Assembly: GCA_027038965.1 (NCBI GenBank)
Contig: JALWFG010000016.1
Span: forward strand, 62,001-126,000
Length of the DNA stretch: 64,000 nt
Origin: Candidatus Desulfofervidaceae bacterium
GTDB taxonomy: Bacteria > Desulfobacterota > Desulfofervidia > Desulfofervidales > Desulfofervidaceae
Direction of reading: 5' to 3'
This document shows positions 1 to 64,000 of the stretch, piece by piece; position 1 is the first letter of the stretch, and each line of letters starts with the position of its first letter. The position numbers and the translations under genes were made by a program. The notes under the pieces are model-generated. The model had not been told where the DNA came from, searched no databases, and saw nothing but the letters and a program-made list of their open reading frames with translations.

Positions 1-617
1 GCCGAGCGGGTATTTGTGGGGCCTGTGCGACAGTCTATCGTTTAAAGGACGATTATCGCCTCCGTTTTGGACTGGCCTGTCAGACCACCGTAAAACCAGG
101 TATGTATCTGACTCAAATTCCCTTTGTGCCAGCCAACAAGGCGGTTTATGATATTAACCAGTTAACTGCTGATGTTTTCACTATTGAAAGGCTTTATCCT
201 GAAACCTTTCGCTGTCTCGCCTGCAACACCTGCACTAAGGCTTGTCCGATGGATATTCCAGTGATGGATTATATTCAAGCCTTAATCCAAGGGGATATTA
301 AAACAGCCGCTGAAATATCACACAGTTGTATTATGTGTGGTATGTGTACGCTTCGGTGTCCCGCTGAAATTCAACACTTTCATGTCGCCATGTTGGCCAG
401 AAGGCTATATGGAAAATATATTCAACCTAAAGCAAGACACTTAGAAAAGCGGGTAGAACAGATCAAGGCCGGTAAGTTTGATTGGATGATGGATGAATTA
501 ATGGGTTTGTCAACCGAGGAACTAAAAAAACGATATAAAGAAAGGGAATGGGAACCTGAGCCTTATGACCCCCATTGGAAACCTAAAGAAACAAAATATT
601 TGATTATAGAGGAGTAA
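1..617 (+). CDS. frdB: Fumarate reductase/succinate dehydrogenase iron-sulfur subunit (5' truncated)
   Basis: The gene enters from the left edge in the frame that starts at base 3; no start is visible. The first residues, RAGICGACA, match the [2Fe-2S] loop of SdhB/FrdB. Bases 1-2 (GC) are consistent with the last two bases of the preceding Cys codon, and the last ligand is LACQ, 18 residues after the second visible Cys. A C-terminal ferredoxin domain follows with CLACNTCTKACP and CIMCGMCTLRCP. Both motifs have four cysteines, so two [4Fe-4S] clusters are expected rather than the [4Fe-4S]/[3Fe-4S] pair of classical SdhB; this resembles HdrC-type and thiol:fumarate reductase-type subunits. There is no CCG domain after it. 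It ends 2 bp before the flavoprotein gene. Its role is electron transfer between that flavoprotein and an unseen membrane or soluble partner. Confidence 0.88.
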   Translation, partial: RAGICGACATVYRLKDDYRLRFGLACQTTVKPGMYLTQIPFVPANKAVYDINQLTADVFTIERLYPETFRCLACNTCTKACPMDIPVMDYIQALIQGDIKTAAEISHSCIMCGMCTLRCPAEIQHFHVAMLARRLYGKYIQPKARHLEKRVEQIKAGKFDWMMDELMGLSTEELKKRYKEREWEPEPYDPHWKPKETKYLIIEE

Positions 618-619
618 AA

Positions 620-2278
620 ATGAGTGGATATCCAGAAAGTCTTCAAGAAAGTTTGGCCAAGGTAGAAGAAACCAGACCTCAAAGGTTAGAAGAGGCCAGA
701 AAGCAAAGATATTTTCTCAAGCTTTCTCCAGATGAATATGACGCCATTTTACAAAAATATCATCCCGATTATCAGCCTGAGGGACGTAAACCCTTACAGG
801 TAGGTCCTAATAAGGGAGAATTTCTCCAAACAGAATTGGTGGCAATTCTGCAGGGTGCTCCTTGGATAGACCCTGGCAAGTTTTGTGGCAGGTTGAAAAC
901 TCCTGACATGAGCACGGATATCCTTGTAATCGGTGGAGGTGGGGCTGGAAGCGCCGCGGCCCTTTTGGCCTCTGAACAGGGATGTGAGGTAATCTTGGCC
1001 ACCAAACTGCGTCACGGGGATGCCAATACAGTTATGGCTGAAGGAGGGATTCAAGCAGCCGATTTACCCTATGATTCTCCTTATTACCATTTTTTAGATA
1101 CAATAGGGGGCGGTCATTTTACAAACGACAAAAACCTTGTCCGAGCCTTGGTCATGGACGCCCCTATTGTGATTAAATGGCTGGAAGATTTGGGGGTAAT
1201 GTTTGATAAAGAGCCTGATGGCACCATGAAGGAATTGAAAGGTGGTGGTTTGTGTCGGCGCCGCATGCACTCTTCGGCCGATATGACTGGCTCTGAAATT
1301 ATGCGGGTATTAAGAGATGAGGTCAGAAATCATCCTGACAAAATTAAGGTTTTAGAATTTTGTCCTGCAGTTGAGCTTTTGTTAGATGAAGAAGGACAGA
1401 TTGGTGGAGCCATCTTATATAATATGGACAATCAAGAATTTCTGGTAGTTCAGGCTAAGGCCGTCATCTTAGCCACAGGTGGTTATGGTCGCTTACATCT
1501 TCATGGCTTTGCCACTACCAACCATTATGGGGCTACTGGAGATGGTCTAGTGCTCGGTTATCGAGTAGGAGTAAGGCTTCAAAATCTAAAATACGCCCAG
1601 TTCCATCCTACTGGGGCGGCCTTTCCAGAACAGTGTGCCGGAATGCTCATTACCGAAAAGGTGCGCACTTTGGGAGCAGAGCCAATTAACCGTGATGGAG
1701 AGCGTTTTTGTCATCCTTTAGAACCCCGAGATGTTGAAGCGGCTTTAATAATCAGGGAGTGTTTGGAGCGAGAAAAGGGGGTCATTACGCCTACAGGCAG
1801 GCTTGGGATTTGGCTTGATTCGCCAATGATAGATATGATTTGGGGGGAAGGCACAGTAGCCAAGGCCTTGGCAGGTAAATATCTGCAATTCAAGCGGTAC
1901 GGAATTGATATTGCCAAAGAACCCATGCTTGTGTTTCCTACCCTCCATTATCAAAATGGAGGATTGGCCATTAATGAATGGGGAGAAACAACCGTGCCTG
2001 GGCTTTTTGCCGCAGGCGAGGTTACTGGTGGGGTGCATGGCGACAATCGGTTGATGGGCAATTCCCTCCTTGATGTCAATGTTTTTGGTCGCCGAGCCGG
2101 AATAAAGGCCGCTGAGTTTGCTAAACAGCGGGAAAAGGTAAAGGCCCTGAGTTTAAGACACTTAGAAAAATACCTCAAAAACCTAGAGGAAAGTGGGGTC
2201 AAACCAGAACAAAAGACACCTATTATTTTGCCAGATTATCGCAACCCCGAGGTAAAGGTCAAAGGGGCGTTGGACTAG
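620..2278 (+). CDS. frdA: Fumarate reductase/succinate dehydrogenase flavoprotein subunit
   Basis: A 552-residue FAD protein catalysing fumarate/succinate interconversion. After an unusual N-terminal extension of about 95 residues comes the dinucleotide motif GGGGAGSAA (about residues 105-113). Active-site motifs are present: FHPTG, the Arg in VRTLGAEPINRDG, HYQNGG and NRLMGNSL. At the position of the His that binds FAD covalently in E. coli FrdA/SdhA (SHT), this protein has ANT, with Asn at about residue 136. FAD is therefore probably non-covalent. In E. coli, loss of that His spares fumarate reduction but impairs succinate oxidation, so I infer a bias to fumarate reduction. It is followed at 50 bp by sucC. 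L-aspartate oxidase was considered, but the adjacent iron-sulfur subunit and sucCD favour Frd/Sdh. Confidence 0.9.
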   Translation: MSGYPESLQESLAKVEETRPQRLEEARKQRYFLKLSPDEYDAILQKYHPDYQPEGRKPLQVGPNKGEFLQTELVAILQGAPWIDPGKFCGRLKTPDMSTDILVIGGGGAGSAAALLASEQGCEVILATKLRHGDANTVMAEGGIQAADLPYDSPYYHFLDTIGGGHFTNDKNLVRALVMDAPIVIKWLEDLGVMFDKEPDGTMKELKGGGLCRRRMHSSADMTGSEIMRVLRDEVRNHPDKIKVLEFCPAVELLLDEEGQIGGAILYNMDNQEFLVVQAKAVILATGGYGRLHLHGFATTNHYGATGDGLVLGYRVGVRLQNLKYAQFHPTGAAFPEQCAGMLITEKVRTLGAEPINRDGERFCHPLEPRDVEAALIIRECLEREKGVITPTGRLGIWLDSPMIDMIWGEGTVAKALAGKYLQFKRYGIDIAKEPMLVFPTLHYQNGGLAINEWGETTVPGLFAAGEVTGGVHGDNRLMGNSLLDVNVFGRRAGIKAAEFAKQREKVKALSLRHLEKYLKNLEESGVKPEQKTPIILPDYRNPEVKVKGALD

Positions 2279-2328
2279 AGATAAACGGCCAAAGAAAACG
2301 GCCAAATTTAGTAAAGGGAGCAGAACAA

Positions 2329-3486
2329 ATGAAGGTTCATGAATACCAGGCAAAGGAACTGTTTGAGCAGTTTGGGATTCCTATCCCAGAGGGCAAATTG
2401 GCCAATTCCTGTGAGGAGGTCATGGCTGCGATTGAAGAGTTGGGATTGCCTGTAGTGATTAAGGCCCAAATTCAAGCTGGTGGCCGAGGGAAGGCAGGGG
2501 GAGTAAAGCTGGCCAAGACGAAAGAAGAAGCCCAAGAAATTGCTAAAAATATGCTTGGCAAACCGTTGGTAACCCACCAGACTGGAGGACAAGGGAAAAT
2601 CGTAAGAAAGGTCTTGGTAGAAAAGGCGGCTGATATAAAAAAGGAGTATTATGTAGGCATGGTAATTGATAGGGCCCAGAGGAAGCCAGTGATTATGGTT
2701 AGTCCAGCCGGGGGTATGGAAATTGAGGAATTGGCCCAAGAAAAACCAGAATTGATCTTTAAAGAACCGATAGATCCCTTCTTGGGGCTTTTACCCTTTC
2801 AGGCAAGGAAGCTTTCTTTTAAGGCTGAGATGCCTGTGAGAGAGGCCGCTAAGATTCTTACCTCCTTATATAAGCTCTTTATTGCCAAGGATTGCTCTCT
2901 AGCCGAGATCAATCCCCTTATTCTTACCTCTGAAGGTAACCTTTTGGCCATTGACGCCAAGCTAAACTTTGACGATAGTGCCCTCTATCGCCATCCAGAT
3001 GTAAAGGAAATGCTTGACCCGTTAGAGCTAGACCCCTTGGAATATGAGGCCATGAAATATCATTTAAACTATGTCCGTCTAGATGGTAATGTGGGTATTA
3101 TGGTGAATGGAGCCGGACTGGCAATGGCCACCATGGATGTCATTAAACTGGCCGGGGCCGAACCAGCCAACTTTTTGGATGTTGGGGGTGGAGCCAATGT
3201 AGAAATGATTACCCAAGGATTCAAAATTCTGCTTTCTGACCCCAATGTGAAGTTAATCTTTATTAATATCTTCGGCGGTATATTGCGTTGCGATGTCCTA
3301 GCTCAAGGGGTAATAGAAGCCGCCAAACAAGTGGAAATTAATATCCCTGTATTGGTAAGACTTGAGGGCACAAATGTAGAAAAGGGACGTCAGATGTTAA
3401 ATGAATCTGGCCTCAACTTTATTGTAGCCAAGGACATAAGCGAGGCTGCCAAGAAGATCGTAGAGACTTTAGGAACAAAGGAGTAA
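2329..3486 (+). CDS. sucC: Succinyl-CoA synthetase (ADP-forming) beta subunit
   Basis: A 385-residue protein of normal SucC length. It starts [18 protein letters not shown], the usual N-terminus of the ATP-grasp nucleotide-binding domain. The grasp signature [14 protein letters not shown] is near residue 47. The C-terminal CoA-ligase domain includes [11 protein letters not shown] and the glycine-rich LDVGGGA, and near residues 325-330 it has [10 protein letters not shown]. With SucD it interconverts succinate + ATP + CoA and succinyl-CoA + ADP + Pi in the cytoplasm. An AGGGAGCAG-type ribosome site lies just before the ATG. It is 4 bp from sucD, and its place behind frdBA couples the succinate pool to succinyl-CoA in either direction of the TCA cycle. 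Confidence 0.95.
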
Positions 3487-3490
3487 AACC

Positions 3491-4369
3491 ATGGCTATAT
3501 TAATCAATGAAAATACGCGGGTTTTGGTCCAAGGTATTACGGGTAAAGAAGGGGCCTTTCACACCAAACAAATGCTTGCCTATGGCACGAAGGTAGTGGC
3601 TGGAGTAACTCCTGGCAAGGGTGGGCAAAGGGTAGAAGATGTGCCTGTGTTTAATACTGTGGAAGCGGCTGTAAAGGAAACAGGGGCCAATGCCTCGGTC
3701 ATTTTTGTTCCAGCACCCTTTGCCTGTGACGCCATTTATGAAGCCGTTGATGCCGGCATTAAACTTATTGTGTGTATTACAGAGGGGATCCCTACTTTAG
3801 ACATGATGAAGGTTAAGCGGTATTTAGAAGGGCATCCGGAGGTAGTAGTCATTGGGCCTAATTGTCCTGGACTTATTTGTCCACCATTTAAGTGCAAGAT
3901 GGGCATTATGCCAGGACACATTCATACCCCTGGCCCTATTGGGGTCATCTCCCGAAGTGGCACCCTGACTTATGAAGTAGATTATCAGCTAACCCTAGCT
4001 GGTCTTGGGCAAACTACCTGTATTGGGATTGGAGGAGATCAAATCCCGGGGACAAACTTTATTGACTTACTCAAACTTTTCAATGAAGATGAAGAAACCA
4101 AAGGCGTGGTTATGGTAGGAGAAATAGGTGGCACGGCCGAGGAAGAGGCGGCTGAGTGGATTAAGGCCAATTTTAAGAAGCCTGTAGTAGCCTTTATTGC
4201 CGGACGTACTGCCCCCCCTGGCAAGCGAATGGGGCATGCAGGGGCCATTATTTCAGGCGGACAGGGAACGGCCGAAAGTAAAATGGCAGCCCTAAGGGCA
4301 GCCGGAATCTTTGTAGCCGAAGACTTAGGGACCCTAGGACAAACAGTCAAAGAGGTAATGGGCTTATAA
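3491..4369 (+). CDS. sucD: Succinyl-CoA synthetase alpha subunit
   Basis: A 292-residue protein with the standard SucD layout: an N-terminal CoA-binding Rossmann domain ([16 protein letters not shown], with GVTPGKGG following), then the ligase domain. GPNCPGLI is near residue 122. The phosphohistidine loop is GHAGAII near residue 253, so the catalytic His is kept. Spacing of 4 bp from sucC and 10 bp to the next gene shows one transcript. Together with sucC it forms the alpha/beta synthetase. Nothing suggests a divergent citryl-CoA synthetase, although that cannot be excluded by eye. Confidence 0.95.
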
Positions 4370-4379
4370 GAGGACAAAC

Positions 4380-4916
4380 ATGATTTTGCCCTACTTGGGG
4401 AAAATACCTCAAATTCATCCTACCGCCTTTATTGTAGAAGACGCCGATATTATCGGTGATGTTACCATCGGGGCCAAATCTAGCGTTTGGTTCAAGGCCG
4501 TTATTCGGGGAGATGTTCATTACATCAAAATAGGAGCACGGACCAATGTCCAAGACGGTGCCCTCCTGCATGTAACTCATGACACTCACCCTTTGGTCAT
4601 TGGGGATGAAGTTACTGTCGCCCATGGGGTCATCCTGCATGGATGCACTATTAAAGGCAAGGCATTAATCGGTATGGGCGCCATAGTTTTAGATGGTGCC
4701 GTGGTAAATGAAAACGTTATTATTGGAGCCGGAGCGGTAGTTCCCCCAGGCATGGTTATACCCTCCGGAGCATTGGTTGTAGGAGTGCCTGCAAAGGTTA
4801 AGAGAGAACTCGGTGAAAAAGAAATCCAGTTAATCAAAGAATCGGCCCAAAATTACATTCGTTATGCCGAAAACTTCCGTCTTTCAGGAGTAAAAAATGC
4901 AGCCCGCCAAAGGTAA
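4380..4916 (+). CDS. Gamma-carbonic anhydrase family (YrdA-like) protein
   Basis: A 178-residue left-handed beta-helix protein with repeated hexapeptides of the form [V/I]-G-x-x-[V/S]-x. The family metal ligands can be followed as His in LLHVTHD and the two His of VAHGVILHG. The early RGD (VIRGDVHYIKIG) and TNVQDG are also typical of gamma-CA/YrdA homologues. It may interconvert CO2 and bicarbonate, but many YrdA-type proteins have no shown activity and some are assembly factors, so only the family is secure. It sits in the frd-suc operon and its last 20 bp overlap the next gene. CO2/bicarbonate supply for carboxylation would be a reasonable role. Confidence 0.82.
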   Translation: MILPYLGKIPQIHPTAFIVEDADIIGDVTIGAKSSVWFKAVIRGDVHYIKIGARTNVQDGALLHVTHDTHPLVIGDEVTVAHGVILHGCTIKGKALIGMGAIVLDGAVVNENVIIGAGAVVPPGMVIPSGALVVGVPAKVKRELGEKEIQLIKESAQNYIRYAENFRLSGVKNAARQR

Positions 4917-6696
4917 AAAGAAAAAAATCCCAAGGCATCCCTTTGTAAAATGTAGGGGAGGAAAGAGGGCCCCCCGGAGATTTGATTATCCTCAAGGGGT
5001 AAAAGACTGTAAAGAAGCGGTAGAAAAATATGGCGTTAATTTGGTATGTCAAATTGGTTGTTTAGGCTTAGGAAGTTGTGTTCAGGCCTGCCCACAAGAG
5101 GCTATTCAGATTGGTGAAAGAGGATTGCCAGTCATAGATGAGGAAAATTGTATTGGATGTGGTAAGTGTGTTAGGGCATGTCCTCAAGGTGTCTTAGAAC
5201 TATTTTCGCCCATTACTCCAATCTTAAGATTTAACCGTCAAGATGATTGTCTAGCGCCTTGCCAACAAAATTGTCCTGCTCAAGTTGATATCCCTAGATT
5301 TATCCAAAAGATAAAGGAAAAAGACTATAAATCTGCCTTGATGATAGTAAAAGACCGTTTGCCAATGCCTTTGACCTTAGGCAGGGTCTGTCCTAGACCT
5401 TGTGAGGACAGGTGTCGTCGCAGACAGGTTGATGAGGCAGTCGCAATAGACTTCTTAAAAAGATTTATTGCTGATTATCATTATTATAAAAATGAACATT
5501 TAAAACCCTTCTTGCTCCCTGAAAGTGGTCATAAAGTGGCTATTATTGGTGGCGGTCCTAGTGGACTTGCCTGTGCCTATTTTTTACGGCGTTTAGGACA
5601 TAAACCAGATATTTATGAAGCCATGCCTAAGTTGGGGGGCATGCTCCGTTATGGCATTCCTGATTATCGGCTCCCTCAAAAGGTCTTAGATTGGGAAATC
5701 GAAGAAATTGTTTCCTTAGGAGTAGGAGTAAAGACAGGAGTAAGGCTAGGTAGAGACTTTACCCTGCAATCTTTAAAAGAAGAAGGATATGAGGCCATTT
5801 TTATGGCGATTGGGGCCTGGAAGGCAAGGAAGATGAACATTGAAGGAGAAGGGCTGGAAGGAGTAATTGCCGGCTTAGAATTTCTTAAAAGAGTAGCCAT
5901 GGGGGAACGACCTGAAATAGGACCTCGGGTGATTGTAGTTGGGGGCGGCAATGTGGCTATGGATGCGGCTCGCACGGCCATACGCTTGAGTTCGGTAAAA
6001 GAGGTGACAGTAGTATATCGGCGAGACCAGAACGCTATGCCTGCCTCAAAACAAGAATTCCTTGCGGCCCAGCAAGAGGGTATAAAGTTTATGTTCTTAA
6101 CAAATCCAACCCGATTTTTAGGAGATAGGCAGCTAACCGCGGCTGAGTGTATTAAAATGCAATTAGGAAGGCCGGATGCTAGTGGACGCAGGCGGCCAGA
6201 ACCTATTTCGGGTTCGGAATTTGTGCTTGAAGCAGACCATGTAATTACCGCCATTGGGCAAACGCCAGATAGTTCCATCTTTAAAGATGACCCTATAGGA
6301 AAGGATTTAGAAGTCTCTAGACGGGGCACTATTGTTGTTAATCAAGATACCATGCAAACCAACATACCTTTTGTCTTTGCCGCCGGCGATGTAGTATTAG
6401 GGCCCAAAAGGGTAGTGGATGCCATTGGAACGGCTAGATTGGCGGCTAGAAGTATTCACCTTTACCTTAAAGGCAAAGAAGTGGCTCCTCCTCCCAATTT
6501 GCTTAAAACCTCATTGCCAGAAACAGAAGTTGACTCAACAAAAATTCCTAAAATTCCTAGGCATCCCATGCCCGAAAGACCACCTTTAGAACGAATAAAG
6601 GACTTTGAAGAAGTAGAACTCGGCTATAGTGAAGAAATTGCCTTGGCCGAAGCCCAGCGCTGCCTCAATTGTGGCCTTATATGTTATGGGGAATAG
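4897..6696 (+). CDS. RnfB-type ferredoxin fused to GltD/NfnB-like NAD(P)H:FAD oxidoreductase
   Basis: A 599-residue fusion. Residues ~17-105 resemble the RnfB ferredoxin region: a CRGG followed by FDYPQGVKDCKEA, then CQIGCLGLGSCVQACP and CIGCGKCVRACP, which give two [4Fe-4S] clusters. Residues ~120-560 are GltD-like: CLAPCQQNCP and CPRPCEDRCRR clusters, FAD site IIGGGPSGLACAY (~residue 215), NAD(P) site VVGGGNVAMDAAR (~residue 350), and the AAGDVVLGPKRVVDAI FAD signature near the C-terminus. It closes with CLNCG. No large glutamate synthase subunit is nearby. By family it should move electrons between NAD(P)H and ferredoxin-like carriers. It is the last gene of the frd-suc operon and overlaps the previous gene by 20 bp. 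The donor and acceptor are unknown. Confidence 0.85.
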   Translation: MQPAKGKKKKIPRHPFVKCRGGKRAPRRFDYPQGVKDCKEAVEKYGVNLVCQIGCLGLGSCVQACPQEAIQIGERGLPVIDEENCIGCGKCVRACPQGVLELFSPITPILRFNRQDDCLAPCQQNCPAQVDIPRFIQKIKEKDYKSALMIVKDRLPMPLTLGRVCPRPCEDRCRRRQVDEAVAIDFLKRFIADYHYYKNEHLKPFLLPESGHKVAIIGGGPSGLACAYFLRRLGHKPDIYEAMPKLGGMLRYGIPDYRLPQKVLDWEIEEIVSLGVGVKTGVRLGRDFTLQSLKEEGYEAIFMAIGAWKARKMNIEGEGLEGVIAGLEFLKRVAMGERPEIGPRVIVVGGGNVAMDAARTAIRLSSVKEVTVVYRRDQNAMPASKQEFLAAQQEGIKFMFLTNPTRFLGDRQLTAAECIKMQLGRPDASGRRRPEPISGSEFVLEADHVITAIGQTPDSSIFKDDPIGKDLEVSRRGTIVVNQDTMQTNIPFVFAAGDVVLGPKRVVDAIGTARLAARSIHLYLKGKEVAPPPNLLKTSLPETEVDSTKIPKIPRHPMPERPPLERIKDFEEVELGYSEEIALAEAQRCLNCGLICYGE

Positions 6697-6788
6697 AAAG
6701 ATTAACTCAACTTGCTACCTTTATTGGAGTGTGAGTGATGAGTGTGAGAGTGAAAGGCAAAAGGCTAAAGGTGAAAGGCTATCTGATG

Positions 6789-6834
6789 TTTTGGATTTTG
6801 AATCAAATTTCTTTTTCTAATTCAAAATCCAAAA
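6789..6834. repeat. Perfect 15-bp inverted repeat between convergent genes
   Basis: The arms are TTTTGGATTTTGAAT (6789-6803) and its exact complement (6820-6834), with a 16-nt loop rich in T. It lies between two converging genes and could end transcription from both sides, although it lacks a G+C-rich stem. Looser flanking repeats of GTGAGTGATGAG type at 6730-6750 and CTCACTCATC near 6912-6925 point toward each other, so the whole 6.72-6.93 kb gap looks like a decayed palindromic repeat element. Confidence 0.7.
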
Positions 6835-6946
6835 TCCATAATTCAAAATTATTAAGAAAAACAGCTCACCGTTAAGGATTGCAAGGGAATATAACTCACA
6901 CTGTTTACTATTCTCACTCATCGCTTAGGTGGCAAGTTGGGTAAGT

Positions 6947-8069
6947 TTATTTCACCTCCACTATCCATATTTTTTTGTCAACATCACCGTTTGTTAAAAA
7001 AGTAGTGGTACCAGTGACTCCTGGAAAATTTTGGACGTATTGGGGCAACCCCTTTATATCCAAATGGGCCACACTCTCCAGATAGCCAATGATAGTCCCA
7101 ATTTCATAGGCTTGAGCGGCAAGATAATTAGGCAGTTCTTTATAGGCGCTTTGATAGCGTTTGACAAATGCCCTTACCCAAGGCTTCTGGGCCTTGGGAT
7201 TAAAGGGGCTCGGAAAGTAAATGGCACGACAGTATTGCTTGATATTGGAGAGGAATTTGGGATTATTCCAAAGAGCAGTTCCTAAAAAGATTAAGTTTCT
7301 GGCATTATAATATGCAAATTGGGAAATAATAAACGTGGCCTCAAGGGAGGTATCAGCAATAAAAATGGCATCAAAGGGAAAGGTGGGAGGATGAGTTATA
7401 AGAATTTCGGGCGAAGATTCGGCAATTCGATATCCAATAATCTTTTTTATAATATCTCCAAAATCAGTTTTTTGAGGAGGATAACCAAACATCTTTCTTA
7501 TTTCTCCACCATTTTGGACCACAGCACTTGCGAATAGATGGGCATATCTTTGTCCATATTTATTTTGGGGATATAAGATTATAAACGAATGAAGTCCCAA
7601 ATCCTGTAAGGCAAAGGAGGCAAGATTCATTAACTGAATCTGGTCAGTCACAAAATCCCGATACACAACTTGGCCTAATTCCAAATTTCTCTCATTCGTC
7701 ATAACTATCAAAGGCATCTTTATCTTTTGGGCCATATGGACAACACCTTTAGCGGTCTTTTGGCCTAAAAGGGCTACTCCGAGGCTACATCCATCCTTTT
7801 GCATCTTTTTTAGTTGCATTGCGGCGTAGTTTGGATCTGAGGCTGTATTATACACTCGCAGTTTAAAGGCAGGACTTGAAGAGAGGACCTCTAATGCCAA
7901 AGATAAACCCTTCAATACTGCTATTCCCAACCTCCCATCCTCACCATCCAATGGAATGAGACACCCGATTTTATAACGAGGGCCAAACCAAGGTAGAAAG
8001 GCCCATGCAGGCCGCACCAAAACGATTATAAAAAAAAAAGAAAGTAAAAGAAAAAAGGACCTTTTTCAT
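6947..8069 (-). CDS. Periplasmic LIVBP-like ligand-binding protein; signal peptide out of frame by one base
   Basis: The open body (6947-8020, about 357 codons) resembles type-I periplasmic binding proteins of the ABC/LpoA-activator fold: KIGCLIPLDGEDGRLG at the start, then NTASDP, GLHSFIILYPQNKYG and GVTGTTTF near the end. No good start exists in that frame. The ATG at 8069, 7 bp past the grpE stop, begins a textbook signal peptide (MKKVLFSF, then a Phe/Ile/Val core ending in AWA), but it joins the body only if the T10 tract at 8039-8030 is read as T9. The gene is therefore either broken by one base, expressed by slippage or phase variation, or affected by a sequencing error. It is the third gene of the hrcA-grpE operon. 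The ligand is unknown. Confidence 0.72.
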
Positions 8070-8075
8070 GAATAC

Positions 8076-8621
8076 TTATTCTTTAGGTTTACCTACCACT
8101 ACTAAAGAAGGGCGAAGAAGCCTGTCATGCAACATGTAACCCTTCTGCAATTCTTTAATCACAATTTCTTCGGTAATATCATCTTTTTCTTCTACTTGAA
8201 CTGCCTCATGAAAATGAGGATTAAATTTCTCTCCCTCAGCCTTTACTGGCTTCACTCCAAATTTTTCTAAACATCCATGCATCATTTTTAGGGTTAATTT
8301 TACTCCCTCTAAAAGGGCATTTATCTCTGTTTTCTCCTCTGCATGGGTTAGGGCCCGTTCTAGGTTGTCAATAACGGGTAACAAGTTTTTGACAAGCTGT
8401 TCATTGGCAAATTTAAAGTAATCAGAACGTTCCTTTTCTACCCTCTTGCGTAAATTGTCAAGTTCGGCCATTGCCCGGAGCCACTTTTCATAGTATTCCT
8501 GGGCTTCTTTTGTTTTCTCCTCTAGCTTTTGCTCTAATTCCTTTATCTTTTTTTCCAATTCAGTTCTTTCTTTACTCCCATTACCTTTGGCGGTTTTCTC
8601 CTTTTCGGGCTTCATAGCCAT
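8076..8621 (-). CDS. grpE: Nucleotide exchange factor GrpE
   Basis: A 181-residue cytoplasmic cochaperone that releases ADP from DnaK. A charged N-terminal tail is followed by a long coiled coil (about residues 20-85, including YYEKWLRAMAELDNLRKRVEKE), then LLPVIDNLERAL and the C-terminal beta domain ending LLRPSLVVVGKP. These are the GrpE family landmarks. AAAGGAGA lies just before the start. It follows hrcA by 19 bp, so it is transcribed from the CIRCE-controlled promoter. dnaK and dnaJ are not in the window. Confidence 0.95.
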   Translation of the reverse strand: MAMKPEKEKTAKGNGSKERTELEKKIKELEQKLEEKTKEAQEYYEKWLRAMAELDNLRKRVEKERSDYFKFANEQLVKNLLPVIDNLERALTHAEEKTEINALLEGVKLTLKMMHGCLEKFGVKPVKAEGEKFNPHFHEAVQVEEKDDITEEIVIKELQKGYMLHDRLLRPSLVVVGKPKE

Positions 8622-8640
8622 TGTCTCCTTTAGCTCTGGT

Positions 8641-9663
8641 TTATAAAAGTTCGCTTAAGACTTGGGCCGTATATTCAACCAAGGGAATAACCTTGGCATA
8701 ATTCATGCGTATCGGACCAATCACGGCCACAGAACCCAGAATGGTGTCCCCTTGCATGTAAGGAGAGGCAATGATACCACACTTATCAAGTCCTTCAACC
8801 GAGATTTCTCCCCCAATAAATACCTGTACTCTAGCGTCTTCCATGGTTCTTTCTAACAATCTTGTAATAATACCCTTTTCTTCAAAGGCCTTGACTAGGG
8901 CCTTCATCCTCTCTATATCTGAGAACTCTGGATAATTGAGGATATTGGTAGTGCCTTCTATGTAGACATCCTCCTTTTCTGGCTCCAATAAACGCTTACT
9001 AAATTTTGTAATCCGATGCCAGATGGCATCAAATTCTGCCTTGTCCTTTTTCATATCTTCAATCAATCTTTTCTTTACTTCTCCTAATGTCATTCCGCAA
9101 AAATGAGCATTTAAAAAATTGGCAAATTTGTTAAGGTTTGGCTGAGAAATCTTGCTAATATTAGGAATAAGACGATGATAAACAATGCCTGTAGAGCCTA
9201 CAATTACAGCTAGGACCGTATGTCTATTTAACCAAACAAATTCAATTTGTTTTAATACAATCCGAGAGAACTTGGGTGCGATAACAATCCCTGCCTGCTT
9301 TGAATATTGAGAAAGAAGTTTTGAACTCTCTTGAAGAACCTTTTCTAAATCATATTCACAGCGAAGCTCCTTCAAATTTTCCTTAATTTCCCTTTTATTT
9401 TTAGAGGGCAGGGGCTTCTTTTTTAATAAAGACTCAATGTAGAATTTTAAGCCCAATTCCGTGGGCACCCGACCTGCAGAGGTATGAGGTTGGAAAAAAA
9501 AACCCATTTCCTCTAAGTCTGCCATGATATTGCGAATCGTAGCTGGGCTCATGGGCAATTTATACCGTCGCCAAACCGTCCTGGAACCTACAGGCTCACC
9601 AGTTTGAATATAGGTAGCCACTACCGCTTGCAAAATCTGTCTATCCCTTTTTGAAAGTTCCAT
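8641..9663 (-). CDS. hrcA: Heat-inducible transcription repressor HrcA
   Basis: A protein of about 340 residues that binds CIRCE operators and represses class I heat-shock genes. The N-terminal winged helix reads ELSKRDRQILQAVV with YIQTGEPVGSRT and LPMSPATIRNIMADLEEMGF, and is followed by PHTSAGRVPT, all diagnostic. The C-terminus has IASPYMQGDTILGSVAVIGPIRMNYAK, the usual HrcA ending. I place the start at the ATG at 9663 (MELSKRD). The in-frame ATG at 9708 would put the operator inside the gene and does not match family N-termini. First gene of an hrcA-grpE operon, with a CIRCE site 26 bp upstream, hence autoregulated. Confidence 0.95.
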   Translation of the reverse strand: MELSKRDRQILQAVVATYIQTGEPVGSRTVWRRYKLPMSPATIRNIMADLEEMGFFFQPHTSAGRVPTELGLKFYIESLLKKKPLPSKNKREIKENLKELRCEYDLEKVLQESSKLLSQYSKQAGIVIAPKFSRIVLKQIEFVWLNRHTVLAVIVGSTGIVYHRLIPNISKISQPNLNKFANFLNAHFCGMTLGEVKKRLIEDMKKDKAEFDAIWHRITKFSKRLLEPEKEDVYIEGTTNILNYPEFSDIERMKALVKAFEEKGIITRLLERTMEDARVQVFIGGEISVEGLDKCGIIASPYMQGDTILGSVAVIGPIRMNYAKVIPLVEYTAQVLSELL

Positions 9664-9688
9664 TTTGGAGCCATCCAACGCAAGCAAT

Positions 9689-9715
9689 TTAGCACTCCTT
9701 TTCTCCAAGTGCTAA
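9689..9715 (-). promoter_or_regulatory. CIRCE operator (HrcA binding site)
   Basis: On the plus strand it reads TTAGCACTC, nine bases, then AAGTGCTAA. This matches the CIRCE consensus TTAGCACTC-N9-GAGTGCTAA with one mismatch. It sits between the hrcA promoter and start codon. Confidence 0.95.
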
Positions 9716-9719
9716 AAAA

Positions 9720-9748
9720 TTTTTAAACATTCAGGCAACTAATGTCAA
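9720..9748 (-). promoter_or_regulatory. Sigma-70-type promoter of hrcA-grpE
   Basis: On the minus strand a perfect TTGACA (9748-9743), a 17-bp spacer and TAAAAA (9725-9720). Transcription would begin within the CIRCE element. Confidence 0.8.
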
Positions 9749-9845
9749 GTGGGAAAAACATCACATATCTTAAAACGGATACCACATAAAATTAAATATG
9801 TCAAAGTTTTCAATCCCTAAAATTGCAATTGGCTATAAAGAAACA

Positions 9846-9874
9846 TAGACTTTTAGATAAAAAGTGGTTATAAT
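9846..9874 (+). promoter_or_regulatory. Promoter of hflX
   Basis: A perfect -10 box TATAAT lies at 9869-9874, with a 4/6 -35 box TAGACT at 9846-9851 (17-bp spacer). The expected start point near 9881 precedes the AAAGGAGGT ribosome site at 9892-9900. An upstream in-frame GTG (9864) overlaps this promoter and cannot be the start. Confidence 0.65.
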
Positions 9875-9905
9875 ATTCTTAAAAATTAGGCAAAGGAGGT
9901 TTTTT

Positions 9906-11582
9906 ATTCCAAAAGTTTTTGGAAATTTGCAGGGCTTAAAGGCTAGCCAAATCAAAAGGCTAGAAAAAATTTATCGGCGGCGTATACCCTCACATGAGGT
10001 TATTACCTTAGAGCTATCCCGTTATCTGGCAGAACTTTCCTTTGAAATCAGACGCCAAATTGGACTTTTAATTGACCGGACCGGTCAAGTAGCCTTTGTC
10101 ATTGTAGGAGATAGCAAGAGTATTTTAATTCCTGACCTGAGCAAATATAGAAGTGGAATGGCCCGTTTGCGTGGCTTACGCTGTGTCCATACCCATTTGA
10201 ACAAAGAGGGGCTTAGTGAAGATGACCTAACTGACTTGGCCCTTTTACGCCTTGATTTGATGGGTGCTATTACCATAGATGAAAGGGGGCTTCCTCTTTT
10301 CTACCACTTGGCTTATCTTTTACCAGAGAACAAGAATGGGGCAGGATGGGAAATCTTAGAGCCTGTTCGGTATGGCAGATTGAATTTAAACTTCAAGAAG
10401 CTTATTGATGCCCTTGAAGACGAATTCTATCGGGTACAGCGGGCCCATACTGCCTTCCAGAGTAAAGACAAGGCCATATTGATTCATGCGGCGGTTAAAG
10501 GAAAGGCCGAAGCCGAAGAGTCTATAATAGAGCTATCAGAGTTGGCCAAGACGGCTGGAGTAGAGGTGGTAGACATAATTATCCAACAAAGAAGGCAGAT
10601 TAATCCCAAGTTTTTCATTGGAAAGGGAAAGCTTACCGAAATTGCCATTCGGGCCTTGCAAGCCGGTGCTAATCTGCTCATTTTCAACCATGAACTCAAT
10701 CCCTCACAGGTAAAATCTATTACCAGTTTTACAGACCTGAGGGTAATAGACCGGACTCAGCTAATTTTAGACATCTTCGCTCAACGGGCCAAAACTAGAG
10801 AAGGAAAGATTCAAGTGGAGATGGCTCAATTAAAATACCTTTTACCCCGACTTGTCAAACAGGATGCCTCTATGTCCCGTCTTACCGGCGGAATTGGAGG
10901 CAGGGGCCCTGGTGAAACAAAACTTGAAATCGATCGCCGTCGGATCAAGACTAAACTCTCTCATCTCCAAAAAGAACTTAAGGCCATTCGGCGGAGGAGG
11001 GCTCAAAGGCGTATAAAAAGAAAAAGGGCAGAATTACCTATTATCTCTATTATTGGATATACCAATGCCGGGAAGTCCACTCTCTTAAATGTCCTTACCC
11101 GAAGTGATGTCCTGGCTGAAAACAAACTCTTTGCTACCCTTGATCCCACTACCAGGAAACTGCGTTTCCCAAGCGAAAAAGAAGCCATTATTACAGACAC
11201 GGTAGGGTTTATTCGGGACTTGCCCAAAGACCTTTTAGAGGCCTTTGCGGCTACCCTTGAAGAATTAAAAGATGCCCATCTGTTATTGCACCTTATAGAT
11301 ATCAGCAATCCCAATTTCCCAGAGCATATAGAGGTAGTGGAGGAACTCTTGATTAAACTCCAACTACAACATATTCCTAGGCTGAGGGTCTTCAATAAAA
11401 TTGATCTTGTTTCCCCAGAATATGCTAAAATTCAGTGCGAGCGGTATAATTGCATAGGAATTTCGGCCCTTAATCCCAAGACCATCTTGCCACTTTTGGC
11501 GAAAATAGAGGAAAAGTTAGGTGGCTTAGGATATTTTAAGCCCAAGAAAGAGGCAGAGCAAGGGCTATCTACCCTGGTTTAA
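9906..11582 (+). CDS. hflX: Ribosome-associated GTPase HflX, probable ATT start
   Basis: An HflX-family GTPase of about 558 residues that binds the 50S subunit and splits stalled ribosomes. The N-terminal HflX domain is followed by a basic linker (GGIGGRGPGETKLEIDRRRI, then a coiled region rich in Arg/Lys) and the G domain: G1 GYTNAGKSTLLN, G3 DTVGFIRDLP, G4 NKIDLV. The strong site AAAGGAGGT ends 5 bp before ATT at 9906, which opens PKVFGNLQGLKASQ, similar to the family N-terminus. No ATG, GTG or TTG lies at a suitable distance, and the upstream GTG at 9864 falls in the promoter. ATT initiation, as in infC, is therefore the best reading. The next possible in-frame starts would cost conserved residues. 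Confidence 0.9.
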   Translation: MPKVFGNLQGLKASQIKRLEKIYRRRIPSHEVITLELSRYLAELSFEIRRQIGLLIDRTGQVAFVIVGDSKSILIPDLSKYRSGMARLRGLRCVHTHLNKEGLSEDDLTDLALLRLDLMGAITIDERGLPLFYHLAYLLPENKNGAGWEILEPVRYGRLNLNFKKLIDALEDEFYRVQRAHTAFQSKDKAILIHAAVKGKAEAEESIIELSELAKTAGVEVVDIIIQQRRQINPKFFIGKGKLTEIAIRALQAGANLLIFNHELNPSQVKSITSFTDLRVIDRTQLILDIFAQRAKTREGKIQVEMAQLKYLLPRLVKQDASMSRLTGGIGGRGPGETKLEIDRRRIKTKLSHLQKELKAIRRRRAQRRIKRKRAELPIISIIGYTNAGKSTLLNVLTRSDVLAENKLFATLDPTTRKLRFPSEKEAIITDTVGFIRDLPKDLLEAFAATLEELKDAHLLLHLIDISNPNFPEHIEVVEELLIKLQLQHIPRLRVFNKIDLVSPEYAKIQCERYNCIGISALNPKTILPLLAKIEEKLGGLGYFKPKKEAEQGLSTLV

Positions 11583-11657
11583 AAAAGGTTAAACCGTAAG
11601 ATAAAGTAAAGACGATAATCTAATGATAATTTAATAACGATGGACAGGGGGAGAAAT

Positions 11658-12035
11658 ATGGACCTAATTCAGGCCGTAATGGCAGGAGATGGGGATAAGG
11701 TTAAAGAACTGCTTGATAATGGGGCTGATGTAGACGTTAGGGATAGAAACGGAATGACCCCTTTAATATTAGCGGCTAAAAAAGGCCGCAGCCAAATTGT
11801 AAGGCTTTTGCTGGAAAAGGGGGCGGATGTCAACGCCCAAGATGAGGTTATGGGTTGGACGGCCCTGATTCTAGCCTCGGCCCTTGGATATAAAAGTGTA
11901 GTTAAGCTTTTGCTTGAAAACGGAGCTGATGTAAGTATCAAGGACAAAAATGGAATGACGGCCTTGAAATATGCCATAAAAAATGACTATGTGGAGATAG
12001 CCAAACTCATTAAGGCCGTCAAGACAAGCGGTTAA
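11658..12035 (+). CDS. Small ankyrin-repeat protein
   Basis: A protein of about 125 residues made almost wholly of three to four ankyrin repeats (consensus pieces GMTPLILAAKKG, VRLLLEKGADVNAQD, GWTALILASALG, VKLLLENGADVSIKD). No signal peptide or membrane segment is present, so it should be cytoplasmic and act in protein binding; the partner is unknown. An AGGGGGAG site 6 bp before ATG 11658 favours that start over the ATG at 11640. It follows hflX by about 75 bp, and the next gene converges. Confidence 0.85.
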   Translation: MDLIQAVMAGDGDKVKELLDNGADVDVRDRNGMTPLILAAKKGRSQIVRLLLEKGADVNAQDEVMGWTALILASALGYKSVVKLLLENGADVSIKDKNGMTALKYAIKNDYVEIAKLIKAVKTSG

Positions 12036-12158
12036 AACTCTCATAACCAATTAAAAGCAACCATTTATAACAAGCCCAGAAAGCATTTCCATAGGTTAAT
12101 GGCCCAGTTTTATGGTCAAGCATTAATTTTTGGATTACTTGGGTTTGCTGTCAAGCAG

Positions 12159-13382
12159 TTATCTCTTCAGCACCTCAAGGGGCATTAGCTTAGCGGCCAG
12201 ATAGGCAGGGTAGACACCAGCTCCAATGCCTAAAAAAAGACTGACAAAGAGACCGCTAAATATCAATTTAAGGCTTAGGACAAAGGGGAGCGAGGCTATA
12301 AGGCTGGCAATCAGGCCGATGGCTACACCTCCCAGGGTCCCTAAAATCCCTCCTGAAAGGGAAATAAGACAGGCCTCACCCAAAAATTGCCAAATAATAT
12401 CGCGTTTTCTGGCCCCTACTGCTCGTCGGATGCCAATCTCTTTTTGTCTTTCTGTTACCGCCAAAAGCATCATGGCAAATATACCCAGACCACCAATGGC
12501 AAAGGAAATAGTAGCTGCCATTTTGCTGAGGACCGCAACCAACTTAAGTCCTTTTTGCTTTGTTTTGGTCACGTCTTCAAGGGTGTAAATGCTAAAGTCA
12601 TCCTTTTCCAAAGGAGTAAGTCCATGCTGCCTCCGCAAGAGCCTTTTTAAGTCTGCCTTCAGGATATCTAAATTTTTGTCAGAAGTGGCCTGGATATAAA
12701 TGGCAGAAATGTAGTCTTGATTTAGAAAACGCCTCATAACCGTTTTTAAGGGTAAATAAACCACTTCATCCAGATTGTCTCCGGCGAGGTCAGTTCCTTT
12801 TTTCTTTAATACCCCTATGACCCGACAAGGAACCCGCCTGATAAAGATAAACTTACCAAAGGCCGATCCCTGCCCAAAAAGACGCTTATAGGCTTCAAAT
12901 CCCAAGACAACCTCTTTTCTTAGATAAATTTCATCCCTCTGACTGTAAAAGCGTCCTTGCCTAAGAGCTAGATTTCTCACTTGAGCAATTTGGTTTGGGG
13001 CCCCAACGACTTTCATTGTCGTAACATTCTGTCTGTAGCGTAAGGGATACATAGCTTCCACCACTGGGACGACCTGCTTTACTCCCCTGATAAATTGCTT
13101 AATAGCTTGAACATCTTTCAGCTTAAGGGTTTGAGCCACGGCAAATTGCCTCATGCCCCGTCCAGTAATATGGACTTCTCCGGCCCGAATAATAATTAAA
13201 TTGGGACCAAATCTGTCTAGTGTTTCTTTTACCTTTTGCTTGAGGGCCAAAGAGATATTACCTACAGCTACTAATGAAAAGATACCAAATAGCACCCCAA
13301 GCATAGAGAGAACGGTTCCCTTTTTATGGGTTCTAAGGAATTGAAATACATTTTCAAAAAATAAGTGATAGTGCCTCATCAT
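12159..13382 (-). CDS. MacB/FtsX-type ABC transporter permease
   Basis: A 407-residue membrane protein. There is one N-terminal membrane helix (VLSMLGVLFGIFSLVAVG, ~residues 23-40), a large periplasmic MacB_PCD-like domain, and three C-terminal FtsX helices including AMMLLAVTERQKEIGIRRAVGARKRDI, the cytoplasmic loop conserved in this family. The ABC ATPase is separate (14597-15259), so this is a split MacB. It is the last gene of the tetR-tolC-macA-ATPase-permease operon, 5 bp after a paralogous permease. The two permeases may form a heterodimer. By family it is a mechanotransmission efflux pump for a drug, peptide or envelope lipid. Confidence 0.88.
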   Translation of the reverse strand: MMRHYHLFFENVFQFLRTHKKGTVLSMLGVLFGIFSLVAVGNISLALKQKVKETLDRFGPNLIIIRAGEVHITGRGMRQFAVAQTLKLKDVQAIKQFIRGVKQVVPVVEAMYPLRYRQNVTTMKVVGAPNQIAQVRNLALRQGRFYSQRDEIYLRKEVVLGFEAYKRLFGQGSAFGKFIFIRRVPCRVIGVLKKKGTDLAGDNLDEVVYLPLKTVMRRFLNQDYISAIYIQATSDKNLDILKADLKRLLRRQHGLTPLEKDDFSIYTLEDVTKTKQKGLKLVAVLSKMAATISFAIGGLGIFAMMLLAVTERQKEIGIRRAVGARKRDIIWQFLGEACLISLSGGILGTLGGVAIGLIASLIASLPFVLSLKLIFSGLFVSLFLGIGAGVYPAYLAAKLMPLEVLKR

Positions 13383-13387
13383 CCACC

Positions 13388-14593
13388 TTATTTTATGGCC
13401 TCAATGGGATGAATACGAGCGGCATTTAGGGCAGGACGTAGTCCAAAGACAACCCCTACGCTCAGGCTTAAAAATAAGGCCAAGAAACACATTTTGGCCG
13501 AAAAGATCATAGGAATTTGCCCAAATTTGTCCAGAAAAATACCCCCAATTAAGGCTAGCCCGATTCCCCCAATTCCTCCTAAAACAGTAGTTAAGATAAT
13601 TTCTGAGAGGAATAATAAGGCAATCTCTCTTTGTCTGGCACCATAGGCCCGACGAACCCCTATTTCCCTTTTTCTCTGCTTTATACTTAAATAGGTAAGA
13701 TTGGCCAGGATAAAACCACCTACAACCAAGGCAATGAGACCGGCTGTGCCCAAAAAGAGTATCAGGCTGCTAGAAATAACTTGCAAAATCTTTCTTACTT
13801 CAGATGAAGTGAACATGTCAAAATCGTCTTTAGCTAAAGGGCCTAATTTATGGTTATGTCTTAGAAGCAAGCGGATATCCTCCTTTGTTTGTCCTAGGTC
13901 TGCATGAGTTCGCACCCTTAGGGCCGCTACATACCTGTCTTCATTTAAAATGCGGGTCATCAGGGTGGTGATGGGGAGAATAATGCGGTCGTCTATATGC
14001 TTACGACCAATGGCCCCACCTCTAGCACTCATTACTCCAATCACCTTTAAAGGCAACCTCCCAACTAAAACAGTCTTGCCAATAGGGTTTTCGTCTGGAA
14101 ATAGCTCCTCCTTTACCTTGGCTCCAAGCAGACATACGGCCCGCCTTTGAATTACGTCTTTATGACTAAAGATGATACCGCTAGCAGGATACCATTTCCA
14201 AGAGAAAAAATATTGAGGGGTGGTACCTACAATAAAGGTTTGCCACTTTTTACTTTTATATCTCACAATGTCTCTGGTAAAGTGCATGGGCACGGTTTCA
14301 TACACCCCAGGGACATGGTCTCTTATATCCCTTACGTCCTTCCAAGTAAGGGTATTGGTACGCATTCTGATACTGAACTTCTCCCCCCCCGGAACAATTA
14401 AAAGGGCATCTGGCCCAAACATCTCAAAAATTTCGTTTACTCTTCTAGTAGCACCATCTATACCGCCGATGATTAAGGCAATGGCCCCCACCCCCAAGGC
14501 GATACTTAATACCGAGAAAATTAGCCGCAAGCGATAAAAAGAAAGCGCCGCAAACACTTCTTTGAACATCAAAAAGCTGCGTCTGACAAGCAT
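13388..14593 (-). CDS. MacB/FtsX-type ABC transporter permease (paralogue)
   Basis: A 401-residue paralogue of the adjacent permease with the same plan: N-terminal helix (LIFSVLSIALGVGAIALIIGG), periplasmic domain, then three helices with the loop SIKQRKREIGVRRAYGARQREI. The C-terminus FGLRPALNAARIHPIEAI is the standard MacB ending. It lies 3 bp after the ATPase gene. Two permeases per ATPase suggest a heterodimeric transporter. The substrate cannot be told from sequence. Confidence 0.88.
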   Translation of the reverse strand: MLVRRSFLMFKEVFAALSFYRLRLIFSVLSIALGVGAIALIIGGIDGATRRVNEIFEMFGPDALLIVPGGEKFSIRMRTNTLTWKDVRDIRDHVPGVYETVPMHFTRDIVRYKSKKWQTFIVGTTPQYFFSWKWYPASGIIFSHKDVIQRRAVCLLGAKVKEELFPDENPIGKTVLVGRLPLKVIGVMSARGGAIGRKHIDDRIILPITTLMTRILNEDRYVAALRVRTHADLGQTKEDIRLLLRHNHKLGPLAKDDFDMFTSSEVRKILQVISSSLILFLGTAGLIALVVGGFILANLTYLSIKQRKREIGVRRAYGARQREIALLFLSEIILTTVLGGIGGIGLALIGGIFLDKFGQIPMIFSAKMCFLALFLSLSVGVVFGLRPALNAARIHPIEAIK

Positions 14594-14596
14594 AGC

Positions 14597-15259
14597 TTAA
14601 CCTACAATAAGCCCATCTTTAATTTTAATAATCCGTTTTGCCTTGGCCGCCATATCAGGATCATGGGTAACCATGATGATTGTTTTTCCCTCCTTATTGA
14701 GCTGGGCAAAGATGCTCATAATCTCAGACGCCGTCTTGGAATCAAGCTGGCCGGTAGGCTCATCGGCTAAGATGACCTCAGGGTCGTTGATAAGGGCCCT
14801 GGCAATAGCAACGCGTTGCTGCTCTCCACCTGAAAGCTGAGAGGGTCTGCTTTTGGATCGCCCTTTTAATCCCATTTTTTCTAAGAGGGCCAGGGCCTTC
14901 CTTTGGGGATTAGGGATATTTTTGGATGTGTAAAGTAAGGGCAAAAGCACATTTTCAAGGGCATTTAAATACTCAATTAAATAAAACTGCTGGAAAACAA
15001 ATCCAATATAGGCATTTCTCAATTGAGAAAGTCTGTCATCATCCAAATGGGCCACCCTGTCTCCCCTAAGCCAATATTCCCCTGAAGTAGGCCTATCCAT
15101 AAGCCCAATGATGTTCAACAGGGTGCTCTTTCCTGACCCCGAGACGCCCATAATGGCCACAAACTCTCCCTTTTCAATATGAAGGTCTATGCCTTTAAGG
15201 ACCTCTATATCTCTTTCCCCAATAGAAAAGGCCTTTTTTATTCCTTTAAGCCGAATCAT
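14597..15259 (-). CDS. ABC transporter ATP-binding protein (MacB/LolD type)
   Basis: A 220-residue ATPase with Walker A GVSGSGKST, a Q-loop (FVFQQFYLIEYLNALENV), the signature LSGGEQQRVAIARAL, Walker B VILADEPTG and the H-loop VTHDPD. Length and motifs fit the LolD/MacB/FtsE group. It powers the two permeases downstream; together with the HlyD and TolC-like proteins it makes a tripartite efflux pump. Confidence 0.93.
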   Translation of the reverse strand: MIRLKGIKKAFSIGERDIEVLKGIDLHIEKGEFVAIMGVSGSGKSTLLNIIGLMDRPTSGEYWLRGDRVAHLDDDRLSQLRNAYIGFVFQQFYLIEYLNALENVLLPLLYTSKNIPNPQRKALALLEKMGLKGRSKSRPSQLSGGEQQRVAIARALINDPEVILADEPTGQLDSKTASEIMSIFAQLNKEGKTIIMVTHDPDMAAKAKRIIKIKDGLIVG

Positions 15260-15280
15260 TTTTATTATAATCCCTTACAC

Positions 15281-16471
15281 TCATTTAATTGCCACAACAT
15301 CCCCTTCGCTTAATCCTGAGACTATTTCTGTTTGGTCTTCTCCTTGGATGCCCAACTTCACTTCCGTAGGCACAACCTTTTTGCCTTTTAAGAGATAAAC
15401 CGTAGGCCGCCCCTTGATAAACTTTAAGGCCTCGTTGGGGATTAAAAGGACGTCTTTCTTGGTCTGAGTAATAATGCGGGCATGGACTGTCATTTCAGGC
15501 TTAACATACTTGACATCTGCTGGAGTAACTTTAAAGATGGCCAAATAATAAACGATATTTTCCTTTACCTCTGGCTCGGGATAGATATGGGTAATCTTGC
15601 CTTGAAGCCATTTATTAGGATAGGCATCCACATAATACCGCACCTTACAACCTGGTTTTACCTTGCCAATATCGGTTTCATCTACATAAAGCCAAACCTC
15701 AAGTTTGGTAGGGTCTATAAGGGTAATTAAATTTGGGGCCGAAAGCCCTGCCACGACCGTCTCACCTTGCTGGGTGGAAACCTGAGAGACATAACCTGAG
15801 ATAGGGGCATAAATCCTTGTATAGGAAAGCTGGATTTTTATGGTCTTTATTCTCGCCTTCTGAGCCGCCATTTGGGCCATTAAGGCCCTTTTCTTTTGTT
15901 TATATTCTTCTTCAAGCCTGCTAAGAATCTTCTGTTCCAATTCATAGTTGGCCTTAGCCACCTTAAATTCTTTATAGGCCCTATCAACATCATCTTGGGT
16001 TGTAAAGCCTTGTTTTAAAAGCTTCCTTTCTCGTTTAAGGTTGATTTGGGCATATTCATAACTGGCCTGAGCCACCAAAATTCTGGCCCGTTGTTCTTTT
16101 ATCTTCAAAGGATAGGTTTTTTCAACTAATTTTAACTCGGCCTTTGTATTATCAAGTTCGGCTTGGGCCTGATTAAGGGCAGATAAAAATTCCCTATCGT
16201 CAATCTTGGCCAAAAGCTCCCCCTTTTTAACAAAATCTCCTACTTGGAACGGCAAATAGGTCAAAAGTCCTGTCGCCCTAGTCCCTACCTTTATCAAGGC
16301 CCCTACTTGAGGTCTGACGATGCCGGTCTCTTCTACAAAGGCTGTAATGGCACCCCGTTTTACTTGGGCTGTTTTAAGCGCTTGCGGTCGATGGTGTCTT
16401 TTAGTATAGAAAAGAATGCCTCCTGTTAAAACAAGAGCCGCCAGCAAGGCAATCAAAAGGATCTTTTTCAT
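15281..16471 (-). CDS. HlyD/MacA-family periplasmic adaptor
   Basis: A 396-residue membrane-fusion protein. It has an N-terminal membrane anchor (ILLIALLAALVLTGGILFY), a lipoyl half-motif (LTYLPFQVGDFVKKGELLAKID), and a long alpha-hairpin (about residues 95-210, rich in Ala/Lys/Glu/Gln) ending in YAPISGYVSQV. Beta-barrel and membrane-proximal domains end in VSGLSEGDVVAI. It bridges the inner-membrane ABC pump and the outer-membrane channel. Its start overlaps the end of the tolC-like gene by 4 bp, showing coupling. Confidence 0.9.
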   Translation of the reverse strand: MKKILLIALLAALVLTGGILFYTKRHHRPQALKTAQVKRGAITAFVEETGIVRPQVGALIKVGTRATGLLTYLPFQVGDFVKKGELLAKIDDREFLSALNQAQAELDNTKAELKLVEKTYPLKIKEQRARILVAQASYEYAQINLKRERKLLKQGFTTQDDVDRAYKEFKVAKANYELEQKILSRLEEEYKQKKRALMAQMAAQKARIKTIKIQLSYTRIYAPISGYVSQVSTQQGETVVAGLSAPNLITLIDPTKLEVWLYVDETDIGKVKPGCKVRYYVDAYPNKWLQGKITHIYPEPEVKENIVYYLAIFKVTPADVKYVKPEMTVHARIITQTKKDVLLIPNEALKFIKGRPTVYLLKGKKVVPTEVKLGIQGEDQTEIVSGLSEGDVVAIK

Positions 16472-17748
16472 TTTATACTCCCCATAAGCGACTTCACAAA
16501 AATCGTCTTTTCAAGATTGACAATAGATAAGGTATAATTGAGCTTCTGGTTTACCAAGGAGATTTTACTTTGAGCCAAATTCATTTCGGCATTAATCAGG
16601 GCAATAACATCTCCTTTACCTACCTTATATTCTCCATAGACCTGTTCATAGTTTACTTGAGCTTCCTTAACCAGTTCTTGGGCAATCTTGAAATTGGCAT
16701 AGGCCTTCTGCATTTCTTTATAGGCCTTAAAGACCTCAAGCCTTGTCCTCCGTTTTGTCTCCTCCAAGGCAGCCTGAACAGATTCAAGGACCTTCTTCTG
16801 GGCCTTGACTTTATAATACCTGCCTAGGCCATCAAACAGGTCATAATGTAAGGCAACTAACAAGGCGGCCTCCCTTTGAGACAAATCTGGTTGGGAGTCA
16901 AATCTATTATAATCAACCTCCAAATCAACTTTAGGGAAATAGGCACTTCGGAATTCCTTAATGGCAGCCTCAGCCTTTTTTACCTCTAAAAGTTGCTTCT
17001 TTACCTCAGGTCTTCTTTTGAGGGCCAGGTCTTCTATTGCAGGAAGGGAAATCTTCAGCCAAGCGGTATATAGCCTCCCTTCAACTTTAGCTTCTTTATT
17101 GAGAGGCCATCCTATAAGGCTATTAAGATCTGCCATGGCCTGTTCCAGTTCCTTACGGGCACTAATTACGTCCATTCGAGCATTGGTATAACGGACTTGA
17201 GCCTGGGTAACATCAGAAATTTTGGCAATACCAGCTTGTTTTCGGGCTAAGGCAAGTCTGTAATTTCTTTGGGCAATTTGGCAAGCCTGCTGGCGCACCT
17301 TTAAAATTTCTCTCCTGGCCAGGACTTCAAAAAAGGCCTTTTTTACCTCAGCCATAAGCTCGTTTTTAATCTTTTCTACATCACTCTGGCTTTGTTTCCA
17401 ATCATACAAGGCTTGCTTGCGCCGACTAAATCGATACCCTCCGTCAAACAAACGATATTTCAAACTTAAGTCCCATTGGTATTGATTATCCCAAAGCCTA
17501 CCTGGTGAATACAAGGAGGATTCAAAGGTCCTTTGATAGCTTAGGTTTGTGGCCAGAGTGGGCAGATAGGCATCTATAGTTGACTTATAAAGATAATGGG
17601 CCCTTTCTTGCCACCTGCTCTGCTGCTTCAATAGAGGACAATTCTCCTGGGCCAAGGAAAGGGCTTCATCCAGATTAAGGGCCCTCAGGTTGTGAGAAAG
17701 CGTTAAGACAAAGATTATAATTGCTCCAACCTTTAACCAACCGGGCAT
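16468..17748 (-). CDS. TolC-family outer-membrane efflux protein
   Basis: A protein of about 426 residues with signal peptide GAIIIFVLTLSHNLRA, then two tandem outer-membrane-efflux domains: LNLDEALSLAQENCPLLKQ and a second half with ALLVALHYDLFDGLGRYY. Long coiled helices alternate with short beta stretches. I choose ATG 17748, which follows the tetR stop at once and has AAGGAG about 7 bp upstream, over the ATG at 17769. It is the exit duct of the tripartite pump. Confidence 0.88.
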   Translation of the reverse strand: MPGWLKVGAIIIFVLTLSHNLRALNLDEALSLAQENCPLLKQQSRWQERAHYLYKSTIDAYLPTLATNLSYQRTFESSLYSPGRLWDNQYQWDLSLKYRLFDGGYRFSRRKQALYDWKQSQSDVEKIKNELMAEVKKAFFEVLARREILKVRQQACQIAQRNYRLALARKQAGIAKISDVTQAQVRYTNARMDVISARKELEQAMADLNSLIGWPLNKEAKVEGRLYTAWLKISLPAIEDLALKRRPEVKKQLLEVKKAEAAIKEFRSAYFPKVDLEVDYNRFDSQPDLSQREAALLVALHYDLFDGLGRYYKVKAQKKVLESVQAALEETKRRTRLEVFKAYKEMQKAYANFKIAQELVKEAQVNYEQVYGEYKVGKGDVIALINAEMNLAQSKISLVNQKLNYTLSIVNLEKTIFVKSLMGSIK

Positions 17749-17749
17749 C

Positions 17750-18307
17750 TCAGCTCTCCTTAATTCCATTCATAAAGATGTCATAGGCAAGGTTGGCCAA
17801 CTGCTCCTCATCAAGCATATCAACTTTAAAGGCAAAGATAATATCAATCCCAATCAAAATTTTGGTGAGGGCCTTTTCAGAAATAGGCTTGAAAATACCC
17901 CGCTTAATACCTTTGCGAAAGACGTGTTCCAATCTTGCCCTAATTTCTCCCAATAATTCGCTAAAAAATTCCTTAAAACGCCCTTGGTCATCCATGTGCT
18001 CCCTAGCCATAATTAAGGCTACATCTTTGCCCCTTTTTTTTAAAATGGCAATGTGGGCTTTAATAAAAGACTTGATAAACTCCTTTTCATCGTCGATGGA
18101 TAGATTAAGCACCATCTCTTTAAATTCGTCTAAATAGAGAGAGAGGACTGTTTTGTACAAATTCTCCTTGCTGGCAAAATAATAGCTGATCATAGAGCTG
18201 TTTATCCCAGCCTCTTTGGCAATTTGCCTAATGCCTACCCTATCATAACCATTTCTAGCAAAAAGCTTGATAGCGGCATCTAAAATCTTGGCCTTGGTAC
18301 CTTTCAT
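17750..18307 (-). CDS. TetR-family transcriptional regulator of the efflux operon
   Basis: A protein of about 185 residues. Its N-terminal helix-turn-helix reads AKILDAAIKLFARNGYDRVGIRQIAKEAGINSS and then MISYYFASKENLY, the TetR hallmark. The variable C-terminal half would bind ligand. I choose ATG 18307: the more upstream in-frame ATG at 18325 begins within the GAGGAG ribosome site. It heads the efflux operon (2 bp to tolC) and has a 22-bp palindrome over its transcription start, so autorepression relieved by a transported compound is likely. Confidence 0.92.
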   Translation of the reverse strand: MKGTKAKILDAAIKLFARNGYDRVGIRQIAKEAGINSSMISYYFASKENLYKTVLSLYLDEFKEMVLNLSIDDEKEFIKSFIKAHIAILKKRGKDVALIMAREHMDDQGRFKEFFSELLGEIRARLEHVFRKGIKRGIFKPISEKALTKILIGIDIIFAFKVDMLDEEQLANLAYDIFMNGIKES

Positions 18308-18323
18308 TGAAACCATTCTCCTC

Positions 18324-18345
18324 ATTAATCAATCGTATGATTAAT
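18324..18345. promoter_or_regulatory. Probable TetR operator (8-6-8 palindrome)
   Basis: The arms ATTAATCA (18324-18331) and TGATTAAT (18338-18345) are perfect inverted repeats around a 6-bp centre. The site overlaps the predicted +1 of the tetR promoter and lies 16 bp before the tetR start codon, typical for TetR autorepression. Confidence 0.8.
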
Positions 18346-18350
18346 TATGA

Positions 18351-18379
18351 TTTATAGAGGTATCTAACAGGGATGTCAA
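18351..18379 (-). promoter_or_regulatory. Sigma-70-type promoter of tetR-efflux operon
   Basis: Minus strand: perfect TTGACA (18379-18374), a 17-bp spacer, then TATAAA (18356-18351). The start point would fall near 18344, inside the palindrome. Confidence 0.85.
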
Positions 18380-18438
18380 TAGCCCTAAAGGCAAGGGGGC
18401 TTAAAACGTAACCACTTTATTTTTTCTCCTTCCTTGAG

Positions 18439-18444
18439 TAAAAT
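18439..18444 (+). promoter_or_regulatory. Candidate -10 box of folC (leaderless transcript)
   Basis: TAAAAT (5/6 match) ends 6 bp before the folC ATG, and the -35 region is weak. An in-frame stop immediately upstream and the lack of any Shine-Dalgarno sequence suggest transcription begins at or next to the ATG. Confidence 0.4.
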
Positions 18445-18450
18445 GCCCTC

Positions 18451-19716
18451 ATGACCTATCAGGAAGCACTCAATTTTTTAAATAATCTGCAATCTAAAGG
18501 CATTAGACCGGGATTGGGAAATATTGCTCAGGCCTTGGCAATCTTTGGTTTCCCCCAGTTTCAATTTCCCTCTGTTCACCTCGCAGGCACTAATGGCAAA
18601 GGCTCTACCGCCTCTTTTATAACTTCGGTTTTGATCCAGGCGGGATATAAGGTAGGGCTTTTTATTTCCCCCCATCTTCATACTGTCAGAGAACGTATCC
18701 AAGTAGGTAGAATTCCCATTCCTAAAGAGGACTTTGCCGCCATTGCCACTGAAATCATACCTCGTTTGCCCACCACACTTACCTACTTTGAATTTCTTAC
18801 CTTAATGGCCTTTGTCTATTTTGCCAGTCAACGTGTGGATATAGCCGTGATAGAAACCGGCCTAGGAGGAAGGCTAGATGCCACGAACTTGATAATGCCT
18901 GAGGTGAGTGTGATTACAAATATTGGTTTGGAACACGAACACTGGCTTGGCTATACCTTGAAGAAGATTACCCTAGAAAAGGCGGGCATCATTAAGCAAA
19001 GTCGCCCTTTAGTTACCGGTATAAAGCAAAAAGAACTCTTAAGGATAATAAAAAACGTCTGTAGGTTTAAAAATGCCCCTCTTTATCTTTTTGGGAGGAA
19101 CTTTGCCGGCCGAAGATATAGGAATGAACTTTATTATTACGGACTCACTAAGAATTTGAAGGGGCTACATTTAGGGCTTATGGGGGTCCATCAGTTTGAA
19201 AATGCAAGCTTGGCCTTAGCAACACTAGAGCTTTTGGGACAGAGGGGATTCAGGATAGAGGAAAAAGATATAAGGGAGGGTTTAAGCAATACCTTTTGGC
19301 CGGGAAGATTTGAAATTGTAAAACCCTATCCTTTTATGATAGTGCTTGACGGGGCCCATAATCCCGATGGGATGCAGGCCTTAAAAGATTCCCTCAGGCT
19401 CCTGAACTATAAAAGGCTTTTTTTGGTTCTAGGAATTATGCATGATAAAAGGGTACGGCAAATGGTAAAGATTATAACTCCCTTAGCAAGTCATGTTATT
19501 GCCTCCGCCCCAAATATCCCTAGAGCCATGCCTCCTGAAAAACTAGAGCAAATAGTGGCTGAGTATATCCCCCAGACAGAGGCAACCTTCCCTCTTGCCC
19601 AGGCCATTGAGAAGGGGCTTGAATTGGCTAGGCCAGGAGACCTTGTTTTAATTACTGGTTCCTTATATACTGTGGCCGCTGCTAGGGAAATGTTTTTAAA
19701 GGTTGAGAAGGATTGA
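18451..19716 (+). CDS. folC: Bifunctional dihydrofolate/folylpolyglutamate synthase
   Basis: A 421-residue Mur-ligase-family enzyme that adds glutamate to folates. It shows MTYQEALNFL at the start, the P-loop HLAGTNGKGSTASF, GLFISPHLHTVRERI, ETGLGGRLDATN and the C-terminal domain motif VLDGAHNPDGM. The ATG at 18451 is fixed by an in-frame TAA 9 bp upstream, yet there is no Shine-Dalgarno sequence. It overlaps lptD by 4 bp (ATGA) and so leads a folC-lptD-DUF72 operon divergent from the efflux operon. Confidence 0.94.
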   Translation: MTYQEALNFLNNLQSKGIRPGLGNIAQALAIFGFPQFQFPSVHLAGTNGKGSTASFITSVLIQAGYKVGLFISPHLHTVRERIQVGRIPIPKEDFAAIATEIIPRLPTTLTYFEFLTLMAFVYFASQRVDIAVIETGLGGRLDATNLIMPEVSVITNIGLEHEHWLGYTLKKITLEKAGIIKQSRPLVTGIKQKELLRIIKNVCRFKNAPLYLFGRNFAGRRYRNELYYYGLTKNLKGLHLGLMGVHQFENASLALATLELLGQRGFRIEEKDIREGLSNTFWPGRFEIVKPYPFMIVLDGAHNPDGMQALKDSLRLLNYKRLFLVLGIMHDKRVRQMVKIITPLASHVIASAPNIPRAMPPEKLEQIVAEYIPQTEATFPLAQAIEKGLELARPGDLVLITGSLYTVAAAREMFLKVEKD

Positions 19717-21821
19717 TGTCAAGGGTCATTTTTGCCATTGTTGTCTTCTTTTGTTTCTCTTCCCTCTTATGGGCTCAAGCGAAAAACACCTCTAAACTTT
19801 CCAATCTGCCGGTGCATCTCACTGCAGACCGTGTCTCTTATAATAAGAACACTCAAATTTATGAGGCTTGGGGTCATGTAGTTTTAACCCAAGGTCAGAG
19901 ACATGCCGTGGCCGACTATATGAAGGTTGATTTGAAAAATAGAAGGGCATATCTAGAAGGAAATGTCCTTTTAAAGGCAGGTAAGGATTGGATTAAAGCA
20001 GACAGGGCCAGGTTGGATCTAAACACCTATCAAGGTGTGGTCTTCAATGCCCATGCCTTTTTTGCTGAAAATCACTTCTATGTCTCTGGGAAAAGAATTA
20101 AGAAGACAGGCAAAAATACCTATGAGATTGAAGATGCAAACATTACCACCTGCGATGGGGCTTCACCTGCCTGGCATTTTAGTGCCAAAAGAATAAGGGT
20201 TCAACTTGAGGGATGGGCCAGCGGTAGGCACATTGTCTTTTGGGCAAAGTCAGTTCCCCTTTTATACACCCCTTATTTTATTCTCCCGATAAGGACCAAA
20301 AGGCAAACAGGATTTCTTTTTCCGGCCATTGGTTTTTCGGAACGGGACGGCACCGATGTTACCTTGCCATTTTTCTGGGCCATAAAACCCAATATAGATG
20401 CTACCTTCTATCAACGCTATATGAGCAAGAGGGGTTATATGCAAGGGGTTGAATTTCGATATGCCTTAAATCCGGATGATAAGGGTATTTTCTACTTTGA
20501 TTATTTGGATGATACATACAATGATCCCCATTTTCCAGAAATTAGCCAACTTGGCAAGAGGTGGTGGCTTCGGGCCAAGATGAACCATCTCTTGCCTGAA
20601 AACGTTTATACCCAGATGGACCTAGACTTGGTAAGTGATCAGTATTACCTCAAGGAATTTACCGAAGGATTTGATAATTATAGACATTGCAATAGGGAAT
20701 TTTTAAACTACTTCCACCGTGGGATAGGTTCGGATGAAGATTCTCTTATAAGGTATTCTTCCATAAGTTTTACTAAAAACTGGACAAATTATAGTCTAAT
20801 AGGTGAATTTGATTATACTCAGAACTTAGACAAATCCCAGGATGAATATACCCTCCAAAGACTGCCTCAGATTAGCTTTTTGCGTAACGATACCCCTTTG
20901 TTCAATTCAGGACTCTTTTTAAAGTGGGATAGTTCTTACACCTATTTTTGGCGGCCAAAGGGCATTAAAGGCCAAAGACTTCACTTTGCACCTACAGTCT
21001 CATTTCCTTACCGAAATAAATATATTGAGCTCCGGCCCTCTTTTCAGCCGATAGAAACGGCTTATTTTACCAATGAGGGAAATTATTTTCGCTTTACATA
21101 CGAACCCAACCTTGAGGCAAAAACAGACCTTTGGAAACAATTCAAATGGCCTGTGACCTTTGTCCATCACCTCCAGCCCCGAATCCAATACTCCTATCGC
21201 CCTGATGTAGATCAAAGTCAAATCCCCTATTTTGATGGCCTAGATAGATTAAATAAGAAAAATTTGATAACTTACAGCCTTACCAACTACTTTTTAATTC
21301 AAAGGGATGAAAGGCTTCAGGAATTTATAAGGCTTGAGTTAAGGCAAAGCTATGACTTAAATGAGGCCCGAAGACATTTACCCTCTGGAGGTAAAAAACG
21401 TCCTTTTTCCAATGTGACGATTGATATACAGGTAAATCCCCTTTGGGGATTTTATCTAGATACCGAGGCCGAACTCTCCCCTTATGGGGAAGGGATTAGA
21501 AAGGCTCAGGCCAATGCAATAATTCGGACTAAAAGAGGAGATTATTTGAATCTGAATTATGAATATCTCCCTAATATTTCTAGAGATTTGGCCTTAGAGA
21601 CCTTTTTAAGGTTGCCTTACCATTGGTCTGTAAGATGGTATAGTAAACGCTCTTTTTTATATCACCAAAACATTGAAACACGCTTGGGATTGCGATATCA
21701 GGCCCAGTGTTGGGGAGTAGAGTTTGCCTATAGTGACCTTTACAACGACCGTAAATTTATGATTATCTTTAACTTAACAGGAATTGGGGATATTAAGGGC
21801 CTTACCTTTGGCAGAAAATAA
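19713..21821 (+). CDS. lptD: LPS assembly outer-membrane protein LptD (OstA)
   Basis: A 702-residue outer-membrane protein. The signal peptide (VIFAIVVFFCFSSLLWAQA) is followed by an OstA/LptA-like periplasmic domain (VHLTADRVSYNKNTQIYEAWGHVVL and related strands, about residues 34-140). A large beta-barrel then has the family stretch YTPYFILPIRTKRQTGFLFP near residue 180. The C-terminal strands are rich in alternating Tyr/Phe. It inserts lipopolysaccharide in the outer leaflet, so the cell should make LPS. The gene overlaps folC by 4 bp and the next gene by 38 bp. Confidence 0.9.
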   Translation: MMSRVIFAIVVFFCFSSLLWAQAKNTSKLSNLPVHLTADRVSYNKNTQIYEAWGHVVLTQGQRHAVADYMKVDLKNRRAYLEGNVLLKAGKDWIKADRARLDLNTYQGVVFNAHAFFAENHFYVSGKRIKKTGKNTYEIEDANITTCDGASPAWHFSAKRIRVQLEGWASGRHIVFWAKSVPLLYTPYFILPIRTKRQTGFLFPAIGFSERDGTDVTLPFFWAIKPNIDATFYQRYMSKRGYMQGVEFRYALNPDDKGIFYFDYLDDTYNDPHFPEISQLGKRWWLRAKMNHLLPENVYTQMDLDLVSDQYYLKEFTEGFDNYRHCNREFLNYFHRGIGSDEDSLIRYSSISFTKNWTNYSLIGEFDYTQNLDKSQDEYTLQRLPQISFLRNDTPLFNSGLFLKWDSSYTYFWRPKGIKGQRLHFAPTVSFPYRNKYIELRPSFQPIETAYFTNEGNYFRFTYEPNLEAKTDLWKQFKWPVTFVHHLQPRIQYSYRPDVDQSQIPYFDGLDRLNKKNLITYSLTNYFLIQRDERLQEFIRLELRQSYDLNEARRHLPSGGKKRPFSNVTIDIQVNPLWGFYLDTEAELSPYGEGIRKAQANAIIRTKRGDYLNLNYEYLPNISRDLALETFLRLPYHWSVRWYSKRSFLYHQNIETRLGLRYQAQCWGVEFAYSDLYNDRKFMIIFNLTGIGDIKGLTFGRK

Positions 21822-22587
21822 GATTTATATTGGCACAAGCGGATATTATTATCCCCATTGGGAAAAAGGGGTATTCTATCCCCTTCACCTTTCTAAGGCA
21901 AGGCAACTTGAATACTATGCTCATTTTTTCAATACGGTAGAATTAAATGTCACTTTTTATCGTCTGCCTCAAGAAAAGACCTTTGTGGGATGGTACAAGC
22001 GCACCCCTGACGACTTTGTCTTTGCGGTTAAGGGAAGTCGATACATCACTCACATTAAAAGGCTTAAAGAAGTCAAGGAGGGCCTCAAAAATTTCTTTAG
22101 CCGAGTTAGACACCTTAAAGAAAAAATGGGGGTAGTCCTCTGGCAACTTCCGCCTAATTTTAAAAGGGACATTTCAAGACTGAAAAGTTTTATTGAGGTC
22201 TTGAGCCTATGTGCCTCCTATCGTCAAGCCTTTGAATTTCGGCACCAATCTTGGTTTTGCGATGAAGTCTTTGAAATGGTCTCAAAGTCAAGGGCAAGCA
22301 TCTGTATAGCAGATTGGCCAGGACTTGATGTTCATATCCCCTTGGATTTTCCATTCATATACCTCAGACGTCATGGCCCTATAGGAGAGGGGCTATATAG
22401 CGGTTGCTATACCGAGGCCGAGATCAAAAAAGATGCCCAGTTAATTCTTGAGCAATATCATCAAGGTAAAGATGTGTTTGTGTATTTTAATAATGATGCC
22501 CTTGGTTATGCGGTGAAAAATGCCCTTGAGTTGAAGACTCTATTGGTCAGGGGCTTGACAGCCAACAAATGTAAGGTTTTAAGTTAA
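21784..22587 (+). CDS. DUF72 (YecE-like) protein
   Basis: A protein of up to 267 residues with the DUF72 TIM-barrel landmarks IYIGTSGYYYPHW, FNTVELNVTFYRLP, FAVKGSRYITHIKRL and AFEFRHQSWF, and near the end VFVYFNNDALGYAVKNA. The biochemical function of the family is not established. The start is uncertain: TTG 21784 overlaps lptD by 38 bp, and TTG 21808 is an alternative that still precedes IYIGTSG. Confidence 0.85.
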   Translation: MGILRALPLAENKIYIGTSGYYYPHWEKGVFYPLHLSKARQLEYYAHFFNTVELNVTFYRLPQEKTFVGWYKRTPDDFVFAVKGSRYITHIKRLKEVKEGLKNFFSRVRHLKEKMGVVLWQLPPNFKRDISRLKSFIEVLSLCASYRQAFEFRHQSWFCDEVFEMVSKSRASICIADWPGLDVHIPLDFPFIYLRRHGPIGEGLYSGCYTEAEIKKDAQLILEQYHQGKDVFVYFNNDALGYAVKNALELKTLLVRGLTANKCKVLS

Positions 22588-22614
22588 AAATACCTTCATT
22601 TAAAGGAGATGGAA

Positions 22615-23142
22615 ATGTCTAAAGAGGCCGTTCTGGTAATAGATATGCTTAATGATTTCGTAAGTCCTGATGGGGCCCTTTATTGTGGTCCATCAGCTAG
22701 AGAAATTATCCCTTATATAAAGGGACTAATCAAGCGCAAAAGGGAGGAAAAGGCGGTAATTATCTATTTAACGGATCGCCATCTTCCAGATGACATTGAG
22801 TTTAAACGTTTTAGACCTCATTGTATTGAGGGAACAAAAGGGGCAGAAATTATCCCTGAACTAACCCCAACCTCACAGGATTATATAGTGCCTAAAAGGC
22901 GCTTCAGCGGATTTTTTGAAACCAACCTTGAAGAGATTTTAAAAAAAGAGGCTATAAAGACTGTTCACGTCGTAGGGGTATGCACCTCTATCTGCGTAAT
23001 GGAAACCGTAAGCGATTTATGTGACCGAGGCTACGAAGTCTATGTTCACTCAAAGGGGGTGGCTGACTTTGACCCTCAGGCCCACAAGTTTGCCCTAGAA
23101 CGTATGGAGAAGATTTTAGGGGCAAAGATATGCAATGGATAG
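22615..23142 (+). CDS. Isochorismatase-family cysteine hydrolase (nicotinamidase-like)
   Basis: A hydrolase of about 175 residues. The family triad is visible: Asp in VIDMLNDF, Lys in VPKRRFSGFF, and Cys in VVGVCTSICV, which also gives the cis-peptide loop. The size and the FSGFF/CTSICV pattern resemble PncA-like nicotinamidases, but the amide substrate cannot be assigned. AAAGGAG at 22600-22606 lies 8 bp before ATG 22615 and only 2 bp before ATG 22609, so I choose 22615. It follows DUF72 closely and may share its transcript. Confidence 0.85.
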   Translation: MSKEAVLVIDMLNDFVSPDGALYCGPSAREIIPYIKGLIKRKREEKAVIIYLTDRHLPDDIEFKRFRPHCIEGTKGAEIIPELTPTSQDYIVPKRRFSGFFETNLEEILKKEAIKTVHVVGVCTSICVMETVSDLCDRGYEVYVHSKGVADFDPQAHKFALERMEKILGAKICNG

Positions 23143-23297
23143 TCAAAACAACCATAATTAGACTAATGAGCCTGATATTCTCTTGAACCTATCCGATTTT
23201 CGGCATCTTTTCTTTATTGACATTATTCTCAATATGATTTAAGCTGTTTTAACTCAAGGCCTTACTTGGGGAACTTTATTTTTTAGGAGGTTTAGTT

Positions 23298-23804
23298 ATG
23301 AAGGTTGACAATGATACCGTGGTAGAAATTGAATACACGGTGACACTTGACTCTGGCGAGGTAGTAGAAGGAAAGGACCAGCCTGCGCGGTATTCCTTTA
23401 TTTTTGGCCGAGGTCAAATTTTTCCAGCCTTGGAGCAGAACTTGAAGGGTTTAGAAACAGGTGAAATGACAGAGGTTACCTTAAGCCCTGAAGAGGGGTT
23501 TGGAGAGCCCAAGCCAGAATTGATGAGAGAGGTCTCTCTTTCAGAATTTCCCCCGGATCTTGAAATTGAAGAAGGTCATATGTATCGCACCATGGATGAC
23601 AAGGGAAATCCAATGTACTTTACAATAAAGGAAAAAAAGGAAGAGACTGCCGTCCTTGACTTTAATCATCCCCTAGCCGGCGAAAATCTTCATTTTAAGG
23701 TGAAAATTGTCAATGTTCGCCCTGCTACGGCTGAAGAGCTTGCCGAGGTATCCTCTATCTGCATCCCTGGCGGCGGCTGCTCTTCTTGCAGCGGCTGCGC
23801 TTAA
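23298..23804 (+). CDS. slyD: SlyD-like FKBP peptidyl-prolyl isomerase with Cys-rich tail
   Basis: A 168-residue cytoplasmic FKBP-type isomerase/chaperone: VEIEYTVTLDSGEVVEG, FIFGRGQIFPALEQNLKGLETGE, SPEEGFGEP, the insert-in-flap domain, then LDFNHPLAGENLHFKVKI. The last residues are CIPGGGCSSCSGCA, four Cys in a short tail that could bind nickel or another metal, as His/Cys tails of other SlyD proteins do. That may serve metalloenzyme maturation. TTAGGAGGTTT gives a strong ribosome site, and a terminator follows. Confidence 0.92.
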   Translation: MKVDNDTVVEIEYTVTLDSGEVVEGKDQPARYSFIFGRGQIFPALEQNLKGLETGEMTEVTLSPEEGFGEPKPELMREVSLSEFPPDLEIEEGHMYRTMDDKGNPMYFTIKEKKEETAVLDFNHPLAGENLHFKVKIVNVRPATAEELAEVSSICIPGGGCSSCSGCA

Positions 23805-23833
23805 GAAGCATCATCTAAACAGCGTAGATCATT

Positions 23834-23859
23834 AAGGGGGACTTAAAGTCCCCCTTTTT
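23834..23859 (+). terminator. Rho-independent terminator after slyD
   Basis: The stem AAGGGGGACT/AGTCCCCCTT with a 3-nt loop is followed by T5 and G. It lies 30 bp after the slyD stop and before the converging valS. Confidence 0.92.
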
Positions 23860-23912
23860 GTTCAGTCTAATCTGATGTTCCCCCGCCTTTTCAAGTTTAA
23901 AAGGGTTTGAGC

Positions 23913-26570
23913 CTATTTTTCCTCTTTAAGCCTTTTAACACGCTCTAAATTTGCCTTTAATTTATCCAATTTTTCCTCCAATAGATCCCTTTTGCCTTCT
24001 TCCTTTTCCACCACGGCCCTGGGGGCCTTGGTGAGAAAATCGTGGTTGGAAAGCTTACTTTTCACCAGCTCAAGTTCATGAACAATTTTCTGAATTTCCT
24101 TTGTAAGCCTTTTTTCCTCTACCTCTAGGTCAAATACATCCTTTAGTGGCATGTAAATATCCATACCGTGCCAGACCGCCGCCGCGGTATAAGAAGGTCT
24201 TTCGGCCCGAACACTCAGACTTAAGGCCCTTACCCCCGCTAAGCGGCAAACGGCCTCGGTATGGTGTTTTATCTGACCCAACACATCCTGCCTTTCCGAA
24301 GAAACAATAATATCCACCTTCATCCCAGGAGAAATCCCTATTTCGCCCCGCATGTTCCTGATAGTCTTTACCAATCCAATGACGTTGTCCATTTCACTTA
24401 TAGCGGACTCATCTATCAATCCTTTGTTGACCTGAGGATAATCTGCCTCCAGAATGCTTCCTTCGGTATGGGGCAAGTGATGCCAGATCTCTTCAGTAAC
24501 AAAGGGAATAAAGGGATGAAGCAATTTTAAAATCTCTTCAAGGCTATAAATCAAAATCCCCTGCGTATTCTTCCTTTGAAGCTTATCCTCCCCATAAAGA
24601 ATCGGTTTAATCCATTCCAGATACCAATCACAAAATTCATGCCATACAAAGTGATATAAGGTGTAGGCTGCCTTATCAAACTCATAGGCATCAAGGCTTT
24701 TTCGGGTTTCAAAAATCACCTGTTGCAATCGACTTAAAATCCAGCGATCTGCCACTGTAGCCCCTTCAAAGTCAAATTCAGCCCTGGTATCTTCTTCCAA
24801 ATTCATAATCACAAAGCGGGCGGCATTCCAAATCTTATTGATGAAATGCCGATAGCCCTCAATGCGCTTTTCAGAAAGCCTTATGTCTCTTCCCTGGGCC
24901 GCCAGGGCCACCAAGGTAAATCGCAGGGCATCTGTGCCATACTTGACAATCATATCCAGAGGGTCGATGACATTGCCCCTGGTCTTACTCATTTTCTCTC
25001 CCTTTTCATCTCGCACCAGGGCATGAATATAAACATCGTAAAAGGGAACTTCTCCCATGAAATGAAGCCCCATCATCATCATTCGGGCTACCCAGAAGAA
25101 CAAGATGTCAAACCCTGTAACCAGTACTGAAGTCGGATAAAAAATCCTTAGTTCTTCAGTCTCGTCTGGCCAGCCCAAGGTGCCAAATGGCCAAAGGGCC
25201 GAGCTAAACCAGGTGTCTAGAACATCGGTCTCGGGTTCAAGCTTGACACTCCCGCAATGAGGACAAACCTTTGGAGGCTCCTTCTCCACAATTACCTCAC
25301 CACACTCTTGGCAATACCAGGCTGGAATGCGGTGTCCCCACCAAATCTGCCGTGAAATGCACCAGTCTCTTATATTTTCCATCCATTCATAGTAGGTCTT
25401 ATCCCAATGAGAGGGAATAAGACGTGTTTTACCTTCCTTTACGGCCCTAAGGGCAGGTTCGGCCAAGGATTTGGTCCTGACAAACCACTGCTTAGAAACC
25501 ATGGGTTCTACCACCGTCTTACACCGGTAACAGTGCCCCACATTATGCTTAATGGGCTCCACCTTTTCCAAAAGCCCCTTGTTTTCAAGCCAGCCTACAA
25601 TCTTTTGGCGGCATTCAAACCGGTCCATTCCGGCAAAAGGGCCTGCTTCAGATGTCATTCGTCCAGTTTCATCAATTACCTTTACCTGAGCCAGGCCGTG
25701 TTTCTGTCCTAGTTCAAAGTCATTGGGGTCATGGGCAGGAGTAACCTTGAGGGCCCCTGTTCCAAATCCTCTGTCTACATAACTATCAAAGATGACAGGT
25801 ACCTTCCGATTCACCACAGGGACATAGACCTTTACGCCCTTTAAATCCTGATATCTCTCGTCATCAGGATGTACGGCCACGGCCGTATCCCCAAGCAAGG
25901 TTTCTGGACGAGTAGTAGCCACAATGACATCTCCTTGTCCGTCCACCCTAGGATAACGAATATAATAAAGGGCACCTTCCACCTCCTCGTGTTCCACCTC
26001 TAAATCCGCCAAGGCGGTCTGACACCGAGGACACCAATTAATAATGTAGTCTCCTCGGTAGATAAGCCCTTCTTTATAAAGCCGGACAAACACCTCCTTT
26101 ACTGCCTTAGAAAAGCCTTCATCCATGGTAAACCGTTGCCGACTCCAATCACAGGCGCAACCCAGGCGTTTGAGCTGATTAATAATGCGATTTCCGTACT
26201 CCTCCTTCCATTGCCAAACCCGTTTTACAAACTCCTCTCGTCCCAAATCCTGTCGACTGATCCCTTCCTGGGCCAATTGCCTTTCTACCACATTTTGAGT
26301 AGCAATGCCGGCATGGTCTGTCCCAGGCACCCAAAGGACATTGTATCCAAGCATCTTTTTGTAACGCACCAAGATGTCCTGCAAGGTGCTATTCAGGGCA
26401 TGACCCATGTGCAGAGAACCAGTTACATTGGGTGGAGGAGCTACCATAGAAAACACCTTTTCTTCCTTGTCCAACCGAGCTCGAAACAGGTTTCTTTCCA
26501 GCCAGAATGCATACCACCTTTCTTCTACGTCCTTAGGTTCATATCCCTTTGGTAAGACCTTTTTCCGCAT
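23913..26570 (-). CDS. valS: Valyl-tRNA synthetase
   Basis: An 885-residue class I aminoacyl-tRNA synthetase. It has the HIGH motif in PPPNVTGSLHMGHAL (~residues 45-59), the editing-domain signature TTRPETLLGDTAVAVHP, KMSKS as GEKMSKTRGNVIDP (~residue 525), an anticodon-binding domain, and a C-terminal coiled coil (EVEEKRLTKEIQKI to the end) specific to ValRS. An AAAGGAG site lies 9 bp upstream. It is a single gene; I saw no T-box leader in its 5' region. Confidence 0.97.
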   Translation of the reverse strand: MRKKVLPKGYEPKDVEERWYAFWLERNLFRARLDKEEKVFSMVAPPPNVTGSLHMGHALNSTLQDILVRYKKMLGYNVLWVPGTDHAGIATQNVVERQLAQEGISRQDLGREEFVKRVWQWKEEYGNRIINQLKRLGCACDWSRQRFTMDEGFSKAVKEVFVRLYKEGLIYRGDYIINWCPRCQTALADLEVEHEEVEGALYYIRYPRVDGQGDVIVATTRPETLLGDTAVAVHPDDERYQDLKGVKVYVPVVNRKVPVIFDSYVDRGFGTGALKVTPAHDPNDFELGQKHGLAQVKVIDETGRMTSEAGPFAGMDRFECRQKIVGWLENKGLLEKVEPIKHNVGHCYRCKTVVEPMVSKQWFVRTKSLAEPALRAVKEGKTRLIPSHWDKTYYEWMENIRDWCISRQIWWGHRIPAWYCQECGEVIVEKEPPKVCPHCGSVKLEPETDVLDTWFSSALWPFGTLGWPDETEELRIFYPTSVLVTGFDILFFWVARMMMMGLHFMGEVPFYDVYIHALVRDEKGEKMSKTRGNVIDPLDMIVKYGTDALRFTLVALAAQGRDIRLSEKRIEGYRHFINKIWNAARFVIMNLEEDTRAEFDFEGATVADRWILSRLQQVIFETRKSLDAYEFDKAAYTLYHFVWHEFCDWYLEWIKPILYGEDKLQRKNTQGILIYSLEEILKLLHPFIPFVTEEIWHHLPHTEGSILEADYPQVNKGLIDESAISEMDNVIGLVKTIRNMRGEIGISPGMKVDIIVSSERQDVLGQIKHHTEAVCRLAGVRALSLSVRAERPSYTAAAVWHGMDIYMPLKDVFDLEVEEKRLTKEIQKIVHELELVKSKLSNHDFLTKAPRAVVEKEEGKRDLLEEKLDKLKANLERVKRLKEEK

Positions 26571-26742
26571 CCTTCACAACTCCTTTAGCAAAATTAGGCA
26601 ATTGTTATCACTTTAACGCCAAGTGTCAAGTTGGGAAGTATGTAATCAGAACAGAAGAGAAAGGAAACAGACACGTTAAACCATAATAAAAATGTATCCC
26701 AAATCGTTAGCCGGGAGGAAATAAAAGAGATTGAAAAGACAA

Positions 26743-26770
26743 AAAGGCCGGCTCTAAGACGCCGGCCTTT
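26743..26770 (-). terminator. Rho-independent terminator of the PEP-CTERM operon
   Basis: The 10-bp stem AAAGGCCGGC/GCCGGCCTTT with an 8-nt loop is followed on the minus strand by a T5 tract. It lies 14 bp downstream of the second PEP-CTERM gene. Confidence 0.9.
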
Positions 26771-26783
26771 CTATTTTTTAATC

Positions 26784-27626
26784 CTACTTTTTCTTCTTTT
26801 TTCGTCCGATGCCAGCCAGTCCAATTAAACCAGTACCTAGAAGGAGAAGTGTAGTGGGTTCGGGAAGCGGATGCATTGTTGCCGGGTCGTTACTCCCAAA
26901 TTGCCAAGTTCCATTTATGCCATTCGGTCCGTAGTCTTCAATTTCAGATTGGAAATACACCTGAACATTGGCATTGACAATCCCTTCCAGAGGATCATTA
27001 ATCAACTTCCATCCAGGTTCTCCTGTATTGTCTTGGACAAAATATAGTCCAGCAAAAGAGGTACCAACCTTGTTGCCTCCGCCAGGCGGTTTAAGAGGGG
27101 CATTAGGGGTATACCAATAACCACCATTGGTAGTCAAAGTGGCCCACAAGGTGCCGTCTGTAGCCTTCGCAATGTCATCAGCCACTGTAATACCATTATA
27201 CTCAAAAGGAGTCGTTGTATCCGTGTAAAGGGCCATTACCTCACCAGCTGTAGGATCAAGTATTCCATAAGGGTCAGTAATACCAGAGTAGGGTTTGAAG
27301 GTAATAGTACTATCAGCCGTCGTTGGATCATTATCAGGATCTGTTACGGAAGCAACTTCTATAAGAAAGTAACCACTGAATTGGTCGTTTGCACCTTGAT
27401 ACCAAACAGTAGTTCCACCCACATTTATGTTTTGCACAGAAAGAATGCCGTAAAAGTAGTCTCCTGCCGAAATACTCCCAGATTGATCAACATCCACCCA
27501 ATTTTCATAGTTGTTGAAGTAAGCATCGTTATCTACACCCTGCACCAAAGTAGGATAAGCATAAAGAAAGGTTCCCCACATGACCAGAATAAAACTCGCT
27601 ATTGTCACCATCATCCATTTCCTCAT
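26784..27626 (-). CDS. PEP-CTERM sorted exported protein
   Basis: A 280-residue secreted protein with a signal peptide (VTIASFILVMWGTFLYA) and a beta-rich, Asp/Thr/Gly-rich body with no cysteines. The classic PEP-CTERM tail is PLPEPTTLLLLGTGLIGLAGI followed by RKKKKK. Such tails are cut by a membrane exosortase, and the product joins the envelope or exopolysaccharide matrix. The body matches no domain I can name. It lies 6 bp after another PEP-CTERM gene and shares the sigma-54 promoter. Exosortase genes are not in the window. Confidence 0.88.
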   Translation of the reverse strand: MRKWMMVTIASFILVMWGTFLYAYPTLVQGVDNDAYFNNYENWVDVDQSGSISAGDYFYGILSVQNINVGGTTVWYQGANDQFSGYFLIEVASVTDPDNDPTTADSTITFKPYSGITDPYGILDPTAGEVMALYTDTTTPFEYNGITVADDIAKATDGTLWATLTTNGGYWYTPNAPLKPPGGGNKVGTSFAGLYFVQDNTGEPGWKLINDPLEGIVNANVQVYFQSEIEDYGPNGINGTWQFGSNDPATMHPLPEPTTLLLLGTGLIGLAGIGRKKKKK

Positions 27627-27632
27627 CCTTTC

Positions 27633-28304
27633 TCACCTCCTTTCTATTTTATTGTGCTTTAAAGTTAAACATTTTTTCCCAATAATTCCCACCCCAAACA
27701 ACCCTGAGCCAAGGAGCAATAAGCTGGTTGGTTCAGGAATGGGATTAGGACCATCAGCAGCGTGGGAAAAAGGGCAAAAACAATAACAATCACATCCTTT
27801 TTTGTCCTTGTACCAACCATAAACATCATAGTGGACCCACGTGTAACCAGAAACAACAATATGATACTCCTTTATCTCACCACAGGTAGGACCACCACCA
27901 TCAACCATGTTGTAAACATTTTCATTACAGCCAAATTTACCTAAGTCATAAGTATAATAAGCCGTAGGATATATACCATGGCGAGGAAACTCTTTTTTAT
28001 CGTTAGGATCAGGAATCCCAGAGCTACAAAAGATATCCCAATTTAAAAGATTCCCATTCGGATCTTCTATATAAACTACCCCGGCCTCGCCTTCAGGCAC
28101 TGCGGCTATCAAAGTAACATTATGAAGCTCTTTATTTGCTCCAATTACCCACAGGTCATATTCATAACCGGGGATAACCCAGCTTTCAGTATCAAAATCA
28201 TATGTTCCCTGAGGACTATAAAGCTGTAGATTGGGAATGGCCCAAATCGGATTGCTTATTAAAAGAAACAGTATAACCCCTATCCACCTTTTAAAGAAAA
28301 ACAT
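27633..28304 (-). CDS. PEP-CTERM protein, choice-of-anchor-N-like
   Basis: A 223-residue exported protein with signal peptide (GVILFLLISNPIWA) and then IPNLQLYSPQGTYDFDTESWV, which resembles the start of the choice-of-anchor N group. The body has eight or more Cys, some clustered as GCDCYCFCP, which suggests disulfides or metal binding. The tail NPIPEPTSLLLLGSGLFGVGI plus basic residues is a PEP-CTERM signal. AGGAGG lies 5 bp before the ATG. It is the first gene behind the sigma-54 promoter. Confidence 0.85.
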   Translation of the reverse strand: MFFFKRWIGVILFLLISNPIWAIPNLQLYSPQGTYDFDTESWVIPGYEYDLWVIGANKELHNVTLIAAVPEGEAGVVYIEDPNGNLLNWDIFCSSGIPDPNDKKEFPRHGIYPTAYYTYDLGKFGCNENVYNMVDGGGPTCGEIKEYHIVVSGYTWVHYDVYGWYKDKKGCDCYCFCPFSHAADGPNPIPEPTSLLLLGSGLFGVGIIGKKCLTLKHNKIERR

Positions 28305-28333
28305 ACTTGCCTCCTAGCCTCAACTATTGACTA

Positions 28334-28349
28334 AGCAATATATGTGCCA
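28334..28349 (-). promoter_or_regulatory. rpoN site: Sigma-54 (RpoN) promoter of PEP-CTERM operon
   Basis: On the minus strand it reads TGGCAC-ATATA-TTGCT, an exact match to TGGCAC-N5-TTGCW. The GC of the -12 element lies about 32 bp before the start codon at 28304, leaving room for a short leader with AGGAGG. An imperfect inverted repeat GTATT(T)ACT/AGTAATAC at about 28363-28385 lies upstream; it is closer than a usual enhancer. Confidence 0.9.
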
Positions 28350-28678
28350 AACAAAAAAATGCCGTATTTACTGCAAATAGTAATACAAAGGAAGAAAGAT
28401 AAGGGAATATTTTTTCATATTAAGAGAAAAATTTATCTCCAAATAAAGGGCTTACATCCATATTTCTCGTATATTAAAGATATTTTTTCTTGTAAAACAG
28501 GAAATTCCTTTTCCCATTTTTCAGGGCTAAATCCAGAACGATTTTGCCAAAATGTCCGGTTTTAGCGTAAATGTTAAGCCTGCTAAGGGTTGGATTATTA
28601 ATAACCGGTATGGACTTTGAGAGGATTTGGTGAACTTGATGGTTGACCTCAGATTTAAACCCTGTTAAGCTTAAAGTA
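28350..28678. other. Intergenic region between PEP-CTERM operon and HDAC-like gene
   Basis: About 330 bp, A+T-rich. It should hold activator sites for the sigma-54 promoter on one side and the promoter of the HDAC-like gene on the other. I could not identify a clear -35/-10 pair or any RNA gene. Confidence 0.5.
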
Positions 28679-29707
28679 ATGGTTAAATTAGACACAGGAA
28701 TTGTTAAAGATATCCGTTTTTTTAACCATAACCCTGGGGATTATCACCCTGAATCCCCGGCCAGGCTTGAGGCCATTTACAGGCGACTTGAAATGAGTGA
28801 TATCGGGGGCGTGTATCAAGAAATTGAACCCTACTATGCCTCAAAAGAGGAAATTGCCCTCATTCACACCCCAGATTTTATAAATCGGATTGAGGCCACC
28901 CAAGGCCAAGAAGTAATGCTAGACCCTGATACCTTTACCTCAACCCTTTCTTATGAAACGGCCTGTCTGGCCGTTGGGGGTGGAATTAAGCTTATAAAGG
29001 CCATCTTTGAAGGCCAAATCAACAACGGTTTTGCCTTGATAAGGCCGCCAGGGCATCACGCCGAAAGAGACAAGGCCATGGGTTTTTGCCTCTTCAATAA
29101 CATTGCCATCTCTGCGGCCTATGCCCTTAAATGCGGTTTGGCAAGACGAATCTTGATTGTAGACTGGGATGTTCATCACGGAAATGGCACCCAACATGCG
29201 TTCTATGATACAGATGAGGTGCTTTACTTCTCCATCCATCAATATCCCCACTATCCCATGACTGGCAAGGTTGACGAGGTAGGTATTGGCAAGGGAAGGG
29301 GGGTTACGGTCAATGTGCCCCTGTCATCAGGATATGGTGACAAAGACTACCTTTATATCCTCTTAAATTTGCTTTGCCCTATTGCCAGACGATATAGGCC
29401 AGATATTATCTTGGTCTCAGCCGGTTTTGACCCTTATGAAGAAGACCCCTTAGGCGGAATGCAAGTCAGCATTTACGGCTTTGCGGCCATGTCTTATGTC
29501 TTAAGGAATTTGGCGAGGGAGTTAGGACACAACCGCTTGGCCTTGTTCTTAGAAGGTGGCTATCACCTAGAAGGCATGGCCAAATCCGTAGAGGCCATTA
29601 TCAAAATCCTACTGGGCGAAGAAATCAATCTACCAAACCTGTCTTCTTATCAACCAAATTCAGAAATAGAGAACATTTTAAATTACCATCAATCCTGGTT
29701 GACATAA
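28679..29707 (+). CDS. Histone deacetylase superfamily protein (AcuC/acetylpolyamine amidohydrolase-like)
   Basis: A zinc hydrolase of about 342 residues. The HDAC motifs are intact: HPESPARL, LIRPPGHHAERDKAMGFCLFN with the catalytic His pair, ILIVDWDVHHGNGTQ with the metal Asp and His, and VSAGFDPYEEDPLGG with the second metal Asp. LEGGYHLEGMA closes the site. It likely removes acetyl groups from lysine, polyamine or another amine; the substrate is unknown. I choose ATG 28679 because family proteins begin close to TGIVKD; the upstream TTG at 28643 adds residues not typical of the family. Confidence 0.9.
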   Translation: MVKLDTGIVKDIRFFNHNPGDYHPESPARLEAIYRRLEMSDIGGVYQEIEPYYASKEEIALIHTPDFINRIEATQGQEVMLDPDTFTSTLSYETACLAVGGGIKLIKAIFEGQINNGFALIRPPGHHAERDKAMGFCLFNNIAISAAYALKCGLARRILIVDWDVHHGNGTQHAFYDTDEVLYFSIHQYPHYPMTGKVDEVGIGKGRGVTVNVPLSSGYGDKDYLYILLNLLCPIARRYRPDIILVSAGFDPYEEDPLGGMQVSIYGFAAMSYVLRNLARELGHNRLALFLEGGYHLEGMAKSVEAIIKILLGEEINLPNLSSYQPNSEIENILNYHQSWLT

Positions 29708-29781
29708 TAGCGTTAGATTAGGTATATGAGTGAGGGATTATAAAAACAACGAATGCTTTTTGTAAAAGGTAGGTTAATCTT

Positions 29782-30462
29782 ATGGAACCCTTGTCATCTC
29801 TTAAAAGCAAAGTGGACACCATTTTAGAACTATTGGAGAGGTCTTATCCTGAAGTAAAGGTCCCCTTAAACTACTCTAATCCCCTGGAACTTCTTATTGC
29901 TACTATCCTTTCCGCCCAATGCACCGATAAAAAGGTCAATGAGGTTACTAAGAAACTTTTTAAAAGGTATAAGACTGCTAAGGACTACGCTGAGGCAGAA
30001 CTCTCTGTTTTGGAAAATGACATTAGAGAAATCAATTTTTATAAAAACAAGGCCAAAAACATCAAGGCATGTTGTCAGCAATTAGTAGAGAAATATCATG
30101 GAAATGTCCCGGCAGATTTGGAAAAGTTGACTGCCTTGCCTGGGGTAGGCCGCAAGACTGCCAATGTGGTCTTAGGGGCCGCCTTTGGCATCCCGGCCAT
30201 TGTAGTTGATACCCATGTCAAGCGGGTCTCCCAACGATTGGGTTTAACAAAAAACACCGCTCCTGAAAAGATTGAAAGAGACTTAATGAGACTTATCCCT
30301 CAAAGGCATTGGACAAAGTTTTCGCTCCAATTGATTATTCATGGCCGCACTATCTGTAAGTCTCGACGTCCGCGGTGTGAAATTTGTCCTTTACAATCTG
30401 TGTGCGCCTATTTCCAAAACCAAGGGAAATCGCTTGATAAGGGCAAACCTCGCGGCAGGTAA
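29782..30462 (+). CDS. nth: Endonuclease III
   Basis: A 226-residue base-excision repair glycosylase/AP lyase. The helix-hairpin-helix LPGVGRKTANVVLG carries the catalytic Lys, and the catalytic Asp is in VVDTHVKRV. The C-terminal [4Fe-4S] cluster is C-x6-C-x2-C-x5-C (ICKSRRPRCEICPLQSVC). Start ATG 29782 has AAGGTAGGT upstream. Its last 113 bp overlap the end of a gene on the other strand, reaching past the last cluster Cys. Confidence 0.95.
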   Translation: MEPLSSLKSKVDTILELLERSYPEVKVPLNYSNPLELLIATILSAQCTDKKVNEVTKKLFKRYKTAKDYAEAELSVLENDIREINFYKNKAKNIKACCQQLVEKYHGNVPADLEKLTALPGVGRKTANVVLGAAFGIPAIVVDTHVKRVSQRLGLTKNTAPEKIERDLMRLIPQRHWTKFSLQLIIHGRTICKSRRPRCEICPLQSVCAYFQNQGKSLDKGKPRGR

Positions 30463-31237
30463 GGCAGCGGATGCACTCAAGCTGATTGGGGTCTTCATAA
30501 ATCCTTATCCCCATAGGGCAATGCTTGTAACAAAGGTCGCATTTATGGCAAGCCTTTTGGTCCACATATATTCTTAAAAAGCTTATTTTATTAAAAAGAC
30601 CATAAAAGGCCCCTAAAGGACATAAAATGTGGCAGAAGGGCCTTTTGAAAAAGGCAGGTAAAGTTAGAAACACTACGAGAATAAAAAGTTTATTATAAAA
30701 CAACCACCCTACTTGGACCCTCAAATTGGGCATCATTCCAAGCAGGGGCAAACCGGCCTCTAATGTGCCTGCTGGGCAGATAAAGCGACAGAACCAGGGC
30801 CTGCCATAGCCTGATTTGTCTATCCAAATGGCAGGCAAAATCAAAACAAAAAGGACCAAAACGACATACTTCACATAATCCAAGGCCTTGGGAAGTCGGT
30901 ATTTGGGCGTGGGAAGTTTGTAAATCATCTCTTGGAGCAATCCAAAGGGGCAGGCCCAACCGCAGGCCATTCGTCCCACAAAGGCACCGATCAACATAAG
31001 ACTGCCCCAAATATAAAAACCAAACATAAAAATCCCGTAGTGAAGATGAGCCCTCAACTGGCTCATGAAGTGCTGCAATCCCCCAATAGGACAACCAAGG
31101 GTGGCCAGAGGGCAGGAATAGCAATTTAAGCCTGGGGCACAGATAGACTTTAAAGGACCTATGTAAATCTTATTTTTAAAGGGAAAGATATGCCCGTTTA
31201 TCAAGAAAATCCAGATAATTTGGACAAAGCGTCTCAT
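30350..31237 (-). CDS. NapH-like polyferredoxin membrane protein
   Basis: A 295-residue integral membrane iron-sulfur protein. Four or so membrane helices carry the paired CxxxCP motifs of the NapH/RdxA/CcoG group: CGWACPFGLLQ and CHILCPLGAFY. An early CAPGLNCYSCPLATLGCPIGG and a FCRFICPAGTLE are also present. The C-terminus has two [4Fe-4S] motifs, CHKCDLCYKHCP and CIRCLTCREVCP. It may pass electrons between quinol and a periplasmic or cytoplasmic partner. It follows at once a 40-residue CxxC peptide and the fdhE-tatBC genes. It overlaps nth antisense by 113 bp, including its own last cluster. Confidence 0.88.
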   Translation of the reverse strand: MRRFVQIIWIFLINGHIFPFKNKIYIGPLKSICAPGLNCYSCPLATLGCPIGGLQHFMSQLRAHLHYGIFMFGFYIWGSLMLIGAFVGRMACGWACPFGLLQEMIYKLPTPKYRLPKALDYVKYVVLVLFVLILPAIWIDKSGYGRPWFCRFICPAGTLEAGLPLLGMMPNLRVQVGWLFYNKLFILVVFLTLPAFFKRPFCHILCPLGAFYGLFNKISFLRIYVDQKACHKCDLCYKHCPMGIRIYEDPNQLECIRCLTCREVCPYQAISLGFGNRRTQIVKDKFHTADVETYR

Positions 31238-31360
31238 TTACCCTATACCTATACAGCTTAAGCAGATCCGAATCCCCTTATTCCAAAAGTCTCTGGGCTC
31301 AGAGAGAAAAACCCCCAGTAAAATAAATCCCAGGGCAATAATGACCAACAAACAGGTCAT
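31238..31360 (-). CDS. Small CD1871A-like CXXC membrane peptide
   Basis: A 40-residue protein. A single membrane helix (LLVIIALGFILLGVFL) is followed by EPRDFWNKGIRICLSCIGIG. The ending ICLSCIGIG is the signature of the CD1871A family of CXXC-motif peptides, which are often encoded beside NapH-like ferredoxins. AGAGGAAA lies 7 bp before ATG 31360, and its TAA directly abuts the ATG of the NapH-like gene. The tight pairing suggests a subunit or maturation partner for the NapH-like protein; the family's function is not known to me. Confidence 0.85.
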   Translation of the reverse strand: MTCLLVIIALGFILLGVFLSEPRDFWNKGIRICLSCIGIG

Positions 31361-31380
31361 TTTATTTCCTCTTAAAAAAT

Positions 31381-32139
31381 TCATTTTTTGTTCCCGTTGC
31401 CTCCTGCCTGCTTAGATGGTTTTTGTCCAAAGATGCGGGCTACCCAAACGCTTATTTCGTAAAGCACAAGCAAAGGACCAGCCATTAAGAGCTGCGTGCC
31501 CACATCAGGTGGGGTCAAGATAGCGGCTACCAAAAAGATAATGACAATGGCATATCGGCGTTTTGAGGCCAGCATTTGGCCATTAACAAGGCCCATTTTG
31601 GCCAAGAAAAAGGTTATAACAGGCATTTCAAAAACAATTCCAAAGGCAAATAGAAGCTTGAGGATGAGAGAAAAATATTCACTCATCTTGGGCAAAAGTT
31701 TGAGGTATTCGGTGGAAAAACCTAAGAAAAATTTAAAACCAAAAGGGAATACGATAAAATAAGCAAAAAGACCGCCTAAAAGAAAAAATACCGTGGCTGA
31801 GATGACAAAGGGTAGCACAAAGCGTTTTTCATGCTCGTAGAGTCCTGGGGCAATAAATTTCCAGAGTTGGTAAAAAACCACCGGACAAGCCAAGACAAAA
31901 CCGCTTAACAAGGCCACCTTGAAATAGGTAAAAAAGGCCTCTGTTAAGGCCGTAAAAATCATGGGTTGGTCTGGAGGAAGAATTTTTACTAAAGGTTGGG
32001 CCAAGATATAAAATAGCTGCTTGGCAAAGGCAAATGAAACAACAGACCCCACGGCAATGGCAATAATGCAAATTAACAACCTCCTTCTCAACTCTTCCAG
32101 ATGGGCCGTAAAGGGAAGCTTAATTTCTTCTTCGCTCAT
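31381..32139 (-). CDS. tatC: Sec-independent translocase TatC
   Basis: A 252-residue six-helix membrane protein. Family motifs are LPFTAHLEELRRRL at the N-terminus, the cytoplasmic loop KFIAPGLYEHEKRFVLPF (with F and E contacting the twin-arginine signal), and FGIVFEMPVITFFLAKMG near helix 4. A basic Lys/Gln-rich tail follows. It is the receptor for Tat substrates, of which the window contains FdhA and DsrO. It lies 23 bp after tatB. Confidence 0.96.
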   Translation of the reverse strand: MSEEEIKLPFTAHLEELRRRLLICIIAIAVGSVVSFAFAKQLFYILAQPLVKILPPDQPMIFTALTEAFFTYFKVALLSGFVLACPVVFYQLWKFIAPGLYEHEKRFVLPFVISATVFFLLGGLFAYFIVFPFGFKFFLGFSTEYLKLLPKMSEYFSLILKLLFAFGIVFEMPVITFFLAKMGLVNGQMLASKRRYAIVIIFLVAAILTPPDVGTQLLMAGPLLVLYEISVWVARIFGQKPSKQAGGNGNKK

Positions 32140-32162
32140 TTATCCTCCACAACTAGAAAATG

Positions 32163-32480
32163 TTAATTATTTGCTTTTTCTTCATGAGTTTCATTTTCAT
32201 CATTAATCCCATTATCTACCGATTTCTTTTCTTCTTTGAGCTTAGCATCTCTACCCCGAGGCGGATTTTCATCAGGCACCTCGTCAATAAGAATTTCCTC
32301 TTCTATCTTTTTCAAATTGCCTTCTAAATCAATGCTCTCTTTAATTTCGGTAGTCGCCTTGCGGAATTCGCGCACCCCTTTACCTAAGGCCCTTGCAATC
32401 TCAGGCAATCTCTTGGGCCCTAAAACAAGCAGGGCAATTACAAGGACCACTAATAATTCCTGCATCCCAATACCAAACAT
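32163..32480 (-). CDS. tatB: Tat translocase subunit TatB (TatA/B family)
   Basis: A protein of about 105 residues. An N-terminal membrane helix starting [22 protein letters not shown] is followed by [20 protein letters not shown], the TatA/B amphipathic helix. A long acidic tail ([15 protein letters not shown] and on) is more typical of TatB than TatA. I choose ATG 32480; the frame stays open upstream but those residues overlap fdhE and do not match the family. It lies between fdhE and tatC. Confidence 0.88.
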
Positions 32481-32484
32481 TGCT

Positions 32485-33324
32485 CTAGACCCCCATTTTT
32501 TTATATCCTTGCCTTTCGGCCAAAACATCTAAATGGACGGTAACAATATCCTCCAACTCCAAATCCACTTCCCCTTCAATCTCTCTTTCATCTATAGTCT
32601 TCAAATAAGCCTTGCAGTTTTCGCATAAATAAACTCGGTATTCTTTTTCCCCCTCGGCCTCAAAATACTTGATTCTCTGGTGATCTCTGTTGCCACAGAA
32701 GGGACAAAATATCCTTTCAATCTGCCATTCATAGCCACAAAGGGAACACTTGGCAAACCTTTTCCCGTTCTCTCTCAAAGCAGCTATAAAAGGATGTTCT
32801 CCACAAACAGGACAGTAGCCCTTTGACCAAGAAAAATCCTTTATTTTAGGGGCAATCTGTTCCAAATTGGCCTCAATGGAGGGCTTAATGCTATGAAATA
32901 CCAAAAAATCCCTTATGCCAACATCTAAATCTCCTGTCATGGGCAGGGACTTTTCCTTTAAGAAATCCTTTAATAACATTTCTAGTTCAGAAGGCCTTTT
33001 TTGAAAGTAAAAGGCAATCTTTTCTGTTTTTTCCTTTAATTCAGGTATTTCCTTGAGAGATTCACATAGAAAAAAGAAGAGCCCTTGGGCATGGCTTAAA
33101 TCAATTTCTAATGCCTCTTTTCCCAACACAGAAAACCCTCCTTTTAACTTGAATTGGGCCATCTCTTCAGAAAAGGATATGGGATTTATCTGCGGTTGTT
33201 CTTTATACTTCTTCCTTTGCAATATCACTTTGGTATAGAGGTCAAAGTAAGGCTTGTAATCAGGATATCTCTGTCTGAGAACCTCAAGACGCCTTTCAAA
33301 GCCATTGGTGCCTATTTTGGACAT
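32485..33324 (-). CDS. fdhE: Formate dehydrogenase accessory protein FdhE
   Basis: A 279-residue cytoplasmic protein that assists assembly and quality control of Tat-exported formate dehydrogenases. The rubredoxin-like Cys pairs are [22 protein letters not shown] and [10 protein letters not shown]. The C-terminal stretch [21 protein letters not shown] is diagnostic. It leads an operon with tatB, tatC and the CxxC/NapH pair, 19 kb from the fdhAB genes it presumably serves. AGGAGG lies upstream of ATG 33324. Two copies of AAACATACTTT lie just upstream and may be a regulator site. Confidence 0.92.
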
Positions 33325-33508
33325 AAAAACCTCCTAAAAGTATGTTTCATAAAGTATGTTTTATAAACGCTATCTCAATATCTCTACTCAGTTTTTAGGT
33401 TAGTCCCGTTTTATCAAAAACGCAAGCCCACGGCAAGAGAAACTTGAGCCCAGACCTTAATTGACCAAAATCGCTTCAGTGTAAAAAACTGGTTAAAATA
33501 GTTAAACG

Positions 33509-33539
33509 TTGACCTATAGACACATTTTTGATATATAAT
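33509..33539 (+). promoter_or_regulatory. Promoter of cutA (leaderless)
   Basis: TTGACC (33509-33514) pairs with TATATA at 17 bp (33532-33537) or TATAAT at 19 bp (33534-33539). The start point would fall at about 33545-33548, on or next to the cutA ATG. Confidence 0.65.
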
Positions 33540-33547
33540 TTATATTT

Positions 33548-33871
33548 ATGGTTGCTTCTAAGTATATCATTATCTTGATTACTGCCCCAATTCAAGACGC
33601 CTCTGCAATTGCCAAGCACTTAATAGAAAGGCATGTGGCCGCTTGTGTAAACATCATCCCTGAAGTTCGCTCCATTTATTACTGGAAAAATGAAATTTGC
33701 GATGATAAAGAAGCCCTTCTTATTGTCAAAACCGAGTCAATCCTTTTTGAAAGGTTAAAAGAAGAAGTAAGGTTCATTCACAGTTATGAAGTGCCTGAAA
33801 TTATTGCCCTACCCATTGCGGAAGGCTACAAACCCTATCTTAATTGGATAAGCCAGGTGGTAAAAGCATGA
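33548..33871 (+). CDS. cutA: CutA1-family divalent-cation tolerance protein
   Basis: A 107-residue trimeric ferredoxin-like fold protein: YIIILITAP at the start, HLIERHVAACVNIIPEVRSIYYWKNEI, KTESILFERL, then HSYEVPEIIALPI and YLNWI at the end, all standard CutA landmarks. There is no Shine-Dalgarno sequence before ATG 33548 and a TATAAT box ends 8 bp upstream, so the mRNA looks leaderless. Its stop overlaps the next start (ATGA). Confidence 0.93.
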   Translation: MVASKYIIILITAPIQDASAIAKHLIERHVAACVNIIPEVRSIYYWKNEICDDKEALLIVKTESILFERLKEEVRFIHSYEVPEIIALPIAEGYKPYLNWISQVVKA

Positions 33872-34539
33872 TCTTTCCACCCTTTATCATTTTATTTGTG
33901 CTTGCCTTCTTTTTCATCCTCATCTTGTTGTTTGGATTTATTCACTGGGGCTTAATAGGCTATGCCTTTGCCAAAATAGGCATTCCCCCAGAGCAGATGT
34001 TCACTTTACTTTTTCTGTGTCTATTTGGAAGTTTTATAAATATTCCCATAAAGAAGATTCCTCGTTCCCAGCCCCAATTGGTTTTGGAAGAGATTGTAAG
34101 CTATTGGGGAATTCGATTTCGGGTGCCCAAATATCGGCCTGGCTATACCATAATTGCGGTCAATGTTGGAGGGGCTGTTATTCCTTCCTTGATCTCCATA
34201 TATCTTCTTTTGCAATTTGACCATCTCCTTTGGGCGGCAATTGCCATCACCATTGTAAGCCTTGTTACGCACCGCTTTTCTCGCCCAGTCCCTGGCATAG
34301 GTATTACGGTACCCTTATTTATCCCTCCTTTGGTCTCGGCCATTGTAGCCTTGATATTAAGCCCTGACCACGCCCCGGCCCTGGCCTATATTGCAGGTAC
34401 TCTGGGAACTCTAATTGGAGCTGATTTGATGAACCTTGACAAATTAAAGGACTTGGGTGCCCCTGTGGCCTCTATTGGTGGGGCTGGAACATTTGACGGC
34501 ATATTTTTTACAGGCATTTTGGCCGTCATTTTGGCCTAA
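33868..34539 (+). CDS. DUF1614 membrane protein
   Basis: A 223-residue protein with about six or seven membrane segments and the DUF1614 features FGSFINIPI, NVGGAVIPSLISIYLL, HRFSRPVPGIGITVPLFIPP, and the Asp-containing end LIGADLMNLDKLKDLGAPVASIGGAGTFDGIFFTGILAV. The function is unknown. I choose ATG 33868, which overlaps the cutA stop by 4 bp. It converges on polA with 3 bp between stops. Confidence 0.85.
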   Translation: MIFPPFIILFVLAFFFILILLFGFIHWGLIGYAFAKIGIPPEQMFTLLFLCLFGSFINIPIKKIPRSQPQLVLEEIVSYWGIRFRVPKYRPGYTIIAVNVGGAVIPSLISIYLLLQFDHLLWAAIAITIVSLVTHRFSRPVPGIGITVPLFIPPLVSAIVALILSPDHAPALAYIAGTLGTLIGADLMNLDKLKDLGAPVASIGGAGTFDGIFFTGILAVILA

Positions 34540-34542
34540 GGT

Positions 34543-37212
34543 CTAACTTACCTCAGCCCAATTTTTTCCGGTCTTGATATTTACCCTCAAGGGCACCTCT
34601 AAATCCACCACCCCCTCCATAACTACCTTGACCATCGATTCCAAGAGGGATAATTCTTCTGGTGGGGCCTCAAAGATCAATTCATCATGGACTTGCATAA
34701 TCATCTTTGATTGTAGCCCTTTCTGCCTTATTTTTTCCCACAGGGATATCATGGCCTTTTTAATAATCTCCGCCGCCGTTCCTTGAATGGGCGTATTAAT
34801 GGCCATTCTCTCTGCGGCCTTGCGGACATTCTGGTTGGAAGAATGAATTTCAGGCAAATAACGCTTATGTTTAAAAAGCGTCTCCACATATCCCCTTTCC
34901 CTTGCCTGGTTAAGGAGCTCAAGGATGTATTTTTTCACCCCCGGATAACGCTCAAAATAAGAGTCAATGTAATTTTGGGCCATTTTCACCGTAATTCCCA
35001 ACTCCTTGGACAACCCATAGGCACTCATTCCATAAATGATGCCAAAATTGATCACCTTGGCCTGACGTCTCATGTCAGGGGTAACCTGCTGTGGTGACAC
35101 ATTAAATATTTCTGCGGCAGTGCGAGTATGAATGTCTGCTCCCTGTTTAAAGGCCTCAAGTAGTCCTTCATCCCTTGAGAAATGGGCCAAGAGCCGCAGT
35201 TCTATTTGGGAATAATCAGCCGCCAGGTAATACCAACCCGTCTCTGGAACAAAGGCGCGGCGAATTTTTAAGCCTTCTTCACCTCTAGCAGGGATGTTTT
35301 GGAGATTGGGGTTGCTGCTGCTAAGCCGCCCTGTTATGGTGACGGTTTGATTATAGGAAGTGTGAATTCGGCCCGTAGAGGGATTAATCATTTTGGGCAA
35401 GGAGGTTATATAGCCTGAATAAAGCTTCATCAACATCCGGTATCTCAAAATGGCCTTGGGTAAGGGGTGCAAAAGGGCCAGGGCCTTGAGGACCTCGGCG
35501 TCAGTGGAATAGCCTGTTTTAGCCCTTGTCTTTTTAATCACTGGCAACTTTAGCCTTTCAAATAGAATATGTCTCAGTTTTTGAGGGGAATTGATGTTAA
35601 ATTCCTCTCCAGCCAAATCAAAGATTTCTCTTTCTAACTGTCGTAAGAGGATTAAAAACTCCCTTTCTAATAACCCCAGATATTCCTTGTCTATCCCTAC
35701 CCCCCAATATTCCATATCGGCTAGGACCCGAATAAGGGGAATTTCTATCTGGGCAAAGAGGGTGTCAAAATTTCCTTTATTTATCTGCTCTTTTATGATT
35801 GGAACGGCGCGTAAGATTAAGTCTGCCTCTTCACAGGCCTGGTTTGCCAACCTTGAAACAGGGCATTGCTCTAGGGGAGTCTTATCTTCCAAATGATATC
35901 TTGATTTTACCTTCAAATATTTCTGGGCAAGTCCCTCTACGCTCAATTCCCCCTGATGGGGGTCAAGGGTATAGCTTCCTATAAGGGTATCAAAGAAGGG
36001 GCCCTTTAATTCTACACCATACCGCCGTAAGACAATCAGAGACCGCTTGAGGTCATGACCAATTTTCAATTGGTTCTCATTCTCCAAAATGGGCCTAAGG
36101 GCATTTATCACCTCATGAGGATTAAGAATTTTTGGCATTCCTAAGTAAAAGTGCCCAAGAGGGATATACCAGGCCTGACCTGGACTAAGGCAAAAGGCAA
36201 TGCCTATAATATCTGCTTCCCGAGGACTTTTTTGGCTATCCTTGACCACTAAAGAAAATTCCTTGGCCTGTAAAAGCCTATCTGTCAAGGAGACTAAAGC
36301 ATTCTGGCTCAAAATTGTCTCATAACGGCCCTGGGGCAGAGGGCTATACAAAGAAAGGTCTTTAAGCAATTTATTAAAATCCAATTCCTCAAATAACCCT
36401 CTGAGCGTTTCTCTTTTTTGGGGCCTTAATCTCAAATCAGATAAAGAGATTTCCAAGGGCACATTCTCTTCCAAGGAAACAAGTCTAAGATTAAGCCAGA
36501 CCTGCTCTTTAAACGCCAGGAGATTTTTCTTAATCCGCTCCGGTTTCACCTCTTCTAAATGTCTTAAAAGATTATCCAAAGAGCCAAATTGCCTCAAAAG
36601 CTTCAGGGCCGTTTTTTCTCCAATCCCAGGCACCCCAGCCACATTATCAATTTTATCACCTGTTAGGGCCATCACCTCTCTTAGGCGAGATGGGGCTAAG
36701 CCATACCTGTTTCTGATATCGGCCTCGGTAATAATCCTATTTCGCATAGAATCCCACATAACGATCCTTTCACAAAGCAGTTGCTGCAGGTCTTTATCCC
36801 CAGAAACGATGACAATTTCTACTTCTTGAGGCAATTTTTTACACAGGGTCGCAATGATATCATCTGCCTCATAACCCTCCCTTTCCAAACTGGCAATTCC
36901 CAAGGCATCCACTATTTTTTTAATGAAAGGAATCTGCCTAGAGAGGTCATCGGGCATAGGGGGGCGATTGGCCTTGTAATCAGGGCTTTCCTTATGCCTG
37001 AAGGTAGGGCCTTTGGCATCCCAAATGACAGCCATATATTCGGGATTCTTTTCCCGCAAAATCTTTAAAAGCATATTAGTGACGCCATAAATGGCCTGGG
37101 TAGGCATCCCTTTAGAATTGGAAAGGGGGGTCAGGGCATGGTAAGCCCGATAGATGTAAGAACTGCCATCTATGAGATAAACTTTTTTTGTTTCACCTTT
37201 ATTCAAAGACAC
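34543..37212 (-). CDS. polA: DNA polymerase I, proofreading site apparently lost
   Basis: An 889-residue enzyme. The 5'-nuclease domain (YLIDGSSYIYRAYHAL, EADDIIATL, GDKIDNVAGVPGIGEKTA) is followed by a 3'-5' exonuclease-like domain and the family A polymerase domain: the LAADYSQIELRLLAHFS motif A, the RRQAKVINFGIIYGMSAYGLS O-helix motif, and QVHDELIFEAP motif C. At the first exonuclease motif (DTET in E. coli) it has FSLVVKDSQK, so two catalytic carboxylates are missing and proofreading is probably inactive, as in Taq or Bst polymerases. It is a monocistronic gene with its own promoter. Confidence 0.96.
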   Translation of the reverse strand: MSLNKGETKKVYLIDGSSYIYRAYHALTPLSNSKGMPTQAIYGVTNMLLKILREKNPEYMAVIWDAKGPTFRHKESPDYKANRPPMPDDLSRQIPFIKKIVDALGIASLEREGYEADDIIATLCKKLPQEVEIVIVSGDKDLQQLLCERIVMWDSMRNRIITEADIRNRYGLAPSRLREVMALTGDKIDNVAGVPGIGEKTALKLLRQFGSLDNLLRHLEEVKPERIKKNLLAFKEQVWLNLRLVSLEENVPLEISLSDLRLRPQKRETLRGLFEELDFNKLLKDLSLYSPLPQGRYETILSQNALVSLTDRLLQAKEFSLVVKDSQKSPREADIIGIAFCLSPGQAWYIPLGHFYLGMPKILNPHEVINALRPILENENQLKIGHDLKRSLIVLRRYGVELKGPFFDTLIGSYTLDPHQGELSVEGLAQKYLKVKSRYHLEDKTPLEQCPVSRLANQACEEADLILRAVPIIKEQINKGNFDTLFAQIEIPLIRVLADMEYWGVGIDKEYLGLLEREFLILLRQLEREIFDLAGEEFNINSPQKLRHILFERLKLPVIKKTRAKTGYSTDAEVLKALALLHPLPKAILRYRMLMKLYSGYITSLPKMINPSTGRIHTSYNQTVTITGRLSSSNPNLQNIPARGEEGLKIRRAFVPETGWYYLAADYSQIELRLLAHFSRDEGLLEAFKQGADIHTRTAAEIFNVSPQQVTPDMRRQAKVINFGIIYGMSAYGLSKELGITVKMAQNYIDSYFERYPGVKKYILELLNQARERGYVETLFKHKRYLPEIHSSNQNVRKAAERMAINTPIQGTAAEIIKKAMISLWEKIRQKGLQSKMIMQVHDELIFEAPPEELSLLESMVKVVMEGVVDLEVPLRVNIKTGKNWAEVS

Positions 37213-37218
37213 AAGGCC

Positions 37219-37247
37219 TTTTTAAGAAACCTTAGTTAAGATGTCAA
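37219..37247 (-). promoter_or_regulatory. Sigma-70-type promoter of polA
   Basis: Minus strand: perfect TTGACA (37247-37242), 17-bp spacer, TAAAAA (37224-37219), 7 bp before the start codon. The transcript would be almost leaderless unless initiation is further upstream. Confidence 0.6.
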
Positions 37248-37447
37248 GTAAGGGCAAAAAACTACTTGACTTTTTCAAGGCGTGATGTTAATAGAGAATG
37301 GTTAGGAAGGGCGTAGTTTGTATAAATCCTTGAAAAAAGGAGGTGATGAGAGGGGAAAGGTAGGGTAAAGAATGGGAGTGGCAACGGTTAAGTGGAGAGT
37401 TAAAGATAAGAAATTGCAAAAAAAATTGTAAAAAGAGGAGGGAGAAG

Positions 37448-38785
37448 ATGAAGAAAGGTTGGATGTGGCTAATAGCCGCATTTTTGATTGTGGCCATGGC
37501 TATGCCGGCTTTGGCCGATGTGAACATCAGTGGTAGCTATCGGTTAAGAGGTGCCTATCTTGAACCTGGTAAACCTGCCACCAATTTGTCATTTTATGAC
37601 AACAGACTGCGGTTTGACATCACCGCCAAGGTATCTGATGACTTGACCATGTATATCCAAGCAGATAGCGGCTTAGGGTATAACGGTCATGAGAATGCCA
37701 ATCCCTTGGCAAATCAGGATAGCTATGATGGTATTTTGAGCCAGCACTATGGTGCAGATAGAGATTCTAGCGGCAATGCTCATGACATTGTCTTCCAGCG
37801 GGCCTATTTCAAGTACAATTCTCCAATTGGCACCTTCCAGATTGGCCGGCAGTGGGCCTTCTGGGGCAAAGGTATGATGATTTCTATGAACAGAAATCGG
37901 ATTAAGTATGTTTACAGCCAGCCCGGTTATTTCTTGGGTTGTGGATTGGATAAATGGGATGAAGGAAATATTACTGTGGACCATGATGACGAAGACCACT
38001 ATTTTGTCTTTGCCAGCTTCAGCAATCTGGTAGAGGGCCTGACCTGGTCCCCATGGTTTGGTTATATTCATGGTCCTGGCAGTGGTTTAAATGATGAGGA
38101 TATCTATTACACCTCTCAGGCCTTGAAGTTTGTAAAAGACAAGTTGGCTTTAAACGCTGAGTTTGACTATAAGTGGGGCAATACTCAGCAAAATCCGGAA
38201 ATCAAAGTACGTCAATATGCCTTTGGTGTTGATGCCAACTATGACTTAGATATTGCCAAAGTTGGGGCTGAATTTGCCTTTTTCTCTGGTGCCAGTGCCC
38301 AAGATTTAAATGCAAATAGAAAATCCAAGGTCTTCCACAGCTCCTATTGGTATGCACCTTTTGTCATCTTTGGTGAAGTTCCGCTTGGTCCTGATCTTAT
38401 TGCACCTGATGGACAACACAGCGGCATTAGCGGTTGGTCCCACGAACTTGCCAATTGTTACTTCTTCAAGGTCTATGCCACGGCCTCTCCAATTGAAAAT
38501 CTAGAAGTTACCGGTGCTATTGGTTATATTCAGGCCGACGAACCAAGGGCTGTTAAAGATAACACTGGTACATACGTTAACACTGGCGCTGACAACATGG
38601 GCTGGGAATTTGACTTGATTGGTACTTACAAGATTACCAGTAATCTTTCCTACACAGTGGTTGGTGCCTATTTCACCGCGGGCAATTACTATGATGGCTA
38701 TTCAGCAACCAATGGTGTTATAACTCAACACACTAAATCTGATGATGCCTATGCCCTCTTGCATCAGATTCAGATCAACTTCTAA
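37448..38785 (+). CDS. Outer-membrane porin-like beta-barrel
   Basis: A 445-residue protein. The signal peptide (MWLIAAFLIVAMAMPALA) is followed by VNISGSYRLRGAYLEP and repeated amphipathic strands (RLRFDITAKVSDDLTMYIQAD, AYFKYNSPIGTFQIGRQ). It ends in a C-terminal Phe (HQIQINF), the BAM recognition type. It resembles the general porin-like proteins of Desulfobacterota. AGAGGAGGGAGAAG is a strong ribosome site, codons are regular and a strong terminator follows, all consistent with a highly expressed protein. The upstream 235 bp contain a TTGACT (about 37267) but no convincing -10 box. The solute is unknown. Confidence 0.85.
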   Translation: MKKGWMWLIAAFLIVAMAMPALADVNISGSYRLRGAYLEPGKPATNLSFYDNRLRFDITAKVSDDLTMYIQADSGLGYNGHENANPLANQDSYDGILSQHYGADRDSSGNAHDIVFQRAYFKYNSPIGTFQIGRQWAFWGKGMMISMNRNRIKYVYSQPGYFLGCGLDKWDEGNITVDHDDEDHYFVFASFSNLVEGLTWSPWFGYIHGPGSGLNDEDIYYTSQALKFVKDKLALNAEFDYKWGNTQQNPEIKVRQYAFGVDANYDLDIAKVGAEFAFFSGASAQDLNANRKSKVFHSSYWYAPFVIFGEVPLGPDLIAPDGQHSGISGWSHELANCYFFKVYATASPIENLEVTGAIGYIQADEPRAVKDNTGTYVNTGADNMGWEFDLIGTYKITSNLSYTVVGAYFTAGNYYDGYSATNGVITQHTKSDDAYALLHQIQINF

Positions 38786-38811
38786 GTTGGTCTAAATCCA
38801 AGCCATTACTT

Positions 38812-38847
38812 ACCCCTGGGACTTCCCCATCCCAGGGGTTTTTGTTT
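38812..38847 (+). terminator. Rho-independent terminator of the porin gene
   Basis: The 10-bp stem ACCCCTGGGA/TCCCAGGGGT with an 8-nt loop is followed by TTTTGTTTT. Confidence 0.95.
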
Positions 38848-38918
38848 TGGCTAATTTATTGTTGGTTTTTTGGTGATAAAGTGCTAGAAATAAGGTGTGA
38901 TGAATAAGGAGAACGGTG

Positions 38919-39020
38919 ATGGCAATATATCTTCTTATTATGCTTGGAATAGCTGCCATAACAGGCATAGGCTTCTTAATATCTTTTAGGCTTCATGATA
39001 AAAAAGAGGCCAAATCTTGA
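38919..39020 (+). CDS. Predicted 33-residue single-helix membrane peptide
   Basis: A short reading frame with AAGGAGA 7 bp before its ATG. It encodes MAIYLLIMLGIAAITGIGFL, then ISFRLHDKKEAKS: one membrane helix and a short basic/acidic tail. It lies between the porin terminator and gyrA. It recalls short membrane proteins such as CcoS but lacks their conserved tail, so I give no function. The good ribosome site and clean helix argue that it is real. Confidence 0.6.
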   Translation: MAIYLLIMLGIAAITGIGFLISFRLHDKKEAKS

Positions 39021-39183
39021 GTTAAGATACCGTTCAGATTAATTTTTAAACATCACCAGCTATTTTAGCTGTAGGAAGTTTTTTAAGTTTAGCCATTTTC
39101 TAGCCCTATCTCTAGACAAGTCTCTATATTTGTTCTATCCTTTAGCGGTTCTTAAATCAATTAAAGCCTATAGAGGGGTTTTT

Positions 39184-41634
39184 ATGTCTCTGGAGTTAGA
39201 AGCAAAGCCAACAATTCGTCCGGTCAATTTAGAGGAAGAGCTTAAGCGGTCCTATCTTGATTATGCCATGAGCGTCATTATTGGCAGGGCCTTACCAGAT
39301 GTCCGAGATGGGCTTAAGCCCGTTCATCGGCGCATTCTTTATGCGATGAGAAATCTGGGAAATGAATGGGACAAGCCCTATAAAAAGTCCGCCCGAATCG
39401 TGGGTGATGTCATTGGTAAGTATCATCCCCATGGAGATGCGGCGGTGTATGATGCCCTAGTGCGCATGGCTCAACCCTTTTCCATGCGTTATCCCCTGGT
39501 AGATGGGCAGGGAAATTTTGGTTCTATTGATGGGGATCCCCCAGCCGCCATGCGTTATACCGAAGTGCGCATGAGCAAAATCGCAGCGGAGCTTCTTAAG
39601 GACATTGAAAAGGATACTATCAATTGGATGCCCAATTATGATGAGACCTTGAAAGAACCCATGGTATTGCCTTCTCGTTTGCCCAATCTCCTTATCAATG
39701 GCTCGGCCGGGATTGCCGTAGGCATGGCCACCAATATTCCTCCTCATAACCTAGGAGAAGTGGTAGACGCCCTCGTAGCCTATCTGGAAAATCCCCAGAT
39801 TTCCTTAAAGGAGTTAATGAAGGTTATTCCAGGGCCCGATTTCCCCACTGGAGGCATCATTTGTGGCACAGAGGGTATTGAAGAGGCCTATGCTAAGGGA
39901 AAGGGCATCATTTGTGTTAGAGGTAAGGTAGATTTTGAAGAAAAAAAAGGCAAAACCCTTCTAGTAATTAAAGAAATTCCCTTTCAAGTATGTAAGGCCA
40001 AGTTAATTGAAAAGATCGCCTCTCTGGCCAAAGAAAAGAGGATAGAGGGCATTTCTGAAATCAGGGATGAATCAGACAGGGAGGGAATGAGAGTCGTCAT
40101 TGAGATAAAAAAAGGAGAAAATGCGCACATTATCCTAAATAAGTTGTATCGTTTTACCCCCTTAGAAACAAGCTACGGCATCATCTTCCTGGCCTTGGTA
40201 AATAATCGCCCGGTACTTTTAGGCCTAAAGGACATTTTAAGGGAATTTTTGGCCCACCGTCGCGAAGTGGTCATCAGACGCACTAGATATGAACTCAATA
40301 AGGCCAAACAGCGGGCCCACATATTGGAGGGCCTTAAGATTGCCCTAGACCATCTAGATGAGGTCATCCGACTTATAAGGAAGGCCCAAAGTCCACTTGA
40401 GGCCAAAAGAGGGCTGATGAACACCTTTGGATTGAGTGAAAGGCAATCTCAGGCCATTCTTGATATGAAACTCCAAAGACTAACTCAATTGGAGAGAGAT
40501 AAAATTATTCAAGAATATAGACAAGTCCTTCAAGATATTGCCAGATATGAAGCCATATTAAAGAGTGAAGATTTGATAAAGCAAATTATCAAGCAAGAGT
40601 TGATAGAAATCAAGGAAAGTTATGCCGATGAGCGAAGGACGGTCATTGAATTAAAAAGGAACAGTTTAACCGTAGAAGATTTGATTCCAGAAGAAGAGGT
40701 GGTAGTAACCCTGACATATAAGGGATATGTAAAGAGAATTCCCCTTGATGTCTATCGTAGCCAAAGACGGGGTGGAAAGGGCATTATAGGCACAGACTTG
40801 AAGCAAGGCGACTACGTTCAAGATGTCTTTATTGCCTCTACCCACAGCTATCTGTTAATCTTTACCAAAAGTGGGCTTTGTTATTCCTTAAAGGTCCATG
40901 AGATACCTGCGGCGGGAAGAACGGCGGCAGGAAGGCCCCTTGTAAACCTTCTTTCTCTGCCACTTAATGAAAAAATTGCCTTTGTGTTGACCATCTCTGA
41001 GTTTAAAGATGAGGGTTATATCTTTATGGCTACCCAAAGGGGATATATCAAAAAGGTCAAGATCTCTGACCTAAGCTACTTGGCCTCTACCACCAGGGGT
41101 ATCAGGGTAGCCAATTTAAATGGGAATGATAAACTGGTTGCCGGAGGAATAACTGAAGAAGGCCCTGATTCCGCTTCCAATGATGTCTTTTTACTTACCA
41201 AACACGGTCTGAGTATCAGATTTGATGCTAACCAAGTCCGGCCTATGGGAAGGACTGCTAGAGGCGTTATAGGAATAAGGCTTAAACCTCAGGATGAAGT
41301 AATCGGGATGGAAATTTTAAGAAGGGATAAACAAGGATTTATCTTGATTGTGACTGAAAACGGATATGGTAAAAGATGCCTTGTTGAAAACTTTAGAACT
41401 CAAAGTCGGGGTGGAAAGGGAATAATTGCCATAAAAACCACAGAAAAGACAGGTTTAGTCGTAGGTATGAAATATGTTGAAAACCCTGATGAAATTCTGT
41501 TGATTACTACAGGCGGAAAGATTATAAGGATTCATGTGAACACCATCTCAGTTTTAGGCAGGCAAGCAAGGGGTGTAAAACTTATAAATCTTGAAGATGG
41601 CGAAATGGTAGCTGGAATAGATAAGGCAAAGTAA
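39184..41634 (+). CDS. gyrA: DNA gyrase subunit A
   Basis: An 816-residue topoisomerase subunit. The N-terminus is [30 protein letters not shown], with catalytic Tyr in [12 protein letters not shown]. The C-terminal beta-pinwheel has the GyrA box QRRGGKG ([14 protein letters not shown]), which separates gyrase from topo IV. The quinolone pocket reads [10 protein letters not shown]: Ala at the E. coli Ser83 position, with Asp87 kept. I choose ATG 39184 after AGAGGGG; the frame runs 18 codons further upstream without family similarity. It lies upstream of dnaN and gyrB. Confidence 0.97.
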
Positions 41635-41642
41635 AGATAGAG

Positions 41643-41671
41643 TTGACAGTGAACGATTGAGTTTATACAAC
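41643..41671 (+). promoter_or_regulatory. Promoter-like pair after gyrA
   Basis: TTGACA (41643-41648), a 17-bp spacer, and TACAAC (4/6 to TATAAT). It would transcribe the small frameshifted gene and perhaps dnaN. Confidence 0.5.
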
Positions 41672-41711
41672 TGATATTACGCAAATCCCAAAAAGGTGCT
41701 AATATTAAACT

Positions 41712-41872
41712 ATGGAAAAGCCAAAAGAATTGATTGAACTATCTCCAGATTATCTCATAGCAATAAAGTCTTTGAAAACTAAGCATTACATGAATCGTTT
41801 GGACTTAAAGCAAAGACGGTTATTAAGACCAATTTGACTGCAATGGTTGAACTGAAAAAATGCAAGGGGTAG
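41712..41872 (+). pseudogene. Frameshifted small gene of unknown family
   Basis: The ATG frame gives MEKPKELIELSPDYLIAIKS and more, then meets TGA after 41 codons. A second frame, shifted by one base near 41783-41790, continues plausibly as ALHESFGLKAKTVIKTNLT and AMVELKKCKG to a TAG at 41870. Joining the two by one added base would give one protein of about 53 residues. No Shine-Dalgarno sequence is visible. I do not recognise the family. Confidence 0.45.
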
Positions 41873-41880
41873 AAGGTTGG

Positions 41881-41920
41881 TTGTATAAAATTGTATAAAA
41901 TGTTGATTTTTTGTTGATTT
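41881..41920 (+). repeat. Two short tandem direct repeats
   Basis: TTGTATAAAA occurs twice in tandem (41881-41900), followed by two copies of TGTTGATTT about 11 bp apart. The tract is nearly free of G+C and would melt easily. Confidence 0.7.
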
Positions 41921-42050
41921 AAAAAGCCATTTTTTAGGAAGGTTATTAAAGTAAAAAAGTTTTTTGAACGTTTTTTAAAGTCTTATTATTGTTTTTATGC
42001 TTTTACAACTTTGAAAAACATAAATAAATATAAGTTAGAAGGAGACTTTT

Positions 42051-43304
42051 ATGGAAGCAGTAGTCTTACAAAGATCATTATTAAATCTACTTCAAAAGGT
42101 GCAAAGCATCATAGAGAAAAAGTCCACTATGCCTGTTCTTTCACACACACTTTTGAAGACGAAGGATAACAGAATTATTGCTATGGCCACTGACCTGGAA
42201 GTGGCCTTTAAAGGAGAAATTATTGCCAATATAATTGTTCAAGGCGAAGTACTTGTTCCTGCGAAGCCACTTTATGACATCTTGAGAAATTTGAGTTCTG
42301 AAGAGGTAAGACTCAAAGCAAGTGAAAATGGTCGGCTTGAAATTCGGTCCCGAAGGTCGCATTTTTCCCTTGTAACGATGCCTACAGAAGAATTTCCTAT
42401 CTTTCCCGAAACAGAAGGATTTACCCTGCTATCTGCCTCCTCAGATATCCTTCGTAAAGGAATTTTAAAGACGTATTTTTCTATGGCCAGAGAAGACGAA
42501 AATTCCTCCTATGCCGGTTTATATATGGAAAAGAACGTGGAGGAAAAAAAGCTGTGCTTGGTCTCTACAGATACCTTTAGGCTTACATATAAGGAAATTC
42601 CCTTTCCCGAGGTTCAGAGTCTTCAGTTTGATAAGGGTATTATGATTCCTAGAAAGGCAGTTATGGAGATTCTTCGTTTAACAGGATTAGAGGCAGAATC
42701 AGGCCATAAATCTATTCTTATCGGGGCTGACCATCAAGCCTTTGTTTTAAAGACAACGCCTGACGAAAATATGTCTGAAGAGGCTGAAGGGGGTTCAGAT
42801 GAAGACAAAACTGCTTTGCTCTCATATTTGTTTTATACCCGTTTAATGGAGAACAAATTTCCTGACTACTCAGCCCTTATTCCTTCGCAGTTCAATTACG
42901 AGGCCATAATTCCCAGAGATGAATTTAAGAGTTGTCTAAAGAGAATGAATGCCATTATGACCGAAGAAATGAAAATTGGGACCTTCTACTTTGGCAAAAA
43001 CGGTCTTTTAGTTCAAATAGAGGATAGAAACACAGGAGAGGCTGAAGAGGAAATAGAAATAAAATTTTCTAAGGGCAAGCTGGAAGTAGATGAAAGAACA
43101 GAAGAAAGAATAATTGTGAATGATAAGGTAAGAATGGTGTTTAATATTCCTTTACTTCTTGATATAATCAATGCCCTGGACAGCGAAGAGTTTTTCTTTG
43201 GATTAAATGTAAAGGATTATCCGTGTTTAATCTCTGAAGACAAAGATATGGGATTTAAGGCCTTGATTGCTCCTATAGTTGAGAGAATGTCAGAGGAGAT
43301 GTAG
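42051..43304 (+). CDS. dnaN: DNA polymerase III beta clamp with acidic insertions
   Basis: A 417-residue sliding clamp; most DnaN proteins have about 365-380. Domain landmarks are LLQKVQSIIEKKSTMPVLSHTLL, MATDLEVAF, VPAKPLYDILRNL, then MPTEEFPIFPE and LVSTDTFRL, and ENKFPDYSALIP. Extra acidic stretches occur near residue 245 (PDENMSEEAEGGSDEDKT) and near residue 328 (NTGEAEEEIEIKF). The C-terminus lacks the common MPMRL-type ending and reads VERMSEEM. AAGGAG precedes ATG 42051. It heads a dnaN-gyrB pair. Confidence 0.95.
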   Translation: MEAVVLQRSLLNLLQKVQSIIEKKSTMPVLSHTLLKTKDNRIIAMATDLEVAFKGEIIANIIVQGEVLVPAKPLYDILRNLSSEEVRLKASENGRLEIRSRRSHFSLVTMPTEEFPIFPETEGFTLLSASSDILRKGILKTYFSMAREDENSSYAGLYMEKNVEEKKLCLVSTDTFRLTYKEIPFPEVQSLQFDKGIMIPRKAVMEILRLTGLEAESGHKSILIGADHQAFVLKTTPDENMSEEAEGGSDEDKTALLSYLFYTRLMENKFPDYSALIPSQFNYEAIIPRDEFKSCLKRMNAIMTEEMKIGTFYFGKNGLLVQIEDRNTGEAEEEIEIKFSKGKLEVDERTEERIIVNDKVRMVFNIPLLLDIINALDSEEFFFGLNVKDYPCLISEDKDMGFKALIAPIVERMSEEM

Positions 43305-43346
43305 TAATTTCTAGCTTTTTTAGAAGCAAAATGTGCAAAAATGTGA

Positions 43347-45722
<2,376 letters not shown>

Positions 45723-45822
45723 TTTGCCTGCACCTTAATGAAGTGGTTATTTGGGTAAATAGTTATTGGTTATTAGCGAATAAAAGCGGGAAGGTGAGAA
45801 GATAGTTATCACGATTTTTCTC

Positions 45823-45851
45823 TTGACAAAAATAATCACTTAGTTTATAAG
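45823..45851 (+). promoter_or_regulatory. Strong sigma-70-type promoter of the dsr operon
   Basis: Perfect TTGACA (45823-45828), 17-bp spacer, TATAAG (5/6, 45846-45851), about 20 bp before the ribosome site AAAGGAG. It is the only promoter I see for the RsbRD-dsrMKJOP genes. Confidence 0.88.
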
Positions 45852-45883
45852 AAACCCAATCGTAGCAACAAAAGGAGTCCAAA

Positions 45884-46441
45884 TTGGGCGATATTCTTAG
45901 AGATTTTCTATTGGAAAAGAGATCAGCTATCTTAGACAAGTGGTTAAATTATATATTAGGTACCTATCCAGAAGCTACAGCTAGATATTTTCGGTCTCAA
46001 AAAGATAGATTTTTGAATCCCGTCACTTATGAATTTAGGGAAAGTATAGGGGGAATATATCAATCTCTTATAGATGATGTTGATGAAGAAGAAGAGTTAT
46101 ACACTTCTTTAGATCGCATCATTAGAGTTCGGGCGGTTCAAGACTTTACACCATCACAGGCAGTTGGATTTATATTTTTGTTGAAACAAGCTATAAGAAA
46201 TGAATTAGGGAAAGAATTAGAGAAGAAGGGACTTGAAAAAGAGTTGTTAATTTTGGAAGAAAAGATAGATAAAATTGCCCTTTTTGCATTTGATATTTAT
46301 TTACGTTGTCGGGAACAGTTATATGAGGTGAGAATAAAGGATATTAAAAATAAGATTATGGGGTTATTAAAGGCAACAGGGTTAGTTCACGAAATTACCC
46401 AAGAGGAAATGAAATTTAAAGGAGATAAAGCTTTTATTTGA
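45884..46441 (+). CDS. RsbRD N-terminal-domain-like protein upstream of dsrM
   Basis: A 185-residue helical soluble protein: LRDFLLEKRSAILDKWLNYILGTYPEATARYFRSQKDRFLNPVTY, then FTPSQAVGFIFLLKQAIRNEL and FDIYLRCREQLYEVRI. This matches the RsbRD N-terminal (globin-like sensor) family that commonly precedes dsrM in sulfate reducers. The role is unproven; a sensor or assembly factor for the Dsr complex is possible. The start is TTG 45884, 6 bp after AAAGGAG; no ATG is suitably placed. It is the first gene after the operon promoter and 20 bp before dsrM. Confidence 0.85.
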   Translation: MGDILRDFLLEKRSAILDKWLNYILGTYPEATARYFRSQKDRFLNPVTYEFRESIGGIYQSLIDDVDEEEELYTSLDRIIRVRAVQDFTPSQAVGFIFLLKQAIRNELGKELEKKGLEKELLILEEKIDKIALFAFDIYLRCREQLYEVRIKDIKNKIMGLLKATGLVHEITQEEMKFKGDKAFI

Positions 46442-46461
46442 AATAAAGAGAGGTGGGATCT

Positions 46462-47496
46462 ATGAGTTTTAATCTGGCTTTTTATAGCGCATTATTTGGA
46501 GTGCTTGGACTTGTGGGGATTGCCCTTATAGGACTAGGGGCACATTTGCAGTTAGTTTTTGGAGTGATAATTCCTTATGTAGCGGTTATCTTATTTTTTG
46601 TGGGGATGATTCGTCGGGTGGTTATATGGGGAAAATGTCCTGTGCCTTTTAGAATCCCAACCACTTCTGGTCAGCAGATGACCTCTTTACCCTGGGTCAA
46701 GAGAACTTTGGCCGATAAGATAGAAAGTCCTTCTAATAATTGGTGGGCTGCCCTAAGGGTGGCGACAGAAGTTTTATTTTTCAGGAGTTTATTTAGAAAT
46801 TTAAAGGTTAATCTTACCAAGGATGGTCCTAAAATTTCTTATTTTTCAAGTAAATGGTTGTGGCTTGGAGCGATTGCCTTTCATTATTCTTTTTTAGTGG
46901 TTTTATTGAGGCATTTAAGATTTTTTACTCAGCCTGTCCCTGGTTTTGTCCATTTGTTGGATCAAATAGATGGTTTTTTGGAAGTAGGTTTGCCTCAGGT
47001 TCAAATTAGTGGATTTCTCCTCTTAATAGCGGTTACTTATCTATTAATCAGAAGGATTGTTGTTCCTCAGGTTCGCTATATCTCTTTACCGGCGGATTAT
47101 TTTCCTCTTTTCTTGATTATAGGTATTGCCCTTTCTGGTATCTTGATGCGGTATTGGTTTAAAGTAGATGTGGTAGCAGTAAAGAAGTTGACTTTAAGTT
47201 TAGTTCACCTTCATCCTAAAATTCCTCAAGAAGGTATTGGCTGGATCTTTTATGTACATCTCTTTTTGGTATGTGTCTTGTTTGCTTATTTTCCATTTAG
47301 TAAGCTGGTGCACATGGCAGGTATTTTCCTTAGCCCCACCAGAAATCTACCTAACAACAGCCGGGCTGTAAGGCATATTAATCCTTGGAATCCTGTAGTA
47401 AAAGTTCACACTTATGAAGAATATGAAGAAGAATTTAGAGAAAAAATGGTAGAAGCTGGTTTACCAGTAGAAAAGCCACTAGAAGAGAAGGAGTAA
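46462..47496 (+). CDS. dsrM: DsrM, NarI-like b-type cytochrome of the DsrMKJOP complex
   Basis: A 344-residue inner-membrane protein with about five or six helices and histidines in helices (HYSFLVVLLRHLRFF; LVHLHPKIPQEGIGWIFYVHLFLVC) that can bind two b-type hemes. Like NarI/HdrE it would exchange electrons with menaquinone and pass them to DsrK. The window's upstream GTG (46453) is part of the AGGTGG ribosome site, so ATG 46462 is preferred. It is 4 bp from dsrK. Confidence 0.94.
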   Translation: MSFNLAFYSALFGVLGLVGIALIGLGAHLQLVFGVIIPYVAVILFFVGMIRRVVIWGKCPVPFRIPTTSGQQMTSLPWVKRTLADKIESPSNNWWAALRVATEVLFFRSLFRNLKVNLTKDGPKISYFSSKWLWLGAIAFHYSFLVVLLRHLRFFTQPVPGFVHLLDQIDGFLEVGLPQVQISGFLLLIAVTYLLIRRIVVPQVRYISLPADYFPLFLIIGIALSGILMRYWFKVDVVAVKKLTLSLVHLHPKIPQEGIGWIFYVHLFLVCVLFAYFPFSKLVHMAGIFLSPTRNLPNNSRAVRHINPWNPVVKVHTYEEYEEEFREKMVEAGLPVEKPLEEKE

Positions 47497-47500
47497 GAAT

Positions 47501-49147
47501 ATGGCAAAATTACCAAAACCCAAGGAGTTGGTAGAAGAAATAGATTACACTCCTCCAGAAGGGCCCTGGATGGAAACTCGGCCAGAGTTTAAGCCAGGGA
47601 CTTATGGTTATGGTGTAAAGGCAAAAAACCTTAAGGTGCTTGGTCTGCCAAATCAAAGGGATTTTTATCCAAGTGAAGAGGATTGGCAGCTTCCTGATAA
47701 TTGGAAAGAAATTTTTTTGGAAGGAATGGAAGACAGGCTGAATCGGTTCAGGAGTTTCCGTCTCTTTATGGATATTTGTGTTCGTTGTGGTGCCTGTGCT
47801 GATAAATGTCATTACTTTATTGGTGGTGGCGATCCTAAAAATATGCCTGTTTTAAGGGGAGAGCTTCTTCGTTCGATTTACAAAAGATATTTTACTACTT
47901 CAGGTAAGGTGTTTGGGAAGTTGGCTGGGGCTAGAGACCTTACCTATGATGTTTTAAAAGAAATTTGGTATTATGTATATCAATGTAGTGAATGTCGACG
48001 CTGTTCAGTCTTTTGTCCCTATGGAATTGATACCTGCGAAATTACCATGATGGGTAGAGAGTTGATGAATCTCCTTGGATGTAACCTTAACTGGATTGGG
48101 GAACCTGTAGCCAATTGTTATCGGACTGGTAATCATTTAGGAATTGAACCTCAAGGTATCACATCTATTTTCGAGTTTTTAAGAGATGAGCTGGAAGAAA
48201 TTACAGGGGTTAAAGTGGATCTTCCTTTTAATCAAAAAGGAGCTGATATTTTGGTAATTGTGCCTTCAGGGAGCTATTTTGCTGACCCTGGAACATATAC
48301 CATGTCAGGAGAATTGTTATTGTTGCATTATCTTAAAGAGAAGTATGGCCTGACATATACTTTTAGTACTTATGCCTCAGAAGGTGGTAACTTTGGTTTA
48401 TTTACCTCTAATGAGGTAGCTAAACGTCTAAATGCCAAAATGTATGCTGAGGCCAAAAGGCTAGGGGTGAAATGGATTTTGGGTGGTGAATGTGGTCACA
48501 TGTGGCGCGTCGTTCACCAATATATGGCTACCTTCAATGGTCCAGCAGATTTTCTAGAAGTGCCAAGAAACCCCATTACAGGGACGGTATTTGAGCATGC
48601 TAAGGAAACTAAGATGGTTCATATTTGTGAATTTACCGCTGACCTTATTAAACACGGAAAATTGCCATTGGATAAAAGCCGTAATGATCATTGGGTAGTC
48701 ACTTTTCACGATTCTTGTAATCCTGCTAGAGGTATGGGCTTCTTTGAAGAGCCGAGGTATGTGATTAAGAGTGTATGTAATAATTTTTATGAAATGCCAG
48801 AGAATACCATTCGTGAAAAGACCTTCTGTTGTGGTAGTGGCGCTGGTCTTGGTTCCGATGAAAACATTATTACCCGAATGAGGGGTGGGTTACCTAGGGC
48901 AAATGCTGTAAAGTATGTCCATGAAAAATATGGTGTAAATGTTCTTTGTTGTATTTGTGCCATTGACAGGGCAAGTTTTCCACCTCTTCTTGATTATTGG
49001 GTGCCTGGAGTTGACTGTTGTGGAATCCATGAATTGGTAGCAAATGCCTTGGTGTTACCGGATGAAGAAAGGGGTGTGAGAAAAAGAACAAAGGATTTAA
49101 GGGGTAATCCCCTTAAAGGATATGAGGACTTAGTGGAGGAAGAATAA
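47501..49147 (+). CDS. dsrK: DsrK, HdrD-like iron-sulfur catalytic subunit
   Basis: A 548-residue cytoplasmic-side protein with two [4Fe-4S] motifs (CVRCGACADKCHYF near residue 91, CSECRRCSVFCPYG near 160) and HdrD-like C-terminal CCG-type motifs (FHDSCNPARG; CCGSGAG, CCIC, CCGIHE) that bind a noncubane cluster. In the DsrMKJOP model it reduces the trisulfide form of DsrC made by sulfite reductase. Its stop overlaps the dsrJ start by 1 bp. Confidence 0.95.
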   Translation: MAKLPKPKELVEEIDYTPPEGPWMETRPEFKPGTYGYGVKAKNLKVLGLPNQRDFYPSEEDWQLPDNWKEIFLEGMEDRLNRFRSFRLFMDICVRCGACADKCHYFIGGGDPKNMPVLRGELLRSIYKRYFTTSGKVFGKLAGARDLTYDVLKEIWYYVYQCSECRRCSVFCPYGIDTCEITMMGRELMNLLGCNLNWIGEPVANCYRTGNHLGIEPQGITSIFEFLRDELEEITGVKVDLPFNQKGADILVIVPSGSYFADPGTYTMSGELLLLHYLKEKYGLTYTFSTYASEGGNFGLFTSNEVAKRLNAKMYAEAKRLGVKWILGGECGHMWRVVHQYMATFNGPADFLEVPRNPITGTVFEHAKETKMVHICEFTADLIKHGKLPLDKSRNDHWVVTFHDSCNPARGMGFFEEPRYVIKSVCNNFYEMPENTIREKTFCCGSGAGLGSDENIITRMRGGLPRANAVKYVHEKYGVNVLCCICAIDRASFPPLLDYWVPGVDCCGIHELVANALVLPDEERGVRKRTKDLRGNPLKGYEDLVEEE

Positions 49148-49542
49148 TGTATGATGGCGGAAAAATTATTGCAGGGTTGCTTATAGGTTTAGTATTGTTG
49201 ACTTTCCCTTTCTGGTATAATCTGGGTAAGGCCGCTAAATTGCCTGAGCCCAAATTGGCGCCGGAGGCACAAAAGGCAAAGCAGTGTGTGGAATCAAAGG
49301 AATACATGGCCGCTCACCATATGCAGATTTTAAACAAATGGCGGGACGACGTAGTGAGAAAAAGATATCGGATTTATATTGGATTAAATGGAAAAGAATT
49401 CAATATGAGTTTACAAAATGAATGCATGAAGTGTCACACAAGTAAAAAGGAATTTTGTGATCAATGTCATAATTTTGTAGATGTAAAACCCTATTGCTGG
49501 GAATGTCATCTTGAGCCCAAGGAAGCGAAGGAGGGAAAATAA
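49147..49542 (+). CDS. dsrJ: DsrJ, periplasmic triheme cytochrome c
   Basis: A 131-residue protein with an uncleaved-type N-terminal helix (IIAGLLIGLVLLTFPFWY) and three CxxCH heme sites: CMKCH, CDQCH and CWECH. DsrJ proteins have one heme with unusual His/Cys ligation; the Cys in KQCVESKEYM is a candidate. It gives the complex a periplasmic electron entry or exit. It abuts dsrO directly. Confidence 0.95.
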   Translation: MYDGGKIIAGLLIGLVLLTFPFWYNLGKAAKLPEPKLAPEAQKAKQCVESKEYMAAHHMQILNKWRDDVVRKRYRIYIGLNGKEFNMSLQNECMKCHTSKKEFCDQCHNFVDVKPYCWECHLEPKEAKEGK

Positions 49543-50328
49543 ATGGGCATGGATAGAAGAAGATTTATCAAAATAGCTGGCGTGTCCATTATGGGATTGA
49601 GTTTAAAGCCAGCAGTGGATCTAGTAGATAAACTAGATGCCTCTGAAGTTAGAGTGTTGCATAATCCAAAGGCCCTAAAAGGGAAAAGATGGGCTATGAT
49701 TGTGGATACAAGGAAGTGTGCCCAGTGTAAGAGGTGTACTGCTATTGAGGCCTGCCATCATTTTCACAATGTGCCCCAAATCCCTGATCCTAAAAGGGAA
49801 ATTAAATGGATTTGGGAAGATTCCTTTGAACATGCCTTTCCAGAGTTGGCAACAAGGGGAGAGGAACAACTTTCTGAAAATATTAAGAAACGTCCTTTTA
49901 TTCTTATGTGTAATCATTGCGAACACCCTCCGTGTGTCCGAGTGTGTCCTACCCAGGCTACGTTTCAACGTGAGGATGGGATTGTAATGATGGATATGCA
50001 CCGCTGTATTGGATGTCGTTTTTGTATGGCAGCCTGTCCTTATGGATCTAGGAGTTTTAACTGGATGGATCCGCGGCCATATATTAAAAAGGAGAACCCT
50101 GAATATCCCACGAGGACAAAAGGTGTGGTGGAAAAGTGTGACTTTTGTGCCGAGAGAATCGACCAAGGATTATTGCCTATTTGTGTAGAGGCCTGTAAGT
50201 CAAAGGCCTTAATTTTTGGCGATTTGGGAGACCCAAATTCAGAAGTTAATAGGATTTTAAAAGAACATTTTACTTTAAGACGTAAAGCAGAGTTGGGCAC
50301 CGGCCCACAAGTTTACTATATAATTTAA
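49543..50328 (+). CDS. dsrO: DsrO, Tat-exported ferredoxin subunit
   Basis: A 261-residue periplasmic iron-sulfur protein. The twin-arginine signal is MDRRRFIKIAGVSIMGLSLKP. Four Cys groups follow: CAQCKRCTAIEACHHF, CNHCEHPPCVRVCP, CIGCRFCMAACPYG and CDFCAERIDQGLLPICVEAC, like the beta subunits of DMSO-reductase-type complexes. It links DsrJ to DsrP. The Tat signal ties it to the tatBC genes at 31-32 kb. Confidence 0.95.
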   Translation: MGMDRRRFIKIAGVSIMGLSLKPAVDLVDKLDASEVRVLHNPKALKGKRWAMIVDTRKCAQCKRCTAIEACHHFHNVPQIPDPKREIKWIWEDSFEHAFPELATRGEEQLSENIKKRPFILMCNHCEHPPCVRVCPTQATFQREDGIVMMDMHRCIGCRFCMAACPYGSRSFNWMDPRPYIKKENPEYPTRTKGVVEKCDFCAERIDQGLLPICVEACKSKALIFGDLGDPNSEVNRILKEHFTLRRKAELGTGPQVYYII

Positions 50329-50354
50329 AAATTTTTTCTTAGGATGAGGTGGCT

Positions 50355-51512
50355 ATGTTTGAGAAGGCATTTGTTGGAGGCAAAAGATACTGGGGTTTGG
50401 TCCTATTTTGGTCAGTATTTGTAGTAATAGGTTTCCTTTTCTATCTTTGGCAGCTCAAGGTCGGTCTGAAATTGACCGGCATGAGTCGGGATGTCTCATG
50501 GGGTTTTTATATCGCCAATTTTACCTTTCTTGTTGGAGTAGCTGCTGGAGGTGTTATGGTAGCCTTGCCGTGCTACTTGCACAATTATAAAAAATTTGCT
50601 CGGATTACTGTATTGGGTGAATTTCTAGCCGTAGCGGCTGTGATTATGTGTTTGTCTTTTATTTTAGTAGATTTAGGTCGCCCAATGCGGGTTTTGAATG
50701 TCTTACTTCATCCTACTCCTCATTCGGTCATGTTTTGGGATATGGTGGTCTTGAATGTTTATTTAATAATTAATATTTTAATTGGTTGGAAGGCCCTTGA
50801 TTGTGAAAGAAATGAAATTGCACCTCCAAAGTGGGTGAAATTTCTGGCATATTTTTCCATCGTGTGGGCACCATGTATCCATATCGTAACTGCCTTTTTA
50901 TATTCAGGCTTACCTGGTAGGGAATTCTGGCTGACGCCTCTTATGGCACCAAAATTCCTAGCGGGTGCCTTTGCTACAGGACCTGCCTATTTAATTCTAT
51001 TCTGCCTCATTATTAGGAAATATACTAAGTTTGACCCTGGCAAAGAGGCCATTCAAACCTTGGCTAAGATTGTGGCCTATTGCACAATTATTACCTTTTG
51101 TTTCTTCCTTTTTGAGGTCTTTACGGCGGTATATAGCAACATCCCCGGCCATTTAAATCATTTAAAATATCTTTTCTTTGGACTTGAGGGCCACGCCAAA
51201 TTGGTGCCCTGGATGTGGGCCTTTTTCTTCAGTCTCTTTATTGCAATTGTTTTACTGGTTATTCCTAGCCTGCGTCGGGATGAGGGGGTATTGGCCATTG
51301 CTTGTCTGCTTGTAATTTTTGGCTGTTGGATTGATAAAGGTTTAGGTTTAATTTGTGGAGGTTTTATTCCTAACGCCTTTGATAAAGTTACTGAATATTG
51401 GCCTACCTTTCCTGAATTTATGATTAGTCTCGGCGTTTGGGCCTTGGGATTTTTGATCCTTACTATCCTTTATAAAGTGGCCCTTTCGGTCAAAGAGCAA
51501 ATAGGTGAGTGA
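50355..51512 (+). CDS. dsrP: DsrP, NrfD-like integral membrane subunit
   Basis: A 385-residue quinone-interacting membrane protein with about ten helices of the NrfD/PsrC family (GLVLFWSVFVVIGFLFYLW, SWGFYIANFTFLVGVAAGG, LGEFLAVAAVIMCLSFILVDLGRP, and GVWALGFLILTILYKV at the end). No hemes are expected in this family. I prefer ATG 50355, which follows GAGGTGG, over the GTG two codons earlier. It is the last gene of the dsr operon; a terminator follows. Confidence 0.95.
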   Translation: MFEKAFVGGKRYWGLVLFWSVFVVIGFLFYLWQLKVGLKLTGMSRDVSWGFYIANFTFLVGVAAGGVMVALPCYLHNYKKFARITVLGEFLAVAAVIMCLSFILVDLGRPMRVLNVLLHPTPHSVMFWDMVVLNVYLIINILIGWKALDCERNEIAPPKWVKFLAYFSIVWAPCIHIVTAFLYSGLPGREFWLTPLMAPKFLAGAFATGPAYLILFCLIIRKYTKFDPGKEAIQTLAKIVAYCTIITFCFFLFEVFTAVYSNIPGHLNHLKYLFFGLEGHAKLVPWMWAFFFSLFIAIVLLVIPSLRRDEGVLAIACLLVIFGCWIDKGLGLICGGFIPNAFDKVTEYWPTFPEFMISLGVWALGFLILTILYKVALSVKEQIGE

Positions 51513-51546
51513 AGAAATTTGCTTAAATAAAGAAGGACGAAATTAA

Positions 51547-51583
51547 ACGGTCTGCTTTTTTAAAGCAGGCCGTTTTTGTTTTT
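51547..51583 (+). terminator. Rho-independent terminator of the dsr operon
   Basis: A 12-bp stem (51547-51558 with 51562-51573, one G-T pair) with a 3-nt T loop is followed by TTTTGTTTTT. It separates dsrP from the formate dehydrogenase genes. Confidence 0.95.
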
Positions 51584-51855
51584 AGAGTATTAGCCTCATA
51601 ATCCTATAATTCATCAAGCCTTAGGTGTCTTAATACTAAGGTTTTAAGCCACAATTCCAATATGGTTTTATCCTATTTTCTTGCGCCTTTCGCCCTTCGC
51701 CTCTTATGCCCAAAGTTTTTGCCCTTTACCATTGGTTGTTTTGACCCCTTATGACTGTCCTGAAAACTCTGACGGAATTTTAATAACATTGTTAAAGAGA
51801 GATGAATAGAATAAAATAAAAGGATGAAAAGTGAAGATTAGAGGACAAAAAAATA

Positions 51856-51884
51856 TTGACTTTTTTCTTTGATTTTACTAGACT
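51856..51884 (+). promoter_or_regulatory. Candidate promoter of fdhAB
   Basis: TTGACT (51856-51861, 5/6), 17-bp spacer, TAGACT (51879-51884, 4/6). It would give a leader of nearly 400 nt containing the inverted repeat. Confidence 0.6.
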
Positions 51885-51927
51885 AAATAAAAAGCTTTTA
51901 ATTAAAGTTGTCTTTTTATTACGATGT

Positions 51928-51965
51928 ATACGACAAAAGTGTTTAAAAAGCAAGTTTTGTCGTAT
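51928..51965. promoter_or_regulatory. 11-bp perfect inverted repeat, possible operator or RNA hairpin
   Basis: The arms ATACGACAAAA (51928-51938) and TTTTGTCGTAT (51955-51965) are separated by 16 bp. The centre-to-centre arm distance is 27 bp, close to 2.5 turns. It lies about 45 bp downstream of the candidate promoter, where a bound repressor could act. No matching known operator comes to mind. Confidence 0.65.
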
Positions 51966-52175
51966 TGCAAATTTGGCTTAAAGACAATAATGGGGTAAAG
52001 TGGTATCTGGGCAAAGATGAGAGAAATGTGTTGAATAGTTAATGATGGACGATGGGAAACGAGGTGGATAGGCTCGAATGGCTAATCTTTGGCGTCTGTT
52101 TATGTTTGGCCTTGAAATTATTTTTCTCACTTCTAATTGCCATTTAATTAAGGTGAAGAATTATCCATAGTAGGT

Positions 52176-52209
52176 AGGAGGTGATGTGTGGGAAGTGGAT
52201 TTAAATTAA
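52176..52209 (+). other. Possible seven-codon leader frame with strong ribosome site
   Basis: AGGAGG (52176-52181) precedes a GTG at 52186 that opens MWEVDLN and stops at TAA 52207-52209. The same motif pattern (AGG/AAGG then TGATGTG) is repeated just before fdhA. It may be a leader peptide or only a duplicated translation start. Confidence 0.25.
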
Positions 52210-52277
52210 AGCTAAGGAAAGGTTTAGTAAAGGAAGGTTCAATCTTTTGAAAAATTAGAAAGGAAGGTGATGTGGAA

Positions 52278-55200
52278 ATGAAATTGACAAGAAGGGATTT
52301 CATTAGAATTACAGGTGTGGCAACCGCTAGTGTTGCCTTAGGTAATTTGGGTTTCAGTCTTAAACCCGCCTATGCCCATGCCCAAGTTTTGAAAATTAGG
52401 ATGGCTAAAGAAACAACGACGATTTGTCCTTATTGTGCAGTAGGTTGTGGCATTATCTGTCATACAGATTTGGTTACAGGGAAGGTAATTAATACGGAGG
52501 GTGATCCGGACCATCCTATTAATGAGGGAGCTTTATGCGCCAAAGGTGCTAGTCTTTATCAAATGATAAATAATCCTAAACGGATGACAAAACCTCTCTA
52601 CCGAAGGCCATATAGTGACAAATGGGAAGAGGTAACTTGGGAATGGGCCTTAGAGCAAATTGCCAAGAGAGTGAAAGAGACTAGAGACAAATATTTTATT
52701 CACAAAAACAGCAAGGGTCAGATAGTAAATAGGGTTGAAGCCATTGCCCATATAGGCAGTGCCGCCATGGATAACGAAGAATGCTGGCTAATTCAGGCCA
52801 TGATGAGGGCCCTGGGGCTCGTGTATATCGAGCACCAGGCACGTATCTGACACAGCGCTACGGTAGCGGCTCTGGCAGAGTCGTTCGGACGTGGAGCAAT
52901 GACCAATCATTGGATTGACATCAAAAACTCAGATGTCATCCTTATCATGGGTAGCAATGCGGCTGAGAATCATCCTATTTCTTTCAAATGGGTCACAAGG
53001 GCCAAAGAAAAGGGCGCAACCCTTATTCATGTAGATCCTCGCTTCACCAGAACTTCGGCGAAGGCAGATATCTATGCCCCTATCCGTTCCGGAACGGACA
53101 TCGCCTTTTTAGGCGGTTTAATTAATTACATCCTCCAAAATCGCCTTTACTTCAAGGAATATGTGGCTGAATATACCAATGCCTCCTTTATTGTAAATAA
53201 AAAATTTGGTTTCAAAGACGGATTGTTTTCAGGATATGATCCTGAGACAAGAAGCTACGACAAGTCATACTGGGCCTTTGAACTGGATAGACACGGTGTT
53301 CCTAAAAGGGATAAAAGCCTTAAACATCCTCGTTGCGTCTTCCAGCTTCTAAAGAAGCATTATTCTCGTTATACCTTGGATAAGGTCTCGGCTGTAACAG
53401 GAACACCTAAAGACAAACTGAAAGAAATTTATAAGATATATGCCTCTACTGGGAAAAAGGATCATTCTGGCACTATTATGTATGCCATGGGTTGGACCCA
53501 GCATACCGTAGGTGTTCAAAACATTCGGGCGATGTGTATTATTCAGTTACTTTTGGGTAATATTGGTGTCTCAGGTGGTGGTGTGAACGCCCTGCGTGGT
53601 GAATCCAATGTTCAAGGATCCACGGATCACTGCATCTTGTTCCATATCTGGCCTGGTTACCTGAAGACCCCAAGGGCATCTTTAAAGACATTGGCAGAAT
53701 ACAATAAAAAATTTACGCCCAAATCTCCTGATCCCATGAGCGCCAACTGGTGGCAGAATTATCCTAAATATTCAGTCAGTTTTCTGAAAGCCATGTTTGG
53801 GGATAAGGCGACTAAGGAAAATGACTTTGGTTACAATTGGATGCCTAAACTTGATGATGGTAAGAGTTATGCTTGGCTGGTGCTTTTTGATGAAATGTAT
53901 AAGGGCAAGTTTAAGGGGTTTTTCGCCTGGGGGCAAAATCCTTGCTGTAGTGGTGCCAATGCCAATAAGAATAGGGAAGCGTTGGCCAAACTGGATTGGC
54001 TGGTGAATGTGAATATATTTGATAATGAAACTGGGTCTTTCTGGAAGGGCCCAGGTATGGACCCCAGAAGGATAAAGACCGAGGTTTTCTTCTTACCCTG
54101 TGCCGTTTCGGCGGAAAAAGAAGGAAGTATTACCAATAGTGGTCGTTGGATGCAATGGCGTTACCAGGCGGCCAAACCGCCTTGCGGTGTAAAGGGAGAT
54201 GGCGAGATTATGGTAGAGCTTATGAACAAGATTCGGGAGCTCTATCGTAAAGAAGGAGGGGTATTTCCTGAGCCAATTCTAAACTTAAACTGGCCTAGAG
54301 AATATGATCCTCACTGGGTGGCTAAATTAATTAATGGCTATTTCACGAGAGATGTAACTATTAAAGGTAAACATTTCAGGAAGGGTGAGCAGGTGCCGAG
54401 TTTTGCTTATCTTCAAGATGATGGCTCTACTTGTTCCGGTAACTGGCTATATTGCGGTAGTTATACCGAACAAGGCAATATGGCAGCCAGAAGAGATAAA
54501 TCTCAAACAGAGATGCAGGCCAAGATTGGTCTCTTTCCAAACTGGGCTTGGTGTTGGCCTGTAAATAGAAGGATCCTCTACAATAGGGCTTCAGTGGATA
54601 AATATGGCCGTCCTTGGGCACCTCAAAAGCCCGTTATTCGTTGGAATGGCAAAAAATGGGTAGGTGATGTGCCTGATGGTGGCTGGCCACCTCTTTCTTA
54701 CGGGAAGAAATCTCGCTACCCATTTATTATGAGGAAATGGGGGGCAGGACAAATATTTGGTCCTGGTCGAGCTGATGGCCCATTCCCAGAGCACTATGAA
54801 CCGCTGGAGTGTCCTGTAGAGCGGAATCTATTTAGCTCTCAACGGATTAATCCTACCGTCAAGCTCTTTCATACAGATGCAGATAAATTCAGAAGTTGTG
54901 ATCCAAGGTATCCTTTTGTATGTTCTACTTATCGCGTTACCGAACACTGGCAGACAGGTGTCCTGACCAGATGGTTGCCTTGGTTACTTGAAGCTCAGCC
55001 TCAGCTTTTTGTGGAAATGAGCGAAGAGTTGGCCAGGTTGAAAGGAATTAAAAACGGAGAAAGGGTGGTCGTGGAATCTCCAAGGGGTAAGCTAATTGCG
55101 GTAGCCATTGTTACTAAGAGACTGAAACCATTTAAGATTTTGGGTAAAACCGTTCATGAAGTGGGGTTACCATGGTGTTATGGATGGAGATGGCCAAAGG

Positions 55201-55301
55201 ATGGTGGCGATAGCGCCAATGTCCTTACACCTTCTGTAGGTGATCCGAATACATTAATTCCCGAAACCAAGGCCTTTATGGTGAACATTAGAAAGTTATA
55301 G
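52278..55301 (+). CDS. fdhA: Selenocysteine formate dehydrogenase alpha subunit, periplasmic (UGA read through)
   Basis: A molybdo/tungsto-bis-MGD enzyme of about 1007 residues that oxidises formate to CO2. The twin-arginine signal is TRRDFIRITG. The N-terminal [4Fe-4S] motif is CPYCAVGCGIICH with ALCAKG. At codon 191 (52848-52850) an in-frame TGA stands where the family has selenocysteine: EHQARI-Sec-HSATVAALAESFGRGAMTNHW. The frame then stays open to 55301, with the C-terminal MGD domain (VFVCSTYRVTEHWQTG and WCYGWRWPK). A hairpin follows the TGA. ATG 52278 lies 7 bp after AGGTGA; GTG 52272 is an alternative. Size and Sec position match the FdhA of Desulfovibrio. Automated calling would split it in two. 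selABC genes are not in the window. Confidence 0.96.
52811..52839 (+). other. Stem-loop just upstream of the selenocysteine codon
   Basis: CCTGG-G-GCTCG pairs with CGAGC-A-CCAGG around a 7-nt loop, giving ten base pairs with one G-A mismatch, ending 8 nt before the UGA. It is not part of the usual bacterial SECIS. Confidence 0.5.
52848..52885 (+). promoter_or_regulatory. Bacterial SECIS element of fdhA
   Basis: After UGA come a small hairpin (CGCTA/TAGCG, 52855-52867) and a second stem GGCTCT/AGAGTC with apical loop GGC at 52874-52876. The loop starts 23 nt after the UGA and opens with G, both within the range of SelB-binding bacterial SECIS elements. The stretch is far richer in G+C than nearby coding sequence, as expected for a structured codon-constrained RNA. 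Confidence 0.85.
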
Positions 55302-55308
55302 CTTGTGA

Positions 55309-55332
55309 GGGCAGGGGATACATCCCCTGCCC
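55309..55332 (+). other. Intercistronic hairpin between fdhA and fdhB
   Basis: The 9-bp stem GGGCAGGGG/CCCCTGCCC with a 6-nt loop lies in the 55-bp gap. No T-run follows; instead the AAGGAGG site of fdhB comes next. It may stabilise the fdhA mRNA end or tune the subunit ratio. Confidence 0.65.
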
Positions 55333-55356
55333 AACAAAAAAAGGAGGTCAATATAA

Positions 55357-56094
55357 ATGGGTGGAAAGAGCTTTTTTATAGATACAAGTCGGTGTACAGC
55401 CTGCCGAGGTTGCCAGATTGCCTGTAAAGAATGGCATGGCCTGCCGGCCACTAAGACTACGCAGGTGGGTTGGGGTAATTACCAGAATCCTAAGGATTTA
55501 AATTTTTATACTTATAAACTGGTGCGTTTTAGTGAGCACGAAAAAAACGGGAAGGTAGTCTGGTACTTTTTCCCAGACCAGTGTCGTCATTGTCTTGAGC
55601 CCCCGTGTAAAGATGTAGCCGATGGCTATGTGAAGGGAGCCATTGTGAAGGATCCTGAAACAGGGGCCGTCATTTATGATCTAGAAAAGCTTAAAAAAGT
55701 GCCGTTTGATGAGTTGTTGGAAGCCTGTCCCTATCGGATTCCCAGACAGGATCCCAAAACAGGCATGATTGCCAAATGCGATATGTGCATAGACAGGGTT
55801 AGGGCTGGGCTCTTGCCCATGTGTGTCAAGACCTGTCCTACAGGGGCCATGAACTTTGGGGATAGGGACGAGATGCTGGCCTTGGCCAAGAAAAGGCTAA
55901 AAGAGGTAAAAAAGGAATTTCCCAATGCCCGGTTGTGTGATCCAGATGATGTGCGGGTAATTTATTTGGTATTGGATGACCCAGCCTTGTATCACAAATA
56001 TGCCGTAGCCAGTAACAAGAATGTAGGACCGACCAGAAGAGTGGCCTTGAAGCGGTTGTTTGATCCCATGGGTTGGTTGCAGAACTTGGTCTAA
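55357..56094 (+). CDS. fdhB: Formate dehydrogenase beta (ferredoxin) subunit
   Basis: A 245-residue iron-sulfur protein with four Cys groups: CTACRGCQIACKEWHG, CRHCLEPPCKDVADG, then CPYRIP and CDMCIDRVRAGLLPMCVKTCP, arranged as in FdhB/FdnH. It has no signal peptide and no C-terminal membrane anchor, so it would be carried out through Tat bound to FdhA and form a soluble periplasmic FdhAB. No gamma cytochrome b follows; the next gene converges. AAGGAGG gives a strong ribosome site. Confidence 0.95.
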   Translation: MGGKSFFIDTSRCTACRGCQIACKEWHGLPATKTTQVGWGNYQNPKDLNFYTYKLVRFSEHEKNGKVVWYFFPDQCRHCLEPPCKDVADGYVKGAIVKDPETGAVIYDLEKLKKVPFDELLEACPYRIPRQDPKTGMIAKCDMCIDRVRAGLLPMCVKTCPTGAMNFGDRDEMLALAKKRLKEVKKEFPNARLCDPDDVRVIYLVLDDPALYHKYAVASNKNVGPTRRVALKRLFDPMGWLQNLV

Positions 56095-56105
56095 TTAGAA
56101 AAGTC

Positions 56106-56138
56106 AAGGGCTACCCCTTTCTAGGGGCAGCCCTTTTT
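56106..56138. terminator. Terminator between fdhB and the convergent gene
   Basis: The stem AAGGGCT-a-CCCCT pairs with AGGGG-c-AGCCCTT around a 4-nt loop and is followed by T-rich sequence on the plus strand. It could act on both converging transcripts. Confidence 0.88.
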
Positions 56139-56139
56139 A

Positions 56140-56649
56140 TTAGGTTATTTCTTCTTTGCTTTCTTCATCCCGATGCCAAAATACAGAGACAAATTTTTCC
56201 TCTTCAGGATACTTTATGTCTATTTCTCCCTTGTGAGCTCGATAGATAGACTCCCCTACCCTTCTGGCCAGTTTATCGTTGGTAAAACTTAACACGATGG
56301 CCCCATCCCTTTCTTCTATATTTATCAGCCTTTTTAAGGGCGAACGTTTTCTTTCTTCCTCTATAATGTTGTTGACGAGGTTTAAGATTTCTTCTTTATG
56401 AGACCAAAGATAACTTCCAGAAAGAGAAACTATTCCAGCGGGATACTTGTCTCTAATCCGCTTACAAGCAGGACATAATATTTCTTCTTCGCTGTTGCTT
56501 TTTTTACTTTTATCTTCTGGCCAGACCCAACGGCCTTCTTCACATATGGCTCCGCATCTAGGGCAGACTGTGCCTTCAGGGTACTTCTTATCTTCATAAT
56601 AAGGGTCATGAATTCTTTCCTGAATTAATTTATTCATCCTTTTTTGCAT
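56140..56649 (-). CDS. BCAM0308-family zinc-ribbon-like protein
   Basis: A 169-residue cytoplasmic protein. Two Cys pairs, CPRCGAICEEGRWVWP and CPACKRIRDKYPAGIVSLSGSY, form a likely zinc ribbon, followed by a helical/beta C-terminal domain with GAIVLSFTNDKLARRVGESIYRAHKGEIDIKY. This resembles the BCAM0308 group, whose function is unknown to me. Its start overlaps tlyA by 20 bp, so it belongs to the tlyA-dxs-ispA-xse transcript. Confidence 0.75.
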   Translation of the reverse strand: MQKRMNKLIQERIHDPYYEDKKYPEGTVCPRCGAICEEGRWVWPEDKSKKSNSEEEILCPACKRIRDKYPAGIVSLSGSYLWSHKEEILNLVNNIIEEERKRSPLKRLINIEERDGAIVLSFTNDKLARRVGESIYRAHKGEIDIKYPEEEKFVSVFWHRDEESKEEIT

Positions 56650-57406
56650 TCTTTCCCTCCTGTTTGGGAATTTTTAGACAGGCATACAATAAATACTCTT
56701 GATTTCCCTTGGCCCCTAAAATAGGAGAGGGAACAATCCCTTTAACTTGAAATCCCAAGTCTTTACAAAAACGGCTTATCTCTTCAATTACCTGCCTTCT
56801 TTGGTCTTCGTCCCGAACAATGCCTCCTTTACCCACTTGCCCCTTACCCACCTCAAACTGGGGTTTGATAAGTGCTACCAGTTCAGCCTCCTGGTTTAAA
56901 AACTCTTTTACCCTTGGAATAACCTTCTTTAAGGAGATAAAAGAAACATCAATAGTAGCAATATCAATGGCATCCTTAATGGCCTCTTTAGGGAGATAGC
57001 GGATATTTTGCCGTTCTATAACAACCACCCTTTTATCTTGACGTAATTTCCAGTCAAGTAGTCCGTAACCCACATCTATAGCATAGACCTTTTGAATTCC
57101 GTGTTGAAGTAAACAGTCGGTGAACCCGCCTGTGGAGGCCCCTACATCCATGGCAATTTTATTGGTAAGCACGATGTGAAAGGAATGCAAGGCCGCTTCT
57201 AGCTTTAATCCTCCTCTACTTACATAAGGAAAGTCTTTGGTCTTGAGTTCAATATTGGCATTTGGGTTAACCTTTGTGCCAGCCTTATCAATTCTTTTTC
57301 CATTGACCCAAACATTTCCAGAAAGAATTAGGGCCTTGGCCCTTTCTCTACTACGCACCAAACCTTTTTCTAAAAGTAATTGGTCTAACCTTAACTTTTG
57401 TGCCAT
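56630..57406 (-). CDS. tlyA: TlyA-family RNA 2'-O-methyltransferase
   Basis: A 258-residue protein. The S4 RNA-binding domain ([32 protein letters not shown], residues 4-35) is followed by a FtsJ-like methyltransferase: [30 protein letters not shown] (SAM site), [16 protein letters not shown], and [20 protein letters not shown]. It methylates rRNA riboses in known cases. It overlaps the end of dxs by 56 bp. Confidence 0.92.
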
Positions 57407-59264
57407 GCCTTAAAAATACCTGTTTAATTTTTTGATAGATGCCTTCTTCACTAAGCCCATATTTCTGCCTCAAGGTTGGCTGGGAGCCGTGGGGAATGAA
57501 TTTATCAGGAAGGCCAATGCGGGTGACCGGAGTGTGGATTTCCAAATCCTGCAATGTTTCCATAACGGCACTTCCAAAGCCTCCGGCAAGCACATTTTCC
57601 TCTATTGTCACTATAGCCTTCATTTTCGGCGCGATTTGTTTAATCAAATTGTGATCTAACGGTTTTGCGAAACGAGCATTAACCACAAAGGGATGAAATC
57701 CTTCTTCCTCGAGTCGTTTTGCAGCCCTAAGAGTGGGTTGAACCATATATCCAATGGCCAGCACAAGCACATCTTCCCCTTCCATAAGGACCTCGGCCGC
57801 TCCAATAGGCAGTTCTTTCAAATAAGGGTCTAAGGGCACGCCCACAGCCCTACCCCTTGGATAACGCAGGGCAATTGGGCCTTCATAACTCAGGGCCGTT
57901 TTTAACATGTGTCTCAGTTCGTTTTCATCCTTAGGGGCCATAACTACCATGTTTGGAATGATGCGCAAGTAAGAGAGGTCAAATACGCCATGATGAGTAG
58001 GTCCGTCTTCGCCCACAATTCCTGCCCTATCAAGGACAAACACCACGGGCAACTTTTGGAGACAGACATCGTGAATGATTTGGTCATAAGAACGCTGTAA
58101 AAAGGTAGAATAAATGGCTACTACAGGCCTTAATCCCTCGGCCGCCATCCCCGCCGCCATGGTTACGGCATGTTCTTCGGCGATGCCCACATCAAAGAAC
58201 CTTTCTGGGAAGGTATCTCGGAAGCAGGACAGACCTGTTCCTTCAGGCATGGCTGCCGTAATGCCTACAATGCGTTTGTCTTGGCTGGCAAGTTCTACTA
58301 AAGTTTGAGCAAATATTTCAGTGTAAGTGGGAACTTCAATTTTGTCCGAAGTATTTTTCTTCTCTGTTTTGAGTTTACCTACTCCATGAAAGGCGGTAGG
58401 ATTCTTTTCAGCCGGAGGGTATCCTTTGCCTTTAATCGTTAATACATGCACCAAAACAGGCACATCAAGTTCCTTTACATGTTCAAATGTCTCTATCAAT
58501 TTTCTCAAATCGTGACCATCGCAAGGTCCAATATAGTCAAATCTAAGGGCAAGAAAGAGCATACCAGGCGTGAACAACGATAAGAAGGAGTCTTCACTCC
58601 GTTTGGCTAGTTGAATGAAATTTTCTCCCCCTGGTAAAGAAGACAAGAAGCGCTCTATCTCTTTTTTCAACCGCCTGAAGGTGCGACTTGTGACCTTGCG
58701 ACTCAAAAAACGAGAAAGGGCGCCCACATTTGGAGAAATAGACATTTTGTTGTCGTTGAGGACAACAATAAGGTCTTCATCAAGCTCTCCAGCCTGATTT
58801 AAGGCCTCAAGGGCAAGACCTCCAGTCATGGCCCCATCCCCGATCACGGCTACAACCTTATTCTTTTTTTCTTGGAGGTCTCTGGCAATGGCCATTCCCA
58901 AGGCGGCAGAAATGGAAGTGCTCGCATGTCCTGTCCCAAAGGCATCATGAGGACTTTCCTCACGTCTTGGAAACCCACTTAAGCCACCATTTTGTCTTAA
59001 GGTATGAAAGAGGTGCCTTCGTCCTGTAATCAATTTATGGGCATAGGCCTGATGTCCCACATCCCAGATAATCTTGTCTTTAGGGCTATCAAAGACATAG
59101 TGTAGGGCTAGGGTCAGTTCTACTGCCCCTAAGCTAGGGGCCAAATGTCCTCCGGTTTGAGAAACGGTTTCAATAATGATTTGTCTAATTTCTTGAGCCA
59201 ATATTTCTAGTTCTTCAAGGCCCAGCTTTTTTAAATCAGAAGGAGAATTAATCTTTTCTAACAA
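57351..59264 (-). CDS. dxs: 1-deoxy-D-xylulose-5-phosphate synthase
   Basis: A TPP enzyme of about 637 residues; the first step of the MEP isoprenoid pathway. Motifs: [46 protein letters not shown], the TPP motif [17 protein letters not shown], and [23 protein letters not shown] lies 7 bp before TTG 59264, which opens [10 protein letters not shown], so TTG is the start; the residues upstream lie inside ispA. It is 1 bp from ispA, joining consecutive isoprenoid steps in one transcript. Confidence 0.95.
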
Positions 59265-59265
59265 C

Positions 59266-60186
59266 TTATTTCCTCCTCTTTTCAATGTATTCCGCAATGG
59301 CCTTTAAGGGTAGGGCCTTATCCCCAAAGGGAGCCAATTTTTCTTTGGCTTTTTTTATACATTCTCTCAATTTTTCTTTGGCCTTTTCTAACCCCAATAG
59401 GCGAGGATAAGTAGACTTACGTTGAGCTATATCACCCCCTGGTGCCTTCCCCATTTCTTCCACTGAACCTTCGATGTCCAAGATGTCGTCCTTTATTTGA
59501 AAGGCAAGTCCTATTTGAAGGGCATATTGATCCAAGGCCTCAATTTGTTCCTCAGTCCCTCCTCCTAGGATGGCACCGCTTTTCACTGCCGCCCTGATAA
59601 GGGCGCCTGTTTTATGTTGATGCAAGGTGCTAAGGGTCTCTAAATCAACATCCCTGCCAGTGCATTCTAAATCCAAGACCTGGCCACCCACCATTCCTTG
59701 ATACCCTGCGGCTTGGGCAATGAGATGAATTACCCTAAGCCTTCTTTCAGCAGGAACCTTTATATTTACTCCTAATTGTTCAGAGTCAGAGTGGCTTAGA
59801 AGAGAAAATGCCTCTGTTAGGAGGCCATCTCCGGCCAGGATAGCAATGGCTTCACCAAATACCTTATGGTTGGTAGGTTTGCCTCGGCGTAGGTCGTCAT
59901 CGTCCATAGCAGGTAAGTCATCATGAATCAATGAATAGGTGTGAATCATCTCTAAAGCACAAGCTACAGGCAAAGCCGTTTCCTTCTGTCCTCCCACGGC
60001 CTCAGCCGCGGCCAGACACAATATAGGTCGGAGCCGTTTTCCACCTGCAAAAAGGCTATAACGCATGGCCTTTAAAATAGTGGCATAAATGCCATTTGAA
60101 GCAGGCAAATAGGTCTCTAAGGCCCGTTCTATTAAGGCCCTCCGCTTTTTAAGATACTCTTTTAAATTAAAGGTTTCACAAGGCAT
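59266..60186 (-). CDS. ispA: Geranyl/farnesyl diphosphate synthase
   Basis: A 306-residue trans-prenyltransferase: [16 protein letters not shown], first Asp-rich motif [20 protein letters not shown], then GDGLLTEAF and second Asp-rich motif [12 protein letters not shown]. It condenses IPP with allylic diphosphates; the chain length is probably C15 (or C20). It lies 2 bp after xseB, the common xseA-xseB-ispA-dxs order. Confidence 0.93.
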
Positions 60187-60188
60187 TT

Positions 60189-60461
60189 TTATACCTGGGT
60201 ATTGGTGCGGGCTATATTGGGATCAAAAGGTTTGGTTTCAAATTCACCATTTTCATTTTTGATTAACAATTCAACCCGCTTTTCCACCTCATCCAATTTT
60301 TGCTGACAGTAGCGAATAAGTTTCATTCCATCTTCAAAGAGTTTTAAGGAATCTTCAAGGGGTGTATTGCCATTTTCCAATTCCTGAACAATGGCCTCAA
60401 TGCGTTTTATAGCGGTTTCGAAATTAAGGGTTTCTTCCTTATTGTTCTTGTTTTTGCTCAT
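60189..60461 (-). CDS. xseB: Exodeoxyribonuclease VII small subunit
   Basis: A 90-residue helical protein with the XseB core NFETAIKRIEAIVQELENGNTPLEDSLKLFEDGMKL. It binds the XseA coiled coil. It overlaps xseA by 23 bp. Confidence 0.95.
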   Translation of the reverse strand: MSKNKNNKEETLNFETAIKRIEAIVQELENGNTPLEDSLKLFEDGMKLIRYCQQKLDEVEKRVELLIKNENGEFETKPFDPNIARTNTQV

Positions 60462-61812
60462 ATTTTTCCTCCACCCTTGCCTTTATCGTTCCATCAGCCA
60501 ACTGAATGGATATTGGAGCCTGTATGTGAGCCGCTTTGACCGATTTAATAAGCCTTTTTTCATCAGGATATGTAAAAACCAGGGCATAACCCCTTTTTAA
60601 GACATTCCGAGGATTTAAGGCTTGAAGCGAAGATTGCATTTGCTCTAGCCTCTGTCTTTGGGTTTGAAGTAAATGTTGCAAGGTGATGGTTAATGCCTGT
60701 TGTCTTTGAATGAGGGTTTCCCTTAACTGCTTAAACCGGCGGGCGGGATGATTCAAGAGGAGCCTTTGAGTTAAGTTTTCCAGCCTTACTAAGTGGGCCT
60801 GTTTTTTATAATTAAAGCTTTTGACAAGGGCTTGCCAAAGGTCATCTAGTTTTAATTGGGCATAAGTTAGTCTCTGTTTGGTTCCTTGAAGTCGTTTGAA
60901 GAGATGCTCAAGGTGTAGGATATGGGTGTTAATCTGTTTTTTAAGCGATAAAGGTATACGGGCTAAGGCATCGCTTAAAAAGGTTTCAATATCTTCCCTT
61001 TTTTGGATAATCATTTCGGCGGCCGCGGTTGGAGTAGGGGCCCTTAGGTCGGCTACCATGTCAGATATGGTAAAGTCTACTTCATGTCCTACGGCAGAGA
61101 CCACAGGAATCTTTGAGGCATAAATAGCCCGGGCTACTATTTCCTCATTAAAGGCCCAAAGGTCTTCTAAAGACCCCCCTCCTCGGGTAACTACGATGAC
61201 CTCAGCCCAGCCGATCCGATTTAGTTCATAAAGGGCTCGAGCAATTTCTGCAGCCGCTCCGTTTCCTTGCACCTTTACCGGATAAATTCTGACATTAACG
61301 TTAGGAAACTTTTTGAGCAAAACCCTTAAGAAATCTCTGATAGCGGCCCCTGAGGGAGAAGTGACTACTGCAATGCGACGAGGCAAAAGGGGTAGGGGCT
61401 TTTTGGCCTCTTTGGCAAAGAGGCCTTCTTGACTCAACTTTTGTTTCAGTTGCTCAAAGGCCAACTGAAGGGCTCCATATCCTTTAGGTTCAATATATTC
61501 TACAATAAGCCGATAGTTACCATGAGGGGGGTAGACGCTAAGCCTGCCTTGACAGATTACCTTGATGCCATCTTGGACTTCAAACTTTAGCCATCTCTGT
61601 GAATTTTTAAACAAAATAGCCCCAAGTTGGGCCCCTTCGTCTTTAAGGGTGAAATAAAGGTGCCCTGAGAGGGGCCTCCGGGCGTTAGAAACCTCTCCTT
61701 CTACCCATACCGTAGGGAACTCAGCCTCAAGGATCTCCTTAATGGCCTCGGTAAGCTCACTAACAGTATAAACCTTAGGCTCAGGGAGAGGGAATACTGA
61801 AAGTTCTTCCAT
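60439..61812 (-). CDS. xseA: Exodeoxyribonuclease VII large subunit
   Basis: A 457-residue nuclease. The OB-fold (VWVEGEVSNARRPLSGHLYFTLKDEGAQL) is followed by the catalytic core (RIAVVTSPSGAAIRDFLRVL; VIVVTRGGGSLEDLWAFNEE; PVVSAVGHEVDFTISDMVADLRAPTPTAAAE). A long coiled coil comes next (about residues 275-400), then LNPRNVLKRGYALVF. It is the first gene of the xseA-xseB-ispA-dxs-tlyA transcript. Confidence 0.96.
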   Translation of the reverse strand: MEELSVFPLPEPKVYTVSELTEAIKEILEAEFPTVWVEGEVSNARRPLSGHLYFTLKDEGAQLGAILFKNSQRWLKFEVQDGIKVICQGRLSVYPPHGNYRLIVEYIEPKGYGALQLAFEQLKQKLSQEGLFAKEAKKPLPLLPRRIAVVTSPSGAAIRDFLRVLLKKFPNVNVRIYPVKVQGNGAAAEIARALYELNRIGWAEVIVVTRGGGSLEDLWAFNEEIVARAIYASKIPVVSAVGHEVDFTISDMVADLRAPTPTAAAEMIIQKREDIETFLSDALARIPLSLKKQINTHILHLEHLFKRLQGTKQRLTYAQLKLDDLWQALVKSFNYKKQAHLVRLENLTQRLLLNHPARRFKQLRETLIQRQQALTITLQHLLQTQRQRLEQMQSSLQALNPRNVLKRGYALVFTYPDEKRLIKSVKAAHIQAPISIQLADGTIKARVEEKYEQKQEQ

Positions 61813-62030
61813 GCTTAAGTTCTACCACAGCCTGCCTCTGAACTCAAGAGTTTAGTTACTCCGTTAAGCAGCTCGTTTTTTATTGGTAATTGTTAAAAAT
61901 TGCAAACTTTGGTAAAGATTGTCTTACTTTTATAGCAAATGTTGGGCAGTGTAAAATTTAATATAGGAAATTAAGTTACTCTGGGGGCAGATGTTTTCAC
62001 CTTGCCATCTCTGCCTGCTTTTGATATAAA
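61813..62030. other. Intergenic region upstream of xseA
   Basis: It contains the xseA promoter candidate, a loose hairpin GGCAGATG/CATCTCTGCC near 61987-62015, and two copies of AGTTACTC (about 61854 and 61974). No gene or RNA is recognised. Confidence 0.4.
61877..61905 (-). promoter_or_regulatory. Promoter-like pair of xseA operon
   Basis: Minus strand: TTGCAA (61905-61900, 4/6), 17-bp spacer, TAAAAA (61882-61877), the same -10 type as the hrcA and polA promoters. Confidence 0.5.
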
Positions 62031-62036
62031 GGACTT

Positions 62037-62364
62037 ATGCCTTACAGTATAATGTTATAAGACTTCTCCAGAAAATTGAGCCCTCCATAAGGGAAGTCCT
62101 CATCGCTGTCCTGGAGGAAATTGAGCGTCAACGAGAAGCCACGGTTACCAAGAGGGAATTCAATGAGCTAAAGGACATCGTTAAAGACCTCAGTCGGGTC
62201 GTGAAAGAGCTGGCCGAGGCCCAGAAAAAACTGAAACTGAACTCAAAAAACTTGTTGCTGAGCATCGCAAGACCCAAGAGTACCTTCTTGGTGGGCTGGC
62301 CGCTACATCCTTGAAGATCGAGCCTTATATCAGTTCCCTGTTTACCTTTAACCTACCCCCGTAA
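62037..62364 (+). pseudogene. Decayed DUF3782-like coiled-coil gene
   Basis: AAAGGA precedes ATG 62037 (MPYSIML, then stop). A second frame continues VIRLLQKIEPSIREVLIAV with EELKDIV-type coiled repeats and LSRVVKELAEAQKK. After an A6 tract (62225-62230) the similarity moves to a third frame: TETELKKLVAEHRKTQEYLL, GGLAATS, ending at TAA 62362-62364. The pattern AEAQKKTETEL...HRKT resembles the coiled coil of DUF3782/PD-(D/E)XK-like proteins; the nuclease part is missing. At least two frameshifts and truncation show that it is dead. Its G+C looks higher than the neighbours, hinting at transfer. Confidence 0.75.
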
Positions 62365-62387
62365 ACTTAAAAGGGGGTGATTTTTCT
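62355..62387 (+). terminator. Weak terminator after the decayed gene
   Basis: The 6-bp stem ACCCCC/GGGGGT around a 12-nt loop is followed by GATTTTTCT. It overlaps the pseudogene stop. Confidence 0.45.
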
Positions 62388-62418
62388 CTTAATGGCTGGA
62401 GGAAATTTCTTTTTTCAC

Positions 62419-62877
62419 TCATCTAATCTTATAATTCCTCAAGATAGTCCTTTCTTCGTCCCTTTTTTTGATTTGTTCTCTTTTATCTATTTTCTTTTTC
62501 CCCCGTCCTAATCCAAGTTCTACTTTGGCCTTTCCCCCTACAAAGTAGATGCGTAAAGGGATAAGGGTTAATCCTCGCTCTTTAAGCTTACCAATAAGCC
62601 GCCTTATTTCCCTTTTATGTAAAAGTAGCTTTTTGGGCCGCAGGGGATCATGTTGATCATGAGTGGCGTAAGGATAAGGGGAAATATGGCAATTAACTAA
62701 AAATATCTCTTTGCCCCTGACCTCAGCATAGCTGTCTCCTAAACTGGCCCGACCTAAACGAAGGGATTTTACCTCAGTGCCCTTCAGTACTAGTCCGGCT
62801 TCATAGGTCTCTTCAATGTGGTAGTTGAAAAGGGCCTTTTTATTCGTGCAAACAACTTTCTTCGATTGTCTTTCCAT
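62419..62877 (-). CDS. smpB: SsrA-binding protein SmpB
   Basis: A 152-residue RNA-binding protein for trans-translation: NKKALFNYHIEETYEAGLVLKGTEVKSLR, DSYAEVRGKEIFLVNCHISPY, LLLHKREIRRL, and GLGRGKKKIDKREQIKKRDEER with the basic C-terminal tail. It overlaps the end of ptsI by 38 bp. No tmRNA gene is visible nearby. Confidence 0.96.
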   Translation of the reverse strand: MERQSKKVVCTNKKALFNYHIEETYEAGLVLKGTEVKSLRLGRASLGDSYAEVRGKEIFLVNCHISPYPYATHDQHDPLRPKKLLLHKREIRRLIGKLKERGLTLIPLRIYFVGGKAKVELGLGRGKKKIDKREQIKKRDEERTILRNYKIR

Positions 62878-64000
62878 ATTTTTCCTCTAAATTCTCAAAT
62901 TCATCTTGACTGAAGAGTTCTTCCAGATTTTTAAACCAAAACTTAATATGCTGAAGATAGAACCTTTTTATTTCCTGAACCGTCTTAAACGTCAATAGCT
63001 CCTTGACCAGTACTTGAGCTTCTTTGAAACTCAAAGAACAAATTAACTTTTTGATAATAGGTATATTCTGAACATTGAGACTTATTTCATCTATTCCTAA
63101 GCCCACCAAGAGGGGAGTGTAAATCGGATCGCGGGCCATCTCTCCACAAACGCTTACAGTAATTCCCCTCTGATGGGCAGTGTCTGTGATTTGCTTCAGC
63201 ATCCTAAGCACAGCGGGGTGTAAGGGTTGGTAAAGATAAGCTACTTGCTCATTGTTGCGGTCAATGGCTAGAGCATATTGAATGAGGTCGTTAGTGCCAA
63301 TACTGATAAAGTCCACTTCTTGAACGAGAAGGTCAATGATAGCCACTGCCGAAGGGACCTCTACCATTATTCCAAGGGGAATAGGGGTGAAGGGTTTACA
63401 GGCCTCTTTTTCCAACCCTTCTTTTAATGAAATCAATATTTGCTTTGTTTCCTGAATTTCCTCAAGGCTGGAAATTAAGGGGAAAAGTAAGCGTACATTG
63501 CCATGTTGAGAGGCCCTTAAAATGGCTCGCAATTGGGTGCAAAAGATATCCCTTTGTGTCAGGCAAAGACGAATGGCCCGAAGCCCCAAGGCAGGATTAA
63601 TTTCCTTACCAGAATGGAGGTAGGAGCTCAATTTATCTCCACCAAAGTCCAAGGTGCGAAAGGTTACTGGATAAGGGTAAATGGCCTTTACTACCTTTTT
63701 GAAATAATTATAAAGGGCCTCTTCGTTTGGCAATTCGTTATGCTGGAGGTAAAAAAACTCGGTTCTAAAAAGTCCAATTCCTTCGGCACCCATTTCTAAA
63801 ACAGAGGGAATTTCTTCAAATAATTCCACATTGGCCATTACCCTTAAGATTTTGCCGTCTAAGGTGTGGGCCGTGATATTTATATAATGTTCCAATTCCT
63901 TACAAAGAAGGCTATAATGCCTTTGCCTCTGTTTATATTGCCTTAGGGTATCGGGATTAGGATTAACAATGACTATTCCTCTTTGGCCATCTACAATAAC
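62840..64000 (-). CDS. ptsI: PTS enzyme I (phosphoenolpyruvate-protein phosphotransferase), N-terminal part beyond window
   Basis: The C-terminal 386 or so codons are seen; the frame is open through the right edge. VIVDGQRGIVIVNP is the end of the central domain. Next come the PEP-binding barrel motifs ANVELFEEIPSVLEMGAEGIGLFRTEF, RTLDFGGDKLSSYL, NPALGLRAIRLCL, GIMVEVPSAV, then FISIGTNDLIQYALAIDR and the acid/base Cys in VCGEMA. It moves phosphate from PEP to HPr; in Desulfobacterota it often serves regulation or mannose-type systems. Confidence 0.95.
   Translation of the reverse strand, partial: VIVDGQRGIVIVNPNPDTLRQYKQRQRHYSLLCKELEHYINITAHTLDGKILRVMANVELFEEIPSVLEMGAEGIGLFRTEFFYLQHNELPNEEALYNYFKKVVKAIYPYPVTFRTLDFGGDKLSSYLHSGKEINPALGLRAIRLCLTQRDIFCTQLRAILRASQHGNVRLLFPLISSLEEIQETKQILISLKEGLEKEACKPFTPIPLGIMVEVPSAVAIIDLLVQEVDFISIGTNDLIQYALAIDRNNEQVAYLYQPLHPAVLRMLKQITDTAHQRGITVSVCGEMARDPIYTPLLVGLGIDEISLNVQNIPIIKKLICSLSFKEAQVLVKELLTFKTVQEIKRFYLQHIKFWFKNLEELFSQDEFENLEEKYGKTIEESCLHE

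Follow-up and report, generated by a model that had tools for sequence, protein, structure and literature searches.

The window analysed here, a 64-kb stretch of genomic DNA from Candidatus Desulfofervidaceae bacterium, carries on its minus strand a gene for a heat-shock repressor (hrcA), followed some 20 bases later by the start of grpE and then by a gene for a substrate-binding protein (Table 1). Gene order and the CIRCE-type repeat ahead of hrcA mark the binding-protein gene as the probable third member of a CIRCE/HrcA-type operon, hrcA-grpE-pbp. The label of heat-shock operon given to the locus in the original prediction is borne out by the presence of HrcA, GrpE and the CIRCE box; co-transcription and heat induction of the binding-protein gene itself we infer from the 6-base spacing and the shared strand. 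The locus was compared among five genomes of the family, namely the source genome, a member of the same genus (G001) and three other relatives (G002, G003 and G004), and in all five the binding-protein gene is the next one after grpE. CIRCE boxes are also present in the stretches from G002, G003 and G004, and none was found upstream of hrcA in the congener G001 (L132) at up to three mismatches.

Table 1. Features of the hrcA-grpE-pbp locus, in window coordinates.
Feature	Coordinates	Strand	Remarks
CIRCE-type inverted repeat, TTAGCACTC-N9-AAGTGCTAA	9689..9715	.	One mismatch; upstream of hrcA; chance expectation 0.03
hrcA, heat-shock repressor, first operon gene	8641..9663	-	TIGR00331, E = 1.6e-100; likely start ATG 9663
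grpE	8076..8621	-	Directly upstream of the binding-protein gene; ends 6 bases before ATG 8069
ATG 8069 and signal-peptide coding stretch to the LPWF motif	7997..8069	-	The tract divides it between two frames
Short frame encoded with T10	7971..8069	-	32 aa and stop
T10 homopolymer inside the signal-peptide codons	8030..8039	-	One base over frame length
Mature Peripla_BP_6 frame	6947..8020	-	Intact to the conserved C-terminus; TTG 8020 is a mechanical start only

The plus strand reads exactly ten A at 8030-8039, which the minus strand reads as T10; its CAT at 8067-8069 is the complement of the minus-strand ATG 8069. The T run sets in 30 bases past the first base of the frame opened by this ATG and takes up its codons 11-14; the frame is shifted there, and the product as assembled, MKKVLFSFTFFFFYNRFGAACMGLSTLVWPSL, stops after 32 amino acids. 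Read with nine T, the same ATG gives MKKVLFSFTFFFFIIVLVRPAWAFLPWFGPRYKIGCLIPLDGEDG..., which continues into the 357-codon frame at 6947-8020, itself free of stops and of any second frameshift. This nine-T leader is charged at its start, has a hydrophobic core and carries an A-W-A (A-x-A) site, with MKKVLFSFTFFFFIIVLVRPAWA before and FLPWFGPRYKIGCLIPL... after the predicted cleavage point. Its best 12-residue Kyte-Doolittle mean is 2.8, against 2.7-3.2 for the leaders of the relatives, 1.7 for the T10 reading and 0.8 for a start at TTG 8020. Upstream, the mature frame holds no ATG and is closed by the TGA within ATGA at 8069, and no intrinsic terminator was called near the tract on the minus strand. 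The export signal is thus cut off from its protein by a tract with one T too many. That ATG 8069 opens a signal peptide ending in AWA and lying out of frame with the mature protein at T10, as originally predicted, is confirmed.

The mature part matches Peripla_BP_6 (Pfam PF13458; E = 4e-22, 79.8 bits against a cut-off of 31.7) and is weakly similar to solved substrate-binding proteins of the branched-chain amino-acid type; NCBIfam gave no named family for the protein. An in-frame export signal is usual for Peripla_BP_6 proteins and lies outside the profile itself; here it is out of frame as assembled and in frame in the four relatives. Assignment to the penicillin-binding protein activators of the LppC/LpoA type, for which a TPR part ahead of the binding fold and an LppC match over cut-off were required, was rejected, as the LppC match reached 18.3 bits (cut-off 28.8) and there is no TPR part. 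The Desulfofervidaceae gene consists of a leader and Peripla_BP_6 without TPR, and TPR plus Peripla_BP_6 occurs in several less closely related members of the phylum.

A hydrophobic leader is in frame in each of the four relatives. In G001, G002 and G003 it starts from an ATG located where grpE ends, and in G004 probably from a GTG about 50 bases past grpE. Identity to the congener is 58% over an end-to-end alignment, 46-47% to G002 and G003, and 48% to G004. The stretch from ATG to LPWF measures 73 nt in the window against 72 nt in G001, and the two leaders align without gaps once the tract is read as nine T. The further claim that a nine-T reading joins leader to mature protein therefore also stands, given the in-frame orthologues and a 5' part one base longer than that of the congener. 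The T run itself varies among the orthologous leaders, being absent from G001, eight T and in frame in G002, and seven T in G004. Because the relatives are in frame and the congener is one base shorter between ATG and LPWF, the in-frame state is ancestral, and T10 is a length change of +1 in the source genome.

Differences from the congener are distributed over the codon positions as 130/82/207, that is, mostly at third positions, while saturation of synonymous sites between the two precludes dN/dS. The third-position bias therefore points to constraint at the protein level over most of the history of the gene and, taken together with the intact downstream frame, suggests that the change to T10 is either recent or tolerated. 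A search for sequence of the same species elsewhere returned a 25% relative at best among genome contigs and no match among viral contigs. The same orthologues bear on whether the gene encodes a cytoplasmic protein that starts at TTG 8020 or GTG 8017 and has no signal peptide. The first of these starts corresponds to the mechanical ORF call. It would, however, retain only the AWA end of the leader, it is preceded by a poly-T stretch and no ribosome-binding site is visible. Homologues beginning at TTG 8020 and devoid of a signal peptide, named at the outset as the finding that would count against a disrupted leader, did not appear, since all four orthologues have leaders in frame; we reject the cytoplasmic start as extremely improbable.

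Long A/T runs are strongly avoided in the source genome, whose 2.19 Mb contain 354 runs of exactly eight bases, 32 of nine and four of ten. Shuffling of synonymous codons within the window ORFs predicted 14 runs of at least eight, against three seen, and about 220 runs of at least nine when scaled to the genome. Such avoidance is found in many bacteria and has been interpreted as the outcome of selection against slippage (PMC1088944); it is what would be expected if such runs are slippery in this genome. An audit by pattern searches covered 66 loci with tracts of at least eight bases (36 fetched for nine or ten bases and 30 for eight; about 50 of the tracts are coding), and across these loci no other gene changes frame at its tract. 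Among the other exact 10-mers, two are genic, in a ribD-like and a histidine-kinase-like gene, neither of which loses its frame there; in-frame A10 tracts lie at contig 11:249930 and contig 21:107720. The remaining 10-mer falls in a gene-free low-complexity stretch. Frame-change alarms at three 8-base tracts (L104, L106 and L107) were dismissed, two being gene junctions and one a stretch with no spanning gene. The off-frame tract is therefore exceptional in the source genome, and a general homopolymer error in the assembly was rejected: the other audited tracts show no frame break, and the assembly shows no general weakness at homopolymers. Two low-complexity sites were encountered along the way. 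At one (L064, contig 13:87451-87517), 67 consecutive T precede a T10 in gene-free DNA, which may be an artefact of assembly or low-complexity sequence of an unusual kind; the other (L093, contig 17:24-90) consists of poly-A/poly-T at a contig end and is probably an assembly artefact.

A sporadic error at this one tract is a different matter. In that case the organism would carry T9 and an undamaged gene, the tenth T having been introduced by sequencing or assembly; this is the main and strong rival to a real length change, quite possible even if we do not regard it as probable. Homopolymers of ten bases are the likeliest sites of one-base error, apart from T10 the gene is intact and conserved, and a sole off-frame tract among about 50 audited coding tracts is what one sporadic error would give; the T67 run on contig 13 and the poly-A/T end of contig 17 are doubtful stretches of the same assembly. 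A high rate of tract error in general is nevertheless argued against by the other genic tracts of nine to ten bases, which are in frame, by the window's first 9.7 kb, where comparison with the congener revealed no further frame break, and by the ORFs that cover about 58 of the 64 kb of the window (42% GC).

We favour, at about even odds (probability roughly 0.5), the reading that T10 is a replication-slippage allele of T9, recent, reversible and perhaps leaky, which leaves the exported protein largely off. It is supported by the in-frame leaders of all four orthologues, the intact mature frame and the in-frame state of the other genic 10-mers. A signal peptide with many Phe, Leu and Ile residues, encoded in a fairly AT-rich genome, would by composition alone come to contain a run of about nine T, to which slipped-strand replication could add one, producing the T10 allele. 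Translation from ATG 8069 would then halt after 32 amino acids in cells of this genotype, and the loss of one T would restore the protein. Slippage of RNA polymerase by one base fewer or two more might meanwhile supply some in-frame mRNA. The gene anatomy, the broken frame, the in-frame relatives, the intact frame downstream and the scarcity of such tracts are direct observations, from which we infer that T10 is real in the DNA of the organism, recent, and either reverting or leaking. Bacterial RNA polymerase slips efficiently at nine A or T (PMC5009743), and in E. coli and Buchnera the slippage that accompanies transcription of A/T runs is mostly the insertion of a single base (PMC5574713). 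Rescue by transcription may therefore take place, and is not favoured; it would perhaps be weak, because slippage mostly inserts one base and U11 stays out of frame.

Two of the closest known systems offer parallels to a slippage allele. In Listeria inlA (PMC2831843), as here, a 5' homopolymer altered by a single base reduces an exported protein to a very short peptide, of 8 amino acids in inlA and 32 in the present gene. There, however, the tract is of A rather than T, and measurements exist of variation among strains and of how often the tract mutates, about 1000 times as frequently as point mutation on average, whereas the present case consists of one assembled sequence. The frameshifted genes of Blochmannia and Buchnera (PMC3017870) are similar in that an otherwise conserved and intact gene carries a short indel in an A or T tract, and in Blochmannia transcriptional slippage at poly(A)/(T) frameshifts may bring some of the mRNA back into frame. 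With their extreme AT-richness and more than 100 long poly(A) tracts in genes, the genomes concerned differ from the source genome, which has few.

Slippage could also be programmed, such that transcriptional slippage or ribosomal frameshifting on U10 yields a fixed share of in-frame protein. Thermus dnaX makes use of RNA polymerase slippage (PMC1088944), and the present tract resembles those of dnaX-type genes in being an A/T run of at least nine, long enough for polymerase slippage (PMC1088944, PMC5009743). Such a design would be expected to be shared, yet neither the tract nor the out-of-frame arrangement is conserved in any of the four relatives, all of which are in frame. The RNA fold at the U10 site is not unusual (z = -0.49), and the change required is one base fewer or two more, against a favoured event of single insertion (PMC5574713). 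We consider programmed slippage very unlikely.

The original prediction had offered polymerase slippage, phase variation by tract length and a one-base sequencing error as explanations, and had suggested that regulation by homopolymer length would make an exported binding protein an on/off trait. A length mutation and a sequencing error are both viable. Regulation by tract length, with T9 as the on and T10 as the off state of a reversible switch kept by selection, found no positive support and is unlikely. The arrangement would act like the off phase of a contingency allele, in that a one-base change in the tract turns the protein on. The tract lies in leader codons at the 5' end, where a change of one unit shifts the frame near the start and leads to an early stop, and prokaryotic genes show an excess of poly(A)/poly(T) tracts of 5-8 bases at their 5' ends (PMC2831843). 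The repeat is not kept in the orthologues, however, as seen from the missing run of G001 and the shorter ones of G002 (in frame) and G004. T runs arise by composition from hydrophobic leader codons in AT-rich DNA, runs of at least nine are avoided rather than enriched in the source genome, and the audited set contains no second gene with an off-frame tract. In Neisseria opa (PMC3960869), repeat length in leader-peptide codons likewise sets the frame of an exported protein, but the repeat is a CTCTT pentamer that is kept across the gene family and has been shown to switch, as opposed to a single unconserved homopolymer. It is accordingly improbable that the T tract has been kept as a length switch or a slippage valve, by which a ligand-binding protein exported from a heat-shock operon of a free-living bacterium would be turned on and off or expressed leakily.

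The locus is most likely an ordinary instance of a known phenomenon, a length variant or an error in the gene of a conserved exported protein. If T10 is real, it provides a clean natural case in which a one-base homopolymer change stops a conserved protein from being exported while the rest of the operon is intact, and does so in a genome where such runs are strongly avoided. Should T10 be an error, a conserved exported protein would be wrongly annotated as cytoplasmic with a TTG start. Either way, conservation of the grpE-binding-protein pair across the family suggests that the protein matters to these bacteria. The operon also contains the only two A/T runs of at least nine in the window, and a run of nine T at 9494-9502 on the minus strand is in frame within hrcA (GFFFQPHTSAGR).
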